Positions 1 through 64,000 of a DNA stretch of 64,000 bases are shown one piece after another; position 1 is the stretch's first letter; the number at the start of each line of letters is the position of its first letter. The position numbers and the translations under genes are program-made. Origin of the DNA: an uncultured Erythrobacter sp. (GTDB lineage: Bacteria > Pseudomonadota > Alphaproteobacteria > Sphingomonadales > Sphingomonadaceae); contig NZ_CANLMB010000001.1 in assembly GCF_947492365.1 (NCBI RefSeq), forward strand, positions 992,001-1,056,000. Direction: 5' to 3'. The notes under the pieces were generated by a model. The model worked only from the letters and a program-made list of their open reading frames with translations. It did no database searches and had not been told where the DNA came from.

Positions 1-733
1 CGGGCGCTTTTGGCAGGATGGCGAGGAAGGCGACCTCATGCAGTTCCAGATCGCCGACATCCTTGTCGAAATAGGCGCGCGCGGCGGCTTGCACACCGAA
101 ACTGCGCCGGCCCAGCGGGATTTCATTGAGGTAAAGTTCGAGGATTTCCTCTTTGCTGAGCACCTGCTCGATCCGGCTGGCGAGGATCATTTCCTTCAGC
201 TTGCGCGTGACCGAGTACTCATCCCCCAGCAGCAACACCTTCGCGAGCTGCTGCGTGATGGTCGAGCCGCCCACGGCGCGCTCTCCCGAGCCATATTTGG
301 TCAGGTAATCGAACACCGCATTGGCTGTGCCGGTTACATCGACGCCGCCATGGCTGAAAAAGGTCTTGTCCTCCGCCGAGAGATAGGCGTTGACGAGCTG
401 ATCGGGGTAGTCGCCGAATTGCAGCTGGACCCGGCGCTCGCGGGCATAGGAGTGGACGATCTCGCCATCAATCCCGCGCACAACGGTGGGCAGCGGGGTT
501 TGGTAATCGACCAGCGAATCCGCCTCTGGCAAGTCGCTCGCTAGCCAGATCCAGATCGCGACCCACAACACTATGAACGCGATAAAGCCCGCCGCCAGCA
601 GCTTGAACAGCCAGCTGGCGCGCCATTTCTCGCGGAACCATTGCAGCGCGCCGCCAAAATCGCGGGCCGCGCGATAGCGGAAGTAGTCGAGCGCTGTCTG
701 GCTCTCGGCTTCGATTGTAGGGGTCTCGGTCAT
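1..733 (-). CDS. mrcA: Penicillin-binding protein 1A, N-terminal part (cut by window edge)
   Basis: The first 244 codons of a class A penicillin-binding protein, which polymerises lipid II and cross-links peptidoglycan in the periplasm. A cytoplasmic N-terminus is followed by one membrane anchor (about residues 42-65) and the start of a family 51 glycosyltransferase domain. That domain shows the catalytic-Glu motif EDKTFFSHGG (residues 121-130) and GGSTITQQLAK (155-165). The transpeptidase domain lies beyond base 1. The start is the ATG at 733-731. The gene lies 59 bases downstream of the amidase on the same strand, so the two probably form a cell-wall operon. Seen: motifs and truncation. Known family: PBP1A/GT51. 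Assignment to MrcA rather than another class A PBP is inferred. Confidence 0.9.
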   Translation of the reverse strand, partial: MTETPTIEAESQTALDYFRYRAARDFGGALQWFREKWRASWLFKLLAAGFIAFIVLWVAIWIWLASDLPEADSLVDYQTPLPTVVRGIDGEIVHSYARERRVQLQFGDYPDQLVNAYLSAEDKTFFSHGGVDVTGTANAVFDYLTKYGSGERAVGGSTITQQLAKVLLLGDEYSVTRKLKEMILASRIEQVLSKEEILELYLNEIPLGRRSFGVQAAARAYFDKDVGDLELHEVAFLAILPKAP

Positions 734-792
734 TACCTGAGCGATTTATCGCGGTTCGTGGGAGAATGCTAGCGGGCTTGCCGCAAACTCTA

Positions 793-1683
793 TCAAGGTT
801 CGGCGCGGCGCGCGAAATAGACCCGGATCGCCCGGGCAAGCACGGCTGCATATTCCGCGCGGCCTTCCTCGGTCATCAGCCGCGAACGGTCGGCATCATT
901 GGTGACAAAGCCGCTTTCGAACAGCACGCCGGGGACGTCAGGTGCGCGCAGCACCGCGAGTTCGGCTGATCGCCGCGGCTGCGGGTGGAAACGGATGCGC
1001 CCCTGCCCCTCGCGCGCAATCAGGGAGGCAAAATCGGTGGCGTCCTCCTGCGTGCGCTGCTGCGAGAGTTCGACAAGGATGTTGCTGACCTCCTCGCTTT
1101 GCCCTTCAATCGTGATCCCGTTGAGCCGGTCGGCGGCGTTCTCGCGCTCGGCAAAGCGCGCGGCGGCCTCGCTCGATGCTTCATTCGAGAGCGTGTAGAT
1201 GCTCGCCCCGCCGACATCGCGCCTATCACCGGCGGAATCGGCGTGGACCGAGAGGAACAGGTCCGCGCCGAGCTGCCGCGCGATCTGCGGACGGTCGGCC
1301 AGTACGATAATCCGGTCATCATCGCGGGTTAGCGCGACACGGATCCCGCCTTCCGCCAGCAACTCATCCCGCAGCGCCAGCGCAAGCGAGAGAACAATGT
1401 CTTTCTCAAGCACCTGCGCCCCGCCCTCTTCGCCCGCGACTGATCCCGGATCGCGCCCGCCATGGCCCGCATCAATCACCACCAGTGGCCGCGTCGGATC
1501 ATCCGGCCCTTCGATCTCGGGCAGGTCCAGCGGCGCATCTTGCGGGTCGAGCGCAAAGCGCAGCACGTAATCGCGCCCCCATTCGGGCACGGGTATCGTC
1601 ATCCCCAATGCCGCCGCCCCGCCCAGCAGCAAGGCAGGAACCGCGACAATCAGCAAGAGAAGCGAGCGCACACTCATAATCAT
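793..1683 (-). CDS. N-acetylmuramoyl-L-alanine amidase (Amidase_3)
   Basis: A 296-residue zinc amidase that cleaves the bond between MurNAc and the stem peptide during septum splitting or wall turnover. A short hydrophobic N-terminus (residues 5-25) is a signal peptide or anchor. The catalytic domain shows the family's zinc and catalytic residues: DAGHGGRDPG near residue 72, the Glu of LEKDIVL near 93, SVHADS near 145, and the Glu of FESGFVTN near 255. No AMIN targeting domain is evident, so it is shorter than E. coli AmiC. The start used is the first of two close ATGs (1683 or 1677); neither has a strong ribosome binding site. It is followed by the PBP1A gene, a pairing that fits a wall-remodelling operon. 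Confidence 0.9.
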   Translation of the reverse strand: MIMSVRSLLLLIVAVPALLLGGAAALGMTIPVPEWGRDYVLRFALDPQDAPLDLPEIEGPDDPTRPLVVIDAGHGGRDPGSVAGEEGGAQVLEKDIVLSLALALRDELLAEGGIRVALTRDDDRIIVLADRPQIARQLGADLFLSVHADSAGDRRDVGGASIYTLSNEASSEAAARFAERENAADRLNGITIEGQSEEVSNILVELSQQRTQEDATDFASLIAREGQGRIRFHPQPRRSAELAVLRAPDVPGVLFESGFVTNDADRSRLMTEEGRAEYAAVLARAIRVYFARRAEP

Positions 1684-2156
1684 GAATGCTTAGGATGTTG
1701 CGTAGTAAGAGCGCAATAGAGTTGCGGCGCGTAACCCACGGTGCTAGCGCTGAAAACAGGGACGGGGCGCGCAGTGATTTCATCACAGCAATGCTCACGC
1801 TTTCTGACAAACAGTCCGACCAACCCTATTTCATGCGGTCGGCGACACACAGGTTGATGCAGTGACGAGACGTTTCTCCTCGCAAGGACAATCCCCGCGC
1901 CATTCGCGCGGCGGCAACCTTGTCGAGGCCCACAACGGGTATTTCGCGGATACAATCCGCACGTCCATCACAGCAGACACGAATATTGCGCCCGCTTTAA
2001 CTGTGCCCCTGTTCACACAGACACACAAACAGGCGCGCGCTTTTGCAACTACCGGTCTCGCTCTCCGGCAGACCGATTACCCACACAATACACGCCCATC
2101 CCGCCGCCGCCTGGCTCTGCCACCGGCGCTGCGACGAGGCGTTTGGAGAATATTAC
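1684..2156. promoter_or_regulatory. Divergent amidase/rne intergenic region with rne leader hairpins
   Basis: A 473-base gap between divergent genes must hold promoters for both. In the rne half there are two compact GC-rich hairpins: arms 1895-1900/1906-1911 (CCGCGC/GCGCGG, 5-base loop) and arms 1946-1951/1955-1960 (GCGGAT/ATCCGC, 3-base loop). Neither is followed by a T-run, so they do not look like terminators. Long structured leaders are known for RNase E, whose mRNA is autoregulated in several bacteria; applying that here is inference. A GGAGA ribosome binding site lies at 2145-2149, ahead of the rne ATG at 2157. No convincing open reading frame was found in this stretch. Confidence 0.5.
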
Positions 2157-4835
2157 ATGGCAACGCGCATGCTAATCGATGCGCGCCACTCGGAAGAGAC
2201 CCGGGTGGCGGTACTCAAAGGAAACCGGATTGAAGAATTCGATTTCGAATCTGCTGAACACAAGCAGATCAAAGGCAACATCTATCTAGCGAAAGTCACG
2301 AGGGTCGAACCCTCCTTGCAGGCGGCCTTTGTCGACTTTGGCGGCAACCGTCATGGTTTCCTCGCCTTCAGCGAAATCCACCCTGACTATTACCAGATCC
2401 CGCAATCCGACCGCGAAGCGCTGTTGGCCGAAGAGGCCGAAGCTGCCGAGGAAGAAGCGCGCCTGCGCGCCGAGGAAGAGGAAGACGGCGTAACTCCCGG
2501 CGACGAATATGACGCCGATGAGGAAAGCTCCGAAGCGCTCGCCGAAGACCTCGCCGAAGACGGCCTCGAAGAAATCGATACGTCCGAAAAGGACAAGGTC
2601 GCCACCATCGAAGACGGCACATCGGATGACGATGATGACGATAGCGATGATGACGAAGATTCCGACGACGAATCCTCCGAAGAAAGCGACGAGAACGACG
2701 ATGATGGCGAGGATAAGTCTCGCCGTGGCCGCCGCGGTCGTGGTCGCCGACGTCAGGGCCGCCAAGGCAAGGGCGGAAAAGGCGGAAAAGGCCGCAGCCG
2801 CGCCAAGGAAGTCGACGAAGTGCGCGCCAAGCGTATGGCTCTGCGTCGCCGTTACAAAATCCAGGACGTTATCCAGCGCCGTCAGGTACTGCTCGTCCAG
2901 GTCGTGAAGGAAGAGCGCGGCAATAAGGGCGCTGCTCTCACCACCTATCTCAGCCTTGCAGGCCGTTACACCGTGCTGATGCCGAACAGCAGCCACGGCG
3001 GCGGGATCAGCCGCAAGATCAACTCCGGCTCTGACCGCAAGCGTTTGAAGCAGGTCGTCTCCGATCTCTCGCTGCCCAAGAGCATGGGCCTGATCGTCCG
3101 CACTGCAGGCATCAGCCGCACAAAGACCGAGATCAAACGCGATTTTGATTACCTCGCACGGCTGTGGGACGAGATCCGGCAGAAAACGCTGGCTTCGACC
3201 GCGCCTTCTTTGATCCATTCGGATAGCGATCTGATCAAACGTGCGATCCGCGACATCTATAACCGCGAGATCGAGGAAGTCGTTGTCGAAGGCGAAGAGG
3301 GCTACAAATCGGCCAAGGCCTTCATGAAGATGCTGATGCCCAGCCATGCGCGCCGGGTGAAAGCCTATTCGGACCCCGTTCCCCTGTTCCAGCGTTACGG
3401 CGCAGAGGATCAGCTGCGCGCGATGTATGATCCGATGGTCCAGCTCAAATCGGGCGGCTATCTGATCATCAACCCGACCGAGGCGCTGGTGTCGATCGAC
3501 ATCAACTCAGGCCGCTCGACCAAAGAGCACGGGATCGAACAGACCGCGCTGCACACCAACCTCGAAGCTGCGCGCGAGATCGCCCGCCAACTGCGCCTGC
3601 GCGATATGGCTGGCCTCGTCGTGATCGACTTCATCGACATGGAATACAATTCCAACGTCCGCAAAGTCGAAAAGGCGATGAAGGACGCGCTCAAGAACGA
3701 CCGCGCGCGCATTCAGGTGGGACGCATTTCGGGCTTTGGCCTGATGGAAATGAGCCGCCAGCGCCTGCGCACCGGCGTGCTCGAAGCGACAACGCGCGAA
3801 TGCCCGCATTGCGACGGTTCGGGCCTTGTCCGCACCGCTTCGTCGGCGGGTCTGTCGGCGCTTCGCCTGATCGAAGACGAAGCTGCCAAGGGCCGCGGCA
3901 CGATTATCAAGCTTGCCGCCAGCACCGAAGCTGCGATCTACATGCTCAACGAAAAACGCGGCGAGCTGGTCGAGATCGAGCAGCGCTATGGCGTCACCGT
4001 CGAAGTCGCGCCCGAGGGTGAGGATGAAGGCGCGAAGATGAGCGTATCGAGCGCGGGCCCTCGCCCGACCGAAGCGCCCAAATTCGAACCGATCGTCGAT
4101 GATGACGACGATGATGACGACATCCCAGAAGAGGATTTCGGCCCCGAAAACGACGGGGACGACGATGACGACGGCAACAAGAAAAAGAAACGCCGCCGCC
4201 GCCGTGGTGGCAGAGGCCGCAACAAGAAGCGCTCTGAAGACGGCAGCGATGGTGAAGAGGCCGGTGAAGGCGACGAGTCGGAAGACGGCGAAAGCTCCGA
4301 AAACGGAGATGACGGCGCCAACGACAACGAAGACAAGCCCAAGCGCCGCCGCCGCCGTGGTGGCCGTGGTCGCCGCAAGAAGCAGGAAGGCACTGATGAG
4401 GCTTCGCAAGAAGGTTCAGAGGAAGCACCTGCCGAAGAGGCCCCCGCTGATGAGCCAGTTGCTGAAGTAGCTACGCCTGAGGAAGCCCCTACGGAAGAAG
4501 CCCCTGCTGAAGAGAAGCCCAAGCGCAAGCGGGCTCCTCGCAAGAAAAAGGTGGAGGCGCCTGTTGAGGAAGCTCCTGTAGAGGAAGCTCCCGCAACCGA
4601 GGCTCCTGCCGAAGAAGCTGCGCCGGAAGAAAAGCCCAAGCGCAAGCGGGCTCCGCGCAAGAAGAAGGCAGAAACCGAAGAAGCCGCTCCCAAGGCAGCA
4701 AAAGCCAAAGCGGCAGATGCTGGCGAAAGCGCGGACGGCGATGCCGGTGAAGCGCCTGCCGCTGAGAGCGACGAAGGCGGAGCCGATAGCGGCGGCCGCA
4801 AACGTGGCTGGTGGCAACGCACCTTCGGCGAGTAA
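2157..4835 (+). CDS. rne: Ribonuclease E
   Basis: An 892-residue endoribonuclease, the core of the RNA degradosome and involved in rRNA/tRNA maturation. The start is the ATG at 2157, which has a good GGAGA site and begins the conserved MATRMLIDARHSEETR; an in-frame extension to 2043 has no support. The S1 domain begins near residue 38 and is interrupted at about 85-228 by an acidic then Arg/Gly-rich insert, as in alphaproteobacterial RNase E. The metal-binding Asp motifs SIDINSG (about 447) and VIDFIDM (about 490) and the zinc-link CPHCDGSG (about 548) are present. The C-terminal third alternates acidic runs with Arg-rich blocks, expected to be disordered and RNA- or partner-binding. It contains two near-identical copies of EEKPKRKRAPRKKK. 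Confidence 0.97.
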   Translation: MATRMLIDARHSEETRVAVLKGNRIEEFDFESAEHKQIKGNIYLAKVTRVEPSLQAAFVDFGGNRHGFLAFSEIHPDYYQIPQSDREALLAEEAEAAEEEARLRAEEEEDGVTPGDEYDADEESSEALAEDLAEDGLEEIDTSEKDKVATIEDGTSDDDDDDSDDDEDSDDESSEESDENDDDGEDKSRRGRRGRGRRRQGRQGKGGKGGKGRSRAKEVDEVRAKRMALRRRYKIQDVIQRRQVLLVQVVKEERGNKGAALTTYLSLAGRYTVLMPNSSHGGGISRKINSGSDRKRLKQVVSDLSLPKSMGLIVRTAGISRTKTEIKRDFDYLARLWDEIRQKTLASTAPSLIHSDSDLIKRAIRDIYNREIEEVVVEGEEGYKSAKAFMKMLMPSHARRVKAYSDPVPLFQRYGAEDQLRAMYDPMVQLKSGGYLIINPTEALVSIDINSGRSTKEHGIEQTALHTNLEAAREIARQLRLRDMAGLVVIDFIDMEYNSNVRKVEKAMKDALKNDRARIQVGRISGFGLMEMSRQRLRTGVLEATTRECPHCDGSGLVRTASSAGLSALRLIEDEAAKGRGTIIKLAASTEAAIYMLNEKRGELVEIEQRYGVTVEVAPEGEDEGAKMSVSSAGPRPTEAPKFEPIVDDDDDDDDIPEEDFGPENDGDDDDDGNKKKKRRRRRGGRGRNKKRSEDGSDGEEAGEGDESEDGESSENGDDGANDNEDKPKRRRRRGGRGRRKKQEGTDEASQEGSEEAPAEEAPADEPVAEVATPEEAPTEEAPAEEKPKRKRAPRKKKVEAPVEEAPVEEAPATEAPAEEAAPEEKPKRKRAPRKKKAETEEAAPKAAKAKAADAGESADGDAGEAPAAESDEGGADSGGRKRGWWQRTFGE
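4509..4667 (+). repeat. Duplicated basic-motif repeat inside rne
   Basis: Two 42-base direct repeats lie in frame at 4509-4550 and 4626-4667, 117 bases apart start to start. They encode the same 14-residue motif EEKPKRKRAPRKKK and differ at only a few third-codon positions. Pro/Glu/Ala-rich spacers separate them. The pattern suggests internal duplication in the disordered RNase E tail; copy number may vary between strains. Confidence 0.85.
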
Positions 4836-4852
4836 ACCTAGCCTACATTCAT

Positions 4853-4889
4853 AGAAAAAGGGCCGGCACCAAGTGTCGGCCCTTTTTCT
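4853..4889. terminator. Strong bidirectional rho-independent terminator
   Basis: A 17-base-pair stem (4853-4869 with 4873-4889) with a 3-base loop and one G-U pair. The stem is A-rich at its left base and T-rich at its right base, so each strand ends in a T-run. It lies 18 bases after the rne stop and between convergent genes, so it can stop transcripts from both rne and the methyltransferase gene. Confidence 0.93.
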
Positions 4890-4942
4890 ATGCGCAGATC
4901 AAATGCCCGATGCCTAAACCCCGAGGCCTAAATACCCGGCCC

Positions 4943-5578
4943 CTAAATACCCGGTCGCCGAGCGACGCCCCATTCGTTCCACATCGCGAATTTCGGGGTC
5001 TTAGGCATATAGCCCTGCCCCAGCGGTTCGACTTCAAACCCGGCCCCGCGAAAGGCTGAACCGATCGGACGGGTCAGATGGCAGCCGCCAGCAAGCCGTT
5101 TCCACACGGGCTCGATCCGGTCCTGCCACTTGGCGACATTTGCATCGGGCGCCCGGCCATGTTCGAGGAACAGTGCCTGACCGCCCGGACGTAGCACGCG
5201 CAGCATTTCGGACAGAACGCGCTCGGGCTCTTGCACCGAACACAGGGTGAAAGTGCAGACCACGGTGTCGAATGACCGGCTCGAAAAGGGGATGTCCTCC
5301 CCCACGCCCTGACGGATATCTGCTGCCCAGCCCTTGGCCTTGGCTTCTTCGCGCGTATTCTCAAGCAGACCTTCATGCGGGTCGATCCCGGCATAGGACT
5401 TGATCGCATCGGCCTTATAGAATTGCTGGTTAATCCCGCCGCCGCAGCCCAGTTCGAACACATCGCCCTTTGCCAGCGGCACCACCATTGAGCGGCGCTT
5501 GAGCACCTGTCCGGTGCCGCACGCACAGCGGATAAGGCGCGGCATTATATGCGCATCATACCAGTCCCCGACACCCAT
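4943..5578 (-). CDS. Class I SAM-dependent methyltransferase
   Basis: A 211-residue Rossmann-fold methyltransferase of the Methyltransf_11 type. The SAM-binding motif I is VFELGCGGG (residues 40-48), followed by the acidic GID near residue 70, and a post-motif LRPGGQALFLEHGR near 130-145. The start is the ATG at 5578, preceded by GGGAGGA on the minus strand; an ATG 21 bases upstream lacks this site. The overall layout resembles UbiE-like and METTL7-like small-molecule or lipid methyltransferases, but the substrate cannot be read from sequence. It is divergent from the ATP-grasp gene across a palindrome-bearing spacer. Confidence 0.85.
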   Translation of the reverse strand: MGVGDWYDAHIMPRLIRCACGTGQVLKRRSMVVPLAKGDVFELGCGGGINQQFYKADAIKSYAGIDPHEGLLENTREEAKAKGWAADIRQGVGEDIPFSSRSFDTVVCTFTLCSVQEPERVLSEMLRVLRPGGQALFLEHGRAPDANVAKWQDRIEPVWKRLAGGCHLTRPIGSAFRGAGFEVEPLGQGYMPKTPKFAMWNEWGVARRPGI

Positions 5579-5650
5579 TGCGCGTCCTCCCTCAAACACG
5601 TGCCTGCGCTGCCCGAACGATAGTCTCCCCCAATCGGCTGAAATTGCAAG

Positions 5651-5674
5651 TTTTTCCTAATCATTAGGGAAAAA
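5651..5674. promoter_or_regulatory. Palindrome in divergent promoter region (candidate operator)
   Basis: A perfect CCTAAT-C-ATTAGG palindrome (5656-5668) is flanked by TTTTT on the left and, after one extra G, AAAAA on the right. It sits in the 180-base spacer between the divergent methyltransferase and ATP-grasp genes. Symmetry with AT flanks and no following T-run alone suggests a dimeric regulator's operator rather than a terminator. The regulator is unknown. Confidence 0.45.
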
Positions 5675-5758
5675 GGATTTGACTAGCACTGCCTTGTGCA
5701 AGCAGCTAAGCGCGCGCTGAAAAGCAATGCCCGTCCATAGCAAGGCCCGCATCACATT

Positions 5759-6775
5759 ATGACCGACCAGCTCACACCTTTGCGTATCTCAGACGAAGAC
5801 AAGGCGCGCATCCGCCTGCTCTTCATGGCCAAACACGCGAAATGGGGCGGCGGGATGCACCCTGAGGATGGCAATCACGCGATCTATCACCACGAGGTGC
5901 GCCAGACGCTTGAAGGACTAGGCCTCAATCTGACGCTCGGTGACAGCTACGACATTCTCTACCAGCGGCCCGAGGTCGATTTTGTCTTTCCGCTGCTCAA
6001 TCGCGGCGGTTTTGTGAACAGCGAGATGACCATTCCGGTCCTGTGCAACATGCACCGCATTCCCTATCTGGGCGCGATGCCGTTCCTGCGCGGTCTGGGC
6101 GATGATAAATCTGTCAGCAAGCTGGTCGCGCGCCATGCCGGTGTGCCGACGGCGGACTGGTACTGCTATCGCCGCGGCGCTCCGGTCGAGGAAGCGAACC
6201 TGCCCGCCAGTCCCGATGGCCGCTGGGTGATAAAGCCCAACGCATCCTCCGCCAGTTGGGGCATTTCGGATGCGTTCGAGTTTGCCGGTGTCGCCAATGC
6301 GGTCGCCAATATTCACGGGCAAGGCCACGATGCGATCGTAGAGCCCTATCTTGATGGCTATGACATCCAATGCGCCTTCATCACCATGCATGACGAGGCC
6401 GTCGCGCTGCCAATGCTTTGGTACGAGCGCGAGGACACGCAGCGCCTGTGGACCTATTATGAGAAACGCGATCTGGTCCAGAACACCGAAAAGGCCGCGT
6501 TGAAGGCGTTTGACCACGCAGAATTTGCGCCCAAAATCTACGAATATGCGAAGAAATATGCGCGCGAATTCCTGTCGTTCGACTATGGCCGGATCGAGTT
6601 CCGGCTCGATCTCAACACCGGCGATATCAACTTCATCGAGATCAATCTGAACTGCAATCTGTGGTCGGAAAAGGTCATGGCAAAGGCAGCCGCGCGCGCC
6701 GGTTTCAGCCATGCAGACCTGCTCGAGACGCTGCTGGCGGAAAGCTGGCGGCGCAACGGCCTGATCGCGCTTTAA
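5759..6775 (+). CDS. ATP-grasp protein, D-alanine--D-alanine ligase-like
   Basis: A 338-residue ATP-grasp enzyme. These enzymes form amide bonds through an acyl-phosphate. The ATP-binding loop WVIKPNASSASWGIS lies near residue 160, and the metal-binding segment FIEINLNCN near residue 285 corresponds to the EIN motif of D-Ala-D-Ala ligases. The N-terminal part (FVFPLLNRGGFVNSEM, LGAMPF) also resembles Ddl. The N-terminal serine/histidine region differs from canonical Ddl, and the gene is not in a mur/fts cluster, so it is probably a paralogue with a different substrate rather than the essential ligase. Its 3' end converges with the CapA gene, 12 bases away. Confidence 0.75.
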   Translation: MTDQLTPLRISDEDKARIRLLFMAKHAKWGGGMHPEDGNHAIYHHEVRQTLEGLGLNLTLGDSYDILYQRPEVDFVFPLLNRGGFVNSEMTIPVLCNMHRIPYLGAMPFLRGLGDDKSVSKLVARHAGVPTADWYCYRRGAPVEEANLPASPDGRWVIKPNASSASWGISDAFEFAGVANAVANIHGQGHDAIVEPYLDGYDIQCAFITMHDEAVALPMLWYEREDTQRLWTYYEKRDLVQNTEKAALKAFDHAEFAPKIYEYAKKYAREFLSFDYGRIEFRLDLNTGDINFIEINLNCNLWSEKVMAKAAARAGFSHADLLETLLAESWRRNGLIAL

Positions 6776-6787
6776 TCGTGCGCTGAC

Positions 6788-8677
6788 CTAGCGCGTGGCG
6801 ACGACGACTTTCAGATCATCGAGTGCGATGGGTGATCCTGCCAGCGCGCCGCCATTCTGGGCTGACAGATAGAGGATCGGCCTGAATGGGCGCGGTGTCT
6901 CGCCTTCGCTGAGGTCAAAGCTCAGCTCAAACTCTGCCCAGCCCTCACTCTCCTCGACTGGCTGGCTTGCACGCATGAACACGGGCGCGGTTTCCAGCGC
7001 TTCAAAGCGGCCCACGCCAGCGGGCCGTTCCTGATTTGCAACGCTCACTGTGAGCGATTGGGCTGCTCTGATCCTGCCCGATATCGTCACGCGGTTGCCG
7101 GGGGCCACCCGGAAGAATGTCGAAGGCGTGATCGACACCTGCCCCGCCTCGCCATCGGCAACAAGCTGCAAGGCATGGCCGCGCGGCCCATCAAACACGT
7201 GTTCCCAATCCGCGCCATAGACCTTGAGCGAGCGGTCAATCGCGGTGCCGAAAACGGCATTTTCAAAGTCACCGCCTCGCAGCAATTCGCGCGTCGTATT
7301 TCCGCCAGCGGGCGACTCCACAGCGCCCGCAGCCTCGCTCATCGCGGGAAGGATCAGGCCGTGCCCGCCATTGCGCGAAACCACGGTGCCACGCTGGGCA
7401 GAGAGCCGCACGATCCGCTCCAGCACGGCTTCGCGCATCGACCCCACTGCCGGGACGGGCCGGTAATCGAGGACGCGGATTGGGATCAACTCGGCGCGGA
7501 TGACCCGCCCTTCCTCCATCCATGCCTTCAACACAAAGCTGCCATGCGTTTCGAGAAAATACTGATCGAACAGAAAGTTACCGGTCGAATAGGCGATCAA
7601 CGCGCCGCCATACAATTCCACCCCGTGAGCGACATGCGGATGATGCGATGCGACCAAGACCGCACCGTTGTCGACCGCCAGCCTCATCCGCCGCTCGCTC
7701 ACCTCGGTGGGATTGTCGCTATATTCGCGGCTGCCGTGATATTGCACGATCACCTCGCGCCCGAGCGTCGCTTCACGCGCAACCGAAGCCTCGATATTCG
7801 CATCGCTGCCATAGGCCGCCCCGCCCTTGTCACTCTCGGCAATCTGGTTGGGCTCCACCCTGCCCCGCCAACCGACATAACCGAGCAGCGACAGATTCTG
7901 ACCGCCGACGTTGAGGCGCGAAGCGCGCAAAGCTTCCTCTTCGTTCGCGCCGGCACCGGACCATTCCAGCCCCGCCGCTTCGACAGCCTCGATCGTCGTA
8001 TCCAGCCCTTCCTGCAAATAGTCATAGCTGTGATTGTTGCCGAGCGAGACGTGATTGAAACCGACCTGCGCGAGCGCCTCTGCCAGTTCGGGCGGAGCGT
8101 AAAAGATGACGCTCTTGGGCGCGGCCTGCTCGGGATCGTCCTGCGACAAAACGATTTCGAGATTGACCGAGGCCAAGTCGGCACTCTCGATATAGGGCCG
8201 CATCGGCTCAAGCAGTTCGAGTAGATCGGGCAGAGGATCGGACCGGTCGACCAGCACGCGCTCCCCCCAGATCGGATCGCTGTAACGGCGGCCCGCCATC
8301 GCGTCTCCGGCAAACAGCAATTCGGTGCGGCCTTCCTTGCGTGCGACCACTCCGATTGATGGAAGTTCCAGACAGCTGCACTGGGCCGAATAGAGTTCTG
8401 CAATCCCGAAAGTCTGGATCGATGTGAAGATCGACTGACCGTGGATTGTCACCCGGTAATAGGGCGCGACCGGCAGGCTGGCAGAGTAGCGGCCATCGCC
8501 GTCCAGCTCAGCCGCTTCACCATTGATAGCAACTGAAATGCCTTCGAGACCGGTATCATCGAAAGACGTGTCGATTGATCCCCGCGCCTGAATGGGGCCG
8601 TCTGGCTGCTGCGCAGATGCTGACGCCGCGCAGGTGACAATCAGGGCGGCTAACATTGCCGGTATCAGGTGTTTCAA
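6788..8677 (-). CDS. Secreted CapA-family (PgsA-like) metallophosphatase with beta-sandwich ends
   Basis: A 629-residue protein starting at a TTG (8677) that gives a clean signal peptide (residues 1-23, cut after ASASA); an AAGG site precedes it. An upstream in-frame start would bury the signal peptide. Residues about 25-105 look like a carboxypeptidase-regulatory/transthyretin-like sandwich. The central CapA domain shows LLFAGDAMAGRR, SVNLEIVL, LGNNHSYD, ASHHPHVAHG and STGNFLFDQ, the metal-binding pattern of calcineurin-like phosphatases in poly-gamma-glutamate capsule proteins. The last 170 residues resemble a CBM4/9-type carbohydrate-binding sandwich. Role: periplasmic or surface polymer processing is plausible; the substrate is unknown. 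Confidence 0.8.
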   Translation of the reverse strand: MKHLIPAMLAALIVTCAASASAQQPDGPIQARGSIDTSFDDTGLEGISVAINGEAAELDGDGRYSASLPVAPYYRVTIHGQSIFTSIQTFGIAELYSAQCSCLELPSIGVVARKEGRTELLFAGDAMAGRRYSDPIWGERVLVDRSDPLPDLLELLEPMRPYIESADLASVNLEIVLSQDDPEQAAPKSVIFYAPPELAEALAQVGFNHVSLGNNHSYDYLQEGLDTTIEAVEAAGLEWSGAGANEEEALRASRLNVGGQNLSLLGYVGWRGRVEPNQIAESDKGGAAYGSDANIEASVAREATLGREVIVQYHGSREYSDNPTEVSERRMRLAVDNGAVLVASHHPHVAHGVELYGGALIAYSTGNFLFDQYFLETHGSFVLKAWMEEGRVIRAELIPIRVLDYRPVPAVGSMREAVLERIVRLSAQRGTVVSRNGGHGLILPAMSEAAGAVESPAGGNTTRELLRGGDFENAVFGTAIDRSLKVYGADWEHVFDGPRGHALQLVADGEAGQVSITPSTFFRVAPGNRVTISGRIRAAQSLTVSVANQERPAGVGRFEALETAPVFMRASQPVEESEGWAEFELSFDLSEGETPRPFRPILYLSAQNGGALAGSPIALDDLKVVVATR

Positions 8678-9132
8678 TTCTTGCGCCTTTCCGGACAAGC
8701 TTCTGGTCCGCCTCCATCTGGTCAAGGTGAACCCGCAAAGCCAAGTGCCAAGGCGAGGCCATACCATAGACCAAGCCTATGCGGTGCCTTGCGGGGGCGA
8801 TTGTGCGGTCGCCGTGAAGCTGCGCGAATTTTCCTACAGGGGCTCAAGCGGCTATAGAATCGCAGCATTTCGTGATCGTATTCGGCGCGCGAGGAAGGAA
8901 GGAAAGCTGGCGAATTTTGGAAAGTTACACATTGCCCGCTCATTTGGCCCAAAACCCGCGCAATCATGCGGCTTTGGACGCGGAGCAGAGTTTTTCAATT
9001 ACCCCACTTGCGCGGTCCAGGTTTCGGGCCGGTTGACGCCAATGCACACCGCTTTTGCAAAAACCGCATCACAAGCCGCCTTGCCCTCGACGCCTCAGCC
9101 GCTAAACAGGGTGCGGGGCAATTAGGGATTAG
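8678..9132. other. Intergenic region upstream of sdhB and the CapA gene
   Basis: A 455-base gap between divergent genes. I see no convincing gene; short open frames here lack ribosome binding sites and family features. A perfect 10-base palindrome TTTTGCAAAA lies at about 9053-9062, some 70 bases before sdhB, and could be part of its control region. AGGGA lies just before the sdhB start codons. Confidence 0.4.
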
Positions 9133-9918
9133 ATGATGGCGACGTTCACCCTTCCGAAGAATTCAAAGATCAGCAAGGATGGCAAGACGCACAAGGCCGG
9201 CGGCGCAAAGCGCGCCAAGTCCTTCAAGATCTATCGCTACGATCCCGATAGCGGCAAGAACCCGCGCTACGACACGTTCGAGCTTGATCTCGACGATTGC
9301 GGCCCGATGGTTCTGGACGCTTTGTTCAAGATCAAGAACGAGATCGACCCGACGCTGACCTTCCGCCGTTCATGCCGCGAAGGGATTTGCGGGTCATGCT
9401 CGATGAATATGAACGGGTCGAACGGCCTCGCCTGCACCACCGCGATTGACGATCTGAAGGGCGAGATTCGCATCACTCCCCTGCCCCATATGGATGTGAT
9501 CAAGGATCTGGTGCCCGACTTCACCCACTTCTACGCGCAATACGCCTCGATCCGGCCCTGGCTGCAAACGGTCAGCACCACGCCTTCGGGCAAAGAGCGT
9601 TTGCAGACACCCGAACAGCGCGAGAAGCTGGATGGACTCTATGAGTGCATCCTGTGCGCGTGCTGCTCGACTTCGTGCCCTTCCTATTGGTGGAATTCGG
9701 ACAAGTTCCTGGGTCCTGCGATCCTATTGCAAGCCTATCGCTGGCTCGCAGACAGCCGCGACGAGATGACGGGTGAGCGCCTCAACGAGCTAGAAGACCC
9801 CTTCCGCCTCTATCGCTGCCACACGATCATGAATTGCGCCAATGTCTGCCCCAAGGGGCTCAGCCCCGCCAAAGCCATCGCCGAAACCAAGAAGATGATG
9901 GCCGAACGGGCGATCTGA
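9133..9918 (+). CDS. sdhB: Succinate dehydrogenase iron-sulfur subunit
   Basis: A 261-residue electron-transfer subunit of respiratory complex II, on the cytoplasmic face of the inner membrane. The [2Fe-2S] ferredoxin domain has [10 protein letters not shown] and a later LACT. The C-terminal domain has [12 protein letters not shown] for the [4Fe-4S] cluster and [15 protein letters not shown] for the remaining cluster ligands. Two tandem ATGs (9133 and 9136) can start the gene; AGGGA precedes them. It is followed 12 bases later by a thioesterase gene and zapE. The sdhC, sdhD and sdhA genes, usually adjacent, are not in the window: the gene directly upstream is on the other strand. Confidence 0.97.
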
Positions 9919-9930
9919 TCGGCGCGTGAC

Positions 9931-10392
9931 ATGGCGCTGAGCGAAGACGTATTCGAACACGGGCCTGATCCGGAGAACCCCGGTTGGCGGCACTGGAACC
10001 TCAAGGACGAGACGCTGTTCAACGGCGCGGTCATGGGGCGCCTGATCACGCGGCTCGACGAGGATGGTAAGGCGCGGCTGCGGATGTTCCCGGAGCGTCG
10101 GCATGAGAACCTGCAAGGCATCATCCACGGCGCAGTGACGCTGGCGTTGATCGACATCTCGATGTTCACAACGATGCACACGATCGGCAGCGGCAATGCG
10201 GGGCCTTCGGTAACGCTGGAGCTGTCCACTCAGTTCGTCGGAGCCGGTGACATGACGCGCCCTCTCGACGCGGTGAACGAGATCGTGCGCGAGACCGGCA
10301 AGCTGGTCTTCATCCGCGGGCAGTGTGTGCAGGATGAGGACGTGGTCGCGAGCTACTCAGGCATCGTGCGCAAGATGAAGCCGCGCAATTGA
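9931..10392 (+). CDS. PaaI-family hotdog thioesterase
   Basis: A 153-residue single hotdog-fold protein of the PaaI/YdiI type, which hydrolyses acyl-CoA thioesters. The conserved helix region ENLQGIIHGAVTLALID (residues about 56-72) matches the family's HGG-like segment, and the following strand GPSVTLELSTQF is typical. It lies in an operon between sdhB and zapE, and its stop overlaps the zapE start. Substrate unknown. Confidence 0.85.
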   Translation: MALSEDVFEHGPDPENPGWRHWNLKDETLFNGAVMGRLITRLDEDGKARLRMFPERRHENLQGIIHGAVTLALIDISMFTTMHTIGSGNAGPSVTLELSTQFVGAGDMTRPLDAVNEIVRETGKLVFIRGQCVQDEDVVASYSGIVRKMKPRN

Positions 10393-11504
10393 CCCGGATG
10401 CTCGCCCGGTACGAGCAGCTGATCGCGGCGGGCGAGCTACGCGCGGACCCCGATCAGCGCCGCGCTGCTGTTAGGCTCGACCGGCTGCAAAAGGAGCTGG
10501 AGGCACAGCGTCCCGGCGGATTGCTGGGTCAGTTCTTCGGCCGCAAACAGGATCGCTGCGAGGGCGTCTATATGTGGGGCGGCGTCGGACGCGGAAAGTC
10601 GATGCTGATGGACCTGTTCCACGAAACACTCTCGCTCACGGAGAAACGCCGCGTCCACTTCCACGCTTTCATGCAGGAAGTGCACGAGGAAATGCGCCTT
10701 GCCCGCCAGACCCATGAAGGCGATCCAATACCGCCGGTTGCACAGAAGCTGTCCGAGAATGTGCGCGTGCTCGCCTTTGACGAGATGGTGGTCAACAACT
10801 CGGCCGATGCGATGATCATGAGCAGGCTGTTCACCCACCTGATCCGCGAGCAGGACGTCGTGATCGTCACCACCTCGAACCGCCCGCCGAGCGACCTCTA
10901 CAAAGACGGCCTCAACCGCGAGCACTTCCTGCCCTTCATCGACCTGATCGAGCAGGAGCTGGACGTGCTCGGGTTGAACGGTCCGACTGACTACCGGCTC
11001 GACCGGATTGGCGATCTGGCGACATGGCACACGCCGCTGGGTGATGAGGCAACCGCCAAGGTGCGCGAGGCCTTCTTCCGCCTCACCGACTTCGCGCCCG
11101 AGGATGCTGCCAATGTTCCATCTGAGGAACTCGCAATCGGTCAGAAGCGCACCATCCATGTGCCAAAGTCACTCAAAGGCGTAGGCGTCTTCAGTTTCAA
11201 AAGGCTTTGTGCAGAGGCTCGCGGTGCGCCCGACTACCTCGCCATTGCGCGCGCCTTTCACACCGTGATCCTCGTCGGCATCCCGCTGATGGGGCCGGAA
11301 AAGCGCAACGAAGCGGCGCGCTTTGTGACACTGATCGACGCGCTTTACGAACACCGGGTCAAATTGTTCGCAACCGCAGAAACGCGGCCCGATGACCTCT
11401 ACAAAGCAGGTGACGGCAGCTTTGAATTCGAGCGTACGGCAAGCCGGCTCAATGAAATGCAAAGCGATGAATACATGGCCCTAGGCCACGGCGCGGAGCA
11501 CTAA
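10389..11504 (+). CDS. zapE: Cell division protein ZapE (AFG1-like ATPase)
   Basis: A 371-residue AAA+-like ATPase that interacts with the Z-ring in E. coli and is related to mitochondrial AFG1/LACE1. Walker A is GGVGRGKSML (about residue 59) and Walker B is VLAFDEM (about 128). The family-typical HFHAFMQEVH and TTSNRPPSDLYKDGLNR are present. The first start is a TTG whose bases overlap the thioesterase TGA (TTGA); an ATG three codons later is the alternative. zapE next to sdh genes is common in alphaproteobacteria. The gene ends 2 bases from the convergent crotonase gene. Confidence 0.92.
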   Translation: MTRMLARYEQLIAAGELRADPDQRRAAVRLDRLQKELEAQRPGGLLGQFFGRKQDRCEGVYMWGGVGRGKSMLMDLFHETLSLTEKRRVHFHAFMQEVHEEMRLARQTHEGDPIPPVAQKLSENVRVLAFDEMVVNNSADAMIMSRLFTHLIREQDVVIVTTSNRPPSDLYKDGLNREHFLPFIDLIEQELDVLGLNGPTDYRLDRIGDLATWHTPLGDEATAKVREAFFRLTDFAPEDAANVPSEELAIGQKRTIHVPKSLKGVGVFSFKRLCAEARGAPDYLAIARAFHTVILVGIPLMGPEKRNEAARFVTLIDALYEHRVKLFATAETRPDDLYKAGDGSFEFERTASRLNEMQSDEYMALGHGAEH

Positions 11505-11506
11505 GC

Positions 11507-12430
11507 TCAGGCAGCAGCAATACGCTCAGCCAGGCGGCCTTGTGCAGCGACGAGACGGCTCATCACCTTGAGGTCCTGCTCGCGCAATTGCAGCGCGGTG
11601 TCGGCCCACAGCTCGGTAATCCTGTTGAGCTCTTCAAGCTGCAGCTGCCACACGCGCTTGGTCGCACGGCGTGCCCCGACTAGACCTGCGTGACGGCGGT
11701 CGGACTTCTTGATGAAGTCGCGCACTGCATTCAGTCCATCGCCGGGCTCTGCAAGCGCGTGAACAATGCCCATGTCGTACATCTGTTCAGCGGTATAAGT
11801 CTCGTTTGAAACGATGATGCGGTCAGCCATCGCGCTACCAAGCTTACGCGTCAGCAAGGCATGCGCGCCCATGCCGGGATAAAGACCAAACATCACCTCG
11901 GGCAGGCCAAAGGTCGTTTGTCGCTCGGCAATGATATAGTCGAATGACAGCAATGCCTCGAACCCTCCGCCCAGCGCAGTGCCTTGCACCAGTCCGATCG
12001 TGAGCATCGGAATGTCGAGCGTCCGGATGTTCCGGTCGAGGATTGCGCAGCAACGGTGGCCATATTTGACCAACGCCTCGCGATTGCGTTCGCGGATCAG
12101 CTGCTGGAAAAGATCGAGGTCGCCGCCGAAGCAGAACACGTCCGGCGCACGGCTTCCCAGCACCAGATAGCGCAGCGGAACCTTTCCCGGACCAAAGCCG
12201 GCCTCGATCAGGTCCTGCCACTTTTCAAAGTCGTCTAGCATCGATGGAGTGAAGCTGGGGCGGCCTACAGGATTAATGTAAGTCCAGAGCGTTGCACTTG
12301 TATCTTCATAAAGAACATCAAGTTCTGACAGGCGGAACAATTCGTCTGGAATAGCCGAATGCAGCACGCTTTCAGCGAGCAATTCATCTTCACTTGTCAA
12401 TGGAACTGCCCGGCTGGCGCTGCTGTCCAT
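11507..12430 (-). CDS. RpfF-like crotonase (candidate DSF-type signal synthase)
   Basis: A 307-residue crotonase-superfamily protein. RpfF of Xanthomonas makes diffusible-signal-factor fatty acids from acyl-ACP. The oxyanion-hole segment is CFGGDLDLF (100-108). ALGGGFEALLS and LPEVMFGLYPGMGAH place two glutamates at 158 and 178, exactly 20 residues apart, like the catalytic pair of RpfF; ordinary enoyl-CoA hydratases lack the GLYPGMGA signature. The start is the ATG at 12430, with GGAG 9 bases upstream; a longer frame to 12544 is unsupported. It is the last gene on the minus strand after the XrtA operon, 224 bases below the amidotransferase. No rpfC/rpfG-like sensor or regulator is in the window. 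DSF synthesis is inferred. Confidence 0.78.
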   Translation of the reverse strand: MDSSASRAVPLTSEDELLAESVLHSAIPDELFRLSELDVLYEDTSATLWTYINPVGRPSFTPSMLDDFEKWQDLIEAGFGPGKVPLRYLVLGSRAPDVFCFGGDLDLFQQLIRERNREALVKYGHRCCAILDRNIRTLDIPMLTIGLVQGTALGGGFEALLSFDYIIAERQTTFGLPEVMFGLYPGMGAHALLTRKLGSAMADRIIVSNETYTAEQMYDMGIVHALAEPGDGLNAVRDFIKKSDRRHAGLVGARRATKRVWQLQLEELNRITELWADTALQLREQDLKVMSRLVAAQGRLAERIAAA

Positions 12431-12573
12431 CACCCAATACTCCGCTCTGACCCTGCGACCCTTGGCGCCTGAACGCCAATCTAATGAGCGACCTCTTGGC
12501 CTGCTACGTAACGAGTTGTAATCTACCGGTTGGAAAGGAAGCAAATGAATTATTGAAGGAATCAGGCGGCCAG

Positions 12574-12599
12574 AGTCTCAAAACGGGTCAATTGAGACT
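12574..12599. promoter_or_regulatory. 8-bp inverted repeat upstream of rpfF-like gene
   Basis: AGTCTCAA (12574-12581) and TTGAGACT (12592-12599) form a perfect 8-base-pair inverted repeat with a 10-base spacer. It sits between the amidotransferase stop and the rpfF-like start, 144 bases upstream of the latter. There is no T-run on either strand, so an operator or mRNA hairpin is likelier than a terminator. Confidence 0.4.
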
Positions 12600-12654
12600 G
12601 ATATTGCTGCGAATATTTGACAGTTGTGGATAATTCGCGGGCGGGTCCGCATCA

Positions 12655-14553
12655 TCAACCGCTAACCTCAAGTTGGGCGAGCGACTTTTCCAACATCAGC
12701 AACTGCCACAAGACGCGCGAATTGTCCGCTCGGCCCGAAATATGCGCCTCGGCAAGGTCCGAAATCGCGCGCGGAGCAAACCAACCCGACTGGGCAAGAA
12801 CCGAACTCGATCCAATCGCCCGAGCCTCTGCGCTGAGAGGCCCGCGCAACCATTCGGCAATTGGGGTCACAAACCCCTGTTTGGGCCGGTAGAGGATGTC
12901 GCGCGGCAAATAGCGCTCCATGCACTTCTTGAGCAGATATTTGCCGGTGCTCCCCTGCACTCGCAATTTGTCGGGCAGACGCGCGGCAAATTCGACCAGA
13001 CGATGGTCAAGCAGCGGTTCGCGCGCCTCGAGGCTCACCGCCATGCTGGTGCGGTCTACCTTGGTAAGGATGTCTCCGGGAAGCCAGAAAGTGAGGTCCG
13101 CATATTGTGCGCGGTCGAGCCCGCTTTGCGCAGGCGCTGCCCGCATAAGAGCGATTAACTCATCCTCCCCCCGGAACCCGCCAAGTCCATCGGCAAAGCC
13201 GCTGGAATAAAGCGCGGCGCGCGCTTCAGGCGTTGTCACGGAAAGACCGCGCGCATAGCCCTCTTCTCCGCTTTCGGCGAGCGCCAGCAAGGTCGCCTTG
13301 GCGCGTAAGGGGCGCGGTGCCCAATCCGCCTTGGGCCAAAAGCGCCCGAGCGTCCCGAACAGCGAGCCGCGCAGGCCCGATGGCAAAAGCGAGCGAACGC
13401 GCTCTTCATTGTGGTGAAACACCTGCCTGCGGTAGCCCGCAAAAGCCTCATCCGCTCCATCGCCGGATAAAGCCACCGTCACCTTTTCGCGGGCAAGCTG
13501 GCACACGCGCCATGTCGGCAATGCGGAGGCATCTGCAAAGGGCTCGTCAAACATGCCAGCAAGCTGATCGAGCGCGCCAAAATCCTCTTGCCCGACAATG
13601 CGGCTGTCATGGGCTGTGCCAAACTGCTCGGCGATCTGCTTTGCGTAGCTGGTTTCATCCAGACCTTCGACGTCAAAGCCAATCGAGCAAGTGCGCACCG
13701 GCTCCGCGCTGGCCTCGCTCATCAAAGCGACGACGCTGGAGGAATCGACTCCGCCAGATAGAAATGCACCCAACGGGACGTCGGAAACCATGCGCGATTG
13801 CACCGCTTCGCGCATCAGGTGGACAAGTTCTGCCGAAAGGTCCGCCTCGCTTCCCTTTGCGCGTTCGGCAAAGCTGATGTCGTACCAGCGGCGCTGTTGC
13901 GGCACCGGCTTGCCCTGTTCGAGCAGAAGGAAATGGCCCGCTGCGAGCTTTTGGACGCCAGACAGGATCGCATGGCTATCCGGCACATAACCCCAGGTGA
14001 GATAGGCATCGAGCGCCTGCGGATCGACCCTGCGGCGTATTAGCGGGTGCGCAAGCAGTCCTTTCAACTCGCTCGCAAAGGCTAAGCTGCCGTCGGAAAG
14101 CCTCGCCAGATGCAACGGCTTCACCCCGAAACGATCGCGTGCCAGCAGCAATTGCCGCGTGTCGAGATCGTAGAGCGCGATGACAAACATTCCGTGGAGC
14201 TTGTCCAGGCAATCAACGCCCCAGCGCTGCCACGCGGCGAGGATCACCTCAGTATCGCCTGACGTTCGGAATTTGGCGCCATCGCGCTCAAGCTCGCGGC
14301 GCAATTCGCGGAAATTGTAGATCTCGCCGTTAAAAGCGATCACCGCACGGCCGTCAGCTGAAAGCATAGGCTGGGGGGAGCCTTCGACGTCGATGACAGA
14401 GAGGCGCCGGTGCCCCAGCCCTACGCCGTGTTCGGTCCAGACACCTGCGCCATCCGGCCCGCGATGCGCCATTGCGGTGCACATCCGCTCGACCCGAGCA
14501 GGATCGACGGGCTTGGGCGTTTCCGCATGAAAGAGACCAGCAATTCCGCACAT
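12655..14553 (-). CDS. AsnB-like amidotransferase 1, exosortase A system-associated
   Basis: A 632-residue homologue of glutamine-dependent asparagine synthetase. Cys2 (MCGIAGLFH) is the nucleophile of the N-terminal glutaminase domain, and SGGVDSSSV (about residue 264) is the ATP-pyrophosphatase loop of the synthetase domain. The length matches the TIGR03108 amidotransferase found in XrtA loci, which is thought to amidate an exopolysaccharide component rather than make asparagine. Its start lies 9 bases after the xrtA stop, so it is cotranscribed with xrtA. Seen: both active-site motifs intact. The acceptor is unknown. Confidence 0.9.
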   Translation of the reverse strand: MCGIAGLFHAETPKPVDPARVERMCTAMAHRGPDGAGVWTEHGVGLGHRRLSVIDVEGSPQPMLSADGRAVIAFNGEIYNFRELRRELERDGAKFRTSGDTEVILAAWQRWGVDCLDKLHGMFVIALYDLDTRQLLLARDRFGVKPLHLARLSDGSLAFASELKGLLAHPLIRRRVDPQALDAYLTWGYVPDSHAILSGVQKLAAGHFLLLEQGKPVPQQRRWYDISFAERAKGSEADLSAELVHLMREAVQSRMVSDVPLGAFLSGGVDSSSVVALMSEASAEPVRTCSIGFDVEGLDETSYAKQIAEQFGTAHDSRIVGQEDFGALDQLAGMFDEPFADASALPTWRVCQLAREKVTVALSGDGADEAFAGYRRQVFHHNEERVRSLLPSGLRGSLFGTLGRFWPKADWAPRPLRAKATLLALAESGEEGYARGLSVTTPEARAALYSSGFADGLGGFRGEDELIALMRAAPAQSGLDRAQYADLTFWLPGDILTKVDRTSMAVSLEAREPLLDHRLVEFAARLPDKLRVQGSTGKYLLKKCMERYLPRDILYRPKQGFVTPIAEWLRGPLSAEARAIGSSSVLAQSGWFAPRAISDLAEAHISGRADNSRVLWQLLMLEKSLAQLEVSG

Positions 14554-14562
14554 GATCGGCGG

Positions 14563-15594
14563 TTAGCCCAAGGCTGCAGTAGCGACAATCCTCGCAGCGA
14601 TGGCCGCGGTGATGGAGAGCGCTGCAAAACCGGCAATCGCGACAATCGGGCTGACGGATTGGCGAGCGGCGAGTTTTGTCAGGGCCAAGCCCTCGACTTC
14701 GTCAGAGCTCCAGCCAAACTCCTCCGGCTCGCGCTCGAAGAACCGCCACGCCGCGGCAAGGACCAATGCGACCACAATCGCAAAGAATATCCAGCCATAG
14801 AAGATGTGATCGAAACCCGCGGCGAATTCTAGGCCCTGGCTCTGCGCGATATAGATCGTGCCCCACGCGCGAACGCCGTTGGCAATGATCGGGACGATGA
14901 TGGAGAGCGCCATGAAACAGGCGCGCCTGCTCCAGCTTTCGAAGCGGGTGAAACAGACCAGAACAGCGAGCGTAATCATTGCGACAAGGAACTTCACGCC
15001 CGAACAGGCCTCAGCCACAATGAACAGGCCAACCGGTGTGTCGATATAGATCCCGTCGACCACGGCAGGAATGCCGCTCCACAGAGTCAAAGCGACCGCA
15101 ATATCGGCGGTTATAGCCTGCAACTGCGGAATGATCTCATCGCCCATCGGCACGAGGAACACGCCGAACGCAATGGGCAGTGCCAACACAAGGCTCGCGC
15201 GGAGGCCCAGCGCAGTCACAACCACGCCCTGCAGAGCGCCCACCGCCCCTGCATGAGCGATAAGGTTTATGTCGCTCGCCCGCCCCGCGACCCATAGCGC
15301 CAGCCCAGCGGCAACCAGCGCGAGCCCCGGAAGCCACGCGCGCGGAGTGATCTTGGCCAATTCACCGATCTTCATGCTGACCAGCCATCCGATGATGAGC
15401 GGAACCAGCAGGATATGGGTGTAGGTGTCGATGTCCCACCATTGGTGGAACATCTCGCCCCATTCGCGCGCCGCAATCGCCATCACAGCAACGGCGCCGA
15501 TCACAAGCGTCGCCAGCGTCATGCGCCAAGCTTCGGGCAACAGGGCAGCGAGGCTCTGCGAGGGTGAATTCTGGCTCGTGGAATCAAGCGACAT
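14563..15594 (-). CDS. xrtA: Exosortase A
   Basis: A 343-residue polytopic inner-membrane cysteine protease/transpeptidase that recognises PEP-CTERM tails. The conserved triad is visible: Cys197 in EACSGVKF, Arg242 in NGVRAW, and His263 in FDHIFYGW. Several hydrophobic segments cover residues 25-285, with one more at 315-338. The start is the ATG at 15594, overlapping the end of the glycosyltransferase gene by 11 bases; an upstream extension is in the wrong context. Many XrtA proteins carry a C-terminal EpsI domain of about 200 residues. Here the chain ends after a final membrane segment, so that domain is absent. The next gene starts 9 bases later. No PEP-CTERM substrate was recognised in the window. 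Confidence 0.93.
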   Translation of the reverse strand: MSLDSTSQNSPSQSLAALLPEAWRMTLATLVIGAVAVMAIAAREWGEMFHQWWDIDTYTHILLVPLIIGWLVSMKIGELAKITPRAWLPGLALVAAGLALWVAGRASDINLIAHAGAVGALQGVVVTALGLRASLVLALPIAFGVFLVPMGDEIIPQLQAITADIAVALTLWSGIPAVVDGIYIDTPVGLFIVAEACSGVKFLVAMITLAVLVCFTRFESWSRRACFMALSIIVPIIANGVRAWGTIYIAQSQGLEFAAGFDHIFYGWIFFAIVVALVLAAAWRFFEREPEEFGWSSDEVEGLALTKLAARQSVSPIVAIAGFAALSITAAIAARIVATAALG

Positions 15595-16810
15595 TCTGAG
15601 CCTCCCACGCTTCGGCATCGAGCAAGGAATCCAGCGGCGAAAGCATCGCGTCCCAATCATGATGATCGAGCACAAATTGCCGCGCCCGGCTACCCAGATC
15701 GAACATCGCATCCTTGTCTTGCAGCAGTCCCGCAGCGCGTTCTGCCATAAGCTGCGCATCGTTCTCGCAGAGCAGCCAGTCTTCACCATCTTTCGCGTTG
15801 ATGCCGGTCGCGGCTTGCGGTGAGAGTATTACAGGGCGTGCCATCGCCATCGCTTCGAGCACTTTGTTTTGCACTCCCCGCGCAATCTGCAGGGGAGCGA
15901 GGACAGCGCTTGCTCCAGCAATGAAAGGCCGCACATCGGCGACTTCGCCCCATACCTTCACTCCGTTGGTGCCGTCGCAGGCGAGCAAGGACTTGGTCGG
16001 GTTCCTGCCAACAATATGGAACCTTGCTTGCGGCTCAAGCTGTCGCATGCGCGGCATAAACTCGCGCGCTACCCACAGGGCCGCCTCTTCGTTGGGCGAG
16101 TAGTCCATCTGGCCGGTAAAAACGAAGTGCGGACCAGTTGTTGGCGTAAGTTCCGTGTGTGGCTGCGACTTCGCCGGGTCGAAGAAGGCAGCGTCAATCC
16201 CGTTGCCGATCACCTGCACATTTACGAGTGCGGGTGCACTCAGACGTGAGCGGAACAAGGCCGCTTCATTTTCGCTGATGAGCACAGTGGCATCTGCGCG
16301 GCGAGCAAGCCGTTCTTCTTCTTGCGCGAGCAACCGCCCTTCGCGCGCATTGATCCAAGCGCGTTGTCCGGCAGCGGCATAGTTTTCAAACTTTGCGCTA
16401 TCGACATCGCACAGATCGATCACCACTCGCCCGTCAAAATGGTCAGGCACATATTGGCCCATCTGACCGGAGAAGATGACAATCGTTGTGACGTTGTGCG
16501 CAGCAATCGTTTCGCGCACCCAGCTCCTTAGCCGCGGGCTATCAAAGGCGGTGAGGCTTACCGGCCTCTGCTTCAACAGCGCCTCAACACCGGCAAGCGC
16601 CAGAGGTTTGTTCCGGTCAGCAATGCAATGTGTGGCCGTAATCGCGTCGAGCTCTTCCTTGCCCGCGCGATCCTCTTCACTTTCGGCAACGCAGCCTGCG
16701 TGAACCGGCGCAATTCTGGCGAGCTTCTTCAGCAAATGATGCGCACGAATTTTGTCCCCGCGATTGGGGGGAAACGGGACCCTGTGTGCCAGAAAGAGGA
16801 TGTCTCCCAA
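15584..16810 (-). CDS. XrtA-system glycosyltransferase (TIGR03087 family)
   Basis: A 408-residue GT-B-fold glycosyltransferase that probably adds a sugar to the lipid-linked repeat unit of the XrtA-associated exopolysaccharide. The N-terminal FLAHRVPFPPNRGDKIR is characteristic of the family. The C-terminal half has a group 4-type nucleotide-sugar region: FVFTGQMDYSPN near 240, a WGEVADVRPFIAGASAVLAPL stretch (only part of it diagnostic) near 290, and EAMAMARPVILS near 325. It lies between the FemAB-like gene (10 bases upstream) and xrtA (11-base overlap) in one operon. Sugar donor and acceptor are not deducible. Confidence 0.88.
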   Translation of the reverse strand: MGDILFLAHRVPFPPNRGDKIRAHHLLKKLARIAPVHAGCVAESEEDRAGKEELDAITATHCIADRNKPLALAGVEALLKQRPVSLTAFDSPRLRSWVRETIAAHNVTTIVIFSGQMGQYVPDHFDGRVVIDLCDVDSAKFENYAAAGQRAWINAREGRLLAQEEERLARRADATVLISENEAALFRSRLSAPALVNVQVIGNGIDAAFFDPAKSQPHTELTPTTGPHFVFTGQMDYSPNEEAALWVAREFMPRMRQLEPQARFHIVGRNPTKSLLACDGTNGVKVWGEVADVRPFIAGASAVLAPLQIARGVQNKVLEAMAMARPVILSPQAATGINAKDGEDWLLCENDAQLMAERAAGLLQDKDAMFDLGSRARQFVLDHHDWDAMLSPLDSLLDAEAWEAQNVA

Positions 16811-16820
16811 CGCTGCCTCC

Positions 16821-17882
16821 TCAGCCGAGATCGCGCGCGATCGCAGGCCCGATCAGATTGGCAATGGGAAGCGGAAGCTTTTTCCAGAGCGCGATCTTGC
16901 GGGCATAGGCGGCGCTGGTGGGATCAACGTCGCGCGGCTCGGCGTCAGGTGCTGTCCACTCGGCATAAGAGAGTGGCTCGGGTGTGAAACCCCAGTTCTT
17001 CTTGAAATTGTATGGCCCGCTGCCTGTCTTGGATCGCCCGAAGTCAAACCGCTTCATTCCGCGGCGGCGAGCGTGGAGCATCAGCTCATAATACATCAGC
17101 TCGTTCGCCCGCGCCCCGCGCGCCGCAAAAGTGCCCCCGCCCCAGAACGGCAATACCGCGCCGTTGTGGTAAAATGACAGCACGCTCGCAAGCGGCTTTC
17201 CGTAGCGCGAGACTGTGAGAATATCGCTGCTATCGGGGAAAGCTTCGAGCATCGCGGTGAAAAGCGACTTCGGGAACACCGGCGTGCCGAGATTGCGAAC
17301 GCTTTCGCTATACGCAGCGTAATGCGCAGCGATGTCGCTGTCCGACCGTCCAACGCGAACGTCGAGACCGTTCTTGAGCCCCTTGCGCACTTCGGCGCGG
17401 GCTTTGCGCGGGATTGCGAGCAATTCTGCCTCATCGTCCATCGCAAGATCGCGGACAAAGCCGCAATGTTTGTCATCCCATCGGCGCCAGTCCATCGGCA
17501 TGTACCCGCCGCGCAGCTCGATATGGGTGAATTTTCCATATCCCGCCTGTTCAGCGGCGCATTCAGCCAGGACTTCGGCCGCCTCGACATTGTCAGCCAC
17601 AATGCCGCCTCCGACGCCAAAGCCGCTTGAGATCATCACTTTGCCGAAAAGGCCGGAGCGCAATTCGGTTAGCGGCAACCATCCTGTGATCGCACCCATC
17701 TGTTCAGCGTATAGCCCGCTCGCTCGGTGGCCGGTCGCGGTCTCAACCGCTTTCAGCCAAGCGGGCAAATGAAACAGGCTTGCCTTGCTCTCGCACACAT
17801 AGGCTTCAATCCGCGCGCAGGTTTCGGCGTCGGAAAGATCCGCCACTTTGACAGCGCGGGACATATCAATCGGAGCGTTCAC
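16821..17882 (-). CDS. FemAB-like protein, XrtA/PEP-CTERM system-associated
   Basis: A 353-residue protein of the FemAB/GNAT superfamily, whose members transfer aminoacyl or acyl groups, for example to peptidoglycan or lipid precursors. The start is a GTG at 17882 that overlaps the deacetylase stop (GTGA), with AGGA 9 bases upstream. Diagnostic stretches include RKARAEVRKGLKNG near residue 165, FWGGGTFAARGARANELMYY near 260, and FDFGRSKTGSGPYNFKKNWG near 295. It is part of the long minus-strand XrtA operon. Another GNAT/FemAB-like gene lies at 27769-28788. Substrate unknown. Confidence 0.87.
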   Translation of the reverse strand: MNAPIDMSRAVKVADLSDAETCARIEAYVCESKASLFHLPAWLKAVETATGHRASGLYAEQMGAITGWLPLTELRSGLFGKVMISSGFGVGGGIVADNVEAAEVLAECAAEQAGYGKFTHIELRGGYMPMDWRRWDDKHCGFVRDLAMDDEAELLAIPRKARAEVRKGLKNGLDVRVGRSDSDIAAHYAAYSESVRNLGTPVFPKSLFTAMLEAFPDSSDILTVSRYGKPLASVLSFYHNGAVLPFWGGGTFAARGARANELMYYELMLHARRRGMKRFDFGRSKTGSGPYNFKKNWGFTPEPLSYAEWTAPDAEPRDVDPTSAAYARKIALWKKLPLPIANLIGPAIARDLG

Positions 17883-18802
17883 GCGGCTTCGTCCTGCGAG
17901 GGAGTGATCTGGCAAAGTTCTACCGCACGCAGCGCTTCCCGATGGGCGATCTGGTCCATCCGGCCCCAGCGGAATTCGTGCACAAGATCGTGGAGTTTGC
18001 CCGCCATTTTTTCTAGGCCAGTATAATGCCGGAATTTCGAGCGCAGCGGCGCATTGGCGACACGTGGCTGGCCGGGATCGACCTCCCACGGATGGAAGTA
18101 GAAGACAGCGGGACGCCCTTCGTCGCGGTTAACCTGACGGATCGCCCAGCGCGAGAATGCATAAGGCAAGACGCGAAAGAAGCCCCCACCACCGGCGGCC
18201 ACGCGGCGACCGCCAAGCAAGGCAGTCGTCACCGGAATTTCAACCAGTTGCGAGCCAGAAATTGGGCGAAAGGCAAAGCGCGGCGCGTCAGGCCAGCCAT
18301 AATGGTCATGCGCAACCGGAGCGACGCTGGAGGAATAGGCATATTCTCCCGCAGCCAGCTCCTCGAATGCCCACGGGGTGCGTTGGTCGATGGAAAAGCT
18401 CGGCGCGCGATATCCGGTTACGCGCTGTCCGGTGCAGTCTTCGAGGATTTTGCGCGCGCGCTTGATGTCTGCAGCGAAGCTCTTGCGGTCAAAAGTGAAG
18501 ACGCGGGCATGGTCATAGCCGTGGCTGGCGACTTCGTGCCCGGCTTCGGCGATACGGCGGATCAATGCAGGATGGCGCTCAGCCACCCAGCCCAAAGTGA
18601 AGAAGGTGCCACTGACACCAGCTTCAGCGAACAGGTCGAGGATGCGCGAAACATTGTCTTCCACGCGCGTGGCAATGGAGTCCCAGTCGCCGCGCTCGAT
18701 CACATTCTCGAACGCACCGACCTGAAACCAGTCCTCGACATCGACCGACAGGCCGTTGACGACGCGTGTATCAGTATTGGGAAAGGGGCTCTGTGCATTC
18801 AT
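17879..18802 (-). CDS. XrtA-system polysaccharide deacetylase
   Basis: A 307-residue NodB-type deacetylase with a C-terminal DUF3473-like region. It should remove N-acetyl groups from the exopolysaccharide. Metal and catalytic residues are visible: the Asp pair in SVDVEDWFQ (residues 19-27), the His pair in SHGYDHARV (about 93-101), TGYRAPSFSI near 128, and a late His in FYFHPWEVDP near 246. There is no signal peptide, unlike periplasmic PgaB, so it may act on precursors at the cytoplasmic face; this is inferred. The gene lies 2 bases downstream of the ExeA-type ATPase gene and overlaps the next gene by 4 bases. Confidence 0.9.
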   Translation of the reverse strand: MNAQSPFPNTDTRVVNGLSVDVEDWFQVGAFENVIERGDWDSIATRVEDNVSRILDLFAEAGVSGTFFTLGWVAERHPALIRRIAEAGHEVASHGYDHARVFTFDRKSFAADIKRARKILEDCTGQRVTGYRAPSFSIDQRTPWAFEELAAGEYAYSSSVAPVAHDHYGWPDAPRFAFRPISGSQLVEIPVTTALLGGRRVAAGGGGFFRVLPYAFSRWAIRQVNRDEGRPAVFYFHPWEVDPGQPRVANAPLRSKFRHYTGLEKMAGKLHDLVHEFRWGRMDQIAHREALRAVELCQITPSQDEAA

Positions 18803-18804
18803 GC

Positions 18805-19971
18805 TCAGGCCGCCTCGCGCGAATTGTCGTCCTCAAGCCATTCGATCAGCATGGTCAGCACGTGGCGGAAGCTGCGCTCTTGCTCTTCGAGCCGCGATTC
18901 GATCCGGCCGAGCGCTTCACCAAGCTCGTCTTCACCAGCGCCATAACGGTCTTCGGCAACGGGTTCGCAGCCTGCAGCTTGCAGTTCGCTGATGGCGGCT
19001 TGCAGCTCGGCCGTGCGTTCATCTCGTTCGGCCAGCAAAGCGGCTACTTCAGTAGCGGGAACACTGCCGATGTCTCGTTCGGTTGCGGCCACTGCGACAG
19101 CTGCGGGCGCTTCGGGTTCGATGCTCAGCGCGCCTGCTTCCTCACGCGAGCCACGCGACTGGTCGGCGCTCATCTCTGCCATCACGACGTCGAGCATCGC
19201 GGTGGTGATCCGGTCCTGCTCTTCGATTGCTCCTAGCAGCATCAGGCGGTTCATTACCTGGTTTACCCGGCGCGGAATACCGCCCGTCGCGGTGTAGAGC
19301 GCGGGCAGCAACCCTTCTTCAAAGATTGGGCGACCGTCCCAGCCTACATGACCAAGCCGGTGGTTGATGTAGTCCTCAACTTCGTCCTCATCGAGCGCCT
19401 CGAGATGATGCGATGCAATGATCCGCTGACGCAGCTGATCGAGGTCAGGATGATGCGCGAGCGTGCGGCGAAACTCAGGCTGGCCGAGCAACAGGCTCTG
19501 CAGGAGCGGGTGCGATCCGAGCTGGAAGTTAGACAGCATCCGCAGCTCTTCAAGCGCGGTGAATTCAAGGTTTTGGCACTCGTCGACCACCAGCAGGCAG
19601 CGGCGCCCTTCGCGTGCTTCTTCCTGAAGGAAACGCTCGATAGCGCCCAGTGCGGTTGCCTTATCTTTGCCTTCGATCTCGATGCCAAAGCTTTGCGCGA
19701 CCACATGGATCAGCTCTTCACCGTCGAGCGCCGAGGTAACGACCTGCGCAACCGTCAGCTCCTCTGGATTGATCCGCTGCATCAGATGCGCAACCAGCGT
19801 GGACTTACCCGCACCAACTTCGCCGGTGATGACGATGAAGCCCTCACCCTGATTTAGGCCGTATCCAAGATAGCTCATCGCCTTCTTGTGACTGCCACTT
19901 TCAAAGTAGAAATCGGGATCGGGCGTCAGCTGGAATGGTCGTCCGCTCAAGCCATAATATTGATCGTACAT
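18805..19971 (-). CDS. XrtA/PEP-CTERM system-associated ATPase (ExeA/GspA-like)
   Basis: A 388-residue AAA+ ATPase. MYDQYYGLSGRPFQLTPDP begins the family-typical N-terminus. Walker A is TGEVGAGKSTL (about residue 47) and Walker B is LLVVDECQNL (about 123), followed by the ExeA-like QLGSHPLLQSLLLGQPEFR (partly shown). The Walker domain is followed by a Glu/Ala-rich, probably coiled-coil tail from about residue 275. The start is the ATG at 19971, behind GAGGACGAT; a long upstream extension overlaps the outer-membrane protein gene and is unsupported. It matches TIGR03015. It probably energises or organises export or sorting; the exact role is unknown. Confidence 0.9.
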   Translation of the reverse strand: MYDQYYGLSGRPFQLTPDPDFYFESGSHKKAMSYLGYGLNQGEGFIVITGEVGAGKSTLVAHLMQRINPEELTVAQVVTSALDGEELIHVVAQSFGIEIEGKDKATALGAIERFLQEEAREGRRCLLVVDECQNLEFTALEELRMLSNFQLGSHPLLQSLLLGQPEFRRTLAHHPDLDQLRQRIIASHHLEALDEDEVEDYINHRLGHVGWDGRPIFEEGLLPALYTATGGIPRRVNQVMNRLMLLGAIEEQDRITTAMLDVVMAEMSADQSRGSREEAGALSIEPEAPAAVAVAATERDIGSVPATEVAALLAERDERTAELQAAISELQAAGCEPVAEDRYGAGEDELGEALGRIESRLEEQERSFRHVLTMLIEWLEDDNSREAA

Positions 19972-19993
19972 ATCGTCCTCGTCCCCCCAGGGA

Positions 19994-21604
19994 TCAAAAA
20001 TCGTAGCGCAGGCCAAGCAGCGCGGTTGCGGTTGCGAAATCTTCAGCGGAAAAATCGCTTTCGAAGTAATCAACCGCCAGAGCTGCACGGGCCGAGAGTT
20101 TGTCGGTGATCGAACGGCTGTAAGCCGCCGACGCACCAAATGCGGTAAGGTCACCATCGGTGTTGCCCGCATCGAACCAGTTAACATAGGCGTTGGTTTG
20201 CAACTGGGCGCTGCGGCCCAGCTGGCGGCTTAGCGACCCGGTGATGTAATAGCTTTCATCAGTCACACCGTCGGCGGCTTCGAGCGCGCTTCCGGCTGCG
20301 GCGATAAAGGTACGGCGGTCATATCCAGCCCCAATCGCTGCATTCAGGCGGCCAATGCGGCGCTGGTAGCTTGCATTCACACCGCGACCGCGGAAAGCAG
20401 CTGATCGAACCGAGCCAAGCGAGCTGATAAGTCCGCTGCCTTCGCCGCCCGAAACCAGACCGCTAAAGTCGCCTGACACCGGATTGCGCGAAGCGACGAA
20501 GTCGCTCGAAAGGCTCGCCAGCGAGTTGTTGAGCGCGCCGCCAAGACCCGAGATGCTGTCATAAGCTGAGATGTTCAGCGCGCTGCGAGCGTCAGGCACA
20601 TAGGTAAAGCTGCCGTAATAGGTCGTCGAATCGTAGCGCTCGCCAATACTCGCCTGAAGCGACGTGCGCGAGCTAGGCCGCCAAAGCACGCCAACATCCC
20701 ACAGCAATCCATCGACATCGAATGCGATGAGGCGGTCCGACGCGCTGTCCGTAACAAGACGGCCATCTGCGCCAATCACCGGATCGCCATTGACATCGCG
20801 CAAGGCATCACGGCTCGACACTTCAACATCTTCATAACCGACACCGCCGACAACCGCGAAAGAGGGGCTTAGAGGCACGGTTACATCGCCGCGCACGTAA
20901 GTGTCGCGCACGCGTTGATCGAGGTTGGAGATATCTTCCTGATAAGCGCCCGCAGTCACCGCAAGGCCCACTGGAAGAATATCGCCGGGACGTGTCCCTG
21001 CGCGCACCTGTCCGGAATAGGTCACGCTGTCATCGAACACGTCAACAGGATCACCATTGGCGTCGATCACGGCGTCACTCGCCTCAAACCGGTTATAGCC
21101 GACCCGCGCGTTGGCGGTGACTTCGACCGCCCCGACATTGGTTGCCAAGGTTGGTCCGGCGTAGAACGCATAAGTCTGGCTGGTCGCATCTGCGCTGACC
21201 AGCGGGTTGGGAGAGACCCCTCCACCCCCGTCAACGCGTGCGCGGCTTGCCAGCGCGCCTGCTTCCAGATTGAGCGTTTGGGGGATCACTGAGACATAAC
21301 CGCGCGCGATGCCGCTCACGGTATCGGTATCGACGGCGTCACCAAAACCAATGTTGCGCTCATAACGGACCGAGACCGAGGCCCCGCTATTGCGACCTTG
21401 AGCATTCACATCGACGCCTGCTGCAACTTGAGTAAAGGTCAAAACCTCGTCCCCGGGGGTCAGCTCGGCAGAGAGCACTTGGCTCACCTCGATATAGGGT
21501 CCAACCGTGATCCTGCGATCATCGCCTTGCTCTTGCGCATTGGCAGGCGTCGCAACTGCGAAGGCTGCGGAGCCGAAAATCAGCGTCTTCGTATGGAAGC
21601 GCAT
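19994..21604 (-). CDS. XrtA/PEP-CTERM-associated outer-membrane beta-barrel protein (TIGR03016-like)
   Basis: A 536-residue secreted protein. The signal peptide (residues 1-24, cut after PANA) is followed by many amphipathic strands. The chain ends in LLGLRYDF, the terminal aromatic expected of a BAM-inserted barrel. The start is the second of two ATGs (21604), as the GGAGG site lies 7 bases from it and directly abuts the first. It sits 2 bases after the autokinase gene. It is a candidate outer-membrane channel or scaffold for polysaccharide secretion, complementing the export lipoprotein encoded upstream. Function by context only. Confidence 0.85.
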   Translation of the reverse strand: MRFHTKTLIFGSAAFAVATPANAQEQGDDRRITVGPYIEVSQVLSAELTPGDEVLTFTQVAAGVDVNAQGRNSGASVSVRYERNIGFGDAVDTDTVSGIARGYVSVIPQTLNLEAGALASRARVDGGGGVSPNPLVSADATSQTYAFYAGPTLATNVGAVEVTANARVGYNRFEASDAVIDANGDPVDVFDDSVTYSGQVRAGTRPGDILPVGLAVTAGAYQEDISNLDQRVRDTYVRGDVTVPLSPSFAVVGGVGYEDVEVSSRDALRDVNGDPVIGADGRLVTDSASDRLIAFDVDGLLWDVGVLWRPSSRTSLQASIGERYDSTTYYGSFTYVPDARSALNISAYDSISGLGGALNNSLASLSSDFVASRNPVSGDFSGLVSGGEGSGLISSLGSVRSAAFRGRGVNASYQRRIGRLNAAIGAGYDRRTFIAAAGSALEAADGVTDESYYITGSLSRQLGRSAQLQTNAYVNWFDAGNTDGDLTAFGASAAYSRSITDKLSARAALAVDYFESDFSAEDFATATALLGLRYDF

Positions 21605-21606
21605 GG

Positions 21607-22599
21607 TCATTCCTCCCTTTCGCCATAGTCGCCAAAACGGCGGCCAGACGGGCTGAATTGCGCTGCGTTAAGCAGCAGTTTGATATCGGGACAGGCTGAC
21701 AGCAATTGGCGGGCGTCTTCGAGCGCGGCACGGCCAGTTTGATCCGCGCGCACAACCAGTAATGCCTGACCGACATAGGCAGCCAATTCGGCAGCAGGCG
21801 ATGCGGCCAAGGCAGGCGGCGTATCGAAGATCACGAAACGATTGGGAGCGCTGCGGGTAAGTCTATCGAGCACTTCGGCGGTGCGCGTGCTTGTCAGGTT
21901 TTCGGAATCGCGCGACGTGCTGGTGCCCGCCTGCATTATGAAAAGCCCGTCAATATCGGTCGGCGAGACAAGGTCCTCCGGCAGGATTCTGCTGTCGGAC
22001 AATGCGTCCATCAGGCCTTCCCCGGTCTCGATCCCGAGGCGGCGAGCGACTGAAGGATTGAGCAGATCGGCATCGACCAGCACCACTTCGACATCGCGTT
22101 CAGCAGCGAGCGCAATGGCCAGATTGGTCGCACAATAGGTCTTACCCTCGCCCGGATGGGGTGAGCAGACCAGGATGCGGCGTGCGGTCGGATCAGAGCT
22201 TGCACGCGCATCGGCTAGCAATTCGCGCTTCACGATCCGGAATTCCTCGAGAAGGCCCGTCACCGGATCCTCGGGAACGATCAGGCCTGCATCGTGGAGC
22301 AGTTCTCGGTCAATCTCCAAACGCGGACCGCGAAGTGTAACTGCGGGCTCCGCAGTAGGCTCAGGAGCTGCTTGAGGTGCAACGGGTTTATCGACCTGTT
22401 CTGACGCAGCGACACGGCTAGGAGCCACTGAGGCAGGTGCCGATTGCGGCTTCGCCCTTGCGGCGGGCTTGCGCGCTAGCGGTAGATTGCGCGGCACCGA
22501 TGCGCCGCCCAGCCTGTCGAGCCCGAATGCCTGATCGGCACGCTCGAACAGGGAGCCTGGCTTTGCGCCCTTGCGATTGATTTTGCTTTGCTCGGTCAT
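21607..22599 (-). CDS. XrtA-associated tyrosine-autokinase-like ATPase (CpsD/CapB family)
   Basis: A 330-residue cytoplasmic BY-kinase-like protein that would pair with the chain-length determinant encoded just upstream. Walker A is PHPGEGKTYCATNLA (about residue 170), Walker A' is VVLVDADLLNPSV, and Walker B is VIFDTPPAL. The N-terminal 90 residues are low-complexity, Pro/Ala-rich. The start is the ATG at 22599 with GAGGGGGA before it. Notably the C-terminus (GRRFGDYGEREE) carries a single tyrosine instead of the Tyr cluster normally phosphorylated in this family, so regulation may differ. It lies 10 bases after the chain-length gene. Confidence 0.88.
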   Translation of the reverse strand: MTEQSKINRKGAKPGSLFERADQAFGLDRLGGASVPRNLPLARKPAARAKPQSAPASVAPSRVAASEQVDKPVAPQAAPEPTAEPAVTLRGPRLEIDRELLHDAGLIVPEDPVTGLLEEFRIVKRELLADARASSDPTARRILVCSPHPGEGKTYCATNLAIALAAERDVEVVLVDADLLNPSVARRLGIETGEGLMDALSDSRILPEDLVSPTDIDGLFIMQAGTSTSRDSENLTSTRTAEVLDRLTRSAPNRFVIFDTPPALAASPAAELAAYVGQALLVVRADQTGRAALEDARQLLSACPDIKLLLNAAQFSPSGRRFGDYGEREE

Positions 22600-22609
22600 T
22601 GCATCCCCC

Positions 22610-24133
22610 TCACGCAATCGTTCCGACCGAGACGATCTCGATCGCAAGAAGGATTACCAAGACGCCGAAAAGGCCCGCGCAGCCTCCGACAAATTGCTTG
22701 AACCGTTTGCGCCGCAGTTCCTTCGCGGTTTCGGACACGGTAAGAGAGATTGACCCGATCACCGGCAGCCCCATCGACTTTTCGAGCTTCTGTGGAGTCG
22801 CGTAGCTAGAACGAAGCTGCGAAAGCACATAAGCAACCCCTGCCCCGGCGGCGATGCCGGCGAACAGCACTCCCAAGAGGAGTAAGGGGCGATTGGGAGC
22901 AGCAGGCGATTGTGGGACCACAGGAGGGTCAACCAGATCGAATTTGAACTGGCTCGTCTCGTCGATCACATCGCCGCGCGTGCGCAGTTTCTCACGATCC
23001 TCGAGCAGCCGTTCGTAATTGGTCCGCAGCACATCATAGTCACGGCTGATCCGGTTCGCTTCCGCGGCAACCGCAGGTTCGGAGGCCTGACTTGCCGCGA
23101 GTGAAGCCAGCATCGACTGGATCGCAGCACGGCGGGCCTGAAGCGATTCCACGCTGGCCTGACGGTCAGCCCGAAGAGCGAGCAGCGATGAATAGGTTGG
23201 ATTGGGCGTACCCGAGGCCTGACCTGTCCCTTCTGCTGCGACCTGGCGCGCGAGCAGATCTACCTGACGGCGCGTCGATACAACATCGGGGTGCTCATCA
23301 GTCAAACCGCGCGAACGCAAGCTTGCGAGCTGTGATTGCGCCTGAAGCAACGCACCGCGCGGACCGACATCGCCAGAACCGCCGGCAACTGTACGAGGCG
23401 TGTTGGCGAGCTGGCCGTTAAGCGACACCAACGCGCTTTCAGCGGCAGCAAGATCGGCTTCAATGTCGCGCAGTTCGGTGCGAGCGTTTTGCACACGTGT
23501 CGTAAGCGCCGCGGGACCGCCGATCAGATCGGGATATTGTGCTTCAAACGCCAGGCGGCGCTCTTCAGCGGATTCGAGTTCGAGTTTGCGTTCATCAAGT
23601 TGTTCGTTGAGATCGGCGATCGCGCTGCTGATCTCTGCTCGGCCGCCGGAAATGTGCTCTTCGCGGAAGATGTCGAGCAGCTTCTGCACGACATTGCGCG
23701 CCAGAACGGCGTTTTCCGGATCGCTCAACCCGCCCACGCCTACTTCGGCCGTGATCGAAAAGAGGTTATCCTCTTCACTTTCGACCCGCACGTTCTCGGC
23801 GAGGCGCGCAATCGCGGAATCCATCTCGGACCGGCCGGTGATTTCTTCACCCAGCTTGGTCGAAGTGATGACTTTTTCCAGATTGACCGAACTGAGCAGG
23901 GTTTGGCGAACCTTGGTGATTTCTTCTTGTCCGTTGCCCGCAATGCCCAGCTGGTCAGACAGCACATCGTCGGTATCGACATAGATGCGCGCTCTGGATT
24001 CGTAGGTGTTGGGGATCATGGCAACGACCAGCCAACCCAGCAGGCACACGCCCCACGTCACCGCCAGCGCAAGCCAGCGGCGATGCCAGACCGAATAGAG
24101 CGCTGTGCGCAGTTCTTCGAAGATCTCGTTCAT
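22610..24133 (-). CDS. XrtA-system polysaccharide chain-length determinant (Wzz/GumC-like)
   Basis: A 507-residue polysaccharide co-polymerase. The first membrane helix is at about residues 20-38 and is followed by a Wzz-type domain (NTYESRARIYVDTDDVL). Long coiled-coil segments run from about 170 to 380. The Pro-rich VDPPVVPQSPAAPNRP precedes the second helix (about 420-443), as usual for the family. A third hydrophobic stretch closes the chain (about 480-504). It should set chain length and connect the inner-membrane polymerase with the export lipoprotein. It lies 16 bases after the export gene in the same operon. Confidence 0.92.
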   Translation of the reverse strand: MNEIFEELRTALYSVWHRRWLALAVTWGVCLLGWLVVAMIPNTYESRARIYVDTDDVLSDQLGIAGNGQEEITKVRQTLLSSVNLEKVITSTKLGEEITGRSEMDSAIARLAENVRVESEEDNLFSITAEVGVGGLSDPENAVLARNVVQKLLDIFREEHISGGRAEISSAIADLNEQLDERKLELESAEERRLAFEAQYPDLIGGPAALTTRVQNARTELRDIEADLAAAESALVSLNGQLANTPRTVAGGSGDVGPRGALLQAQSQLASLRSRGLTDEHPDVVSTRRQVDLLARQVAAEGTGQASGTPNPTYSSLLALRADRQASVESLQARRAAIQSMLASLAASQASEPAVAAEANRISRDYDVLRTNYERLLEDREKLRTRGDVIDETSQFKFDLVDPPVVPQSPAAPNRPLLLLGVLFAGIAAGAGVAYVLSQLRSSYATPQKLEKSMGLPVIGSISLTVSETAKELRRKRFKQFVGGCAGLFGVLVILLAIEIVSVGTIA

Positions 24134-24149
24134 ATGTCAGCCACGCGCC

Positions 24150-24791
24150 TTAGAAACGGCTCTCCGGAATGATGATTGTGTCGCCCGGGCGCAGCATTAC
24201 ATTGGCGCTGCTGTCACCGCGCTTGAGCAGATCGGAGAGACGCAGGCGATATTCCACCTGCTCTCCGGTTGTGCGGTTGATGCGCAGCAATTTTGCGCGG
24301 TTGCCCGCAGCAAATTCGCCCAGTCCGCCCACCGCGATCATCGCGTCGAGCACAGTCATGTTCGCACGGTAAGGCAAGCTTGCGGGCTGCTCGGTCGAGC
24401 CAACCACCCGGATTTGCTGGTCGAATGTAGAATTGAACTCGCTCACGATCACCGAGACAATAGGCTGCTCGATGTAACGAACCAGTTCGTCGTGAATATC
24501 GTTCTGCAGCTGGGTCGCGGTCTTGCCGACAGCGGGCATGTCACGCACCAGCGGAATGGTGATCCGTCCATCGGGGCGGACCTGGATGTTCTCAGCGCTC
24601 AATTCAGGATTGCGCCAGACATGGATGGTCAGCTGATCGAGCGGGCCAATGATGTACTCCTCGCTCGGCGCGTTCTGTTCGCCCGCATAGCTTGCAGAAG
24701 GCAGTTCAGCACCGCTACCCGCACAGGAGGCTAGAGTGACGCTTGCAAAAGCAATTCCCGTAAGCCGGGCGAGTGACAGCGAGTTAAACAT
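24150..24791 (-). CDS. XrtA/PEP-CTERM-system exopolysaccharide export lipoprotein (Wza-like)
   Basis: A 213-residue outer-membrane export protein. The lipoprotein signal ends in LASC (Cys23). A Poly_export domain follows (EYIIGPLDQLTIHVWRNPELS) and then an SLBB-like segment (FDQQIRVVGSTEQPASLPYR). It is shorter than E. coli Wza and lacks the C-terminal pore helix, as do other members of the XrtA-associated family. It is the first gene of the long minus-strand operon that ends with the amidotransferase (and possibly the rpfF-like gene). Confidence 0.9.
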   Translation of the reverse strand: MFNSLSLARLTGIAFASVTLASCAGSGAELPSASYAGEQNAPSEEYIIGPLDQLTIHVWRNPELSAENIQVRPDGRITIPLVRDMPAVGKTATQLQNDIHDELVRYIEQPIVSVIVSEFNSTFDQQIRVVGSTEQPASLPYRANMTVLDAMIAVGGLGEFAAGNRAKLLRINRTTGEQVEYRLRLSDLLKRGDSSANVMLRPGDTIIIPESRF

Positions 24792-24963
24792 CGATACGTA
24801 TCCTTGGTCAGGTGAACGGACCAGGATGGACGCGCAGGAGCTACCTGCACAAACCGGGTCCGTGAATGACCCGCAGTTTCTCGCTGATAATGGTGAACAT
24901 AATGTTAGTGATACCGACTCGAATGCAGCCCTATCCCGTTTCGGGACAGTGTCTTACCAAAGC
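24792..24963. promoter_or_regulatory. Promoter region of the exopolysaccharide operon
   Basis: A 172-base gap upstream of the export lipoprotein gene and downstream of the PLP decarboxylase gene (both minus strand). It holds a small hairpin, TCCCG-TTT-CGGGA at 24934-24946, close to the decarboxylase stop; without a T-run its role as a terminator is uncertain. I could not find a convincing sigma-54 or sigma-70 promoter by eye. Confidence 0.35.
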
Positions 24964-26196
24964 CTAAACAAGCAGCTCAGTAGCTGCCCCGTGCCCCAGA
25001 AACGCCGACGGGGATGCGGTGGCGCCATAGGCACCCGCGCAGAACACCGCGACGATATCGCCAACATCGGCAGCTGGTAGCAGAGCCGCATCAGCAAGCC
25101 GGTCTAACGGCGTGCAAAGGCAGCCCACAACGTTAACCACATCCTGTGCTTCGCCTGAGTAGTTGGACGCGATCGCGACTGGATAATTACGCCTGACGAC
25201 GGTTCCGAAATTGCCCGATGCAGCGAGCTGGTGGTGAAGGCCCCCATCAGTGACGAGATATGTGGTGCCATGGCTCACCTTCTTGTCGATCACGCGGCAA
25301 AGATAGACCCCTGCCTCACCAACCAGATACCGGCCGAGTTCTACGCATAATTGCGTATCATCGAAGCTGTCCGGGAGATTATCGACCATGCGCTCAAGCG
25401 CACTGCCCACGGCGCCCAAATCCAACGGCTCGTCGCCCGGAAAATAGGGAATGCCAAAACCGCCTCCCATATTGAGCTTGGGCAGCGGCTCTCCAATATC
25501 GCCGGACAGTTTCTCAGCCAGTTTCAGCACGTTGCTCTGCGTTTCCGAGATGGCTTCGGCACTCAGAGCCTGGCTACCTGTGAAGATATGAAGGCCGCGC
25601 CAATCAGCTCCTTCATTGATGATCGAGCGCGCCAATGCGGGCACACGTTCGGCGTCGACGCCAAAAGGTTTTGCACCTCCGCCCATCTTCATCCCCGAGC
25701 CTTTAAGCTCGAAATCAGGGTTAACCCGTATCGCAATGCGCGGCGTCTTACCGATCCGCTGTCCAATATGGAGCGAGCGCGCCGCTTCTCCTTCGGATTC
25801 GCAGTTGAGCGTGACGCCCGCAGAAATCGCGGCTTCCAATTCTTCATCGCGCTTACCCGGCCCCGCAAAACTCACCCGAGTCGGATCAATTCTTTGCGCT
25901 TGCACCATCGCCAGTTCGCCCGAGGAGGCGATGTCAAACCCGTCCACCAGCGGCTCCATATGCGCGATCACATCAGGGTGCGGGTTGGCTTTGACCGCGT
26001 AATTGATCCCGACACGCTTAGGCAGAGCGGCGCGCAATTCGGCCATGCGTCGATCCAGATGCGTACGCGAATAGACGAACAGCGGCGTGCTTCGAGCAGA
26101 TGCGACCAGATCGCTTGCGGTCCGCCCCCCAATCGCTAGCTCACCGTCGAGCGCATCGTAACCTGCGGGAATGGGGCCAAGTGCCTTGGTCTTCAT
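24964..26196 (-). CDS. PLP-dependent decarboxylase, exosortase A system-associated
   Basis: A 410-residue fold-III PLP enzyme related to diaminopimelate and ornithine decarboxylases. The PLP lysine sits in YAVKANPHPDV (about residue 66). GGGFGIPYFPGDEP near 244 and CVELGRYLVGEAG near 286 are family motifs, and VVGCLCTPLDRLAD near 357 carries the active-site Cys/Asp. It matches TIGR03099. Its start overlaps the acyl ligase stop (ATGA), so the pair is translationally coupled. It probably supplies a decarboxylated amino compound; the substrate is unknown. Confidence 0.9.
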   Translation of the reverse strand: MKTKALGPIPAGYDALDGELAIGGRTASDLVASARSTPLFVYSRTHLDRRMAELRAALPKRVGINYAVKANPHPDVIAHMEPLVDGFDIASSGELAMVQAQRIDPTRVSFAGPGKRDEELEAAISAGVTLNCESEGEAARSLHIGQRIGKTPRIAIRVNPDFELKGSGMKMGGGAKPFGVDAERVPALARSIINEGADWRGLHIFTGSQALSAEAISETQSNVLKLAEKLSGDIGEPLPKLNMGGGFGIPYFPGDEPLDLGAVGSALERMVDNLPDSFDDTQLCVELGRYLVGEAGVYLCRVIDKKVSHGTTYLVTDGGLHHQLAASGNFGTVVRRNYPVAIASNYSGEAQDVVNVVGCLCTPLDRLADAALLPAADVGDIVAVFCAGAYGATASPSAFLGHGAATELLV

Positions 26197-27740
26197 TCTG
26201 AACCCTCCCCTGTCAGCTCGCGATAAAGCGCCGTGCGATCGATCTTGCCATTGGGGTTGAGCGGCAACTTCTCGCGCCAGTGGATCATCTGTGGCTGCAT
26301 GAAATTGGGCAGCTCCTTCAGCAAAACCTTGGGCAATTGCGCCTGCTCATTACCGTCCATAGTCCCGCGTACCACCAGATGCACTGCATGGCCGAGCCGT
26401 TCGTCGGGAATGCCAAGCGCAACAGCTTCGGCCACCATGTCGGTTGCGATGGCCGCTTCCTCGATTTCCTGCGGACTAATGCGATTGCCCGCGCTCTTTA
26501 TCATCGCATCGCGGCGGCCGACGAAATAGAGCAAGCCATTCTCTGCACGTTTCACTCGGTCGCCCGACCAGACAGCAACACCTGCGTAGGTCGATTGCGA
26601 AGGTGCCTGCTTGAAACGCTCAGCCGTCCGCTCTGGATCTTGCCAATATCCTTGCGCAACCAGAGGGCCGCAATGGACTAGCTCGCCTTCTTCGTCTGGC
26701 GCAGCGACTTCGCCCTCATCATTGATGACCAAAATCTCCGCAAAGGGAATTGCGGTGCCCATCGAGGTTGGGTGCTCGTCTACCAGCGAGGGATCGAGAT
26801 AGGTCGAGCGGAACGCTTCGGTGAGACCATACATCGGGTATAGGTCTGCCTCAGTAAAGGTCCGCTGCAAATCGCTCACGAGGTCGGTAGTCAGAGCGCC
26901 TCCGCTGTTGGTCAGGCGGCGGAGCGGACCGCTGGCTTCGGCGGGCCAGTCTAGCTCGGTCAATTGCACCCATAGCGGCGGGACTGCAGCCAATGTCGTC
27001 ACCGAATGCTTAGCGCAAGCCTTGGCCACATCGCGCGGAAACAGGAAATCCAGCGGGACAACCGAGCCGCCCGCATACCACGTTGAAAGCAGCTGGTTCT
27101 GACCGTAGTCGAACGACAATGGCAGCACCGCAAGCGTCACATCATCGCTCGCCAGTTTGACGTAATGCGCCACGCTCACTGCGCCGAGCCACAGATTGGC
27201 ATGGCTCAACATCACGCCCTTTGGTCTGCCGGTTGATCCGCTCGTGTAGAGAATGGCGGTCAGATCATCAGGGGCGGCGCTGGAGGGGCCATGCGGGATC
27301 TCAGCTGAATATGCCGCGCTTAGCGCGTCCTTCTCGCTCCAGATCGCGCAATCGCCACGGACATCGCCTTCTTCCAGCGTCTTGAGCCGTGAGGGCGTTC
27401 CGATCAGCATCACCGCCCCGCTATCGGCCAGAATATGCGCAACCTGCGCGCGTTTGAGCAGCGGATTGATCGGCACATGGACGAGTCCCGCTCGCGCCGC
27501 AGCCAATGGCATCAGGCAAGTGAGCTCGCCCTTGGCCGCCCATGTCGCAACCCTTGAGCCCTTTGCAGACACTTCGCTCGCGAGCCAACCGGCGAGCCAA
27601 TCGACACAGCTCTTTAACCCATCGTGGTTAAGCACGCGGTCACGAAGCACCAGCGCCGGTGCCTCGCCATACCCCCGCGCACTCGCCAATTCGGCGAGAT
27701 GGTCAAGCGGGTAAGGCGTCAGATCGGGGCTATCGGGCAT
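26193..27740 (-). CDS. Acyl-CoA ligase (AMP-forming), exosortase A system-associated
   Basis: A 515-residue ANL-superfamily adenylating enzyme. The P-loop is YTSGSTGRPKGVMLSH (about residue 167), the adenine-binding segment is YPMYGLTEAFRS (about 300), the hinge region is FVGRRDAMIKSAGNRISP (about 405), and the catalytic Lys lies in NPNGKIDR near the C-terminus. It matches TIGR03098. It is coupled to the PLP decarboxylase and divergent from a GNAT-ACP-hydrolase operon 28 bases away. An ACP gene nearby suggests it loads a carrier protein rather than only CoA; that is inference. Confidence 0.9.
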   Translation of the reverse strand: MPDSPDLTPYPLDHLAELASARGYGEAPALVLRDRVLNHDGLKSCVDWLAGWLASEVSAKGSRVATWAAKGELTCLMPLAAARAGLVHVPINPLLKRAQVAHILADSGAVMLIGTPSRLKTLEEGDVRGDCAIWSEKDALSAAYSAEIPHGPSSAAPDDLTAILYTSGSTGRPKGVMLSHANLWLGAVSVAHYVKLASDDVTLAVLPLSFDYGQNQLLSTWYAGGSVVPLDFLFPRDVAKACAKHSVTTLAAVPPLWVQLTELDWPAEASGPLRRLTNSGGALTTDLVSDLQRTFTEADLYPMYGLTEAFRSTYLDPSLVDEHPTSMGTAIPFAEILVINDEGEVAAPDEEGELVHCGPLVAQGYWQDPERTAERFKQAPSQSTYAGVAVWSGDRVKRAENGLLYFVGRRDAMIKSAGNRISPQEIEEAAIATDMVAEAVALGIPDERLGHAVHLVVRGTMDGNEQAQLPKVLLKELPNFMQPQMIHWREKLPLNPNGKIDRTALYRELTGEGSE

Positions 27741-27768
27741 CAGGTTCCTGAAAGGGTTTTGGGGTCAA

Positions 27769-28788
27769 GTGATCGAAGCGCGGTATCATGACAGGGTTAA
27801 CGTCTTGCAAGACCTCTTTGCAAAGGGCGCGCCTGCGGTATCCCCGTTTGATCGGGCCGAATGGTATGCGCTGCTTGCCGAAACAGGTCTGACGCCGCTG
27901 ATTGCGATCGCTAGCGATGCGGATCACAGCGCCGCACTTGCACTGATTGAAGATGCAGCTCGCATCACTCCGTTGCGCAATTGGTATAGCTTTACATGGC
28001 GCCAGTTGGCTCCAGCAGGAAAGCAAGGCGACCGGTTATTGATCGAGATAGCACGGCAGCTCAAATCCCGCGGGCACCGCGTCACGCTCGAACCCGTGCC
28101 CGACGAAGACGGATCGGCCACCCGGCTCGCGCAGGCTTTTGCGCAGGCGGGTTGGAGGGTTGAAGTCACCAGCTGCGATGTCAATCATGTCCTCCATCTC
28201 AGCGGCAAGAGCTTCGCCGAGTATTGGGCCGAACGCCCTGGCCCTTTGCGCACGACCTTCAAACGCAAGGCCAAACATGTCGAGTGCAAGGTTCTAACCC
28301 ACTTCGATGAAGCGTTGTGGGACGACTATGAGGCGATTTACGCCGACAGCTGGAAGCCCGAAGAAGACCACCCTGCCATGCTGCGCCAGTTCGCACGCGA
28401 AGAAGGTGCAGCGGGACGGTTGCGGTTTGGCATGGCGTGGCACGATGGCAAGCCGGTCGCGGCGCAATGCTGGACCGTAGAAGCAGGAACCGCCTTCATT
28501 CACAAACTCGCCTATCTCGAAAGCGCAAAGAAGCTGTCCGCCGGAACCACTCTTTCGGCTGCTTTATTCGCACATGTCATAGACACCGACCGCGTGAATG
28601 AAGTCGACTTCGGCACCGGCGATCAAAGCTATAAGAGCGACTGGATGAACGCGGTGCGCCCGCGTTACCGGATCGATTGTCTGAACCTTGCTGCACCCAA
28701 AGCTTGGATCGATCTTGCACGCCTGACACTTGGCCGATTGCGGTCTGATGATGTCCCCGAACTTGCGCCGCTCCCCCCGCGACGGTAA
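27769..28788 (+). CDS. GNAT/FemAB-like transferase in the XrtA locus
   Basis: A 339-residue protein with a C-terminal GNAT-fold (CelD/FemAB-like) domain. RTTFKRKAKHVECKV near 165, WKPEEDHPAMLRQF near 200, GKPVAAQCWTVEAG near 228, and FGTGDQSYKSDWM near 285 parallel the RKARAEVRKGLKN and FGRSKTGSGPYNFKKNW segments of the FemAB protein encoded at 16821-17882. The start is a GTG at 27769 with AAAGGG upstream. It begins the plus-strand arm of the cluster ahead of the acyl carrier protein gene. A transfer from acyl-ACP is plausible but unproven. Confidence 0.78.
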   Translation: MIEARYHDRVNVLQDLFAKGAPAVSPFDRAEWYALLAETGLTPLIAIASDADHSAALALIEDAARITPLRNWYSFTWRQLAPAGKQGDRLLIEIARQLKSRGHRVTLEPVPDEDGSATRLAQAFAQAGWRVEVTSCDVNHVLHLSGKSFAEYWAERPGPLRTTFKRKAKHVECKVLTHFDEALWDDYEAIYADSWKPEEDHPAMLRQFAREEGAAGRLRFGMAWHDGKPVAAQCWTVEAGTAFIHKLAYLESAKKLSAGTTLSAALFAHVIDTDRVNEVDFGTGDQSYKSDWMNAVRPRYRIDCLNLAAPKAWIDLARLTLGRLRSDDVPELAPLPPRR

Positions 28789-28838
28789 GGGCGCCGGTCT
28801 AACCGGATCGCAACAGCGCTGCACGAAGAGCGGCGGAC

Positions 28839-29195
28839 ATGAAGGATCGAAGTGAGATGAGCACCAACCCAGCCACTGGTGACCTGTCTGAAAGCACTGA
28901 AGCTCGCGAAGAAGCTTCGGGCTTGCCGATGAGCCGCATGGCGCTCGATAGAGAGCTCAAATCGATCATCAGCGATGTGCTCGGCATTGACGAGGAGCAG
29001 GCGGGCGAGTTGACCGATGAGAGCGGTTTGTTCGGCCATCTGCCTGAACTCGATTCGATGGCCGTCGCTGGCTTGCTCACCGAAATGGAAGACCGGCTCG
29101 ACATCGTGATCGAAGATGACGATGTCGATGGCGAGATGCTCGAAACCTATGGCGGCTTGCTCGCCTTTGCAGAAGGCAAGCTGGCCGAGGGCTGA
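28839..29195 (+). CDS. Acyl carrier protein, exosortase A system-associated
   Basis: A 118-residue carrier protein. The C-terminal 85 residues form an ACP-like domain, with the phosphopantetheine serine in PELDSMAVAGLL (about residue 73). Acidic surface helices fit the family. The N-terminal 30 residues are Ser/Glu-rich and not part of the fold; ATGs at 28857 or 28929 could be the true start. It sits between the GNAT-like gene and two hydrolase-like genes, so it probably carries the group activated by the divergent acyl ligase. Confidence 0.88.
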   Translation: MKDRSEMSTNPATGDLSESTEAREEASGLPMSRMALDRELKSIISDVLGIDEEQAGELTDESGLFGHLPELDSMAVAGLLTEMEDRLDIVIEDDDVDGEMLETYGGLLAFAEGKLAEG

Positions 29196-29216
29196 TCCGG
29201 CCCGCGCTCGCGCCCC

Positions 29217-29897
29217 TTGATGATCTCGACCTGGCAAGCTCCGCTCGACGACGAGAAATACAGCGAAGAATTGCTGGTTTCCTTCGATCAAGGGCGCGCA
29301 CGCCGGGTTTTAATTCTGCCTGCGCTGTTTGACGAAGCTAACAAGATGCGGCGGTTTACGCTGCAAGTGATGCGGGCACTTGATGCGCTCGGGATTGACA
29401 GTTTTTTACCCGATTTGCCCGGGCAGAATGAGAGTTTGCAGCCGCTCGAGAATCAAACGTTGAAGAGCTGGCGCATTGCTGCGCGCGCTGCGGCGGAGGC
29501 GCTTGACGCGAACGAGTATCTCTCAATCCGCGCAGGCGCTCTAATTGCGCCCGAAGGACTTGATGGCCAACAATACGCCCCGCAAACCGGCCCCAAGCAG
29601 CTGCGCGCCATGCTCCGTGCCCGAACCATTGCCGCACGTGAAGCGGGTCATGAAGAATTGACGGAGACATTGAGCGAGTTGGGCCGGGCCGAGGGTCTGG
29701 TCCTTGCTGGTTGGCCTATCGGTGCAGCAATGTTTGCAGAGCTGGAAGCTGCGAACGACGGAACGACTCAGCGCGTCATCGAGCAAAAGGCCTTGGGCGG
29801 GCGCGGATTGTGGCTGCGTGCCGAGCCTGATGAAGATGCGGAGCAAGCGCATCGACTGGCAACGCTTATCGCTGGCTCCGAGGATCCAGAGGTATGA
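29217..29897 (+). CDS. Alpha/beta-hydrolase-like protein 2 of the XrtA locus
   Basis: A 226-residue protein at the position of 'hydrolase 2, exosortase A system-associated'. The N-terminal half looks like the first strands of an alpha/beta hydrolase (RVLILPALFDEANKMRRF, LGIDSFLPDLPGQNES). No GXSXG elbow is seen: the nearest candidate is AGWPIGAAM, near residue 167. It may thus be catalytically altered or inactive. Its stop overlaps the start of hydrolase 1 (ATGA). Confidence 0.7.
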   Translation: MMISTWQAPLDDEKYSEELLVSFDQGRARRVLILPALFDEANKMRRFTLQVMRALDALGIDSFLPDLPGQNESLQPLENQTLKSWRIAARAAAEALDANEYLSIRAGALIAPEGLDGQQYAPQTGPKQLRAMLRARTIAAREAGHEELTETLSELGRAEGLVLAGWPIGAAMFAELEAANDGTTQRVIEQKALGGRGLWLRAEPDEDAEQAHRLATLIAGSEDPEV

Positions 29898-30676
29898 GCA
29901 GACTGCATTTTGAATTTGGCTGCGGAAGCCTAAAACTTGCTGGCGCGCTCGACACCGCTCCGGGAATTACGGGGTTGCTGCTGGTGAGCGGCGGGAATGA
30001 GATACGCTCGGGCGCGTTCTCGGGCCAATCACACCTTGCAGCCGCAATAGCGCGCGCAGGCTTTCCCGTGTTCCGCTTTGACCGCCGCGGCATTGGCGAC
30101 AGCGAGGGCGAGAACCGCGAATTCCGATCCAGCGAAGGCGATCTCCGCGCCGCGCTCGAGGCTTTCCGAGCGATGGCTCCGCAGTTGGAGCGCGTTGTGG
30201 GCTTCGGCAATTGCGATGCTGCCTCGGCCTTGATGTTGAGCGCGGGCAAGGGTTTCGACGCTTTGGTGCTCTCCAATCCGTGGACCATCGAAGGCGATGC
30301 CGCTGACGGACCTATCCATACTCCCGACGCGGTGCGCGCGCGCTATATCGAGAAGCTCAGAAACCCGCGCGAGATCGGCCGTTTGTTGCGCGGCGGCGTA
30401 AACTTGCGAAAGCTGGCGCGCGGCCTCTTCTCTTCCTTGCGTCCTGCTCCAACCGCCAGCGGACTGGCTCAAGAAATGCGAGCGGGGATCGCGGGTTTCG
30501 AGGGTAAGGTCGATTTCCTCCTGGCAACCGGAGATCGCACCGCTCAATTGTTTGAAAGCGCATGGGACAAAGCGGATCCGCGCATCAAGCGCTGCGAAGG
30601 GGCGGGACATGCCTATGTCGAGCCCGAGCATCGCGCATGGTTAGAACAGCAAATTCTCACCGCTTTGCGCGCTTAG
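29894..30676 (+). CDS. Alpha/beta hydrolase 1, exosortase A system-associated
   Basis: A 260-residue alpha/beta hydrolase matching the TIGR03100 type. LLLVSGGNEIRSG (about 30) and FRFDRRGIGDSEG (about 60) are the oxyanion-side strands, and GAGHAYVEPEH near 238 offers the catalytic His. The nucleophile elbow reads GFGNCDAAS (about 102-110), so Cys replaces the usual Ser. A thioesterase-like role on the ACP-bound product is possible. It ends 4 bases inside the convergent RNA methyltransferase gene. Confidence 0.82.
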   Translation: MSRLHFEFGCGSLKLAGALDTAPGITGLLLVSGGNEIRSGAFSGQSHLAAAIARAGFPVFRFDRRGIGDSEGENREFRSSEGDLRAALEAFRAMAPQLERVVGFGNCDAASALMLSAGKGFDALVLSNPWTIEGDAADGPIHTPDAVRARYIEKLRNPREIGRLLRGGVNLRKLARGLFSSLRPAPTASGLAQEMRAGIAGFEGKVDFLLATGDRTAQLFESAWDKADPRIKRCEGAGHAYVEPEHRAWLEQQILTALRA

Positions 30677-31884
30677 CGCTCGAATAGGCTGACCAGCTCG
30701 ACATGCGTGGACCAGCGGAATTGACCGACCGGGCGAAGTTTTGCGAGTTTGAACCCGCCTGCAGCCAGGATCGCTGCATCGCGTGCCCAGCTTGACGGAT
30801 TGCAGCTGACATAGACCACGCGCTCGAGGCCGCTCGCCGCAGCGATTTCGGCAATTTGTGCTCTCGCACCGGCACGAGGCGGGTCCAGCAAAACCGCATC
30901 AAACCGATCAAGTTCAGAGGGTTGCAAGGGGTTGCGGAATAGATCTCTGTGGATCGCCAGAACTTTGCCACCCATTCGCGCGCTTGAGGCCTTGCAAGCC
31001 AGGTGCGCCGTCTGATCAGCCTCTGCCGCAAGGACTTTGCGCGAAGATGGCCCTTTACCCGCGAGAGCAAAAGCAAATGTGCCCAGCCCTGCAAACAAAT
31101 CCGCCACAAGCCGCGCCTCGCCCAACCACTCACAAGCATCCGCTACCATAAGCGCTTCCGCTTCGGCAGTGGCTTGCAGGAAAGCTCCAGCAGGCATCGC
31201 AACGGGCATTCTGGATAAGGTGACGGTGGCAGGCTCCGGCTCCCACACGGTCTCGGCTCCGTAGCCCTGATCGATTGTCAGGCGCGCCAGCGCATTGTCA
31301 CGCGCGAAGTCGAGTGAGGCCTCGGTCGCTTCCAAGCCATCAAGCGGGAAATGCTCGAGCCCCAAATCCACTCCCTGATCGCACAGCGAAAGCGCCAAAT
31401 TGACGTTGCCCTTGGGACCGTGACTTCCGACAAAGTCTCGCAATGGTCCAAGCAGCCGCGTAAGATCTGGATGCAGCACCGGGCATTCATCCAGATGAAC
31501 CAATCGGTGCGATCCGCCTTCGCGAAAACCCAGAACCGCGCCTTTATGAGTGCGCATTGCGTGAAGTGTAGCGCGTCTCCGCGCATTGGTAGGCGACAGG
31601 TGGGTGTCGAGCACCTCACCCGCTTCAAGCCCCTGCCCTTTTGCCGCATTGATAACGCGGTCATGAACAAAGTTGCGCAGCGTCTCTTCATCGGCATGCT
31701 GCAACTGACAGCCTCCACAGGTGCCGAAATGCGGGCATGGCGGCTCGATATGATGTGCTCCAGGCACGACTTCACCGTGAGCCGTAACTGTGTCGCCGGG
31801 GACTGCCAGTGCGACATGCTGGCCACTATCCGTGACGCCGTCACCTTTCGCTGCAAGGCGTACGATTTGCGAATGGTCACTCAC
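30673..31884 (-). CDS. RumA/TrmA-family RNA (uracil-5-)-methyltransferase
   Basis: A 403-residue class I SAM methyltransferase that methylates uridine in rRNA or tRNA. The iron-sulfur ligands are visible as CPHFGTCGGCQLQH (about residues 50-63) with a further Cys in DECPVLHP (about 135). The SAM motif is VADLFAGLGTFAFAL (about 263), LLDPPRAGA is near 335, and the catalytic Cys lies in VYVSCNPSS near 362. There is no TRAM domain, and it is shorter than E. coli RlmD. Its start overlaps the nnr stop (ATGA). Confidence 0.88.
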   Translation of the reverse strand: MSDHSQIVRLAAKGDGVTDSGQHVALAVPGDTVTAHGEVVPGAHHIEPPCPHFGTCGGCQLQHADEETLRNFVHDRVINAAKGQGLEAGEVLDTHLSPTNARRRATLHAMRTHKGAVLGFREGGSHRLVHLDECPVLHPDLTRLLGPLRDFVGSHGPKGNVNLALSLCDQGVDLGLEHFPLDGLEATEASLDFARDNALARLTIDQGYGAETVWEPEPATVTLSRMPVAMPAGAFLQATAEAEALMVADACEWLGEARLVADLFAGLGTFAFALAGKGPSSRKVLAAEADQTAHLACKASSARMGGKVLAIHRDLFRNPLQPSELDRFDAVLLDPPRAGARAQIAEIAAASGLERVVYVSCNPSSWARDAAILAAGGFKLAKLRPVGQFRWSTHVELVSLFER

Positions 31885-33269
31885 AGGCAGCGCTCCAGTG
31901 CTTTCGAGGTGTTGTTGGCCAGCTCTTCTGCGGTGAAGGCCGGTCCGCTTATTCGTGCAGCCCTGCTGTGCAGCCAGACCGCTTCACACGCCGCCTCGAA
32001 GGGACCACGCCCGCTTGCCATGCGGCTGACCGCAATGCCCGCCAGCACATCGCCGCTGCCGGCAACGGACAGCCAGCTTGGCGCGCGAGGAGCGAGAGCG
32101 ATGCGCCCATCCGGAGCAGCAATGACCGTGTCCGGACCTTTGGCCAGAACCACCATTCCGCTGGCCTGCGCCAGAGCTTGTGCGCGGTTGCGGCGCCCCT
32201 CGGCAATGACAGAGCAACTGCGGCACAGGGCTTCGAGTTCGCCCTCATGCGGAGTTGCAAGACAAAGCTGATCCTTGCGCAACATGTCTGGCTGCAGAAG
32301 CATCAGCGCATCGGCGTCCAGCACGCTTGGAACACCTGCACCGAGCGCCGCTTCTAGCTTTTGCTTTGCCCCCGCATCACGTCCTAAACCCGGCCCTATC
32401 AGCAGAGCCGAGATACGCCGGTCGGATATCGCGTCCACCAGCGGCGTGCCTTCGCAAACCAGACCCGGATCAAGCGAGACATGCCCTTCGGCAAGCAACT
32501 TAACATAGCCCGCACCTGCTCTTTGCGCGGCGCTAGCTGCCAAAGTAGCCGCTCCGGGCATCTCGCCGCCAATAATCACCGCAAGTCCGCGGGTATATTT
32601 GTGCGCGTCTAGCGCTGGCGGTGTGAGACTGGGCCGCGTCACGAGCTGCGCCGCGCCCTCAACGGCCTCAATCCCGATCGGCACTAACCGCTTTGCGCCC
32701 ATCACAGAGCTACCTGGCAAGCACCAATGCGCGTACTTCCACGCCCCCAGCGCAAGCGTCACATCGTAATTCGGTAGCGGTTCGTTGAGCAGCGCCCCGT
32801 CATCGCTGGCGATCCCCGACGGCAAATCGACCGCAACGCTAAGTGCATGATGCGATGCCAGATCGCGCAGCAACAAAGCATGTTCTCCCGACAATGGTCG
32901 CGCGAGCCCCGATCCGAACAGGCAATCGACAAAGATACCGCCATGCACTGAACCGCCCGAAGTCAGGACTTCTCCTGTCCACTTGCTCCGCGCTTCACGC
33001 GCTGCATCGGTCTTAGGATCAACCGGAGCGATCAAACGCACTTCATTGCCTGCTTGGCGCAATAGCCGCGCGATCACATAGCCATCGCCGCCATTGTTGC
33101 CCGGGCCGCACAGAACCGTGACAGAGCGCCCGCAAGCAATCCGCCTGATCCACTCCGCAGCGCCACCCGCCGCGACCTCCATCAGCCGCGTAACGCTCGT
33201 TCCGGCATCGAAGAGTGCTTGTTCGGCGGCGCGCATTTGAGCGGCGGTGAGGATCTGTGAGTCATTCAT
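31881..33269 (-). CDS. nnr: Bifunctional NAD(P)H-hydrate epimerase/dehydratase
   Basis: A 462-residue repair enzyme for hydrated NAD(P)H. The N-terminal YjeF epimerase domain has LCGPGNNGGDGYVIARLL (about residue 48) and VDLPSGIASDDG near 125. The C-terminal ADP-dependent dehydratase domain has IGPGLGRDAGAK near 290, ATPHEGEL near 340, and the substrate-binding VAGSGDVLAGIA near 405. The start is the ATG at 33269, 8 bases inside the lipoprotein gene; upstream frame has no support. It is part of the tight ilvD-lipoprotein-nnr-rumA run. Confidence 0.93.
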   Translation of the reverse strand: MNDSQILTAAQMRAAEQALFDAGTSVTRLMEVAAGGAAEWIRRIACGRSVTVLCGPGNNGGDGYVIARLLRQAGNEVRLIAPVDPKTDAAREARSKWTGEVLTSGGSVHGGIFVDCLFGSGLARPLSGEHALLLRDLASHHALSVAVDLPSGIASDDGALLNEPLPNYDVTLALGAWKYAHWCLPGSSVMGAKRLVPIGIEAVEGAAQLVTRPSLTPPALDAHKYTRGLAVIIGGEMPGAATLAASAAQRAGAGYVKLLAEGHVSLDPGLVCEGTPLVDAISDRRISALLIGPGLGRDAGAKQKLEAALGAGVPSVLDADALMLLQPDMLRKDQLCLATPHEGELEALCRSCSVIAEGRRNRAQALAQASGMVVLAKGPDTVIAAPDGRIALAPRAPSWLSVAGSGDVLAGIAVSRMASGRGPFEAACEAVWLHSRAARISGPAFTAEELANNTSKALERCL

Positions 33270-33642
33270 TAGCTGGGAATGCAAGCAGATCGGCAGAAAG
33301 TCGGTACCTTGATCCTTCCACGCCAAATTCCCAAATAGTCGGCCCGTCGGCGCCCAATCCCGGCAGCGAAAGCCGTTCATAATTGATGGGTTCCGCACCA
33401 TCAGCAACAATAAGCAGGTGGGGTTCGTCGTCCCTCCTGTAAAAACGCCTGAAGCCCCCATCGGGATGGTGAATTACGAATTCGTCATCCGAGACTTGTT
33501 CAAGCGTGCAAACCGGCTCGAAGCCTGCCCCCGGTCCAATCGCGCACTCGACCTCCGCCCCCTCAGCGTCAGGCGAAGTGTTTGCGCCACACGCGGTCAA
33601 AGCCGCTAGAAGAACACCCGCGCTAAATATCCGCAAAAACAT
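33262..33642 (-). CDS. Small putative lipoprotein
   Basis: A 126-residue protein not assigned to a family. The lipoprotein signal ends at LTAC (Cys18). The mature part is acidic, with two Cys (ECAIGPG and PVCTLEQ) and a beta-rich middle ([17 protein letters not shown]), possibly a small disulfide-bonded fold. The gene overlaps the end of ilvD by 20 bases and the start of nnr by 8, so it is a genuine coupled gene rather than a chance frame. Confidence 0.75.
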
Positions 33643-35338
33643 GGGTTTCCGCCTTTGCGCCCGGATGGGTCAGTGCCCCCTTGCGCGCTGATCCAACGTT
33701 TTGCGAATAGCGCCACAATGCGCCCGATTGGTAATCATTCGTGCGTGGCTGCCATGCCTTGCGGCGCTCTTCCAGCACAGCCTCGTCAACCTCGAGTTCG
33801 ATCGTGCCTGCTTCGGCGTCGATGCTGATCGTGTCGCCGTCCTCGACCAGAGCAATCGGACCGCACTCGGCTGCTTCGGGGCCGACATGGCCAATACAGA
33901 AGCCGCGTGTCGCGCCTGAGAAACGTCCATCTGTGATAAGCGCGACCTTCTCGCCCATACCCTGCCCGTACAGCGCGGCAGTGGTGGCGAGCATTTCGCG
34001 CATGCCGGGTCCGCCTTTGGGCCCTTCATAGCGGATCACGACAACACTGCCTTCGATGATTTCGCGCGCTTCAACCGCAGCAAAAGCGTCCTCTTCGCAT
34101 TCAAAGACCTGTGCGGGGCCTGTGAATTGCAAGCGCTCCATACCAGCGACCTTAACAATCGCCCCGTCAGGCGCGAGCGAGCCTTTGAGACCGACCACGC
34201 CGCCTGTGGGCGTAATCGGGGTCTTCACATCATAAAACACCTTCTGGTCGGGGTTCCAGGTGATCTCCTCGATATTCTCGCCCAGCGTCTTGCCGGTCAC
34301 AGTTATCGGCTCGGGGTCAAGGAAACCGCCATCGAGCAGCGTTTTCATCGCCATATAGACCCCGCCCGCTTCATGCATGTCCTTGGCGACATACTTCCCG
34401 CCCGGCTTGAGGTCGGCGATGTAAGGCGTCGACTTGAAGATTTCAGCCACGTCGAACAGGTCGAACTCGATTCCGCATTCGCTGGCCATGGCGGGCAGAT
34501 GAAGCGCAGCATTGGTCGATCCACCGGTCGCGGCTACTACGCGGGCGGCGTTTTCGAATGCAGAGCGTGTGCAAATATCGCGCGGGCGCAGATTGCGCTC
34601 CAGAAGGACCATGACCTGCGCACCGGCAGCGCGCGCAATTTCTTCGCGTGAAGTGTAAGGTGCGGGCGCCATGTTGCTGTTTGGCAGGCTCAATCCAATT
34701 GCTTCGCCCACACACGCCATAGTGTTCGCTGTGAACTGACCACCGCATGCGCCGTGGCCCGGACAGGCAACTTTTTCGAGCGCGATCAGCTCTTGCAGCG
34801 GGCAATTGCCGGCGGCGTGCTGACCTACGGCTTCAAACACATCAACGACGGTCACGTCCTTGCCGTGATGCGTGCCGGGCAGGATCGAACCGCCATAGAC
34901 AAAGATCGAAGGCACATTGAGCCGCAGCATCGCCATCATCATGCCCGGCAAGCTCTTGTCGCACCCGGCAAATCCGACGAGCGCATCATAGCAATGTCCG
35001 CGCACCGATAGCTCGACACTGTCGGCAATCACTTCGCGGCTGGCGAGCGAGCTTTTCATGCCTTGATGGCCCATCGCGATCCCGTCGGTCACGGTGATCG
35101 TGTTGAAGCGGCGCGGTGTTCCTCCCCCGGCAATCACGCCTTCGCGGCAGATATCGGCCTGCGGATCGAGCGTGGTGTTGCACGGCGCTGAGTCATTGCC
35201 AGCGCTGGCGACCGCCACAAACGGACGCGCGATTTCTTCTTCGGTCATCCCCATGGCGTAATAGTAAGAGCGCTGCGGCGCGCGTTCGGGGCCGACCGAG
35301 ACGTAACGGCTGGGCAGTTTGGACTTGTCGAAGGACAT
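33623..35338 (-). CDS. ilvD: Dihydroxy-acid dehydratase
   Basis: A 571-residue Fe-S dehydratase of branched-chain amino-acid biosynthesis, converting dihydroxyacids to 2-keto acids. The three cluster cysteines are visible in SAPCNTTLD (about 52), [11 protein letters not shown] (about 124) and [14 protein letters not shown] (about 198). The length is standard. The start is the ATG at 35338. It heads an overlapping run with the lipoprotein, nnr and rumA genes. Confidence 0.96.
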
Positions 35339-35380
35339 TTTCTTTCCCGTAGAGTGCTTCTGGGGAAATAGCCTGTGCCG

Positions 35381-36103
35381 TCAGTCGAGCGCGAGCGCAA
35401 CCCTTCCGACAACGTCGGCAATCATTGTCGCCCATCGCGCCTGATCTGCGCGGGTGGCGATCAGATCCTGTCGCACCTCGATCGCGCAGTAGTAATGGCC
35501 ATGCGCCTCTGCATGGCGGTTCATCGTCGCATTGAGCTCTACGCCCGAATATGGCTCGTTATCGCCCACCGTCAGGCCCTGTTCCCCGAACAACCGGATT
35601 GCGTGGCGCGCGGCGCGGTCGTCCTGATTGTGGAGAAGCGCAACCTCCCACGGCCGCTCTTCATCGCTGGTTTCCAGCTTCGGCGTGAAGCTGTGCAGCG
35701 AGATGATGAGCTTTGGCTGTGCGGCGTCGAGCCATTCCTCAAGCGCCTTATGATAGGGGCGGTAATACTGTTCGAGCCGCGCCTCGACATTGGCTCCGAT
35801 ATTGCCGGGGATCAGGTGGCCATCGCTCTTTGTGGGAACGACATTGCGGTGATCCTCCTCCCGGTGCAGATCGACCACAAGGCGGCTCACGGTCGCAAGA
35901 TGCGCGGGGATGGCGTGACGGCGAGCCATGCGCGCGGCCACTCCGTTCACGCCGATGTCGACCGCGATGTGGGTATCGAGAAGGGCGTCAGGTATGCCAA
36001 GCGGCACATCCTCGGGCACAAAATTCGACGCATGATCGGCCACGCAGACGAGTCCGCCGCGGGTTACATCACCCATCTGCTCAAACGGCCGTCCGTCGAT
36101 CAT
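35381..36103 (-). CDS. N-formylglutamate amidohydrolase-family protein
   Basis: A 240-residue zinc hydrolase of the FGase family, which includes the last step of some histidine-degradation routes. The metal-site motifs VADHASNFVP (about 22-31), SRLVVDLHREEDH near 72, and ISLHSFTPK near 135 are present. The start is the ATG at 36103, which overlaps the ispE stop (ATGA) and follows GGGGAAA. No hut genes lie nearby, so the substrate may differ from N-formylglutamate. Confidence 0.85.
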   Translation of the reverse strand: MIDGRPFEQMGDVTRGGLVCVADHASNFVPEDVPLGIPDALLDTHIAVDIGVNGVAARMARRHAIPAHLATVSRLVVDLHREEDHRNVVPTKSDGHLIPGNIGANVEARLEQYYRPYHKALEEWLDAAQPKLIISLHSFTPKLETSDEERPWEVALLHNQDDRAARHAIRLFGEQGLTVGDNEPYSGVELNATMNRHAEAHGHYYCAIEVRQDLIATRADQARWATMIADVVGRVALALD

Positions 36104-36912
36104 CGCAATTTCCCCGCGAGCATCCACCAATCGGGGTGCTCGTCCTTGATCCTGTTCATGGCCGCATTACGCGCTTCTGGCGTTGCGTATAGCGCAAAAC
36201 AGGTAGCGCCGGAGCCGGACATGCGTGTGAGCCACGGGTCATCCGGCTGTAACGCGTCCAAGACATTGCCGATTTCGGGGAAGAGGCTGAGCGCCGGGTC
36301 GGTGAGATCATTGCGGCCTGCAAGCGCAATTTCGCGCGCGGTGCCTCTTGGCAGCGGCCCACGGTCCTCGCCGTCCCACGCATTAAAGACAGGCCCTGTT
36401 GCAAGGGGAATGCGCGGATTGATCAACAAGACCGCGGTCCCCGCAAGGTCATTCTCGACTGCTACAAGCTCGGTGCCTGTCCCCAGCCCGATCGCCATCT
36501 CGCTACGCACGCAGGAGGGCACATCTGCACCGAGCTTTGCGGCACGGGCTTGCCAATCGTCTGGCAGGCGATGCAAGCGCTCGACCAACCGGAACACCGC
36601 ACCCGCATCCGCTGAACCGCCTCCGAGACCAGCCGCGACGGGCAGGTTCTTCTCAAGCGTAATTGCAAGGCCTTCCGCGCGAGGAAGCGCCGCAAGCGCC
36701 TTTGCCACCAGATTGTCGAATGGGTCTTCGATCCCACCCGCAAACTCGCCGATGGTGGTGACGCGGTCCTGCTCCGCTTGCGTAGCAGTCAGCGTGTCAC
36801 CCGTATCGACAAAGGCGAACAGCGTCTCAAGCTCGTGATACCCATCCTCCCGCCGCCTGCGGACGTGGAGCGCGAGGTTGATCTTGGCGTAGGCGGTTTC
36901 TGAAAACGGCAA
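36100..36912 (-). CDS. ispE: 4-diphosphocytidyl-2-C-methyl-D-erythritol kinase
   Basis: A 270-residue GHMP kinase of the MEP isoprenoid pathway. AYAKINLALHVRRRREDGYHE (abbreviated here to its core AKINLALHV) begins the protein with the conserved substrate lysine. The GHMP loop is PVAAGLGGGSADAG (about residue 92), and RMSGSGATCFALY near 235 is the C-terminal motif. The downstream amidohydrolase gene overlaps by 4 bases. Immediately upstream is a dispersed palindromic repeat. Confidence 0.95.
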   Translation of the reverse strand: MPFSETAYAKINLALHVRRRREDGYHELETLFAFVDTGDTLTATQAEQDRVTTIGEFAGGIEDPFDNLVAKALAALPRAEGLAITLEKNLPVAAGLGGGSADAGAVFRLVERLHRLPDDWQARAAKLGADVPSCVRSEMAIGLGTGTELVAVENDLAGTAVLLINPRIPLATGPVFNAWDGEDRGPLPRGTAREIALAGRNDLTDPALSLFPEIGNVLDALQPDDPWLTRMSGSGATCFALYATPEARNAAMNRIKDEHPDWWMLAGKLR

Positions 36913-36924
36913 AAGTTACACGAT

Positions 36925-37026
36925 CGTCATTGCGAGGAGCCGGAGGCGACGCGGCAATCCAGCTTCTGAGGCTGCGCCAAAGCGATACCGTAGTTGCTGG
37001 ATTGCTTCGCTACGCTCGCAATGACG
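36925..37026. repeat. Dispersed palindromic repeat, family A, copy 1
   Basis: A 102-base element bounded by CGTCATTGCGAG and CTCGCAATGACG. Inner arms (GCGGCAATCCAG and CTGGATTGC) extend the symmetry, so the whole unit can fold into one long imperfect hairpin. It fills most of the gap between ispE and the ETF-QO gene. A second copy lies at 42061-42165. Confidence 0.85.
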
Positions 37027-37044
37027 AAGAAACGGAGGCTAATT

Positions 37045-38691
37045 CTACATATTCGGATAGTTCGGCCCGCCGCCGCCTTCGGGCGTTACCCAGTTGATGT
37101 TCTGGTTCGGGTCCTTGATGTCGCAGGTCTTGCAGTGGACGCAGTTTTGCGAGTTGATCTGGAAGCGCGGCTCTTTGCCCTCTTCCTCGATCCACTCATA
37201 GACGCCCGCTGGGCAATAGCGGCTCGACGGTCCGCCAAAGATGTCGTGCTCGCTGGCCTTCTGCAGCGCCGCGTCACCGAGTTGCAGGTGGACCGGTTGA
37301 TCCTCTGCGTGGTTAGTGAAGCTGTAGGCGACATTGGTGAGCCGGTCGAAGCTGATCACACCGTCGGGCTTGGGATAGTCGATCTTGGTATAGAGATCGG
37401 CCCGGCCCGTCATCGTGTGGTCTTTGTGGTGGCTCATGCTGATCGGAAGGCCGATCTTGAGCGTGCGCATCCACATATCGACGCCTGCCAGAACCGTCCC
37501 GATATCACCGCCATATTTGGCGACCGCTGGCTGTGCGTTGCGAACCTTCTTCAGTTCGTCCGCGATCCAGCTTGAACGCACCGCATCGTCATAATCATTG
37601 AGTTCGGTCTTCTCGTGACCCGAAGCAATCGCTGCCGCGACGCTTTCAGCTGCCAGCATGCCGCTCTTGATCGCGGTGTGGCTGCCCTTGATCCGGGGCA
37701 CGTTCACAAAGCCAGCCGCACACCCGATCAACGCGCCGCCCGGGAAAGCCAACTTGGGCACAGACTGCCAACCGCCTTCGTTGATCACGCGCGCGCCATA
37801 GGCAACGCGGGTGCCGCCTTCGAGATATTCGCGGATCGCCGGGTGCTGCTTCCAGCGCTGGAATTCCTGATAGGGCGAGACCCACGGATTGCGGTAATCG
37901 AGCGAGGTCACAAAGCCGAGCGCAACCTGACCGCCGGCCTGATGGTAAAGGAAGCCCCCGCCCCATGTGTCGCTTTCGGTCAGCGGCCAGCCTTGGGTGT
38001 GCAGGACTCGTCCGGGCACATGCTTCTTGGGATCAATGTCCCACAATTCCTTGATGCCCAGACCATAGACCTGCGGCTCGCAATCGGCCTCAAGGTCGAA
38101 CTTGGCCTTCATCTGCTTGGTGAGTGAACCGCGCGCGCCTTCGGCAAAGAGCGTGTATTTAGCCTCGATCTCCATGCCCGGCTGATAGTCACCCTTTTGC
38201 GAGCCATCCTCGGCAATGCCCATATCCTGTGTGACAACGCCGCGCACATTGCCGGCATCGTCGAACATGACTTCGTTTGCGGGGAAGCCGGGGAAGACCA
38301 TGACGCCCAGCCCTTCGGCCTGCTCGCCCAGCCAGCGGGTGAGATTGCCCAGCGATCCTGTGTAGCAGCCGTGATTGCTCATCAGCGGCGGCATCATGAT
38401 GTGGGGCAGCGACATCTTGCCGTTCTTGGTCAGAACCCAGTGCCAGTTATCCGTCACCGGCGTTTCCGCCATCGGGCAATCCATGTCGCGCCAGTCGGGG
38501 AACAGCTCGCTCAAACCCTTGGGATCAACCACTGCGCCTGAAAGGATATGCGCGCCGATCTCTGAACCTTTTTCGAGGACGACAACCTCGAGCTCTTCAT
38601 TGATCTGTTTCAGCCGAATTGCTGCGGACAGGCCTGCTGGCCCGCCGCCGACAATCACGACATCACACTCCATTGATTCGCGTTCGCTCAT
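37045..38691 (-). CDS. Electron transfer flavoprotein-ubiquinone oxidoreductase
   Basis: A 548-residue FAD and [4Fe-4S] enzyme that passes electrons from ETF (fatty-acid and amino-acid oxidation) to the quinone pool at the inner membrane. The FAD-binding motif is VVIVGGGPAGLSAA (about residues 11-24), and the C-terminal cluster site is QNCVHCKTCDIKDPNQNI (first Cys at about 513), with a fourth Cys upstream in RYCPAGVYE. Length and motifs match the family. The start is the ATG at 38691. Confidence 0.95.
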   Translation of the reverse strand: MSERESMECDVVIVGGGPAGLSAAIRLKQINEELEVVVLEKGSEIGAHILSGAVVDPKGLSELFPDWRDMDCPMAETPVTDNWHWVLTKNGKMSLPHIMMPPLMSNHGCYTGSLGNLTRWLGEQAEGLGVMVFPGFPANEVMFDDAGNVRGVVTQDMGIAEDGSQKGDYQPGMEIEAKYTLFAEGARGSLTKQMKAKFDLEADCEPQVYGLGIKELWDIDPKKHVPGRVLHTQGWPLTESDTWGGGFLYHQAGGQVALGFVTSLDYRNPWVSPYQEFQRWKQHPAIREYLEGGTRVAYGARVINEGGWQSVPKLAFPGGALIGCAAGFVNVPRIKGSHTAIKSGMLAAESVAAAIASGHEKTELNDYDDAVRSSWIADELKKVRNAQPAVAKYGGDIGTVLAGVDMWMRTLKIGLPISMSHHKDHTMTGRADLYTKIDYPKPDGVISFDRLTNVAYSFTNHAEDQPVHLQLGDAALQKASEHDIFGGPSSRYCPAGVYEWIEEEGKEPRFQINSQNCVHCKTCDIKDPNQNINWVTPEGGGGPNYPNM

Positions 38692-38796
38692 GCGCTCTTC
38701 TCATCCCTCAGGTTCGAGGCGAATTTGTTCGCCAAAAGTTGTGCCCCTGCACTTGCTAATAGGGGGCGAGACAGTCAAGGCCTGCTATGAATTGAG

Positions 38797-39585
38797 ATGA
38801 ACGCTCCGACCACGCCTCTGACCGATGAATTGAAGGCCGCGCTGCAATGGTGGCAGATGGCCGGGGTCGAGCATGACTTTTCCGATGACGCTACGGATTG
38901 GTTGGCGGGCGAGGATGCGGTCACAGCCCAAAGCGCTGGCGACGCGGCTGAAAATGCTCCCGCCACGCGTCGCAATCAGGGCCAGGTCGGGTCCGCCTCT
39001 CCCCAAAAAAGTGAGGTCGCGCGGATCGCTCTTATGGGGGAATTGCCCCCTGACACGCTTGAGGTGTTCTGCAAGTGGTGGCTCGAAGCTCCCGGACTTG
39101 ATGCAATCGGACCACGCGGGAGGATCGCACCAAGAGGCGTGGCTAAGCCTGATCTGATGGTTCTGGTGCTCGATCCCGAAGAGCAGGACCGCGATCATTT
39201 GCTGTCAGGCCCGCGTGGGAAGTTGCTGGCTAACATGCTCGCAGCGATGGGAATTTCGAGCGAGCGGACCTACTTCGCCTCCGCTCTGCCCCGCCACACG
39301 CCGGTCGCCGACACGGCCTCCTTGGCAGCCAGCGGTCTCGACGACGTCACTTTGCATCACATAGGACTCGTTTCACCGCAAAAACTGGTGGTCTTCGGGA
39401 GCGACATATTGCCGCTTTTGAAACAAGATGTATCAAATCCTGAAACATCTTTACGTGAAATCAACCAGAACTCGGCAGAAGTGCCACTCTTGGTGAGTGA
39501 GGGTTTGGACAGTCTATTGGCCATGCCCCGCCTCAAAGCACGTTTCTGGCGGAGATGGATCGAATGGTCGGTCGATTTGAAGTGA
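38797..39585 (+). CDS. Degenerate uracil-DNA-glycosylase-like protein
   Basis: A 262-residue protein whose C-terminal 150 residues follow the layout of family 4/5 uracil-DNA glycosylases: LMVLVLDPEEQDRDHLLSG, GPRGKLLANMLAAMGI, YFASALPRHTP and LVVFGSDILPLL. The catalytic GEAPG motif is replaced by VLDPEEQ, the Fe-S cysteines are absent, and the terminal HPS-like motif is missing. The N-terminal 70 residues are low in conserved features. It may be an inactive or repurposed UDG-fold protein. It ends 8 bases before the lytic transglycosylase start. Confidence 0.65.
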   Translation: MNAPTTPLTDELKAALQWWQMAGVEHDFSDDATDWLAGEDAVTAQSAGDAAENAPATRRNQGQVGSASPQKSEVARIALMGELPPDTLEVFCKWWLEAPGLDAIGPRGRIAPRGVAKPDLMVLVLDPEEQDRDHLLSGPRGKLLANMLAAMGISSERTYFASALPRHTPVADTASLAASGLDDVTLHHIGLVSPQKLVVFGSDILPLLKQDVSNPETSLREINQNSAEVPLLVSEGLDSLLAMPRLKARFWRRWIEWSVDLK

Positions 39586-39593
39586 TCAATTCT

Positions 39594-41357
39594 ATGCGTC
39601 CGGCCTTCGTCGGACTTGCTGCGCTTTCCACACTTGTATTCACTCCTGCCGCCGGCGCGCAATCTGGCGACGTGTCGGGTAGCATGGCCGCGCATTACGA
39701 CCGCGAGGACCAGCGGAGCACTTCGGTGCCATCTGTCCTTTCGGACCGCGAGCGCGAGCATTACCGCGACATATTCACCGCGATCGACCGTGAGCAATGG
39801 GAGCGAGTCGCAGAGTTGTTGGAGCAGCGGCGCGGCGGGATCCTCCACCAGTTCGCTACTGCCGAGTTCTACACCCACGCCAACAGCCCGCGTGTCGAAG
39901 CCGAGCAGATCACCAACTGGTTCGCCGCAGGTGTCGACCTGCCGCAATCCGAGCAGCTTGGCCGGATGGGAACGCGCCGCGGCATCGCGCAGCTTCCCTA
40001 CTTCCCGCAGGCGCAGAGCTTTGCGCGCCAGCCCGAAGCCTCCAAACGCATCCGTCCGCGCACTATCGACGATGGCACTATGCCGGCGAGCACCCGCTCC
40101 GACATTCTCGATGCGATCCGCAATGACGATCCGGCAGGTGCCTATGCGGTCCTGCAAGAGATCGACCCGCAATTGAGCTCCGAAGCCCGCGCCGAGTGGC
40201 GTCAGCGGGTCGCGTGGAGCTTCTACATAGAGAACGATGACCAGAACGCGCTGGCTCTCGCCGAGACCGTGTCCCACGGTTCCGGCGCGTGGGTGGCCGA
40301 GGGTGAATGGGTCGCAGGGCTTGCTGCATGGCGGCTGGGCTATTGCTCGCTCGCCGGTGAGGCCTTTGCCCGCGCTGCCGACCGCTCGACCAATGTCGAG
40401 TTGACGTCCGCTGCCCATTACTGGGCACACCGCTCGCTGATCCGCTGCCGCGAGCCGGGACTGGCCGAGCCGCACCTTGCCGCTGCCGCCCGCTATCCCG
40501 AAACGCTTTACGGCATGCTCGCCATCGATCAGCTGGGGATCGAGCTGCCCGCTTCCGCGCCGCCGCAACCCTTCTCCGCCAGCGACTGGAGCGCGATTTC
40601 CGACCGCCGCAACGTCCAGATCGCGGCCGCTCTGATCGAGATAGGCCGCCCCGGCCTTGCCGACGAAGTGCTCCGCCACGAGGCGCGCATTGGCCGCGCC
40701 CAGGACTATCCTGCTATTTCCCGCCTCGCCCGTGAGCTTGGCCTGCCTTCGACCCAGCTCTTCATGGCCCATTACGCGCCCTACGGGATGCAGAGCGATC
40801 CCTCGCTGCGCTTCCCTGTTGCGCGTTGGCAGCCTGCGACCGGCTGGCGGGTCGACCCTTCGCTGGCATTTGCTCATGCGCTGCAGGAGTCCAATTTCCG
40901 AGCAGGCGCTGTCAGCTCCGCCAATGCGCGCGGGCTGATGCAGATCACGCCGATCACGGTGCGCCAGCATGCTCCGCGCCTCAACATGAGCGCCTCCTAC
41001 GTCAATCTCAACGATCCCGAAGTGAACCTCGCTTTCGGTCAGCAGAACCTGGAGATGCTGCGCGACAGCCCCGCCACGCAAGGCCTGCTTCCCAAGATCA
41101 TGGCCGCCTACAATGCCGGCCTCTCCCCCGTCAGCCGCTGGAACACCGAGATCAACGATCAGGGCGATCCGCTGCTGTGGATGGAGTCGATCCCTTATTG
41201 GGAGACGCGCGGATATGTCTCCATCGTGATGCGCAATTACTGGATGTATGAGCGCGCCGCCGGTGTCGACTCGCCCTCGCGCCGTGCGCTTGCTCAAGGG
41301 CGCTGGCCAGAGTTCCCCTATATGGCTACGGCAAGGACTGCTTACATCGGCCAATAG
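39594..41357 (+). CDS. Soluble lytic murein transglycosylase (Slt-like)
   Basis: A 587-residue periplasmic enzyme cleaving peptidoglycan to 1,6-anhydromuropeptides. The start at 39594 gives a good signal peptide (residues 1-22, cut after AAGA); the earlier ATG at 39555 would place 13 extra residues before it. A long alpha-superhelical region (about 40-420) precedes the SLT domain. That domain shows the catalytic Glu in HALQESNFRAGAV, ARGLMQITP, and AAYNAGLSPVSRW. It is followed 12 bases later by moaB. Confidence 0.92.
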   Translation: MRPAFVGLAALSTLVFTPAAGAQSGDVSGSMAAHYDREDQRSTSVPSVLSDREREHYRDIFTAIDREQWERVAELLEQRRGGILHQFATAEFYTHANSPRVEAEQITNWFAAGVDLPQSEQLGRMGTRRGIAQLPYFPQAQSFARQPEASKRIRPRTIDDGTMPASTRSDILDAIRNDDPAGAYAVLQEIDPQLSSEARAEWRQRVAWSFYIENDDQNALALAETVSHGSGAWVAEGEWVAGLAAWRLGYCSLAGEAFARAADRSTNVELTSAAHYWAHRSLIRCREPGLAEPHLAAAARYPETLYGMLAIDQLGIELPASAPPQPFSASDWSAISDRRNVQIAAALIEIGRPGLADEVLRHEARIGRAQDYPAISRLARELGLPSTQLFMAHYAPYGMQSDPSLRFPVARWQPATGWRVDPSLAFAHALQESNFRAGAVSSANARGLMQITPITVRQHAPRLNMSASYVNLNDPEVNLAFGQQNLEMLRDSPATQGLLPKIMAAYNAGLSPVSRWNTEINDQGDPLLWMESIPYWETRGYVSIVMRNYWMYERAAGVDSPSRRALAQGRWPEFPYMATARTAYIGQ

Positions 41358-41369
41358 CGGAGCATCCAG

Positions 41370-41897
41370 ATGGCGATCGACGAGACACGGACCTTCAAAC
41401 CCATCAACATCGCCGTCCTCACCGTTTCCGACACACGCACAGCAGACAACGACACGTCGGGCGACATCCTCGCCCAGCGGATCGAAGGCGCTGGTCACAC
41501 GCTCGCCGCGCGCCTCATCGTCAAAGACGACGCCGCTCTGCTCGCCGCGCAGTTCGAAGCCTGGATCGACGACACCAATATCGACGCCATCGTCTCCACC
41601 GGAGGCACCGGGCTGACCGGCCGCGATGTCACGCCCGAGGCGCTCTCCCGCATCACGGACGCCCGCGACATACCCGGCTTTGGCGAGCTGTTCCGCTGGC
41701 TCAGCTACAAGAGCATCGGCACCAGCACCGTCCAGTCGCGCGCCTGCGCCGTGGTCGTGCGCGGCACCTACATCTTCGCGCTTCCCGGATCGAACGGAGC
41801 GGTCAAGGATGGCTGGGAAGGCATCCTTGTCGAACAGCTCGACAGCCGCAACCGGCCCTGCAACTTCGTCGAATTGATGCCCAGATTACGAGAGTAG
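41370..41897 (+). CDS. moaB: Molybdenum cofactor biosynthesis protein B
   Basis: A 175-residue MogA/MoaB-fold protein that handles molybdopterin adenylylation or related steps. [15 protein letters not shown] (residues 14-28) and the family motif [17 protein letters not shown] (about 76-92) are present, as is [14 protein letters not shown] near 137. It follows the transglycosylase gene closely. No other moa/mog genes are in the window. Confidence 0.93.
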
Positions 41898-42060
41898 TTT
41901 GCGCGAATCCTGACTGCACGTGATTTCAAGCACTTAGTCGAGACATGGACCGCATGGACCACGGTCCTGGGGCAAAAATTCTCACCTCCCGTTTTGACTG
42001 CTTTTTTCATCCCACGAGCATGCATTTTCGGGTGTGTGTAGGAAAGCCTATTCCCCCCTT

Positions 42061-42165
42061 CGTCATTGCGAGCGACCGAAGGGAGCGCGGCAATCCAGAG
42101 ACCGTCGTGAGTATAGCCGAGCATTGATTCTGGATTGCTTCGTCGCTGCGCTCCTCGCAATGATG
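42061..42165. repeat. Dispersed palindromic repeat, family A, copy 2
   Basis: A 105-base element with ends CGTCATTGCGAG (42061-42072) and CTCGCAATGATG (42154-42165) and inner arms GCGGCAATCCAGA and TCTGGATTGC. The outer and inner arms match copy 1 at 36925-37026, while the central loop differs, as expected for arms kept by hairpin selection or mobilisation. Confidence 0.85.
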
Positions 42166-42188
42166 AAGGTGGTGACAGGAACGCATTT

Positions 42189-42203
42189 GTTCTTTATATG
42201 TTC
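42189..42203 (+). promoter_or_regulatory. LexA-type SOS box (GTTC-N7-GTTC)
   Basis: GTTC at 42189-42192 and GTTC at 42200-42203 are separated by an all-A/T 7-base spacer. This is the direct-repeat LexA operator known from alphaproteobacteria. It ends 5 bases before the radical-SAM start codon, where a bound repressor would block transcription if the promoter overlaps. LexA binding itself is inferred. Confidence 0.65.
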
Positions 42204-42208
42204 TCCTC

Positions 42209-43309
42209 ATGGGAACACCCGAACATCCCGACTTTGAACACGGACGAGGCGCCGCTTCCGGCGAGGCTCCCACCCGCTTCGGCCTTGCTGCGCGAGAAGT
42301 CGATGGAGACCGGCGCGATCATGTCCGAACTCTGGCCAAAGGCGAAGACGGACCGCCGGTCAAACTGCGCACGACTGTCACCGAGGAACGCCCCAAAACG
42401 ATCCTCAGTTTCAACCAGTCGCCGGACATCCCATTCGACCGCTCGATCAACGCCTATCGCGGGTGCGAGCATGGCTGCATCTACTGCTTTGCCCGCCCCA
42501 CCCATGCCTATCACGACCTCTCCCCCGGCCTCGATTTCGAAACGAAGCTGTTCGCCAAGCCCAACGCCGCCGAACTGCTCCGCGCCACCTTGGCCAAGCC
42601 CCGCTACAAACCGAAGCCCATCGCGCTGGGCACCAACACCGATCCCTATCAGCCGATTGAGCGGCGTTTCCTGATCACTCGCAGCATCCTCGAAGTGTGC
42701 CTCGAAGCGCGCCATCCGGTGACGATCACCACCAAGTCGGACCGCGTTTTGCACGACGCCGATTTGCTGGAGGAGATGGCCGCGCAGAATCTGGTCGCGG
42801 TTGCCATTTCCGTGACGACTCTCGACCCGATCCTGTCGGCCAAGCTCGAACCGCGCTGCGCTGCGCCTGCAAAGCGGATCAAGGCGCTGGAAAAGCTCAC
42901 GCAGATCGGCGTGCCCACCCATTGCTCCGTCTCCCCCATCATCCCCGCGATCACCGATGAGTTTCTGGAGGCAATTGTCGCAAAGGCGGGCGCCATCGGA
43001 GTGCAGAGCGTGGGCTGGATACCCCTGCGCTTGCCCCATGAAGTCGCGCCGCTTTTCCGCGAATGGCTCGACGTTCACTTCCCTGAGCGCGCGGGAAAGG
43101 TGATGAGCATCGTGCGCTCGATCCGGAATGGGAGGGACAATGATCCAGACTTCCACACCCGTATGCGGCCCAGCGGCGTGTGGGCGGACTTGCTGCGAAC
43201 GCGGTTCAGGATTGCGCGGCGCAAGGCAGGCATCGGCAAGGCTGAATTCGAACTCGACTGCTCCAAATTCCGCCCGCCCGAAGTGGGTGGGCAGATGCGA
43301 TTGCTTTGA
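42209..43309 (+). CDS. PA0069-family radical SAM protein
   Basis: A 366-residue radical-SAM protein of the SplB-like COG1533 group. The [4Fe-4S] site reads CEHGCIYC (about residues 89-96), a CX3CX2C pattern. YRGCEHGCIYCFARPTH is typical of the PA0069 family, and LGTNTDPYQPIERR near 140 follows. Substrates are unknown; the distant relative SplB repairs spore photoproduct. The LexA-like box just upstream suggests DNA-damage induction. The start is the ATG at 42209, with TCTCC rather than a good purine-rich site before it. Confidence 0.88.
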   Translation: MGTPEHPDFEHGRGAASGEAPTRFGLAAREVDGDRRDHVRTLAKGEDGPPVKLRTTVTEERPKTILSFNQSPDIPFDRSINAYRGCEHGCIYCFARPTHAYHDLSPGLDFETKLFAKPNAAELLRATLAKPRYKPKPIALGTNTDPYQPIERRFLITRSILEVCLEARHPVTITTKSDRVLHDADLLEEMAAQNLVAVAISVTTLDPILSAKLEPRCAAPAKRIKALEKLTQIGVPTHCSVSPIIPAITDEFLEAIVAKAGAIGVQSVGWIPLRLPHEVAPLFREWLDVHFPERAGKVMSIVRSIRNGRDNDPDFHTRMRPSGVWADLLRTRFRIARRKAGIGKAEFELDCSKFRPPEVGGQMRLL

Positions 43310-43351
43310 TTATCCTTGGCTAAAGGGATTCGACTTCAGGGGTATGCAACA

Positions 43352-43873
43352 ATGAAATCTGCACTGGTCGCACTGGCCGCTTTCGCAACGCTCGCGCTGA
43401 TACCGGCGGGCGCTCAGGCGCAGAACAATGACACGATCAAGACCTTTGACCGGGCGGACTTACAGAGAGCGCTCGAAGCGATGGGCGCAACATGGGAAGA
43501 TGCGGGCGACAACCGCACAATCAACATTACCTTCGCTTCAAACCTGAAAGCCAATGGCGCAGTGATGGCCTGCGACGATGATGAGCAGGAAAAGAACTGC
43601 TACGGCACCTCGATCCTCGCGATCTTCGACCCCGAGCCGGGCATGACGGCGGAGGAGATCACAACAGCGATCAACACCTACAATTACGAACAGAATTTCG
43701 GCCGCGCCTATGTCGATCCCGAAGGCGATGTCTCGGTGCGGATGTACATCATCTCAGACGGCGGAATCACGCGGGAGAACTACCGCACGCAGATCGAGCT
43801 ATGGTCGGTGAGCCTGGAATACTTCACGACCTATTTTTATCCGGAAGAGGCTGCGAGCGCGAAGAAGAAGTAG
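43352..43873 (+). CDS. YbjN-domain secreted protein
   Basis: A 173-residue protein with a signal peptide (residues 1-25, cut after GAQA). The mature part has the YbjN-like layout (ADLQRALEAMGATWEDAGDN, split here as ADLQRALEAMGATW; ITTAINTYNYEQNFGRAYVDPEGDV in part). It is exported, whereas E. coli YbjN is cytoplasmic. The start is the ATG at 43352 with AGGGG upstream; an earlier frame start at 43316 would disrupt the signal. Function unknown. Confidence 0.78.
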   Translation: MKSALVALAAFATLALIPAGAQAQNNDTIKTFDRADLQRALEAMGATWEDAGDNRTINITFASNLKANGAVMACDDDEQEKNCYGTSILAIFDPEPGMTAEEITTAINTYNYEQNFGRAYVDPEGDVSVRMYIISDGGITRENYRTQIELWSVSLEYFTTYFYPEEAASAKKK

Positions 43874-43896
43874 GGGCACGGCCCTTCGCCTTTTGC

Positions 43897-43919
43897 GTCA
43901 CCCCGGACTTGATCCGGGG
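43897..43919. repeat. Dispersed repeat, family B, short copy
   Basis: GTCACCCCGGACTTGATCCG begins a short unit whose core CCCCGGA-CTTGA-TCCGGGG (43901-43919) is a perfect 7-base-pair hairpin. The same core occurs twice, inverted, at 51149-51238. Lying 23 bases after the YbjN gene stop, it could also act as a transcript end, though no T-run follows. Confidence 0.75.
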
Positions 43920-43957
43920 TCCAGCTTTCTGCGACTGCAAGAGTAAGATCGCTGACA

Positions 43958-44536
43958 TCAGGGTAACGTGGCCGGCCTGTTGCCCCCAAGAGGAATGCAG
44001 TGGCGGTTTTCTTGTCTTCGATCATAGATGATGAGTTCAGGCACATCACCAAGTTCACGAATCTCGTTTTCTGCTGGCGGCTGGTGCGGGTCAGGGTGAT
44101 CCTTCAAACACCGGGCGAAGTAGGGCTCCATTTGCTCGGAGAAAACGTAGAAATTAACTTTCCTCTCGCTATCTTTCCAGTCGGTCGGGAATCCGAAATT
44201 GGTAACCGATTGCGCAACGGCTTTCCAATATATCGACTGATAATGCGCAAGCGATTGAGCGTATTCACGGCAAGCGTCACTTTCAAACTCTGAACAATGT
44301 CCAATGAGTGAAGTCTGAACGCTCTGCGCATGAAGCGAAGGGTGCAGAAACTTGGTTGCCTCGATACAGTTCATCGAATGATGCGCTGGCACCGATTCAG
44401 TGTCCCGTAGACATTGGACGGCCAGCTTTGCCATCGCGTTTTGGGCATCATCTAGCTCTTCTTGCCGAGGATCTGTGCAAGCAGACACGCTAAGCAGCGC
44501 AACTAGCAGAGCGGCAAACCGGCCATGCATTCTCAC
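43958..44536 (-). CDS. Putative lipoprotein of unknown function
   Basis: A 192-residue protein without recognised family. The lipoprotein signal ends at VSAC (Cys20). The mature part has six further Cys (for example in AVQCLRD, SMNCIEA, GHCSEF, DACREY, FARCLKD, RHCIPL), an arrangement that suggests disulfide bonds in the periplasm. The start is a GTG overlapping the stop of the DUF1330 gene (GTGA). It is the last gene of the acyl-CoA synthetase operon. Confidence 0.7.
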   Translation of the reverse strand: MRMHGRFAALLVALLSVSACTDPRQEELDDAQNAMAKLAVQCLRDTESVPAHHSMNCIEATKFLHPSLHAQSVQTSLIGHCSEFESDACREYAQSLAHYQSIYWKAVAQSVTNFGFPTDWKDSERKVNFYVFSEQMEPYFARCLKDHPDPHQPPAENEIRELGDVPELIIYDRRQENRHCIPLGGNRPATLP

Positions 44537-44988
44537 CCAAACCCCTCGCCAACATCCCCCGGCGCAAACCGTATCAACCGGCTGTCCAACAGCCCCGCCG
44601 TTCGGTTCTGAACCGCGAATTTGTAATCCTCATCCAGCACCATTTCAAAGAACGCGCCGGCATTCGGGTATTGCGCGATAAAGCCGTCGTGCCATCCGCG
44701 CTCGCTTGGGCCTGTCACCATGGTCTGGAACGCGCCGCGCCAGATGATCTCGCCTCCGACGCGGCGGAAGATTGGGCCTGACGTGGTGCCATACTCCTCA
44801 TAAGCGCGCCTGCCGCTCCAGCCCTTGCCCGCATGCTCATGCCCTTCCGGATACTCGGCCAGATCGCGGTAGAGCAGCAGGTTGAGCATATGGATCGGCT
44901 CGTCGCGGGGGAGGTTTTTGAATGCCTCCCAGTTCTGAGGCGACGGGTCGATATGGATGCGCGCGGGGTCGGCGTATGGCTCGCCCAC
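44533..44988 (-). CDS. DUF1330-like protein
   Basis: A 151-residue protein of the dimeric alpha-beta barrel type. PIHMLNLLLYRDLAEY (about 32-47), GGEIIWRGAFQTMV near 80, and the closing strand AGLLDSRLIRF match DUF1330 proteins of unknown function. It is 3 bases downstream of the acyl-CoA synthetase gene and coupled to the lipoprotein gene, which suggests a shared role in acyl-CoA metabolism. No catalytic residues can be assigned. Confidence 0.75.
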   Translation of the reverse strand: MGEPYADPARIHIDPSPQNWEAFKNLPRDEPIHMLNLLLYRDLAEYPEGHEHAGKGWSGRRAYEEYGTTSGPIFRRVGGEIIWRGAFQTMVTGPSERGWHDGFIAQYPNAGAFFEMVLDEDYKFAVQNRTAGLLDSRLIRFAPGDVGEGFG

Positions 44989-44991
44989 CCC

Positions 44992-46605
44992 TTACGCCTC
45001 CAGCTTGTAGTCGGAGAAGCGCTCGCGCAGATCCTTCTTGCTGATCTTGCCGGTCGCGGTGTGCGGGATGTCATCGACGAACTCGACCGCATCGGGCAGC
45101 CACCACTTGGCGATGAGCGGTTTGAGGTGCTCGATAATGTCATCGGCGGTGACATCGGAGCCTTCGTTCCGAATCACGAACAGCACCGGACGCTCGTCCC
45201 ATTTGGGATGCGGCATGCCCACACAGGCCGCTTCGGCGACATCCGGGTGGCCCACGGCGGCGTTTTCCAGCTCGACCGAGCTGATCCACTCGCCGCCCGA
45301 TTTGATCACGTCCTTGGTCCGGTCTGTGAGTTGCAGCGTGCCGTCAGGGTGGATGATGCCGACATCGCCGGTGTCGAACCAGCCATCATTGCTGCTCGCG
45401 TCTTTCTCGGCCTTGAGATAGCGGCGGATGATCCACGGTCCGCGAATTTGCAGCGCGCCCGAAGTCTTGCCGTCGCGCGGCAGTTCGGTGACATTGTCGT
45501 CGAGATCGACAATGCGCAGCTCCACGCCAAAGACCGGGCGGCCCTGCATCGCGGTCTTGTCGACGCGCTCTTCGAAGCTCAGTTCTTCCCAATCGAAAGT
45601 CGGCCCGCCAACGGTGCCGATGGGCGAGGTTTCGGTCATGCCCCATGCGTGCTGGACGCGGGTGCCGTTGCGCATCAGCCGCTCGATCATAAAGCGCGGA
45701 CAGGCCGAACCGCCAATGGTCGCAGCCTTGAGCGGAGGCAGGTCGAGCCCTTCCTTGTCGCAATACTGGAAATGCGCGAGCCAGACGGTCGGCACACCCG
45801 CGCTGTCAGTGACCTTCTCGCGGATCATCAGATCGTGGAGGACCGCCGGATCGTTCACGCAGGAGAACACGAATTTGATCCCCGCCATCGCGCCCGCATA
45901 GGGCAGACCCCAACTCGCCGCGTGGAACATTGGCACGACCGGCAGCATCACCGAGGCACTCGAGAAGTTGAACGCCGCCGGTTGGAGCCCTGCCATCGCG
46001 TGCATCACGGTTGAGCGGTGCTCATATTGCACACCTTTGGGATTGCCCGTCGTGCCCGAGGTGTAGCAGATCATGCAAGGATCGCGCTCGTCGCCGGTGA
46101 ACCACTCATAGTTCCCATCCTGCGCGCCGATCCAGTCTTCGAACGCGGTCGTATGCTCGCCCGAATCGTAGCAGATGTAATGCTCGACCGTGGTCCAGCG
46201 GTCCTTCATCTTGTCGACGATCGGCTGGAAGGCCGCGTCATAGAGCAGCACGCGGTCTTCGGCGTGGGTGACGATATAGTCGAGCTGATCGTCGAACAGG
46301 CGCGGGTTTACGGTGTGGAGCACCCCGCCCATCCCTGCGACCCCGTACCAGCTCACCAGATGGCGCGAATGGTTCATCGCTAGGCTAGCCACACGCTCGC
46401 CCGGCTTGATCCCCAACGCCTCCAGCGCCTGCGCCATCTTGAGCGCGTCGCTGCGAATACCAGCCCAGTCAGTGCGTGTCTCGCTTCCATCAGCCCAGCG
46501 CGTCACGATCTCGCGGCCGCCGGATTCGCGCGCTGCATGATCGATCACATGGGTGATCCGCATCGACCAGTCCTGCATGGCGCCAAGCGTTTGTGTGAGC
46601 ATCAT
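44992..46605 (-). CDS. Fatty-acyl-CoA synthetase (AMP-forming)
   Basis: A 537-residue ANL-superfamily ligase that activates a medium- or long-chain fatty acid to acyl-CoA. The P-loop is CYTSGTTGNPKGVQYEH (about residue 175), the AMP-binding motif HAWGMTETSP lies near 320, the GWFDTGDVG hinge region near 415, and the catalytic Lys is in TGKISKKD near 523. The start used is the first of two ATGs at 46605 behind CAGGAGA; 46602 is the alternative, and a frame extending to 46665 is unsupported. It heads an operon with the DUF1330 and lipoprotein genes. Confidence 0.88.
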   Translation of the reverse strand: MMLTQTLGAMQDWSMRITHVIDHAARESGGREIVTRWADGSETRTDWAGIRSDALKMAQALEALGIKPGERVASLAMNHSRHLVSWYGVAGMGGVLHTVNPRLFDDQLDYIVTHAEDRVLLYDAAFQPIVDKMKDRWTTVEHYICYDSGEHTTAFEDWIGAQDGNYEWFTGDERDPCMICYTSGTTGNPKGVQYEHRSTVMHAMAGLQPAAFNFSSASVMLPVVPMFHAASWGLPYAGAMAGIKFVFSCVNDPAVLHDLMIREKVTDSAGVPTVWLAHFQYCDKEGLDLPPLKAATIGGSACPRFMIERLMRNGTRVQHAWGMTETSPIGTVGGPTFDWEELSFEERVDKTAMQGRPVFGVELRIVDLDDNVTELPRDGKTSGALQIRGPWIIRRYLKAEKDASSNDGWFDTGDVGIIHPDGTLQLTDRTKDVIKSGGEWISSVELENAAVGHPDVAEAACVGMPHPKWDERPVLFVIRNEGSDVTADDIIEHLKPLIAKWWLPDAVEFVDDIPHTATGKISKKDLRERFSDYKLEA

Positions 46606-46757
46606 CTTCTCTCCTGAAATTACCCGCTTACCGAGCGGTCTTTGCGCGCAACAATGGCGCGACAAAGCCGCCTTGGCAATCGGGCAAAACAGATGAGAAG
46701 GCAGAGGCCGGATCGCGCCGACCTCTGCCCGATCGAAGAAGTTGCCAGACGGGCGGG

Positions 46758-47564
46758 CTAGCGGATGAAATAGCCCGCGACATCGAACCGGCTACCGTTG
46801 CGCACCATAATTACGGTTTCGACCGAAATGGCATCCACGCCGGCGAACTTGGTCTGGAACTGAAGAACTTCGTAGTCACCTTCGGGCGCGCCCGGCAGCG
46901 TCGATAATTGCTGCACCGCGGCGAGCCTGCGATCTTCGACCGCGCCCAGCGGGCTGCGCACCGGCTCAATCACTCCGGTCCATTCCTCTAGAGTTGTCTC
47001 GTTCTGGAAGAATTCACCTCCATCTTCCCAGCTTTGCGCAAAATCGCCCGCATCAATGGACGCAAGGAAGATCTCTGCTTGATCCATCGATACTGCATCA
47101 TCGGGATTGGTGGACGGCGTGCTGGCAGTGGACGAGGCATCGACTGATGGCCCGGCAGCACTGCTGGCACTGTCGCTGGCCGGGCTGGAAACAACTGCAA
47201 TAACTGCGGCGGCGATTACGATAGACATGATAAGCATTCCTCCTGCGAGCCAAGTGAACCGGATTGGTCCTGCCCGCTTGGTTTGTGTGAGGATTGCATT
47301 ATCCGCGCTGCTGCTATCACCCGCGACCCCGAAAGATCTGTGCGCTGGATTTTGGGGTGCCAGTCCCTCGGCATCCCGCAAGATTCTTGCGGCCTCGCGG
47401 CTGCTCGACACACCCAGTTTGCGCCGCGCATTGCGCAGGCGATCATTGATCGTATGGACCGAAAGGCCAAGAAGCGAGGCGGAGGATTTGGTGTCATGCC
47501 CCTCCAGCAGCAGCCGAAGTGCCTCCTTCTCCTTGTCGGTCAGGTCTTCGATCTCGGACGCCAT
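46758..47564 (-). CDS. Membrane-anchored LuxR-type HTH regulator with DUF4019-like domain
   Basis: A 268-residue one-component regulator. A LuxR-type helix-turn-helix occupies residues about 8-62 (LTDKEKEALRLLLEGHDTKS in part; LGLSVHTINDRLRNARRKLGV is the recognition region). A single membrane helix at about 103-127 (WLAGGMLIMSIVIAAAVIAVV, partly quoted) places a C-terminal domain of about 120 residues (AEIFLASIDAGDFAQSW, FQTKFAG) outside the cytoplasm; it resembles DUF4019. The start ATG shares one base with the dnaE stop (TAATG). It presumably senses an envelope condition and binds DNA from the membrane; this is inferred. Confidence 0.83.
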   Translation of the reverse strand: MASEIEDLTDKEKEALRLLLEGHDTKSSASLLGLSVHTINDRLRNARRKLGVSSSREAARILRDAEGLAPQNPAHRSFGVAGDSSSADNAILTQTKRAGPIRFTWLAGGMLIMSIVIAAAVIAVVSSPASDSASSAAGPSVDASSTASTPSTNPDDAVSMDQAEIFLASIDAGDFAQSWEDGGEFFQNETTLEEWTGVIEPVRSPLGAVEDRRLAAVQQLSTLPGAPEGDYEVLQFQTKFAGVDAISVETVIMVRNGSRFDVAGYFIR

Positions 47565-50500
47565 TACGCAACCAGTTTGAGGTTTGCCCGGCCCCGCCCG
47601 CCGGCTCTCAGCGGTTCAAGCGCGACGTTCTCAATCCCCTCAACCTCAGCAAGCCTCTCGGCAAGCTCTCCATCGAGGACGAAATTGGTGCCTAGCCGCA
47701 TATGCGCCTCTTCATCCGCACCTAGGATCAACCGCACCAGAACTTCGCCCATAGCCGTTTGGCCCGCTTGTTCGCTGGTGGAAAGCTCGAGCTTGAGATG
47801 CGCCAGCGCTTCGGCGGTGAAGATGTCCGCCTTCAGGATCATCGGGGTGCGCCCGCTGACCGAAGCAAGCGGCCGCGCGCCGCGCACGGTCAAGCGCGGA
47901 GGCTCGCCGGGATTGGGCGAATCCAGCTCGACCGTCAGCAGCACGCATTCGCCGCTGGCTGCCCATTCGGGGAATTTGTCGACCAGCGATTCCTCGAAAC
48001 AGGCCGAAGAGAATTGCCCCGAAGAATCAGAGAAGTCGGCGCGAATGAACTCCGCCCCGCGTTTTGTCCGCCCCTTGCTCGCACCCTCCACCATCGCTGC
48101 GATCATGGCTGTGCCGCGACCGCCGGGAGGCGCGCCCGCTTCCATCAGGCTCTGATAGGTGCGCGCGCCTTGGGCCGAGGCGACTTCGCGATATTGCTGC
48201 ACCGGATGGGCGGAGAAGTAGAAGCCGAAATTCTCGCGCTCCTTGGCCATCTGTTCGACCCGCGACCAGTCCTCGCTCGCTTGCAGGCGCAGGTCTTCTG
48301 CCGCCGCATCTTCGCCACCGAACAAGCCGCCCTGCCCGCTGGAGCGTTCCCGGATCGCGGCATCGGCCACGGCGAGCAACATATCGGCATTGGCGAACAG
48401 CGCCGCGCGGTTTGGCTCAAGCCCGTCGAGCGCGCCTGCGCAGATCAGCCCCTCTAACTGCCGCCGGTTCATCGCGCCTTGGGGAAGCCGTTCAAAGAAG
48501 TCCTTCAGGCTCTCATAGCGACCATTCGCCTCACGCTCGGCGACAATCGCTTCCATCGCCTTTTCGCCGACATTGCGGATGCCTGCGAGCGCGTATCGCA
48601 CGCCATAACCATCATCGGTCTGCTCGACGGAAAAGCGCGCTTCGGATGCGTTGATATCGGGCGGCAGCACTTGCACGCCGGTGCCCTCGGCCCGCTCGAC
48701 CGGATAGCGACGTGCATCATCCACGAACGCGGAGAGCTTCTCCGACTGGTGCATGTCGAAGCACATGGAGGCCGCGTAGAATTCCTCGGGATAATGCGCC
48801 TTCAGCCAAGCGGTTTGATAAGCGAGCAGAGCGTAGGCGGCGGCGTGCGATTTGTTGAAACCGTAGCCTGCGAATTTGTCGATCAAGTCGAACAGCTCGT
48901 TGGCCTGCTTCGCCTCGATATCCGAGTTTTCCTTGCAACCCTCGACGAAACGCCCGCGCTGGACGTCCATCTCGGCCTGCACCTTCTTACCCATCGCGCG
49001 GCGCAGCAGGTCAGCATCGCCAAGCGAGTATCCGGCGAGGATCTGCGCCGCCTGCATCACCTGTTCCTGATAGACGAAGATGCCGTAGGTTTCGGCGAGG
49101 ATGCCTTCGAGTTTGGCATGTGGATATTCGATCGCGACTTCGCCCGCCTTGCGCTGACCGAAGAGCGGGATGTTATCCATCGGGCCGGGACGATAGAGCG
49201 AAACGAGCGCGATAATGTCGCCGAAATTGGAGGGTTTGACTGCCTTCAGCGTGCGCCGCATGCCTTCGGATTCCAGCTGGAAGACGCCGACCGTGTTACC
49301 TGCCTGCATGAGGTCGTAAACCGATTTGTCGTCAAGCGGGAGGTCGCCCAGATCAATCGTGATCCCGCGCAGCTCAAGCAGATCCACGGCCTTGCGCAGA
49401 ACCGACAGCGTCTTGAGGCCGAGGAAGTCGAACTTCACCAGACCCGACGATTCCACATGCTTCATGTCGAACTGCGTCACCGGCATGTCCGAGCGCGGAT
49501 CGCGGTAGAGCGGCACCAACTGCGCCAGCGGCCTGTCGCCGATCACAACGCCCGCCGCGTGGGTCGAGGAATTGCGCGGCAGACCCTCCAGCTGCATCGC
49601 CAGATCAACGAGGCGCTTCACCTCGTTGTCATTGTCATATTCGCTCTTGAAATCCGAAGCACCATTGAGCGCACGCGGCAGCGTCCACGGGTCGGTCGGG
49701 TGGTTGGGCACCATCTTGCACAGCCGGTCGACCTGACCATAGCTCATCTGCAGGATCCGCCCGCAATCGCGCAAGACCGCGCGCGCTTTCAGCTTACCGA
49801 AAGTGATGATCTGCGCGACGTGATCGGCGCCGTATTTCTCCTGCACATAGCGGATCACTTCACCGCGGCGCGTTTCGCAGAAGTCGATATCGAAGTCGGG
49901 CATCGACACACGTTCGGGGTTGAGGAAGCGTTCGAACAGCAGACCCAGCTTGATCGGATCGAGGTCGGTGATGGTCAGCGCCCATGCGACAATCGAGCCC
50001 GCGCCCGAACCACGCCCCGGACCCACCGGAATGCCCTGATCCTTGGCCCACATGATGAAGTCGGCAACGATCAGGAAGTAGCCGGGAAAGCCCATCCCGA
50101 CGATGATGCCGATCTCGTAATCGAGCCGCTCGAAATAGATCGCGCGCTCTTCTTCCGACATTTCGCCATAGGGTTCGAGCCGCGCTTCGAGGCCCGCGCG
50201 CGATTGCTCGGCGAGCATCTTGGCCTCACCCTCCAGATCGCCCGCTAGGCTGGGCAGGATCGGGTCGCGGTAGGGCGGCGCATAGGCGCAGCGCTGCGCG
50301 ATCACGAGCGTGTTGGCGGTCGCTTCGGGAATATCCGCGAACAGCTCCTCCATCATGCTCGCCGATTTGACGAAGCCCTGTTCGTTGGTGCGCGGGCGGT
50401 CTTCGTTCTCGATATAGGTCGAGTTGGCGATGCACAGCATGGCATCATGCGCGCGGTGCATATGCGGCTCGGCAAAGTTGGCCGGGTTGCTCGCGACCAG

Positions 50501-51088
50501 CGGGATTTCGCGCGCATAGGCCATGTCGAGCAGTGGCTCTTCCGCACGCTCGCACACCGGATCACCGTGGCGGGCAAGCTCGATATAAAGGCGGTTCGGG
50601 AACAGCTGCTGGAGCCGGTCAGCCAGCGCTTCGGCAGCCGGTGTCTGCTGCTCGGCGAGCAAGCGGGTCAGCGCTCCCTCGCCCGCTCCGGTCAGCGCGA
50701 TCAGGCCGTCGGTGTGTCCTTCGAGTGCGGCCATCTCGACATGCGGCTCATATTCGAGCGGACGGTCCAAATGCGCCTGCGAAACGAGGTGGCACAGATT
50801 GTCGTAGCCTGCCTCGTCTTGCGCGAAGAGCGGCAGGTAATCGACCTGCTTACCCTCCGATCCTTCGCGCGCCACACCCAGCAGGGTGCCGATGATCGGT
50901 TGCACGCCCTCGCCCTTGCAAGCCCCCGCAAACATCACCGCGCCATACAGCCCGTTGCGGTCGCAAATAGCGATGGCGGGAAAGCCGCGCTCCTTCGACA
51001 ATTTAGCGATAGCCTTGGGGTCGATTGCCCCTTCGAGCATCGAATAGGAGGACAACACGCGCAAGGGGATGAACGGAGCAAATGGCAT
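47564..51088 (-). CDS. dnaE: DNA polymerase III subunit alpha
   Basis: A 1174-residue replicative polymerase. The start at 51088 begins the PHP domain (FIPLRVLSSYSMLEGAI); an upstream ATG adds 16 unsupported residues. The catalytic palm motif is GPGRGSGAGSIVAWAL followed by MPDFDIDFCETRRG, which holds two of the three metal-binding Asp. The fingers, helix-hairpin-helix (RLPQGAMNRRQLEGLICAGA region) and C-terminal OB-fold (AMIAAMVEGASKGRTKRG in part) follow in order. The length is standard for DnaE1. The downstream regulator gene is coupled by TAATG. Confidence 0.97.
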   Translation of the reverse strand: MPFAPFIPLRVLSSYSMLEGAIDPKAIAKLSKERGFPAIAICDRNGLYGAVMFAGACKGEGVQPIIGTLLGVAREGSEGKQVDYLPLFAQDEAGYDNLCHLVSQAHLDRPLEYEPHVEMAALEGHTDGLIALTGAGEGALTRLLAEQQTPAAEALADRLQQLFPNRLYIELARHGDPVCERAEEPLLDMAYAREIPLVASNPANFAEPHMHRAHDAMLCIANSTYIENEDRPRTNEQGFVKSASMMEELFADIPEATANTLVIAQRCAYAPPYRDPILPSLAGDLEGEAKMLAEQSRAGLEARLEPYGEMSEEERAIYFERLDYEIGIIVGMGFPGYFLIVADFIMWAKDQGIPVGPGRGSGAGSIVAWALTITDLDPIKLGLLFERFLNPERVSMPDFDIDFCETRRGEVIRYVQEKYGADHVAQIITFGKLKARAVLRDCGRILQMSYGQVDRLCKMVPNHPTDPWTLPRALNGASDFKSEYDNDNEVKRLVDLAMQLEGLPRNSSTHAAGVVIGDRPLAQLVPLYRDPRSDMPVTQFDMKHVESSGLVKFDFLGLKTLSVLRKAVDLLELRGITIDLGDLPLDDKSVYDLMQAGNTVGVFQLESEGMRRTLKAVKPSNFGDIIALVSLYRPGPMDNIPLFGQRKAGEVAIEYPHAKLEGILAETYGIFVYQEQVMQAAQILAGYSLGDADLLRRAMGKKVQAEMDVQRGRFVEGCKENSDIEAKQANELFDLIDKFAGYGFNKSHAAAYALLAYQTAWLKAHYPEEFYAASMCFDMHQSEKLSAFVDDARRYPVERAEGTGVQVLPPDINASEARFSVEQTDDGYGVRYALAGIRNVGEKAMEAIVAEREANGRYESLKDFFERLPQGAMNRRQLEGLICAGALDGLEPNRAALFANADMLLAVADAAIRERSSGQGGLFGGEDAAAEDLRLQASEDWSRVEQMAKERENFGFYFSAHPVQQYREVASAQGARTYQSLMEAGAPPGGRGTAMIAAMVEGASKGRTKRGAEFIRADFSDSSGQFSSACFEESLVDKFPEWAASGECVLLTVELDSPNPGEPPRLTVRGARPLASVSGRTPMILKADIFTAEALAHLKLELSTSEQAGQTAMGEVLVRLILGADEEAHMRLGTNFVLDGELAERLAEVEGIENVALEPLRAGGRGRANLKLVA

Positions 51089-51148
51089 GGTGCAAATATG
51101 CGCCGTGAAGGCCGCACCGCCAAGGGCGGCTTCCACAGGAATCTATTC

Positions 51149-51238
51149 CGTCATCCCGGACTTGATCCGGGACCCAGCTTCTTGACACAGGCGTCAGGCC
51201 CGAAGTGAGCGGGACCCCGGATCAAGTCCGGGGTGACG
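51149..51238. repeat. Dispersed palindromic repeat, family B, full copy
   Basis: A 90-base unit with ends CGTCATCCCGGACTTGATCC and GGATCAAGTCCGGGGTGACG, perfectly or nearly complementary, around a GC-rich centre. It can form a long hairpin between the divergent-looking but same-strand dnaE and gpx genes. A half copy lies at 43897-43919. Confidence 0.85.
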
Positions 51239-51245
51239 AAGGCGA

Positions 51246-51725
51246 CTAAAGCAGCTTTTCGATATCCTTGGCGATTCCCGCAGGCGCGTCTTGCGGGCCA
51301 TAGCGCTTCACGACTTCGCCTTCGCGGTTGATCAGGAATTTGGTGAAGTTCCACTTGATCGAAGTCGAGCCCATCAGGCCCTTCTTCTCGCTCTTCATCC
51401 AGTCATAAAGCGGCGACGCATCCGCGCCGTTCACGTCGACTTTCTGCATCAGCGGAAAGGTCACGCCGAAATTGACCTTGCAGAACTCCGCAATCTCGTC
51501 GGCATTACCCGGCTCCTGCGCGCCGAACTGATTACAGGGAAAGCCGAGCACTTCGAAATCGGAATCCTTGAACTGCTGATACAGCGCCTCAAGCCCGTCA
51601 TATTGCGGAGTAAAGCCGCATTTCGACGCGGTGTTCACAACCAGCAGGACCTTGCCCTTCTTGGTCGCAAGGTCGAGCGTTTCGCCGCGATTGGTGGTGA
51701 CTTGAAAATCGGCAATTGTCGTCAT
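51246..51725 (-). CDS. gpx: Glutathione peroxidase
   Basis: A 159-residue thiol peroxidase of the GPx family, reducing hydroperoxides with thioredoxin or glutathione. The peroxidatic Cys lies in NTASKCGFTPQY (Cys36), the Gln in FPCNQFGAQEPG (about 62-73), and the Trp in KWNFTKFLI near 125. The resolving-type Cys of FPCNQF is also present. The start is the ATG at 51725, overlapping the previous gene's stop (ATGA); earlier frame has no support. Confidence 0.94.
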   Translation of the reverse strand: MTTIADFQVTTNRGETLDLATKKGKVLLVVNTASKCGFTPQYDGLEALYQQFKDSDFEVLGFPCNQFGAQEPGNADEIAEFCKVNFGVTFPLMQKVDVNGADASPLYDWMKSEKKGLMGSTSIKWNFTKFLINREGEVVKRYGPQDAPAGIAKDIEKLL

Positions 51726-52273
51726 GGCTGGTCCCGGTCCTTCGGTCGGTAGATAAAATCGAAGCTCGTTTGCCACGAAAGGCCGTGGTCCGTCGAGGCC
51801 TCTCCGTGCTGGCGCACACTTCCGTCTGCCTGAGCCGAGTAGATCATGCGGGCCAGTATGTCGCCGCCGTTTGGCCCGACACCGTCCCAATAGCCGGTCA
51901 GCACCATCTTTGGTCCGTCCTCGCTGGTGACAACACCGCCGGTGAAATCGACCCGGCGTCCGTCGCTGCCGATCCAGAGCTGTTCCCAACGACCTGTCCG
52001 GTGATTGACCATCGACACACTTGTGCCGCCGCTTCCCTGAAACGGCATCCAGCTTTCGCGGATCGAGCATCCGCCCGAAAGCCGCTCGATCTTGCTCGTG
52101 GCAACTTGAGTTTCGCTGCCATTGGGAAAGACGTCCCATTCCCCGACCCACATATCGAACCCGTCATGCACTTCCTCTGCGCAAGCAGGCGGCGGCGGGG
52201 TTGGAGCGGGCGCAGGCGCGGTGGCCTCTGGCGCTGCCTGAAGCAGCAAGAGCGGTAATGTGAATGTGAGCAT
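51722..52273 (-). CDS. Secreted DUF1579-like protein
   Basis: A 183-residue protein with a hydrophobic signal (residues 1-15), a Pro/Ala-rich linker, and a beta-rich domain. FDMWVGEWDVFPNG near 40, GGCSIRESWMPFQGSGGTSVS (abbreviated) near 68, and RWEQLWIGSDGRRVDFTGG near 95 resemble DUF1579-type lipocalin-like proteins. The start is the ATG at 52273 with GGGAGGG upstream. It is coupled to gpx by a 4-base overlap; function unknown. Confidence 0.72.
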   Translation of the reverse strand: MLTFTLPLLLLQAAPEATAPAPAPTPPPPACAEEVHDGFDMWVGEWDVFPNGSETQVATSKIERLSGGCSIRESWMPFQGSGGTSVSMVNHRTGRWEQLWIGSDGRRVDFTGGVVTSEDGPKMVLTGYWDGVGPNGGDILARMIYSAQADGSVRQHGEASTDHGLSWQTSFDFIYRPKDRDQP

Positions 52274-52358
52274 GGTAGTCCCTCCCTGTTTGCGGGAGAA
52301 TATGAAACGCAGCGCAATCCGGCGCGAGGGCAATTCTGCGAATGTGCGATATCGCCCG

Positions 52359-53039
52359 CTAGGTGAGCACCCCGTCATGCAGCCGGACCACACGGTCCAT
52401 GCGCGCGGCAAGCCGCTCATTATGCGTCGCCACCAAGGCAGCGCTGCCTTCGCCCCGCACCAGATCGAGGAACTGGCCCAGCACATTATCCGAGGTTGCC
52501 TCGTCGAGATTGCCGGTCGGTTCGTCCGCCAGCACCAATGTTGGCTGATTGGCAAGCGCACGGGCGACCGCAACGCGCTGTTGCTCACCTCCGGAAAGCT
52601 GGCTGGGCCGATGCGTCAGGCGGTGGCCAAGTCCGAGGCTGGTCAGCAGGCTTTCGGCACGCTCCTCAGCTTCGCCCTTTTCAACGCCTGCGACCATTTG
52701 CGGCATCACCACATTCTCGGTCGCGTTGAAATCGGGGAGCAGGTGGTGGAACTGATAGACGAAGCCCAGATGCTCACGCCGGATGCGGGTGCGCTGATCC
52801 GACGCCAGCTCTTCCGCCGCTTCGCCCGCAATTTCGATCGAGCCTTCAAACCCGCCCTCAAGCAGGCCGACAGCTTGGAGCATGGTCGATTTGCCCGAGC
52901 CGGACGGCCCCAGCAGCGCGACAATTTCACCGGGCATGATGTCGAGATCGACCCCGCGCAGCACTTCGATCTTCTGACCACCCTGCTCGAATGTGCGTTT
53001 CAGCCCGCGCAAAGTGACGATGGAGCCGTTCTTATTCAT
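52359..53039 (-). CDS. lolD: Lipoprotein-releasing system ATP-binding protein
   Basis: A 226-residue ABC ATPase of the LolCDE complex, which extracts lipoproteins from the inner membrane. Walker A is [13 protein letters not shown] (about residue 38), the signature motif is [15 protein letters not shown] (about 142), and Walker B is [12 protein letters not shown] (about 165). The start ATG at 53039 lies inside the end of lolC (8-base overlap). Confidence 0.95.
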
Positions 53040-54270
53040 AGCGCAGCACCTGCACCGGATCGGTGTTGGACGCCTTGAGCGCGGGATAGAGCGTTGCAAG
53101 GAAACTCATCGAGATAGCCAGAGCTGTGATCCCGACAATTTCCCAAAGATCGACCCGCACCGGCAGGCTGGTGAGGAAGCGCACTTGCGGATCCCAGATT
53201 TGCACGCCTGTGAGGCCAGCAATCCCCTCCACAATCGGGTTGCGGAAATAGAGCAGGACAAAGCCAAGCGTTAGTCCGGCTAGCGTGCCAAGCGTCCCAA
53301 CCGTCGTTCCGGTCGTTACAAAAATCTTGAGCAAGCTCCGCCGCGTTGCCCCCATCGTGCGCATGATCGCAATGTCGCGGGTCTTTGCACGCACCAGCAT
53401 CACCAGGCTCGAAAGGATGTTAAAAGAGGCGACCAGCACCATGAAACTGAGAACAAAGAACATCGCAACGCGTTCGACTTCGAGAGCCTCGAACAATGCG
53501 GAGTTGATCTGCTTCCAATCTGCAATCTGCGCCCTGCCCTGCAACGCCTGTTCGACATCGCCAAGAATTTCGCCAACATTGTCGGGGTCATCGACCGTCA
53601 CTTCGATCAGGCCGACCGTATCGCCCATGAGCAGCAATTTCTGAGCGTCCGACATCGGCATAATGACGAAGGTTTCGTCGAAATCGTACAGCCCGATCTC
53701 GAAGATTGCGCCGACCTCATAGGGTACCTGCCGGATCGTGGTGCCAAACGGAGTGGTCCGCCCCTGCGGGTTGATGATCGTGATCGTATCACCGACCCGC
53801 GCGCCCATATTGGCCGCGAGCCGCGCTCCGATAGCCACCTTGTCGGTGCCGGGCTGGATATCGGCAATTCTGCCCTGAAGCACCTTGTCATCAAGTTCAG
53901 CGATATCTTCTGCAGTGTTCCCGCGCACAAAGATCGCGTTGACCCGTCCGTTAAAGCTCACCAGCAAGGGCTGTTCGATAAGCGGGGAAGCGCCGGTTAC
54001 GCCCTCGGTTGCGCGAACTTGGTCGAGGGTGTTCTCCCAACCCTCCAACTCGCCGCCATAGGCCTGAATGATCGCGTGGCCGTTCAGCCCAGAAAACTTG
54101 TCGAGCATTTCGGAGCGGAAGCCGCCCATTACGCTCATCACCAGAACCAGCATGGCAACCGACAGCATCACCACGCCAACGGATATGCCCGCCACCAGCG
54201 CGATGAAACCTTCGCTCTTGCCCGGCCACAGATACCGGCTTGCGATCATTCTTTCAAAAGGAGTGAGCAT
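53032..54270 (-). CDS. lolC: Lipoprotein-releasing system permease (LolC/LolE family)
   Basis: A 412-residue inner-membrane permease. There are four hydrophobic segments: one near residues 22-48 and three in the C-terminal 150 residues ([21 protein letters not shown], quoted in part). A periplasmic MacB-like domain lies between (about 50-265). [18 protein letters not shown] is the family-typical start; the ATG at 54270 follows AAAGGAG. A single LolC/E-type protein, as here, forms a homodimer with LolD in many alphaproteobacteria. Confidence 0.93.
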
Positions 54271-54506
54271 GAATGTCCGAACACTTGGCGACGACTGGCT
54301 TAACCGGGGCTGTAAGCTGCGAAATTGTCTCGCACAATGTGCAAACCGGCCCTCGCTGTGCGTAACGGCGCGCCTATCCGCTCGTTCTAGCCAAAAATAC
54401 GGGGGCCGCAGCCCAAAGACACCTTGTAATTGATCTGTAACATCGCCATTGACCCGCCCACAGGCGGGGTGGCGCAACGGGCCTATAACGGGTGATTGGA
54501 CGAGCG

Positions 54507-56024
54507 ATGGCACAGACCGATTTCGGGCATTTTTCGGGCAACTTTACGCACCCCTTCCTCGATGAGGATGGCGACAAGCTGCGTGAGGAATGCGGCGTAT
54601 TCGGCGCGATCAATTCCGAGGATGCTTCGGCGACCACCGCTTTGGGCCTGCACGCCTTGCAGCATCGCGGTCAAGAAGCGGTCGGCATCACCAGCTTTGA
54701 CGGCAAGGATTTCATCTCGCGGCGAGGGCTTGGCCATGTTGCAGAGAACTTCTCCTCAGCCGAAGCCATCGCGGAACTGCCCGGATCAATGGCATCGGGC
54801 CATGTGCGCTATTCAACCACTGGCGGAGCAGGCCTTCGCAATGTGCAGCCGCTCTATGCAGAACTGGCCAGCGGCGGCTTTGCCATCGCGCATAACGGTA
54901 ATATCTCGAACGCGCAGACGCTGCGCAAAGACCTCGTCGGCAAGGGTTCGATCTTCCAGTCGACGTCTGACACCGAGGTTATCATCCACCTCGTCGCAAC
55001 CTCGCGCTATCCCACGGTGGCTGACCGCCTGATCGACGCGCTGCGTCTGGTCGAAGGTGCTTATGCCCTGATCGTGATGACGCCCGAAGGCATGATCGCC
55101 TGCCGTGACCCGCTGGGCATTCGTCCGCTGGTTATGGGCAAGTTGGGCGATTCGGTCCTGTTCGCATCCGAAAGCGTCGCCTTCGACGTGGTCGGCGCTG
55201 AACTGATCCGCGAAGTCGAGCCGGGCGAAATGCTTCAGGTCGATTTCAACGGCAATATCAAGAGCCTGCATCCCTTCGGCAAAACCGCCCCCCGCCCCTG
55301 CATCTTCGAACACGTCTATTTCAGCCGTCCCGACAGCTATTTCGCCGGTCAAAGCGTTTACGAGGCCCGCAAGGCCATCGGCGCGGAACTTGCGACCGAA
55401 GCACCCTGCGATGTCGATCTGGTCGTGCCGGTGCCCGATAGCGGCGTTCCGGCTGCGATCGGCTACGCGCAGCAATCGGGCGTTCCGTTCGAGCTAGGCA
55501 TTATCCGTTCGCACTATGTCGGGCGCACTTTCATCCAGCCTTCCGACGCCGCGCGCCATTCGGGCGTCAAGCGCAAGCACAACGCCAATCGCGGGCTGGT
55601 CGCGGGCAAGAAGATCGTCCTCATCGACGATTCGATTGTGCGCGGGACCACCAGTTTGAAAATCGTCGAGATGATGCGCGAAGCCGGCGCGAGCGAGGTC
55701 CACTTCCGCGTCGCCAGCCCGCCCACCGCGCATTCGTGCTTCTACGGCGTCGATACGCCCGAACGCTCTAAGCTCCTCGCCGCGCGCATGGATCTGGAGC
55801 CAATGCGCGAGTTCATCAAAGCGGACAGCCTCGCTTTCATCTCGATTGACGGCCTCTATCGCGCGGTTGGATCGAAAAAGCGCGACAAGAGCTGCCCGCA
55901 ATTCTGCGATGCATGCTTCACCGGCGAATATCCGACTTCGCTCACCGATCTGGCGGGCAAATCGCAGAAAGACGACGAGCTTCCCTTCACCGACGCGCCC
56001 AACACTGATTCCAGAGCAGCTTAA
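54507..56024 (+). CDS. purF: Amidophosphoribosyltransferase
   Basis: A 505-residue first enzyme of purine synthesis, moving the amide of glutamine to PRPP. A propeptide of about 25 residues precedes the nucleophile Cys in REECGVFGAI. The glutaminase motif HALQHRGQEAVGI, and the PRPP site KIVLIDDSIVRGTTS near 375, are present. The C-terminal CPQFCDACFTGEYP is typical. The start is the ATG at 54507; a GTG five codons earlier is possible. It is followed 3 bases later by the SDR gene. Confidence 0.96.
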   Translation: MAQTDFGHFSGNFTHPFLDEDGDKLREECGVFGAINSEDASATTALGLHALQHRGQEAVGITSFDGKDFISRRGLGHVAENFSSAEAIAELPGSMASGHVRYSTTGGAGLRNVQPLYAELASGGFAIAHNGNISNAQTLRKDLVGKGSIFQSTSDTEVIIHLVATSRYPTVADRLIDALRLVEGAYALIVMTPEGMIACRDPLGIRPLVMGKLGDSVLFASESVAFDVVGAELIREVEPGEMLQVDFNGNIKSLHPFGKTAPRPCIFEHVYFSRPDSYFAGQSVYEARKAIGAELATEAPCDVDLVVPVPDSGVPAAIGYAQQSGVPFELGIIRSHYVGRTFIQPSDAARHSGVKRKHNANRGLVAGKKIVLIDDSIVRGTTSLKIVEMMREAGASEVHFRVASPPTAHSCFYGVDTPERSKLLAARMDLEPMREFIKADSLAFISIDGLYRAVGSKKRDKSCPQFCDACFTGEYPTSLTDLAGKSQKDDELPFTDAPNTDSRAA

Positions 56025-56027
56025 ACC

Positions 56028-56741
56028 ATGAGTGACGCAAAACCGCTTGCCGGGCAGACCGCGCTTGTCACCGGCGCAAGCCGCGGCATTGGCGCTGCAA
56101 CCGCGATTGCGCTGGCAGAGGCCGGCGCGCATGTGATCCTGACTGCGCGCAAGGTGAAAGCGCTCGAAGAAGTCGAAGATGCGATCCACGCCAAGGGCGG
56201 CACCTCAACGATCGCCCCGATTGACCTGACCGAAGCCGATGCGATCAGCCGCCTTGCAAGTGCGATTGCGGGACGGTGGGACAAGCTTGATATTCTCGTA
56301 ATATCAGGCGCCTATCTGCCAGATCTCACACCGCTTACGCAGATTGATCCCAAGCAGTTCAATCAGGCAATCATGACCAATGTCGTCGCCACGCAGGCGC
56401 TTTTGACAGGTTTCGATCCGCTGCTGCGCAATGCCGATGACGCGCGCGTCATCGGCCTGACCAGCAGCGTCGGCGCAGGGCCCCGCCCCTATTGGTCGGC
56501 CTATGGATCGACCAAGGCGGCGTTTGACAATCTGCTCGAAAGCTACGGCGCGGAAGTCGAGAAATTGAGCGGCGTTCGCGTTGCCATTATCGATCCGGGC
56601 GCGACCCGCACCGAAATGCGCGCCCGCGCCTATCCCGGCGAAAATCCCGAGAGCGTCAAAGAACCGGAAGTTGTTGCACAGCGCCTTGTCGCGCTGGCGC
56701 AAGCGGGCTTTGAAACCGGCCACCGCGAACGCGTCGACTGA
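56028..56741 (+). CDS. Short-chain dehydrogenase/reductase
   Basis: A 237-residue Rossmann oxidoreductase. The cofactor motif TGASRGIGAAT lies at about residues 16-26 and the catalytic YGSTK at about 161-165, with SS of the Ser position in TSSVGAG near 145. The NADP or NAD preference and substrate cannot be told. Only 3 bases separate it from purF, so cotranscription is likely. Confidence 0.88.
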   Translation: MSDAKPLAGQTALVTGASRGIGAATAIALAEAGAHVILTARKVKALEEVEDAIHAKGGTSTIAPIDLTEADAISRLASAIAGRWDKLDILVISGAYLPDLTPLTQIDPKQFNQAIMTNVVATQALLTGFDPLLRNADDARVIGLTSSVGAGPRPYWSAYGSTKAAFDNLLESYGAEVEKLSGVRVAIIDPGATRTEMRARAYPGENPESVKEPEVVAQRLVALAQAGFETGHRERVD

Positions 56742-56774
56742 TTTCGCGCGAATATTAACGCCAAACGCGCGAAA
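56742..56774. terminator. Candidate hairpin terminator after the SDR gene
   Basis: TTTCGCGCG (56742-56750) and CGCGCGAAA (56766-56774) form a perfect 9-base-pair stem with a 15-base loop, immediately after the SDR stop codon. There is no downstream T-run, so it may only stabilise the mRNA end. Confidence 0.45.
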
Positions 56775-56907
56775 ATAGGTGGAAATACTGGGGTGCGTTA
56801 CCGGCTCCTTAACCTTCCTCTGCAACTGAATGGCAAATGTCCCTGTGGGAATACGCAATTTCCACGGCACAGAGACCACAGGCTGATTGGAAGAAGGTTG
56901 CGAGGCT

Positions 56908-57255
56908 ATGCCGACCGACAAAAGCAGTTATAAACTAGCAGCGCAGGAAGATCGCTGCGGGCCGCGTACGCGGCTCACAATCCCGGCGACTTTGCGCGCT
57001 TCGGGAGGCCGCGCTTTTCAAAGCGTGGTTCACGACCTTTCGATCTCCGGCTTTTCCGCCGCGTCGATCAACCGCATGCATGAAGGCCAGATGTGCTGGC
57101 TGACCCTGCCCGGCCTCGAATCGCTTCAGGCCGAGGTTGTGTGGTGGGACAATTGCATCGTTGGCTGCGCGTTCAGCGAGCTGCTGAGCCCGATCGTGCA
57201 CGACAATATCCTGCAGCGTTACAGCAATACCGGCGTCTATCGCCCGATGGCGTGA
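56908..57255 (+). CDS. PilZ-domain protein
   Basis: A 115-residue single-domain protein with the c-di-GMP-binding pattern: RCGPRTRLTIPATL (residues about 15-28) gives the Arg-rich motif and HDLSISGFSA (about 41-50) the DxSxxG motif. VVWWDNCIVGCAFSE near 85 is a typical closing strand. Binding of c-di-GMP is predicted, not shown. The start used is the ATG at 56908; a TTG at 56887 is possible. No partner gene is adjacent. Confidence 0.85.
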   Translation: MPTDKSSYKLAAQEDRCGPRTRLTIPATLRASGGRAFQSVVHDLSISGFSAASINRMHEGQMCWLTLPGLESLQAEVVWWDNCIVGCAFSELLSPIVHDNILQRYSNTGVYRPMA

Positions 57256-57303
57256 CGCAGTGGAGCGGGTCCCCCAACCCGCTCCCTACCCACCATTCAT
57301 GCC

Positions 57304-58509
57304 TCAATCCGTCGCGGAAATCTTGGCCGCGATCCCGCCCCATAGCGCGCGATGATCGCTGCTGGTCGCAGTTGACCAATTGCTGACCACAGTCAGCACC
57401 AGTTCTTCGCTCGGCACAATCGTGATCGACTGTCCGAAAATGCCCTGCGCACCGTAAGCTCCGCCGGGATAGGTCCACCACTGATAGCCGTAACCAAAGC
57501 CGGTATCGCCGAAATCGACGAGCGAATCGCCAGCCTCTGCAAACCACCCCTCGGGCACGCTATCCCCGCCACCTTCGAGCGCGAACAAGCCCATGCGGGT
57601 GTAGTCCGAAAGGCTGAGCGAGAGGCAGCACCCGCCAATATTGCCGCCGCGCGGATCGCTCATCCAGAACAACCCGCCTTCGAGGCCCGCCGGTTCAACA
57701 ATCTTCTCTTGCGCATATTCGGCCAATGGGAGGCCAACCGCGTTCTCGATCACAAGGCCGATGAGGTTGGTTTCGCCGGTCTTATAGACCCACTTCTCAC
57801 CCGCAGGGGCCTCGCGTTCCAGCTCGCGCATTTGGGCGACGATGGCTTCTGGGCCGTGTTCGACGACAAAGCGGTTCATCGCCGCGACGTCGCTGTTCGG
57901 GTCTGTGTAATCCTCATTCCACGCAACGCCGCTGGTCATGGTCGCGATCTGGCGAACCGTAACGCCTTCATAGGCAGAGCCTGCAAGGCCGGGAACATAG
58001 GCAGTCACAGGATCATCGAGGCTGGCGATAAAGCCGTCACGCACCGCTGCGCCAAGCAGGGTCGAGGTGAAGCTTTTGGCGACCGAGAAACTGGTCCAGC
58101 GCTGGTCGGGCGCAAAGCCGCCTGCGTAATCCTCAAACCGCACGGTCCCGTTCTTGACCACCATCACGCCAACCGCGCCGGTGCTCGCCATGGCCTGACG
58201 GATTTCCGCAGCAAGCGCGTCGGGCAGAGCCTCGCCTTCGGCAAGAACGCGCGGATTGCTCGCGGCAGGCACTTCGTGTCCGGCAAACCAGCTTTCCATA
58301 TCGCGGAAACGTGCAAGGCGCTGTTCGTCGGTCCAGAACAAGACTTGCAGTTCGGATGGATCACGCGGTTGCGGCTCGGTGAACTCGACCGCAGCGAGCG
58401 GCCCAGGTGCAGCATCGAGGCCCGCGGCCGCGCCATAGCTGCATCCACCAAGTGCCAGCGCGCCCAGCGAAACTGCCGCTCCCATTACTGTAAGGTTCAA
58501 CCGCATCAC
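57304..58509 (-). CDS. Serine hydrolase, class C beta-lactamase-like lipoprotein
   Basis: A 401-residue (first ATG at 58509; 400 residues from 58506) penicillin-binding-protein-like hydrolase. The lipoprotein signal ends at LGGC (Cys23). The nucleophile is Ser in SFSVAKSFTS (SxxK, about residue 143), the second motif is VYKTGETNLIG near 242, and GIFGQSITI near 365 stands where HTG/KTG is usual. It could be an esterase, a peptidase or a beta-lactamase-like enzyme. It is the last gene of an operon with DUF457, phrB and cfa. Confidence 0.85.
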   Translation of the reverse strand: MMRLNLTVMGAAVSLGALALGGCSYGAAAGLDAAPGPLAAVEFTEPQPRDPSELQVLFWTDEQRLARFRDMESWFAGHEVPAASNPRVLAEGEALPDALAAEIRQAMASTGAVGVMVVKNGTVRFEDYAGGFAPDQRWTSFSVAKSFTSTLLGAAVRDGFIASLDDPVTAYVPGLAGSAYEGVTVRQIATMTSGVAWNEDYTDPNSDVAAMNRFVVEHGPEAIVAQMRELEREAPAGEKWVYKTGETNLIGLVIENAVGLPLAEYAQEKIVEPAGLEGGLFWMSDPRGGNIGGCCLSLSLSDYTRMGLFALEGGGDSVPEGWFAEAGDSLVDFGDTGFGYGYQWWTYPGGAYGAQGIFGQSITIVPSEELVLTVVSNWSTATSSDHRALWGGIAAKISATD

Positions 58510-58522
58510 GAATTCTCCCGTT

Positions 58523-59758
58523 TCAGTTCTTCACCAGAGTTACCTGATGCACATCGATATTGCCCGCGCGAAATCCGCCTTCGCAATAGGACAGATAGAA
58601 TTTCCAGAGGCGGATGAAGCGCTGGTCGAAGCCCTCGGGCAGCCGTCCCTCTTCAACCGCACTGTCGAACCGTTGATGCCACGCTTTGAGCGTGTCGGCA
58701 TAGTCGATCCCGAATCCGGTCTGACCCTGCCATTCAAGACCGCGTTCCTCGGCCAGAGCGCGGAATTCGCTGGATTTGATGAGCATACCGCCGGGAAAGA
58801 CATAGGCCTGGATGAAGTCGACAGTTCCCGCATAGGCCTCGAATAAGTCGTCCCGCATCGCGATATACTGGATCGCCGCGCGGCCGCCGGGGGCGAGATT
58901 ACGGGCAACGCAGTCCATGAAATCAGGCCAGTATTCGCGGCCCAGAGCCTCGACCATTTCGACGCTCATGATCGCATCGAACTGCCCTGCGACGTCGCGG
59001 TAGTCTTGGAGGCGGAAGTCGATGGCGGGTGAATGGTGCTCGCGCGCCCAGCTGAGCTGTTCTTCCGAAAGGCTGATCGCGGTCACATCCGCGCCCTGCT
59101 CCGCGAGATGGTGCGCGAGAGAGCCCCAACCGCAACCGATCTCCAACACGCTCTTTGGTCTGCCAAGCCGCGCCGCAATCCCTTCCATCTTGCGCAATTG
59201 CGCCGCTTCGAGACTGTCCGCGCCCATTCCCAGCGCGCTCGAATAGGTCATGCTGTCATCGAGCCATGCGCGGTAGAAATCATTGCCGAGGTCGTAATGC
59301 GCTGCGATGTTGCGCGCCGAACCTGCGCGGTTGTTGCGGTTGAGCCAATGCGCAACCCGCCCCGCCCATTTGAACACCCCAGAACTGCGCGCCATGTCGC
59401 CTAGGCTCTGCACATTGGCGGAGAACAGCGCGAACAGGGTGGATTGATCAGGGCTCTCCCACTCATCCGCCTGAAACGCCTGATAGAAACCGATCACGCC
59501 GCCCGTGGCGAGCCACAGCAGCGCGCGCCAGTCTTTCAGAGTGATCTCGGCATCGAAGCCGGGCGCGCGGCCTCCCAGCATACGCGTGGTGCCGTCGGGC
59601 AGATGCGCGATCAGCGAACCGCTTTCCAGCCCCGCATCAACCTGTTCGATGATCTTGGAAAAACCGGGAGCCACGAGGCGCGCAAAGATCCCCGGCCGCG
59701 CGGCAAAGCGCTCGCCCGAGCTTAACAGATGCTCGCCTCTCAACCCCTGCGCGTTCAT
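58523..59758 (-). CDS. cfa: Cyclopropane-fatty-acyl-phospholipid synthase
   Basis: A 411-residue SAM-dependent enzyme that adds a methylene bridge to unsaturated phospholipid acyl chains at the membrane surface. The SAM motif is VLEIGCGWGSLAHHLAEQG (residues about 205-223), followed by SLSEEQLSWAREHH. YDLGNDFYRAWLD near 150 and the C-terminal FQTGFGIDYADTL-type substrate segment (WQGQTGFGIDYADT) are family features. It lies 52 bases downstream of phrB. Confidence 0.93.
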   Translation of the reverse strand: MNAQGLRGEHLLSSGERFAARPGIFARLVAPGFSKIIEQVDAGLESGSLIAHLPDGTTRMLGGRAPGFDAEITLKDWRALLWLATGGVIGFYQAFQADEWESPDQSTLFALFSANVQSLGDMARSSGVFKWAGRVAHWLNRNNRAGSARNIAAHYDLGNDFYRAWLDDSMTYSSALGMGADSLEAAQLRKMEGIAARLGRPKSVLEIGCGWGSLAHHLAEQGADVTAISLSEEQLSWAREHHSPAIDFRLQDYRDVAGQFDAIMSVEMVEALGREYWPDFMDCVARNLAPGGRAAIQYIAMRDDLFEAYAGTVDFIQAYVFPGGMLIKSSEFRALAEERGLEWQGQTGFGIDYADTLKAWHQRFDSAVEEGRLPEGFDQRFIRLWKFYLSYCEGGFRAGNIDVHQVTLVKN

Positions 59759-59810
59759 ACCGGCCTCTTAAGCAAGCGGGATGAGGGGCTGCAAGCGCGC
59801 AGATGCAATC

Positions 59811-61202
59811 CTACTCACCCTTCATAGCCCTGTAAGCCGCCAGTGCCCGCTCTCGCGCGGCACGATGCCCTATGATTTTGGCGGGATAGCCTTTGGGCAG
59901 CCTGCCAAATTCTTCCGGATCGTGGATGTAGGGTTCGTCGAGATCAGCGAGCTCGGGCACATAGGTCCGGATATAGCTTGCCGCGTCAAACTTCTCCGAC
60001 TGGCTGAGCGGCGCCATGATCCGCACGAACATGTTGGAATCGACGCCGGTGCCGGCGACCCATTGCCAGTTGGTCGCGTTTGATCCGTAATCGGCATCGA
60101 CCAAAGTGTCCCAGAACCACTGCTCGCCCCGTCGCCAGTCGATCAGCAGATGCTTGATGAGGAAGCTAGCCGCGATCATCCGCACGCGGTTGTGCATCCA
60201 CCCGGTCTGCCACAGCTGCCGCATTCCGGCATCGACGATCGGGTAGCCAGTCTGCCCCTTTTGCCATGCTTTTAGGTCGCGCGCGGTCCCTTCATCGCTG
60301 GCCGGATCGCGCCATTTAATCCGGTCGAAATCCTCGCGGTAATTGCCCCGCGCATAGAGCGGGAATTGCGCGATCGTATTCTGCGCATAGTCGCGCCAGA
60401 TCAGTTCACTTTCATAGGTCCGCCACCCGTCAGAGCGCTTGGCTTTGAAGTGGTGCCAGATCTGGACCGGGCTGATCTCGCCAAAGTGCAAATGCGGGGA
60501 AAGGCGCGAAACCTTGTCGCGCGAGGGGAGATTGCGCGCGTCGTCATAGTCATCGACGTGATCCTCCCACCAGCCAAGCTGTTCGTGCGCAGCCGCCTCG
60601 CCAACCTCCCAGAATTTACGCATCCCGCCCGCCCAGTCAGGGCGCGTGGGCAGCAGGTTCCAGTCTTCCAACGCATCGCTATCGGGCCAATTATCAGGCG
60701 AAGACAAAGTCTCCGGCTCCGGCACCATATCGCGCGGCGGGAATTGCGCCCGCACTGCGCGGCTAAACGGCGTGTAGATCTTGTACTGCCCGCCCGAACC
60801 GGTCTTCACCGATCCTATCGAATGCAGATAATTGCCATCGTAAAGCTGGAGATCGTGCTTCTCGCCCAGCGCCTTTTGCGCATTGCGCCACCACGGTTCG
60901 TAGTGACGATTGGCGTGAATGGTCTTTGCGCCCGTCTCCTTTGCAATCTTAAGCAATTCTTCGACCGTATCGCCTTTGCGCAGCACAATGCGCGCGTGTC
61001 TTTGCGCGAAGGACTTGCCGAGGCTGTCCAGCGAATGATGCAGCCACCAGCGCGACGCGCCGCCATAGGCATGGTCCTTGGCCCGCGCATCGTCGAGCAC
61101 ATAGACCGCGATGACGGGGCCAAGCTTTGCCGCCGCATAGAGCGCGGGGTTATCGGCAAGACGCAGATCGCGCCTAAGCCAGACTATCTGGGGTTCGCTC
61201 AT
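59811..61202 (-). CDS. phrB: Deoxyribodipyrimidine photolyase
   Basis: A 463-residue FAD light-driven repair enzyme for UV-induced cyclobutane dimers. The N-terminal antenna domain starts IVWLRRDLRLADNPAL. FAD-domain motifs include HFGEISPVQIWHHF near 245, WQKGQTGYPIVDAGMRQL near 320, NRVRMIAASFLIKHLLIDWRRGE (in part) near 345, and WQWVAGTGVDSNMFVRI near 383. It is 15 bases downstream of the DUF457 gene and upstream of cfa. Confidence 0.94.
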   Translation of the reverse strand: MSEPQIVWLRRDLRLADNPALYAAAKLGPVIAVYVLDDARAKDHAYGGASRWWLHHSLDSLGKSFAQRHARIVLRKGDTVEELLKIAKETGAKTIHANRHYEPWWRNAQKALGEKHDLQLYDGNYLHSIGSVKTGSGGQYKIYTPFSRAVRAQFPPRDMVPEPETLSSPDNWPDSDALEDWNLLPTRPDWAGGMRKFWEVGEAAAHEQLGWWEDHVDDYDDARNLPSRDKVSRLSPHLHFGEISPVQIWHHFKAKRSDGWRTYESELIWRDYAQNTIAQFPLYARGNYREDFDRIKWRDPASDEGTARDLKAWQKGQTGYPIVDAGMRQLWQTGWMHNRVRMIAASFLIKHLLIDWRRGEQWFWDTLVDADYGSNATNWQWVAGTGVDSNMFVRIMAPLSQSEKFDAASYIRTYVPELADLDEPYIHDPEEFGRLPKGYPAKIIGHRAARERALAAYRAMKGE

Positions 61203-61217
61203 AGTCTCAACACCGCA

Positions 61218-62177
61218 TCAATCCGCGGGGATTTCATCGCAGCGGATATGCGGCAGCGCGACCGAGAACCGGTCCCGCGCGCGCGGATCGTAAAAGCGCG
61301 CATCATAGAGAACGACCGACCCGTCGCGTTCCCCTTCGGCCATCGGCGCGCGGGTCCAGAACAGAAAGGCGTCCAGTTCGGAGTTGGTCTTGCGCTCTTC
61401 TTCAAGGTCGGGGAGCGCGCATTGCACGGCTTCGGAATTGCTATAGCCATATTCGCGCGCCGTCCCGCCCCAAGCGTCGGAGATCCAGCGCCCGCTTTCG
61501 AGCCGTGCAATCCTTTCGCGCTGCCAGAAAAAGAACGGAGCAGGCGAGGAGATGTACTCGGCCGGATAGGGCTCTGAATATTTGCCGCCCGCATTGTAAT
61601 CGAACCATGTGATGAGCCAGTTCGCGCCGATATAGGCGACGCCGACAGCGATCCCGATCCATGCGGGCTTGGTCCAATTCTCGCCGCCCTTCTTCTCTTT
61701 GCGCAACGACCACCAGAGCGTCAGCCCCAGGATCGCCCACAGCCAAAGGTCGATGATAAACAGCGTATCGCCGTGGAACCATGCGCTCGAAAACGGCTCG
61801 AAGAAACGGATGCCGTAGACGTTGAGCCAGTCAAACAGCGGATGGGAGAGGCAACCGATAAAGCTTAGCGCATAGAGCCATCCGAAATGCACAGGCAGGC
61901 GCTTCTCAGGCCGTTTGCCGCGCTTGGCCTGCCAACGGTCAAACGCCCAGAGTAGCCCCGCAAGTATCAACGGCAGCAGGATCAGCGCAGGCGGCCCGTG
62001 GGTGATCCCGCGCCGAAACCCAAGATGCTCCGCCCCTTCAAGCCAGAAGAAACACGCCGCATCCACATCAGGCAGGTTCGCCCCGATAATGAGCGCGGGC
62101 ATGGCAAGGCCGGTCTTCTTCTTCAGACCCGCCTGCCCCATCACAGCGCCGACAAGGCTATGCGTCAGATTATCCAT
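61218..62177 (-). CDS. Metal-dependent hydrolase, YdjM/DUF457-like membrane protein
   Basis: A 319-residue polytopic inner-membrane protein. MDNLTHSLVGAVMGQAG begins the family, with NLPDVDAACFFW (about 37-48) and ITHGPPALILLPLIL (about 61-75) holding the conserved His/Asp residues, and LSHPLFDWLNVYG near 115. At least four membrane segments are visible. The start ATG at 62177 lacks a strong ribosome binding site. Function unknown; the gene heads the phrB-cfa operon. Confidence 0.82.
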   Translation of the reverse strand: MDNLTHSLVGAVMGQAGLKKKTGLAMPALIIGANLPDVDAACFFWLEGAEHLGFRRGITHGPPALILLPLILAGLLWAFDRWQAKRGKRPEKRLPVHFGWLYALSFIGCLSHPLFDWLNVYGIRFFEPFSSAWFHGDTLFIIDLWLWAILGLTLWWSLRKEKKGGENWTKPAWIGIAVGVAYIGANWLITWFDYNAGGKYSEPYPAEYISSPAPFFFWQRERIARLESGRWISDAWGGTAREYGYSNSEAVQCALPDLEEERKTNSELDAFLFWTRAPMAEGERDGSVVLYDARFYDPRARDRFSVALPHIRCDEIPAD

Positions 62178-62274
62178 GAGGTTTTGCCTAGCGCGCGCTT
62201 TTCGTTCGGTCAAAGCAAGTGGCATTGCCCGCGCATTTGCATTAGCGAGGGCGCGACACGGGAGAGAGCAGAAT

Positions 62275-63225
62275 ATGACCGAGACCACCCCCTATATCCG
62301 CCCTGACATGAAGGCCTTCCTCGATGCGCTGACAGCGATGGGAGGACCAGCATTGGCGGATATGTCTCTGGCTGAGGCGCGCGCGTCCTATGTCGCGCTG
62401 CACGGTATGGCAGACCGGCCCGCGCGCACTATGGCGGTTATCCGCGATCTGACTTGCCCCGGTCCCGCCGGAGACATTCCCCTGCGGCTTTACGATACGC
62501 GCGAGAGCCGCGAGCCCGGTCCGGTTATCACATTCTATCACGGCGGCGGCTTTGTGATTGGCGACCTCGACACGCATCACAGCCTCTGCACCGAAATCGC
62601 GACATTGATGGACTTGCCGTTGGTGGCGGTCGATTACCGGCGCGCTCCTGAGCACCCCTTCCCCGCAGCGATCGAGGATTGCGAGGCGGCGACGCGCTGG
62701 ATCGCCTCTTCACCCGAAGCTTTGGGCCGCGCGGCGACGGGTATCATCACCATAGGCGACAGCGCGGGCGGCACAGCGACCATTGCGGTTGGCCAGCTGT
62801 TCGCAAAGGACGCCGCAGCCGTGCCGGTTGTGCTGCAAGTGCCGATCTTCCCGCTCGCCAGCGACGCGATAGGTTCGGCAAGTCTGGAGCAGTTCGAAGA
62901 TGGCTTTGTGCTGTCCAAAGCCGCCATCGAGTTCTTCGATGCTGCCTACGCCGCCGACCGCAGCGATCCGCGCGGCTTCCCCATTCTGGGAGACCACACA
63001 AGCGCCCCGCCCACAGTGCTCGCCACCGCCAGCCTCGATCCGATCCGCGATTCGGGTCGCGACTATGCCAAAGCGCTGGCAGATGCGGGTGCAGATTTTA
63101 CCTTCTTGGAGATGAAGGGCGTGACCCACTCTTTCACCAATCTGCGGCAGGCAGTGCCCAGCACTCAGGGTGATCTTGAGCGCGTGATCGCAGCGATGAA
63201 GCTGATGCTCGGAGATGCCAGTTGA
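62275..63225 (+). CDS. Alpha/beta hydrolase, HSL (hormone-sensitive lipase) family esterase
   Basis: A 316-residue family IV esterase. The oxyanion hole motif is YHGGGFVIGD (about residues 86-95), the nucleophile lies in GDSAGGTAT (about 158-166), the acid is near DPIRDSG (about 258), and the His is in GVTHSF (about 281). The start is the ATG at 62275 with GGAGAG upstream. The stop overlaps the rppH start (TTGA). Confidence 0.9.
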   Translation: MTETTPYIRPDMKAFLDALTAMGGPALADMSLAEARASYVALHGMADRPARTMAVIRDLTCPGPAGDIPLRLYDTRESREPGPVITFYHGGGFVIGDLDTHHSLCTEIATLMDLPLVAVDYRRAPEHPFPAAIEDCEAATRWIASSPEALGRAATGIITIGDSAGGTATIAVGQLFAKDAAAVPVVLQVPIFPLASDAIGSASLEQFEDGFVLSKAAIEFFDAAYAADRSDPRGFPILGDHTSAPPTVLATASLDPIRDSGRDYAKALADAGADFTFLEMKGVTHSFTNLRQAVPSTQGDLERVIAAMKLMLGDAS

Positions 63226-63695
63226 GCGATCTTCCCTACCGCCCCTGCGCAGGCTTCATGCTGGTCAATGCGGCAGGCCAGGTCTTTGTTGGCGAACGGA
63301 TAGATCCCAGCGCGCATGGTTTCTGGCAGATGCCCCAAGGCGGGATCGACGAGGGCGAGGACCCCGAAACCGCTGCGCTGCGCGAGCTGGAAGAAGAGAC
63401 GGGGATCGCATCGCATCTGGTCGAGATGATCGCCCCCGCCTCAAGACCGTTCACCTACGACCTACCGCCCGAACTGCTTGGCAAGGTGTGGAAGGGCAAA
63501 TATCGCGGGCAAGTGCAGCACTGGTATCTCGGGCGGTTCCTCGGCACTGATGCCGACGTGAACCTCTCCGCGCATAATCCGGCTGAGTTCGCCGCATTCC
63601 GCTGGGTCGAGCCGGCGCAGTTGCCCGATCTGATCGTGCCGTTCAAACGCGATGTCTACGCGGCGCTTGTCGAGGAATTCACGCCGCTGATCTAG
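63222..63695 (+). CDS. rppH: RNA pyrophosphohydrolase (RppH-like Nudix hydrolase)
   Basis: A 157-residue Nudix enzyme that removes pyrophosphate from mRNA 5' ends, exposing them to RNase E. The Nudix box GGIDEGEDPETAALRELEEE (about residues 40-59, complete through TGI) is intact. The start is a TTG overlapping the esterase stop; SDLPYRPCAGFMLVN matches the usual RppH N-terminus, which supports this start. Confidence 0.92.
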   Translation: MSDLPYRPCAGFMLVNAAGQVFVGERIDPSAHGFWQMPQGGIDEGEDPETAALRELEEETGIASHLVEMIAPASRPFTYDLPPELLGKVWKGKYRGQVQHWYLGRFLGTDADVNLSAHNPAEFAAFRWVEPAQLPDLIVPFKRDVYAALVEEFTPLI

Positions 63696-63707
63696 GAGCA
63701 CGTGGCT

Positions 63708-64000
63708 CTAATTGGTGAAGCGGAATGTGATCCGCTCGCGGTCATCCTTCGCGCGTGCAGACTTAAAGGCAGAACGCGCTTCGATCCGTTCAAACCATGC
63801 ATGGATGTTCGGATAACCGCGGTCGAATACCCCTTTGTCGCGCGCGGCATACATGGGGTAGACCAGCGTGATATCGGCTCCGGTAAGGTAGTCGCCGCCA
63901 AAGAAAGCTTGCTTGCCCAGATCCTCTTCCATCAGATTGAGCAAAGCTTCGTTGCGCGGGTTCAGGAACATTTTGCGCACCTGCCCGAACACCGATTTGA
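63708..64000 (-). CDS. Glutathione S-transferase-family protein, C-terminal part (cut by window edge)
   Basis: The last 97 codons of a protein that continues past base 64000. The visible part is the helical GST C-terminal domain: LLNLMEEDLGKQAFFGGDYL, GADITLVYPMYAA, and YPNIHAWFERIEAR. Spacing follows the usual GST and SspA-like pattern (FLAGDxxTxADI). The N-terminal thioredoxin-like domain and start codon are outside the window. An internal GTG at 63992 is not a start. Confidence 0.82.
   Translation of the reverse strand, partial: KSVFGQVRKMFLNPRNEALLNLMEEDLGKQAFFGGDYLTGADITLVYPMYAARDKGVFDRGYPNIHAWFERIEARSAFKSARAKDDRERITFRFTN

Follow-up and report, generated by a model that had tools for sequence, protein, structure and literature searches.

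Two core arrangements of DSF-type signalling have been described, and in both of them the receptor is encoded by the gene next to rpfF. In Xanthomonas, the synthase RpfF acts with RpfC, which joins a sensor to kinase, REC and Hpt domains, and with RpfG; in Burkholderia and Cronobacter, it acts with RpfR, in which FI and PAS domains lie ahead of GGDEF and EAL domains. The genes rpfF and rpfR are convergent (PMC6361424, PMC4504480), and RpfF, as described for BDSF, turns a 3-hydroxyacyl-ACP into the cis-2 form and then cleaves it from the ACP (PMC6361424). A census of c-di-GMP sensing (PMC8846402) names, in its passages on DSF, only RpfR for such signals. The XrtA/PEP-CTERM exopolysaccharide locus is a further system of relevance here, with rpfF found at its downstream end in many genera. 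Among the titles and abstract openings of the open-licence literature, nothing relevant was found on RpfF together with exosortases or in Sphingomonadales, Erythrobacter, Sphingomonas or Novosphingobium, or on DSF together with PEP-CTERM or in Sphingobium.

The rpfF-type gene considered here lies in a 64,000-nt stretch of an uncultured Erythrobacter genome (the window, meaning the whole stretch analysed). It occupies positions 11507..12430 of the minus strand and encodes a protein of 307 amino acids, P0001, in a frame that is intact, with an ATG at 12430 and zero internal stops. A preliminary description had read this frame as a crotonase with two RpfF-type glutamates and a GLYPGMGA signature, and Glu158, Glu178 (the catalytic pair) and the signature are all found at the residues it gave. 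Upstream on the same strand are two conserved neighbours, the XrtA-system amidotransferase gene asnB (12655..14553, minus; TIGR03108, 928 bits against a cut-off of 817) and the exosortase A gene xrtA (14563..15594, minus; TIGR03109, 299 bits against a cut-off of 208), followed by additional XrtA/EPS genes. The other flank, also conserved, is a gene for an AFG1-like ATPase, here called zapE (10398..11504, plus), which is convergent with rpfF and separated from it by 2 nt. The 224-nt gap 5' of rpfF (12431..12654, minus) probably holds a promoter of its own. Read on the minus strand, TTGCT at 12544-12540 and TAGATT at 12525-12520 match in position the TTGCC and TAGATT-like boxes in the gaps of relatives. 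Among 13 loci with asnB upstream of rpfF, where the gap measures 150-428 nt, TTGCC occurs in 11, where mononucleotide shuffles give a mean of 2.3, TTGCT being the window's variant. The gap, together with a promoter-like box that is conserved in relatives, suggests a separate rpfF transcript. The placement of the gene after the amidotransferase gene and on its strand thus stands as first described, whereas the idea that it is appended to the exosortase operon sits poorly with the gap; to judge from sequence, rpfF is probably a neighbour of the EPS operon under its own promoter rather than an XrtA component.

P0001 is an RpfF-type protein, and its score, its position in the tree and its predicted structure set it apart from an ordinary enoyl-CoA hydratase. 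It reaches 353 bits with NF006452, the model for the RpfF-type clade, where the curated cut-off is 177, and the RpfF fold spans the chain of the predicted structure. By sequence and tree the solved RpfFs are nearer to it than other crotonases are: P0001 is 40% identical to the RpfF of Xanthomonas (Xcc) over 247 aligned positions, versus 16-20% to the six crotonases of its own genome that were compared. Structure matches were taken from Foldseek, and VIA-align re-examined those same matches; the best PDB match outside the RpfFs is DspI. Both catalytic glutamates are kept in all 47 of the order's RpfFs that were extracted, from 49. However, the same genome encodes an ordinary hydratase, ECH_L002, that carries the two glutamates together with PGMGG, so these motifs are necessary for the RpfF family without being diagnostic of it, and the motifs cited in the preliminary description, although its assignment was right, would have been insufficient by themselves. 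With NF053515, the equivalog model for DSF synthase RpfF, P0001 scores 204 bits where the cut-off is 550, and it is kept outside that equivalog. A fragment of the BDSF synthase 6dgn scores 186 on the same model and a partial Xcc RpfF 526, which indicates that the model is narrower than the activity. A PHROGs search with P0001 gave no match.

Across a sample of 247 genomes of the order, with XrtA called at an E value of 1e-30, rpfF is found in 49 and XrtA in 195, 167 of the latter above the curated cut-off. In 29 of the 49, rpfF lies downstream of xrtA on the same strand at 3.1-8.8 kb (3.1-3.9 kb in 23 and 8.7-8.8 kb in 6); in the remaining 20, the two genes are on the same contig but far apart (6), on different contigs (9), or the position of xrtA is unlisted (5). 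An arrangement shared by 29 of 49 genomes is beyond chance, and the placement is conserved. Synteny with the xrtA genes, on which the first reading of the locus depended, is therefore present in relatives, and it is seen at named loci too. The functional tie to the exosortase system which that reading implied finds no such support. A component of the XrtA system would be expected to be present with it and lost with it, yet rpfF is carried by 45 of the 195 XrtA genomes, leaving 150 that do without, and by 4 of the 52 XrtA-less ones. Furthermore, in four genomes (G161, G181, G211, and G027, the last scored as XrtA-positive on a weak match only) rpfF sits between the same flanks with xrtA and asnB gone from the site, one other gene of the block being still present in G161 and two in G027. 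Conversely, the congeners G083, G121, G197 and G235 have the same locus minus rpfF. Its absence from 150 of the 195 XrtA genomes, and its retention in four where xrtA and asnB are gone from the site, show that rpfF is no part of the XrtA system; it is neither required by the locus nor lost with it.

The genes of this locus for a decarboxylase, an acyl-CoA ligase and an ACP-like protein (window positions 24964-29195) persist in congeners with no XrtA match. This cassette was considered as a supplier of RpfF and rejected, as the ligase (TIGR03098) occurs in 175 of the 247 genomes, among them congeners that have neither rpfF nor an XrtA match (G135, G220, and G233). Its retention in those three and in G181 and G211 makes the XrtA-locus cassette look like a separable module. 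In four further genomes (G106, G128, G194, and G196; L059-L062), four genes that read from their sequences as HlyD-ABC transporter-like lie between the amidotransferase gene and rpfF.

Where rpfF is not linked to XrtA, it mostly adjoins, in the genomes that were fetched, either a GGDEF-EAL protein whose N-terminus is hydrophobic or an RpfC-like hybrid kinase, the latter accompanied in some loci by a REC-PAS-GGDEF-EAL protein. Pfam was run on three examples of these neighbours, and the Hpt domain of the kinase fell below the cut-off. A scan of named genomes covered the best 80 of at least 563 relatives with flanks of up to 10 kb; because the first row of the query was a receptor-linked genome, its proportions are no census. 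Among those best 80 loci, 42 have a neighbour of the first type (hereafter P0121-type, after the protein discussed below), mostly convergent with rpfF, as rpfR is (37 convergent, 5 divergent). A further 13 have an RpfC-type kinase, 20 the xrtA/asnB locus and 4 the ATPase flank only (three of these on contigs ending near rpfF), and the 1 locus left, whose contig is short, has none of these. None of the 80 combines any two of P0121-type receptor, RpfC-type kinase and xrtA/asnB. P0121-type neighbours are found in Sphingobium, Sphingomonas, Parasphingopyxis, Chelatococcus and Pseudolabrys, among others, and RpfC-type neighbours in Roseomonas, Pseudovibrio, Microvirga and a Burkholderiales MAG. At 11 of the 13 RpfC-type loci (L132, L142, L152, L155, L158, L162, and L164-L168) a GGDEF-EAL protein accompanies the kinase; the sole one scanned at RpfC-type loci, from G231, has the build REC-PAS-GGDEF-EAL, unlike the HD-GYP protein RpfG.

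The view that DSF signalling belongs mainly to Xanthomonadales and Burkholderiales proved too narrow, as RpfF-type genes are carried by 21 of 289 sampled alphaproteobacterial genomes. At 15 of 18 rpfF loci outside the order, examined with flanks of up to 1.5 kb, the adjoining frame matches the profile of an RpfC-like kinase, chiefly over its kinase portion, the sensor lying beyond the fetched stretch; in this respect other alphaproteobacteria resemble Xanthomonas, where RpfC adjoins RpfF. In two genomes (G016, L086:8353-10386; G007, L087), the open frame for RpfF runs on into a Haem_oxygenas_2 domain at the C-terminus (PF14518; 70 bits in G016, the one scanned, with a tail of similar look in G007). 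Both fusions lie beside RpfC-like kinases, and each is possibly a signal-modifying oxidase.

Consistent with the preliminary description, the window holds no RpfC/RpfG-type receptor. The genome-wide receptor search that it had proposed gave a divided answer: no profile match to an RpfC-type sensor was found in the genome, as distinct from Xanthomonas, while a candidate of another build, P0121, was found outside the window. The P0121 gene (contig C1 of the same genome, G000:C1:1241795-1243828, plus strand; 677 aa) encodes a full-length relative of the GGDEF-EAL proteins that neighbour rpfF elsewhere; here it is unlinked, about 237 kb from rpfF. Pfam finds GGDEF and EAL domains and nothing N-terminal of them. 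In the predicted model (pLDDT 85.6, pTM 0.53), helices at 63-84, 87-109, 119-147, 151-171, 176-197 and 200-249 are followed by GGDEF-EAL, and the N-terminus is taken, from the residues of its helices, to be six putative membrane spans and then a helical linker. The sensor region, for which the motifs of the P0121 type are LYxxPxSLxxGA, YExGA and RNAGR, is unmatched in Pfam (E 1), NCBIfam (E 0.1) and the PDB sequences (E 1), and the Foldseek matches listed for the whole model are GGDEF-EAL structures. It was considered as a distant RpfC sensor and this was rejected for want of profile similarity, the hhalign probability being 0.1-0.2%; the RpfC-type profile itself gave two chance-level matches against the PDB sequences. 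P0121 thus lacks the RpfC build, its sensor being unlike in profile and a kinase domain absent. It shares with RpfR the order of sensor, GGDEF and EAL, but differs from it in having a helical, membrane-type N-terminus with no match to PAS, Pfam reporting GGDEF and EAL only, and in being unlinked to rpfF in this genome.

The distribution of the two sensors follows that of rpfF. In the order sample, the P0121 sensor domain occurs in 55 of 247 genomes; 43 of these belong to the 49 rpfF genomes and 12 to the 198 that lack rpfF (naive Fisher p 1.6e-30, uncorrected for kinship). The RpfC-type sensor occurs in 12 of 247. Six of them are the rpfF genomes that lack the P0121 sensor, with none among the 43 that have it; the remaining six, with lower scores, belong to the 198 rpfF-less genomes. 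Each of the 49 rpfF genomes accordingly has exactly one sensor type, and the P0121 group takes in every one of the 29 XrtA-linked genomes as well as the four with xrtA and asnB gone from the site. Of the strains named in the lists of 120 proteins for each search, seven are in both, for instance Erythrobacter sp. NAP1 and Altererythrobacter epoxidivorans. In the window's genus, the sensor is present in all 10 rpfF genomes versus 1 of 10 rpfF-less ones. A nine-gene tree of the genus, which includes 4 of those 10 rpfF-less genomes, implies that rpfF was lost about twice, once together with the receptor (G121, G197 and G235) and once with the receptor kept (G083); the independent events behind the co-occurrence are therefore modest in number. 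Within the sampled order there is a testable rule, which holds in 49 of 49 cases: a genome with rpfF carries one of the two sensors, the RpfC-type or the P0121-type. In the class sample, the P0121 sensor is found in 6 of 289 genomes, 3 with rpfF and 3 without, and in one of them, G257, rpfF adjoins an RpfC-like kinase while the P0121 sensor (L192) forms part of a frame matching the kinase profile; the rule thus holds for the order and fails for the class. L192 also raises the possibility that the P0121-type sensor is portable between outputs.

The XrtA-linked RpfFs and the four from genomes that lost xrtA form a single clade (100/97). In its sister, G207, rpfF adjoins a receptor, the called part of which shares 55% identity with P0121 across 459 residues, and further neighbouring RpfF groups are also receptor-linked. 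The simplest history would be an ancestral neighbour pair of rpfF and receptor, from which rpfF, in the lineage of the Erythrobacter type, later came to adjoin the XrtA/EPS locus, the separated genes being retained together in genomes. RpfF and receptor distances are correlated at 0.91-0.93 in 14-21 genomes, and the partial correlation is 0.705-0.914 given each of six control genes. The arginine of the RNAGR motif (Arg171 of P0121) is invariant in 34 of 34 receptors from rpfF genomes but altered in 3 of 6 from rpfF-less genomes, two of these three having AGDEF in place of GGDEF. GGDEF and DDFGTG strings are found in all 34, and the EAL pattern used missed G161 and G199. The receptors without the arginine, in G107 (L229), G069 (L231) and G042 (L232), may be decaying or may have changed their input. 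Of 20 genomes examined, two of them without rpfF, 18 have the receptor gene ahead of a putative mdh, and putative sucD and sucA genes mostly follow.

It is probable that P0001 makes a DSF-family signal and that P0121 is what reads it, altering c-di-GMP. From its family, P0001 would act as an RpfF-type acyl-ACP dehydratase and thioesterase that yields a cis-2-unsaturated fatty acid. The free acid would leave the cell and build up, and P0121 would sense it in or at the membrane, with a change in either the synthesis or the breakdown of c-di-GMP. Possible effectors are PilZ proteins, for which the genome has 11 matches, 10 above the cut-off. The placement of rpfF weakly suggests the adjacent polysaccharide as a target of the signal.

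Four other explanations bear on this one. It is unlikely, though the least so of the four, that a DSF-type signal is made and read by another protein, with P0121 accompanying rpfF for some other reason. The better rival receptor is L041, which has PAS, GGDEF and EAL domains and so a build nearer to RpfR, and whose N-terminus scores at least 100 bits in 7 of 10 rpfF congeners versus 1 of 10 without. At a looser cut-off, however, L041-type matches are found in 8 of 10 versus 10 of 10, G181 and G211 keep rpfF with no such match, and proteins of the P0121 type are regular neighbours of rpfF, as none of the L041 type was seen to be. Another PAS-GGDEF-EAL protein, L040, shows no skew (8 of 10 versus 9 of 10 congeners); both were compared in 20 congeners, and the domain scan covered seven of the nine EAL proteins, all but L044 and L045. 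That P0121 partners RpfF without sensing its product, either by restraining RpfF or by sensing another lipid or the state of the membrane, is very unlikely, although RpfC and RpfR each also bind and restrain RpfF (PMC4504480, PMC6361424), and 12 genomes have the sensor and no rpfF. Against it stand the two known core systems, where the gene beside rpfF encodes a receptor, and the complementary distribution with RpfC-type sensors, which suggests the same role.

The remaining two concern the synthase. The conserved position of rpfF beside asnB and xrtA, together with the ACP-like and acyl-CoA ligase genes of the XrtA locus, could mean that RpfF makes or releases an acyl chain for the polysaccharide or for protein anchoring; this is quite unlikely, given the distribution of rpfF relative to XrtA set out above (150 of 195, 4 of 52, and the four retained sites), the occurrence of the ligase without rpfF and xrtA, and the signalling genes that adjoin relatives of rpfF elsewhere. 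Least probable of all is an ordinary enoyl-CoA hydratase of fatty-acid breakdown, a placement that the preliminary description had named as one that would refute it; P0001 does have a Pfam ECH_1 match of 82 bits and catalytic motifs common to hydratases, but the tree places it elsewhere, in agreement with the scores, the structure and the contrast in identity between Xcc RpfF and the genome's own crotonases.

P0001 is thus ordinary as an RpfF and unusual in its setting, and the new part is the receptor class, whose role as reader we infer. It seems reasonably likely that P0121, with the proteins related to it, forms a third core class of receptors for DSF, in which a membrane-embedded helical sensor would read a lipid-soluble signal within the bilayer and pass it straight to c-di-GMP enzymes, replacing RpfC in Sphingomonadales and some Hyphomicrobiales. 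If so, a receptor build would be added beyond those in the DSF passages of the c-di-GMP sensing census (PMC8846402), a widespread membrane GGDEF-EAL type would gain a named input, and DSF-type quorum sensing would extend to many marine, soil and leaf alphaproteobacteria.
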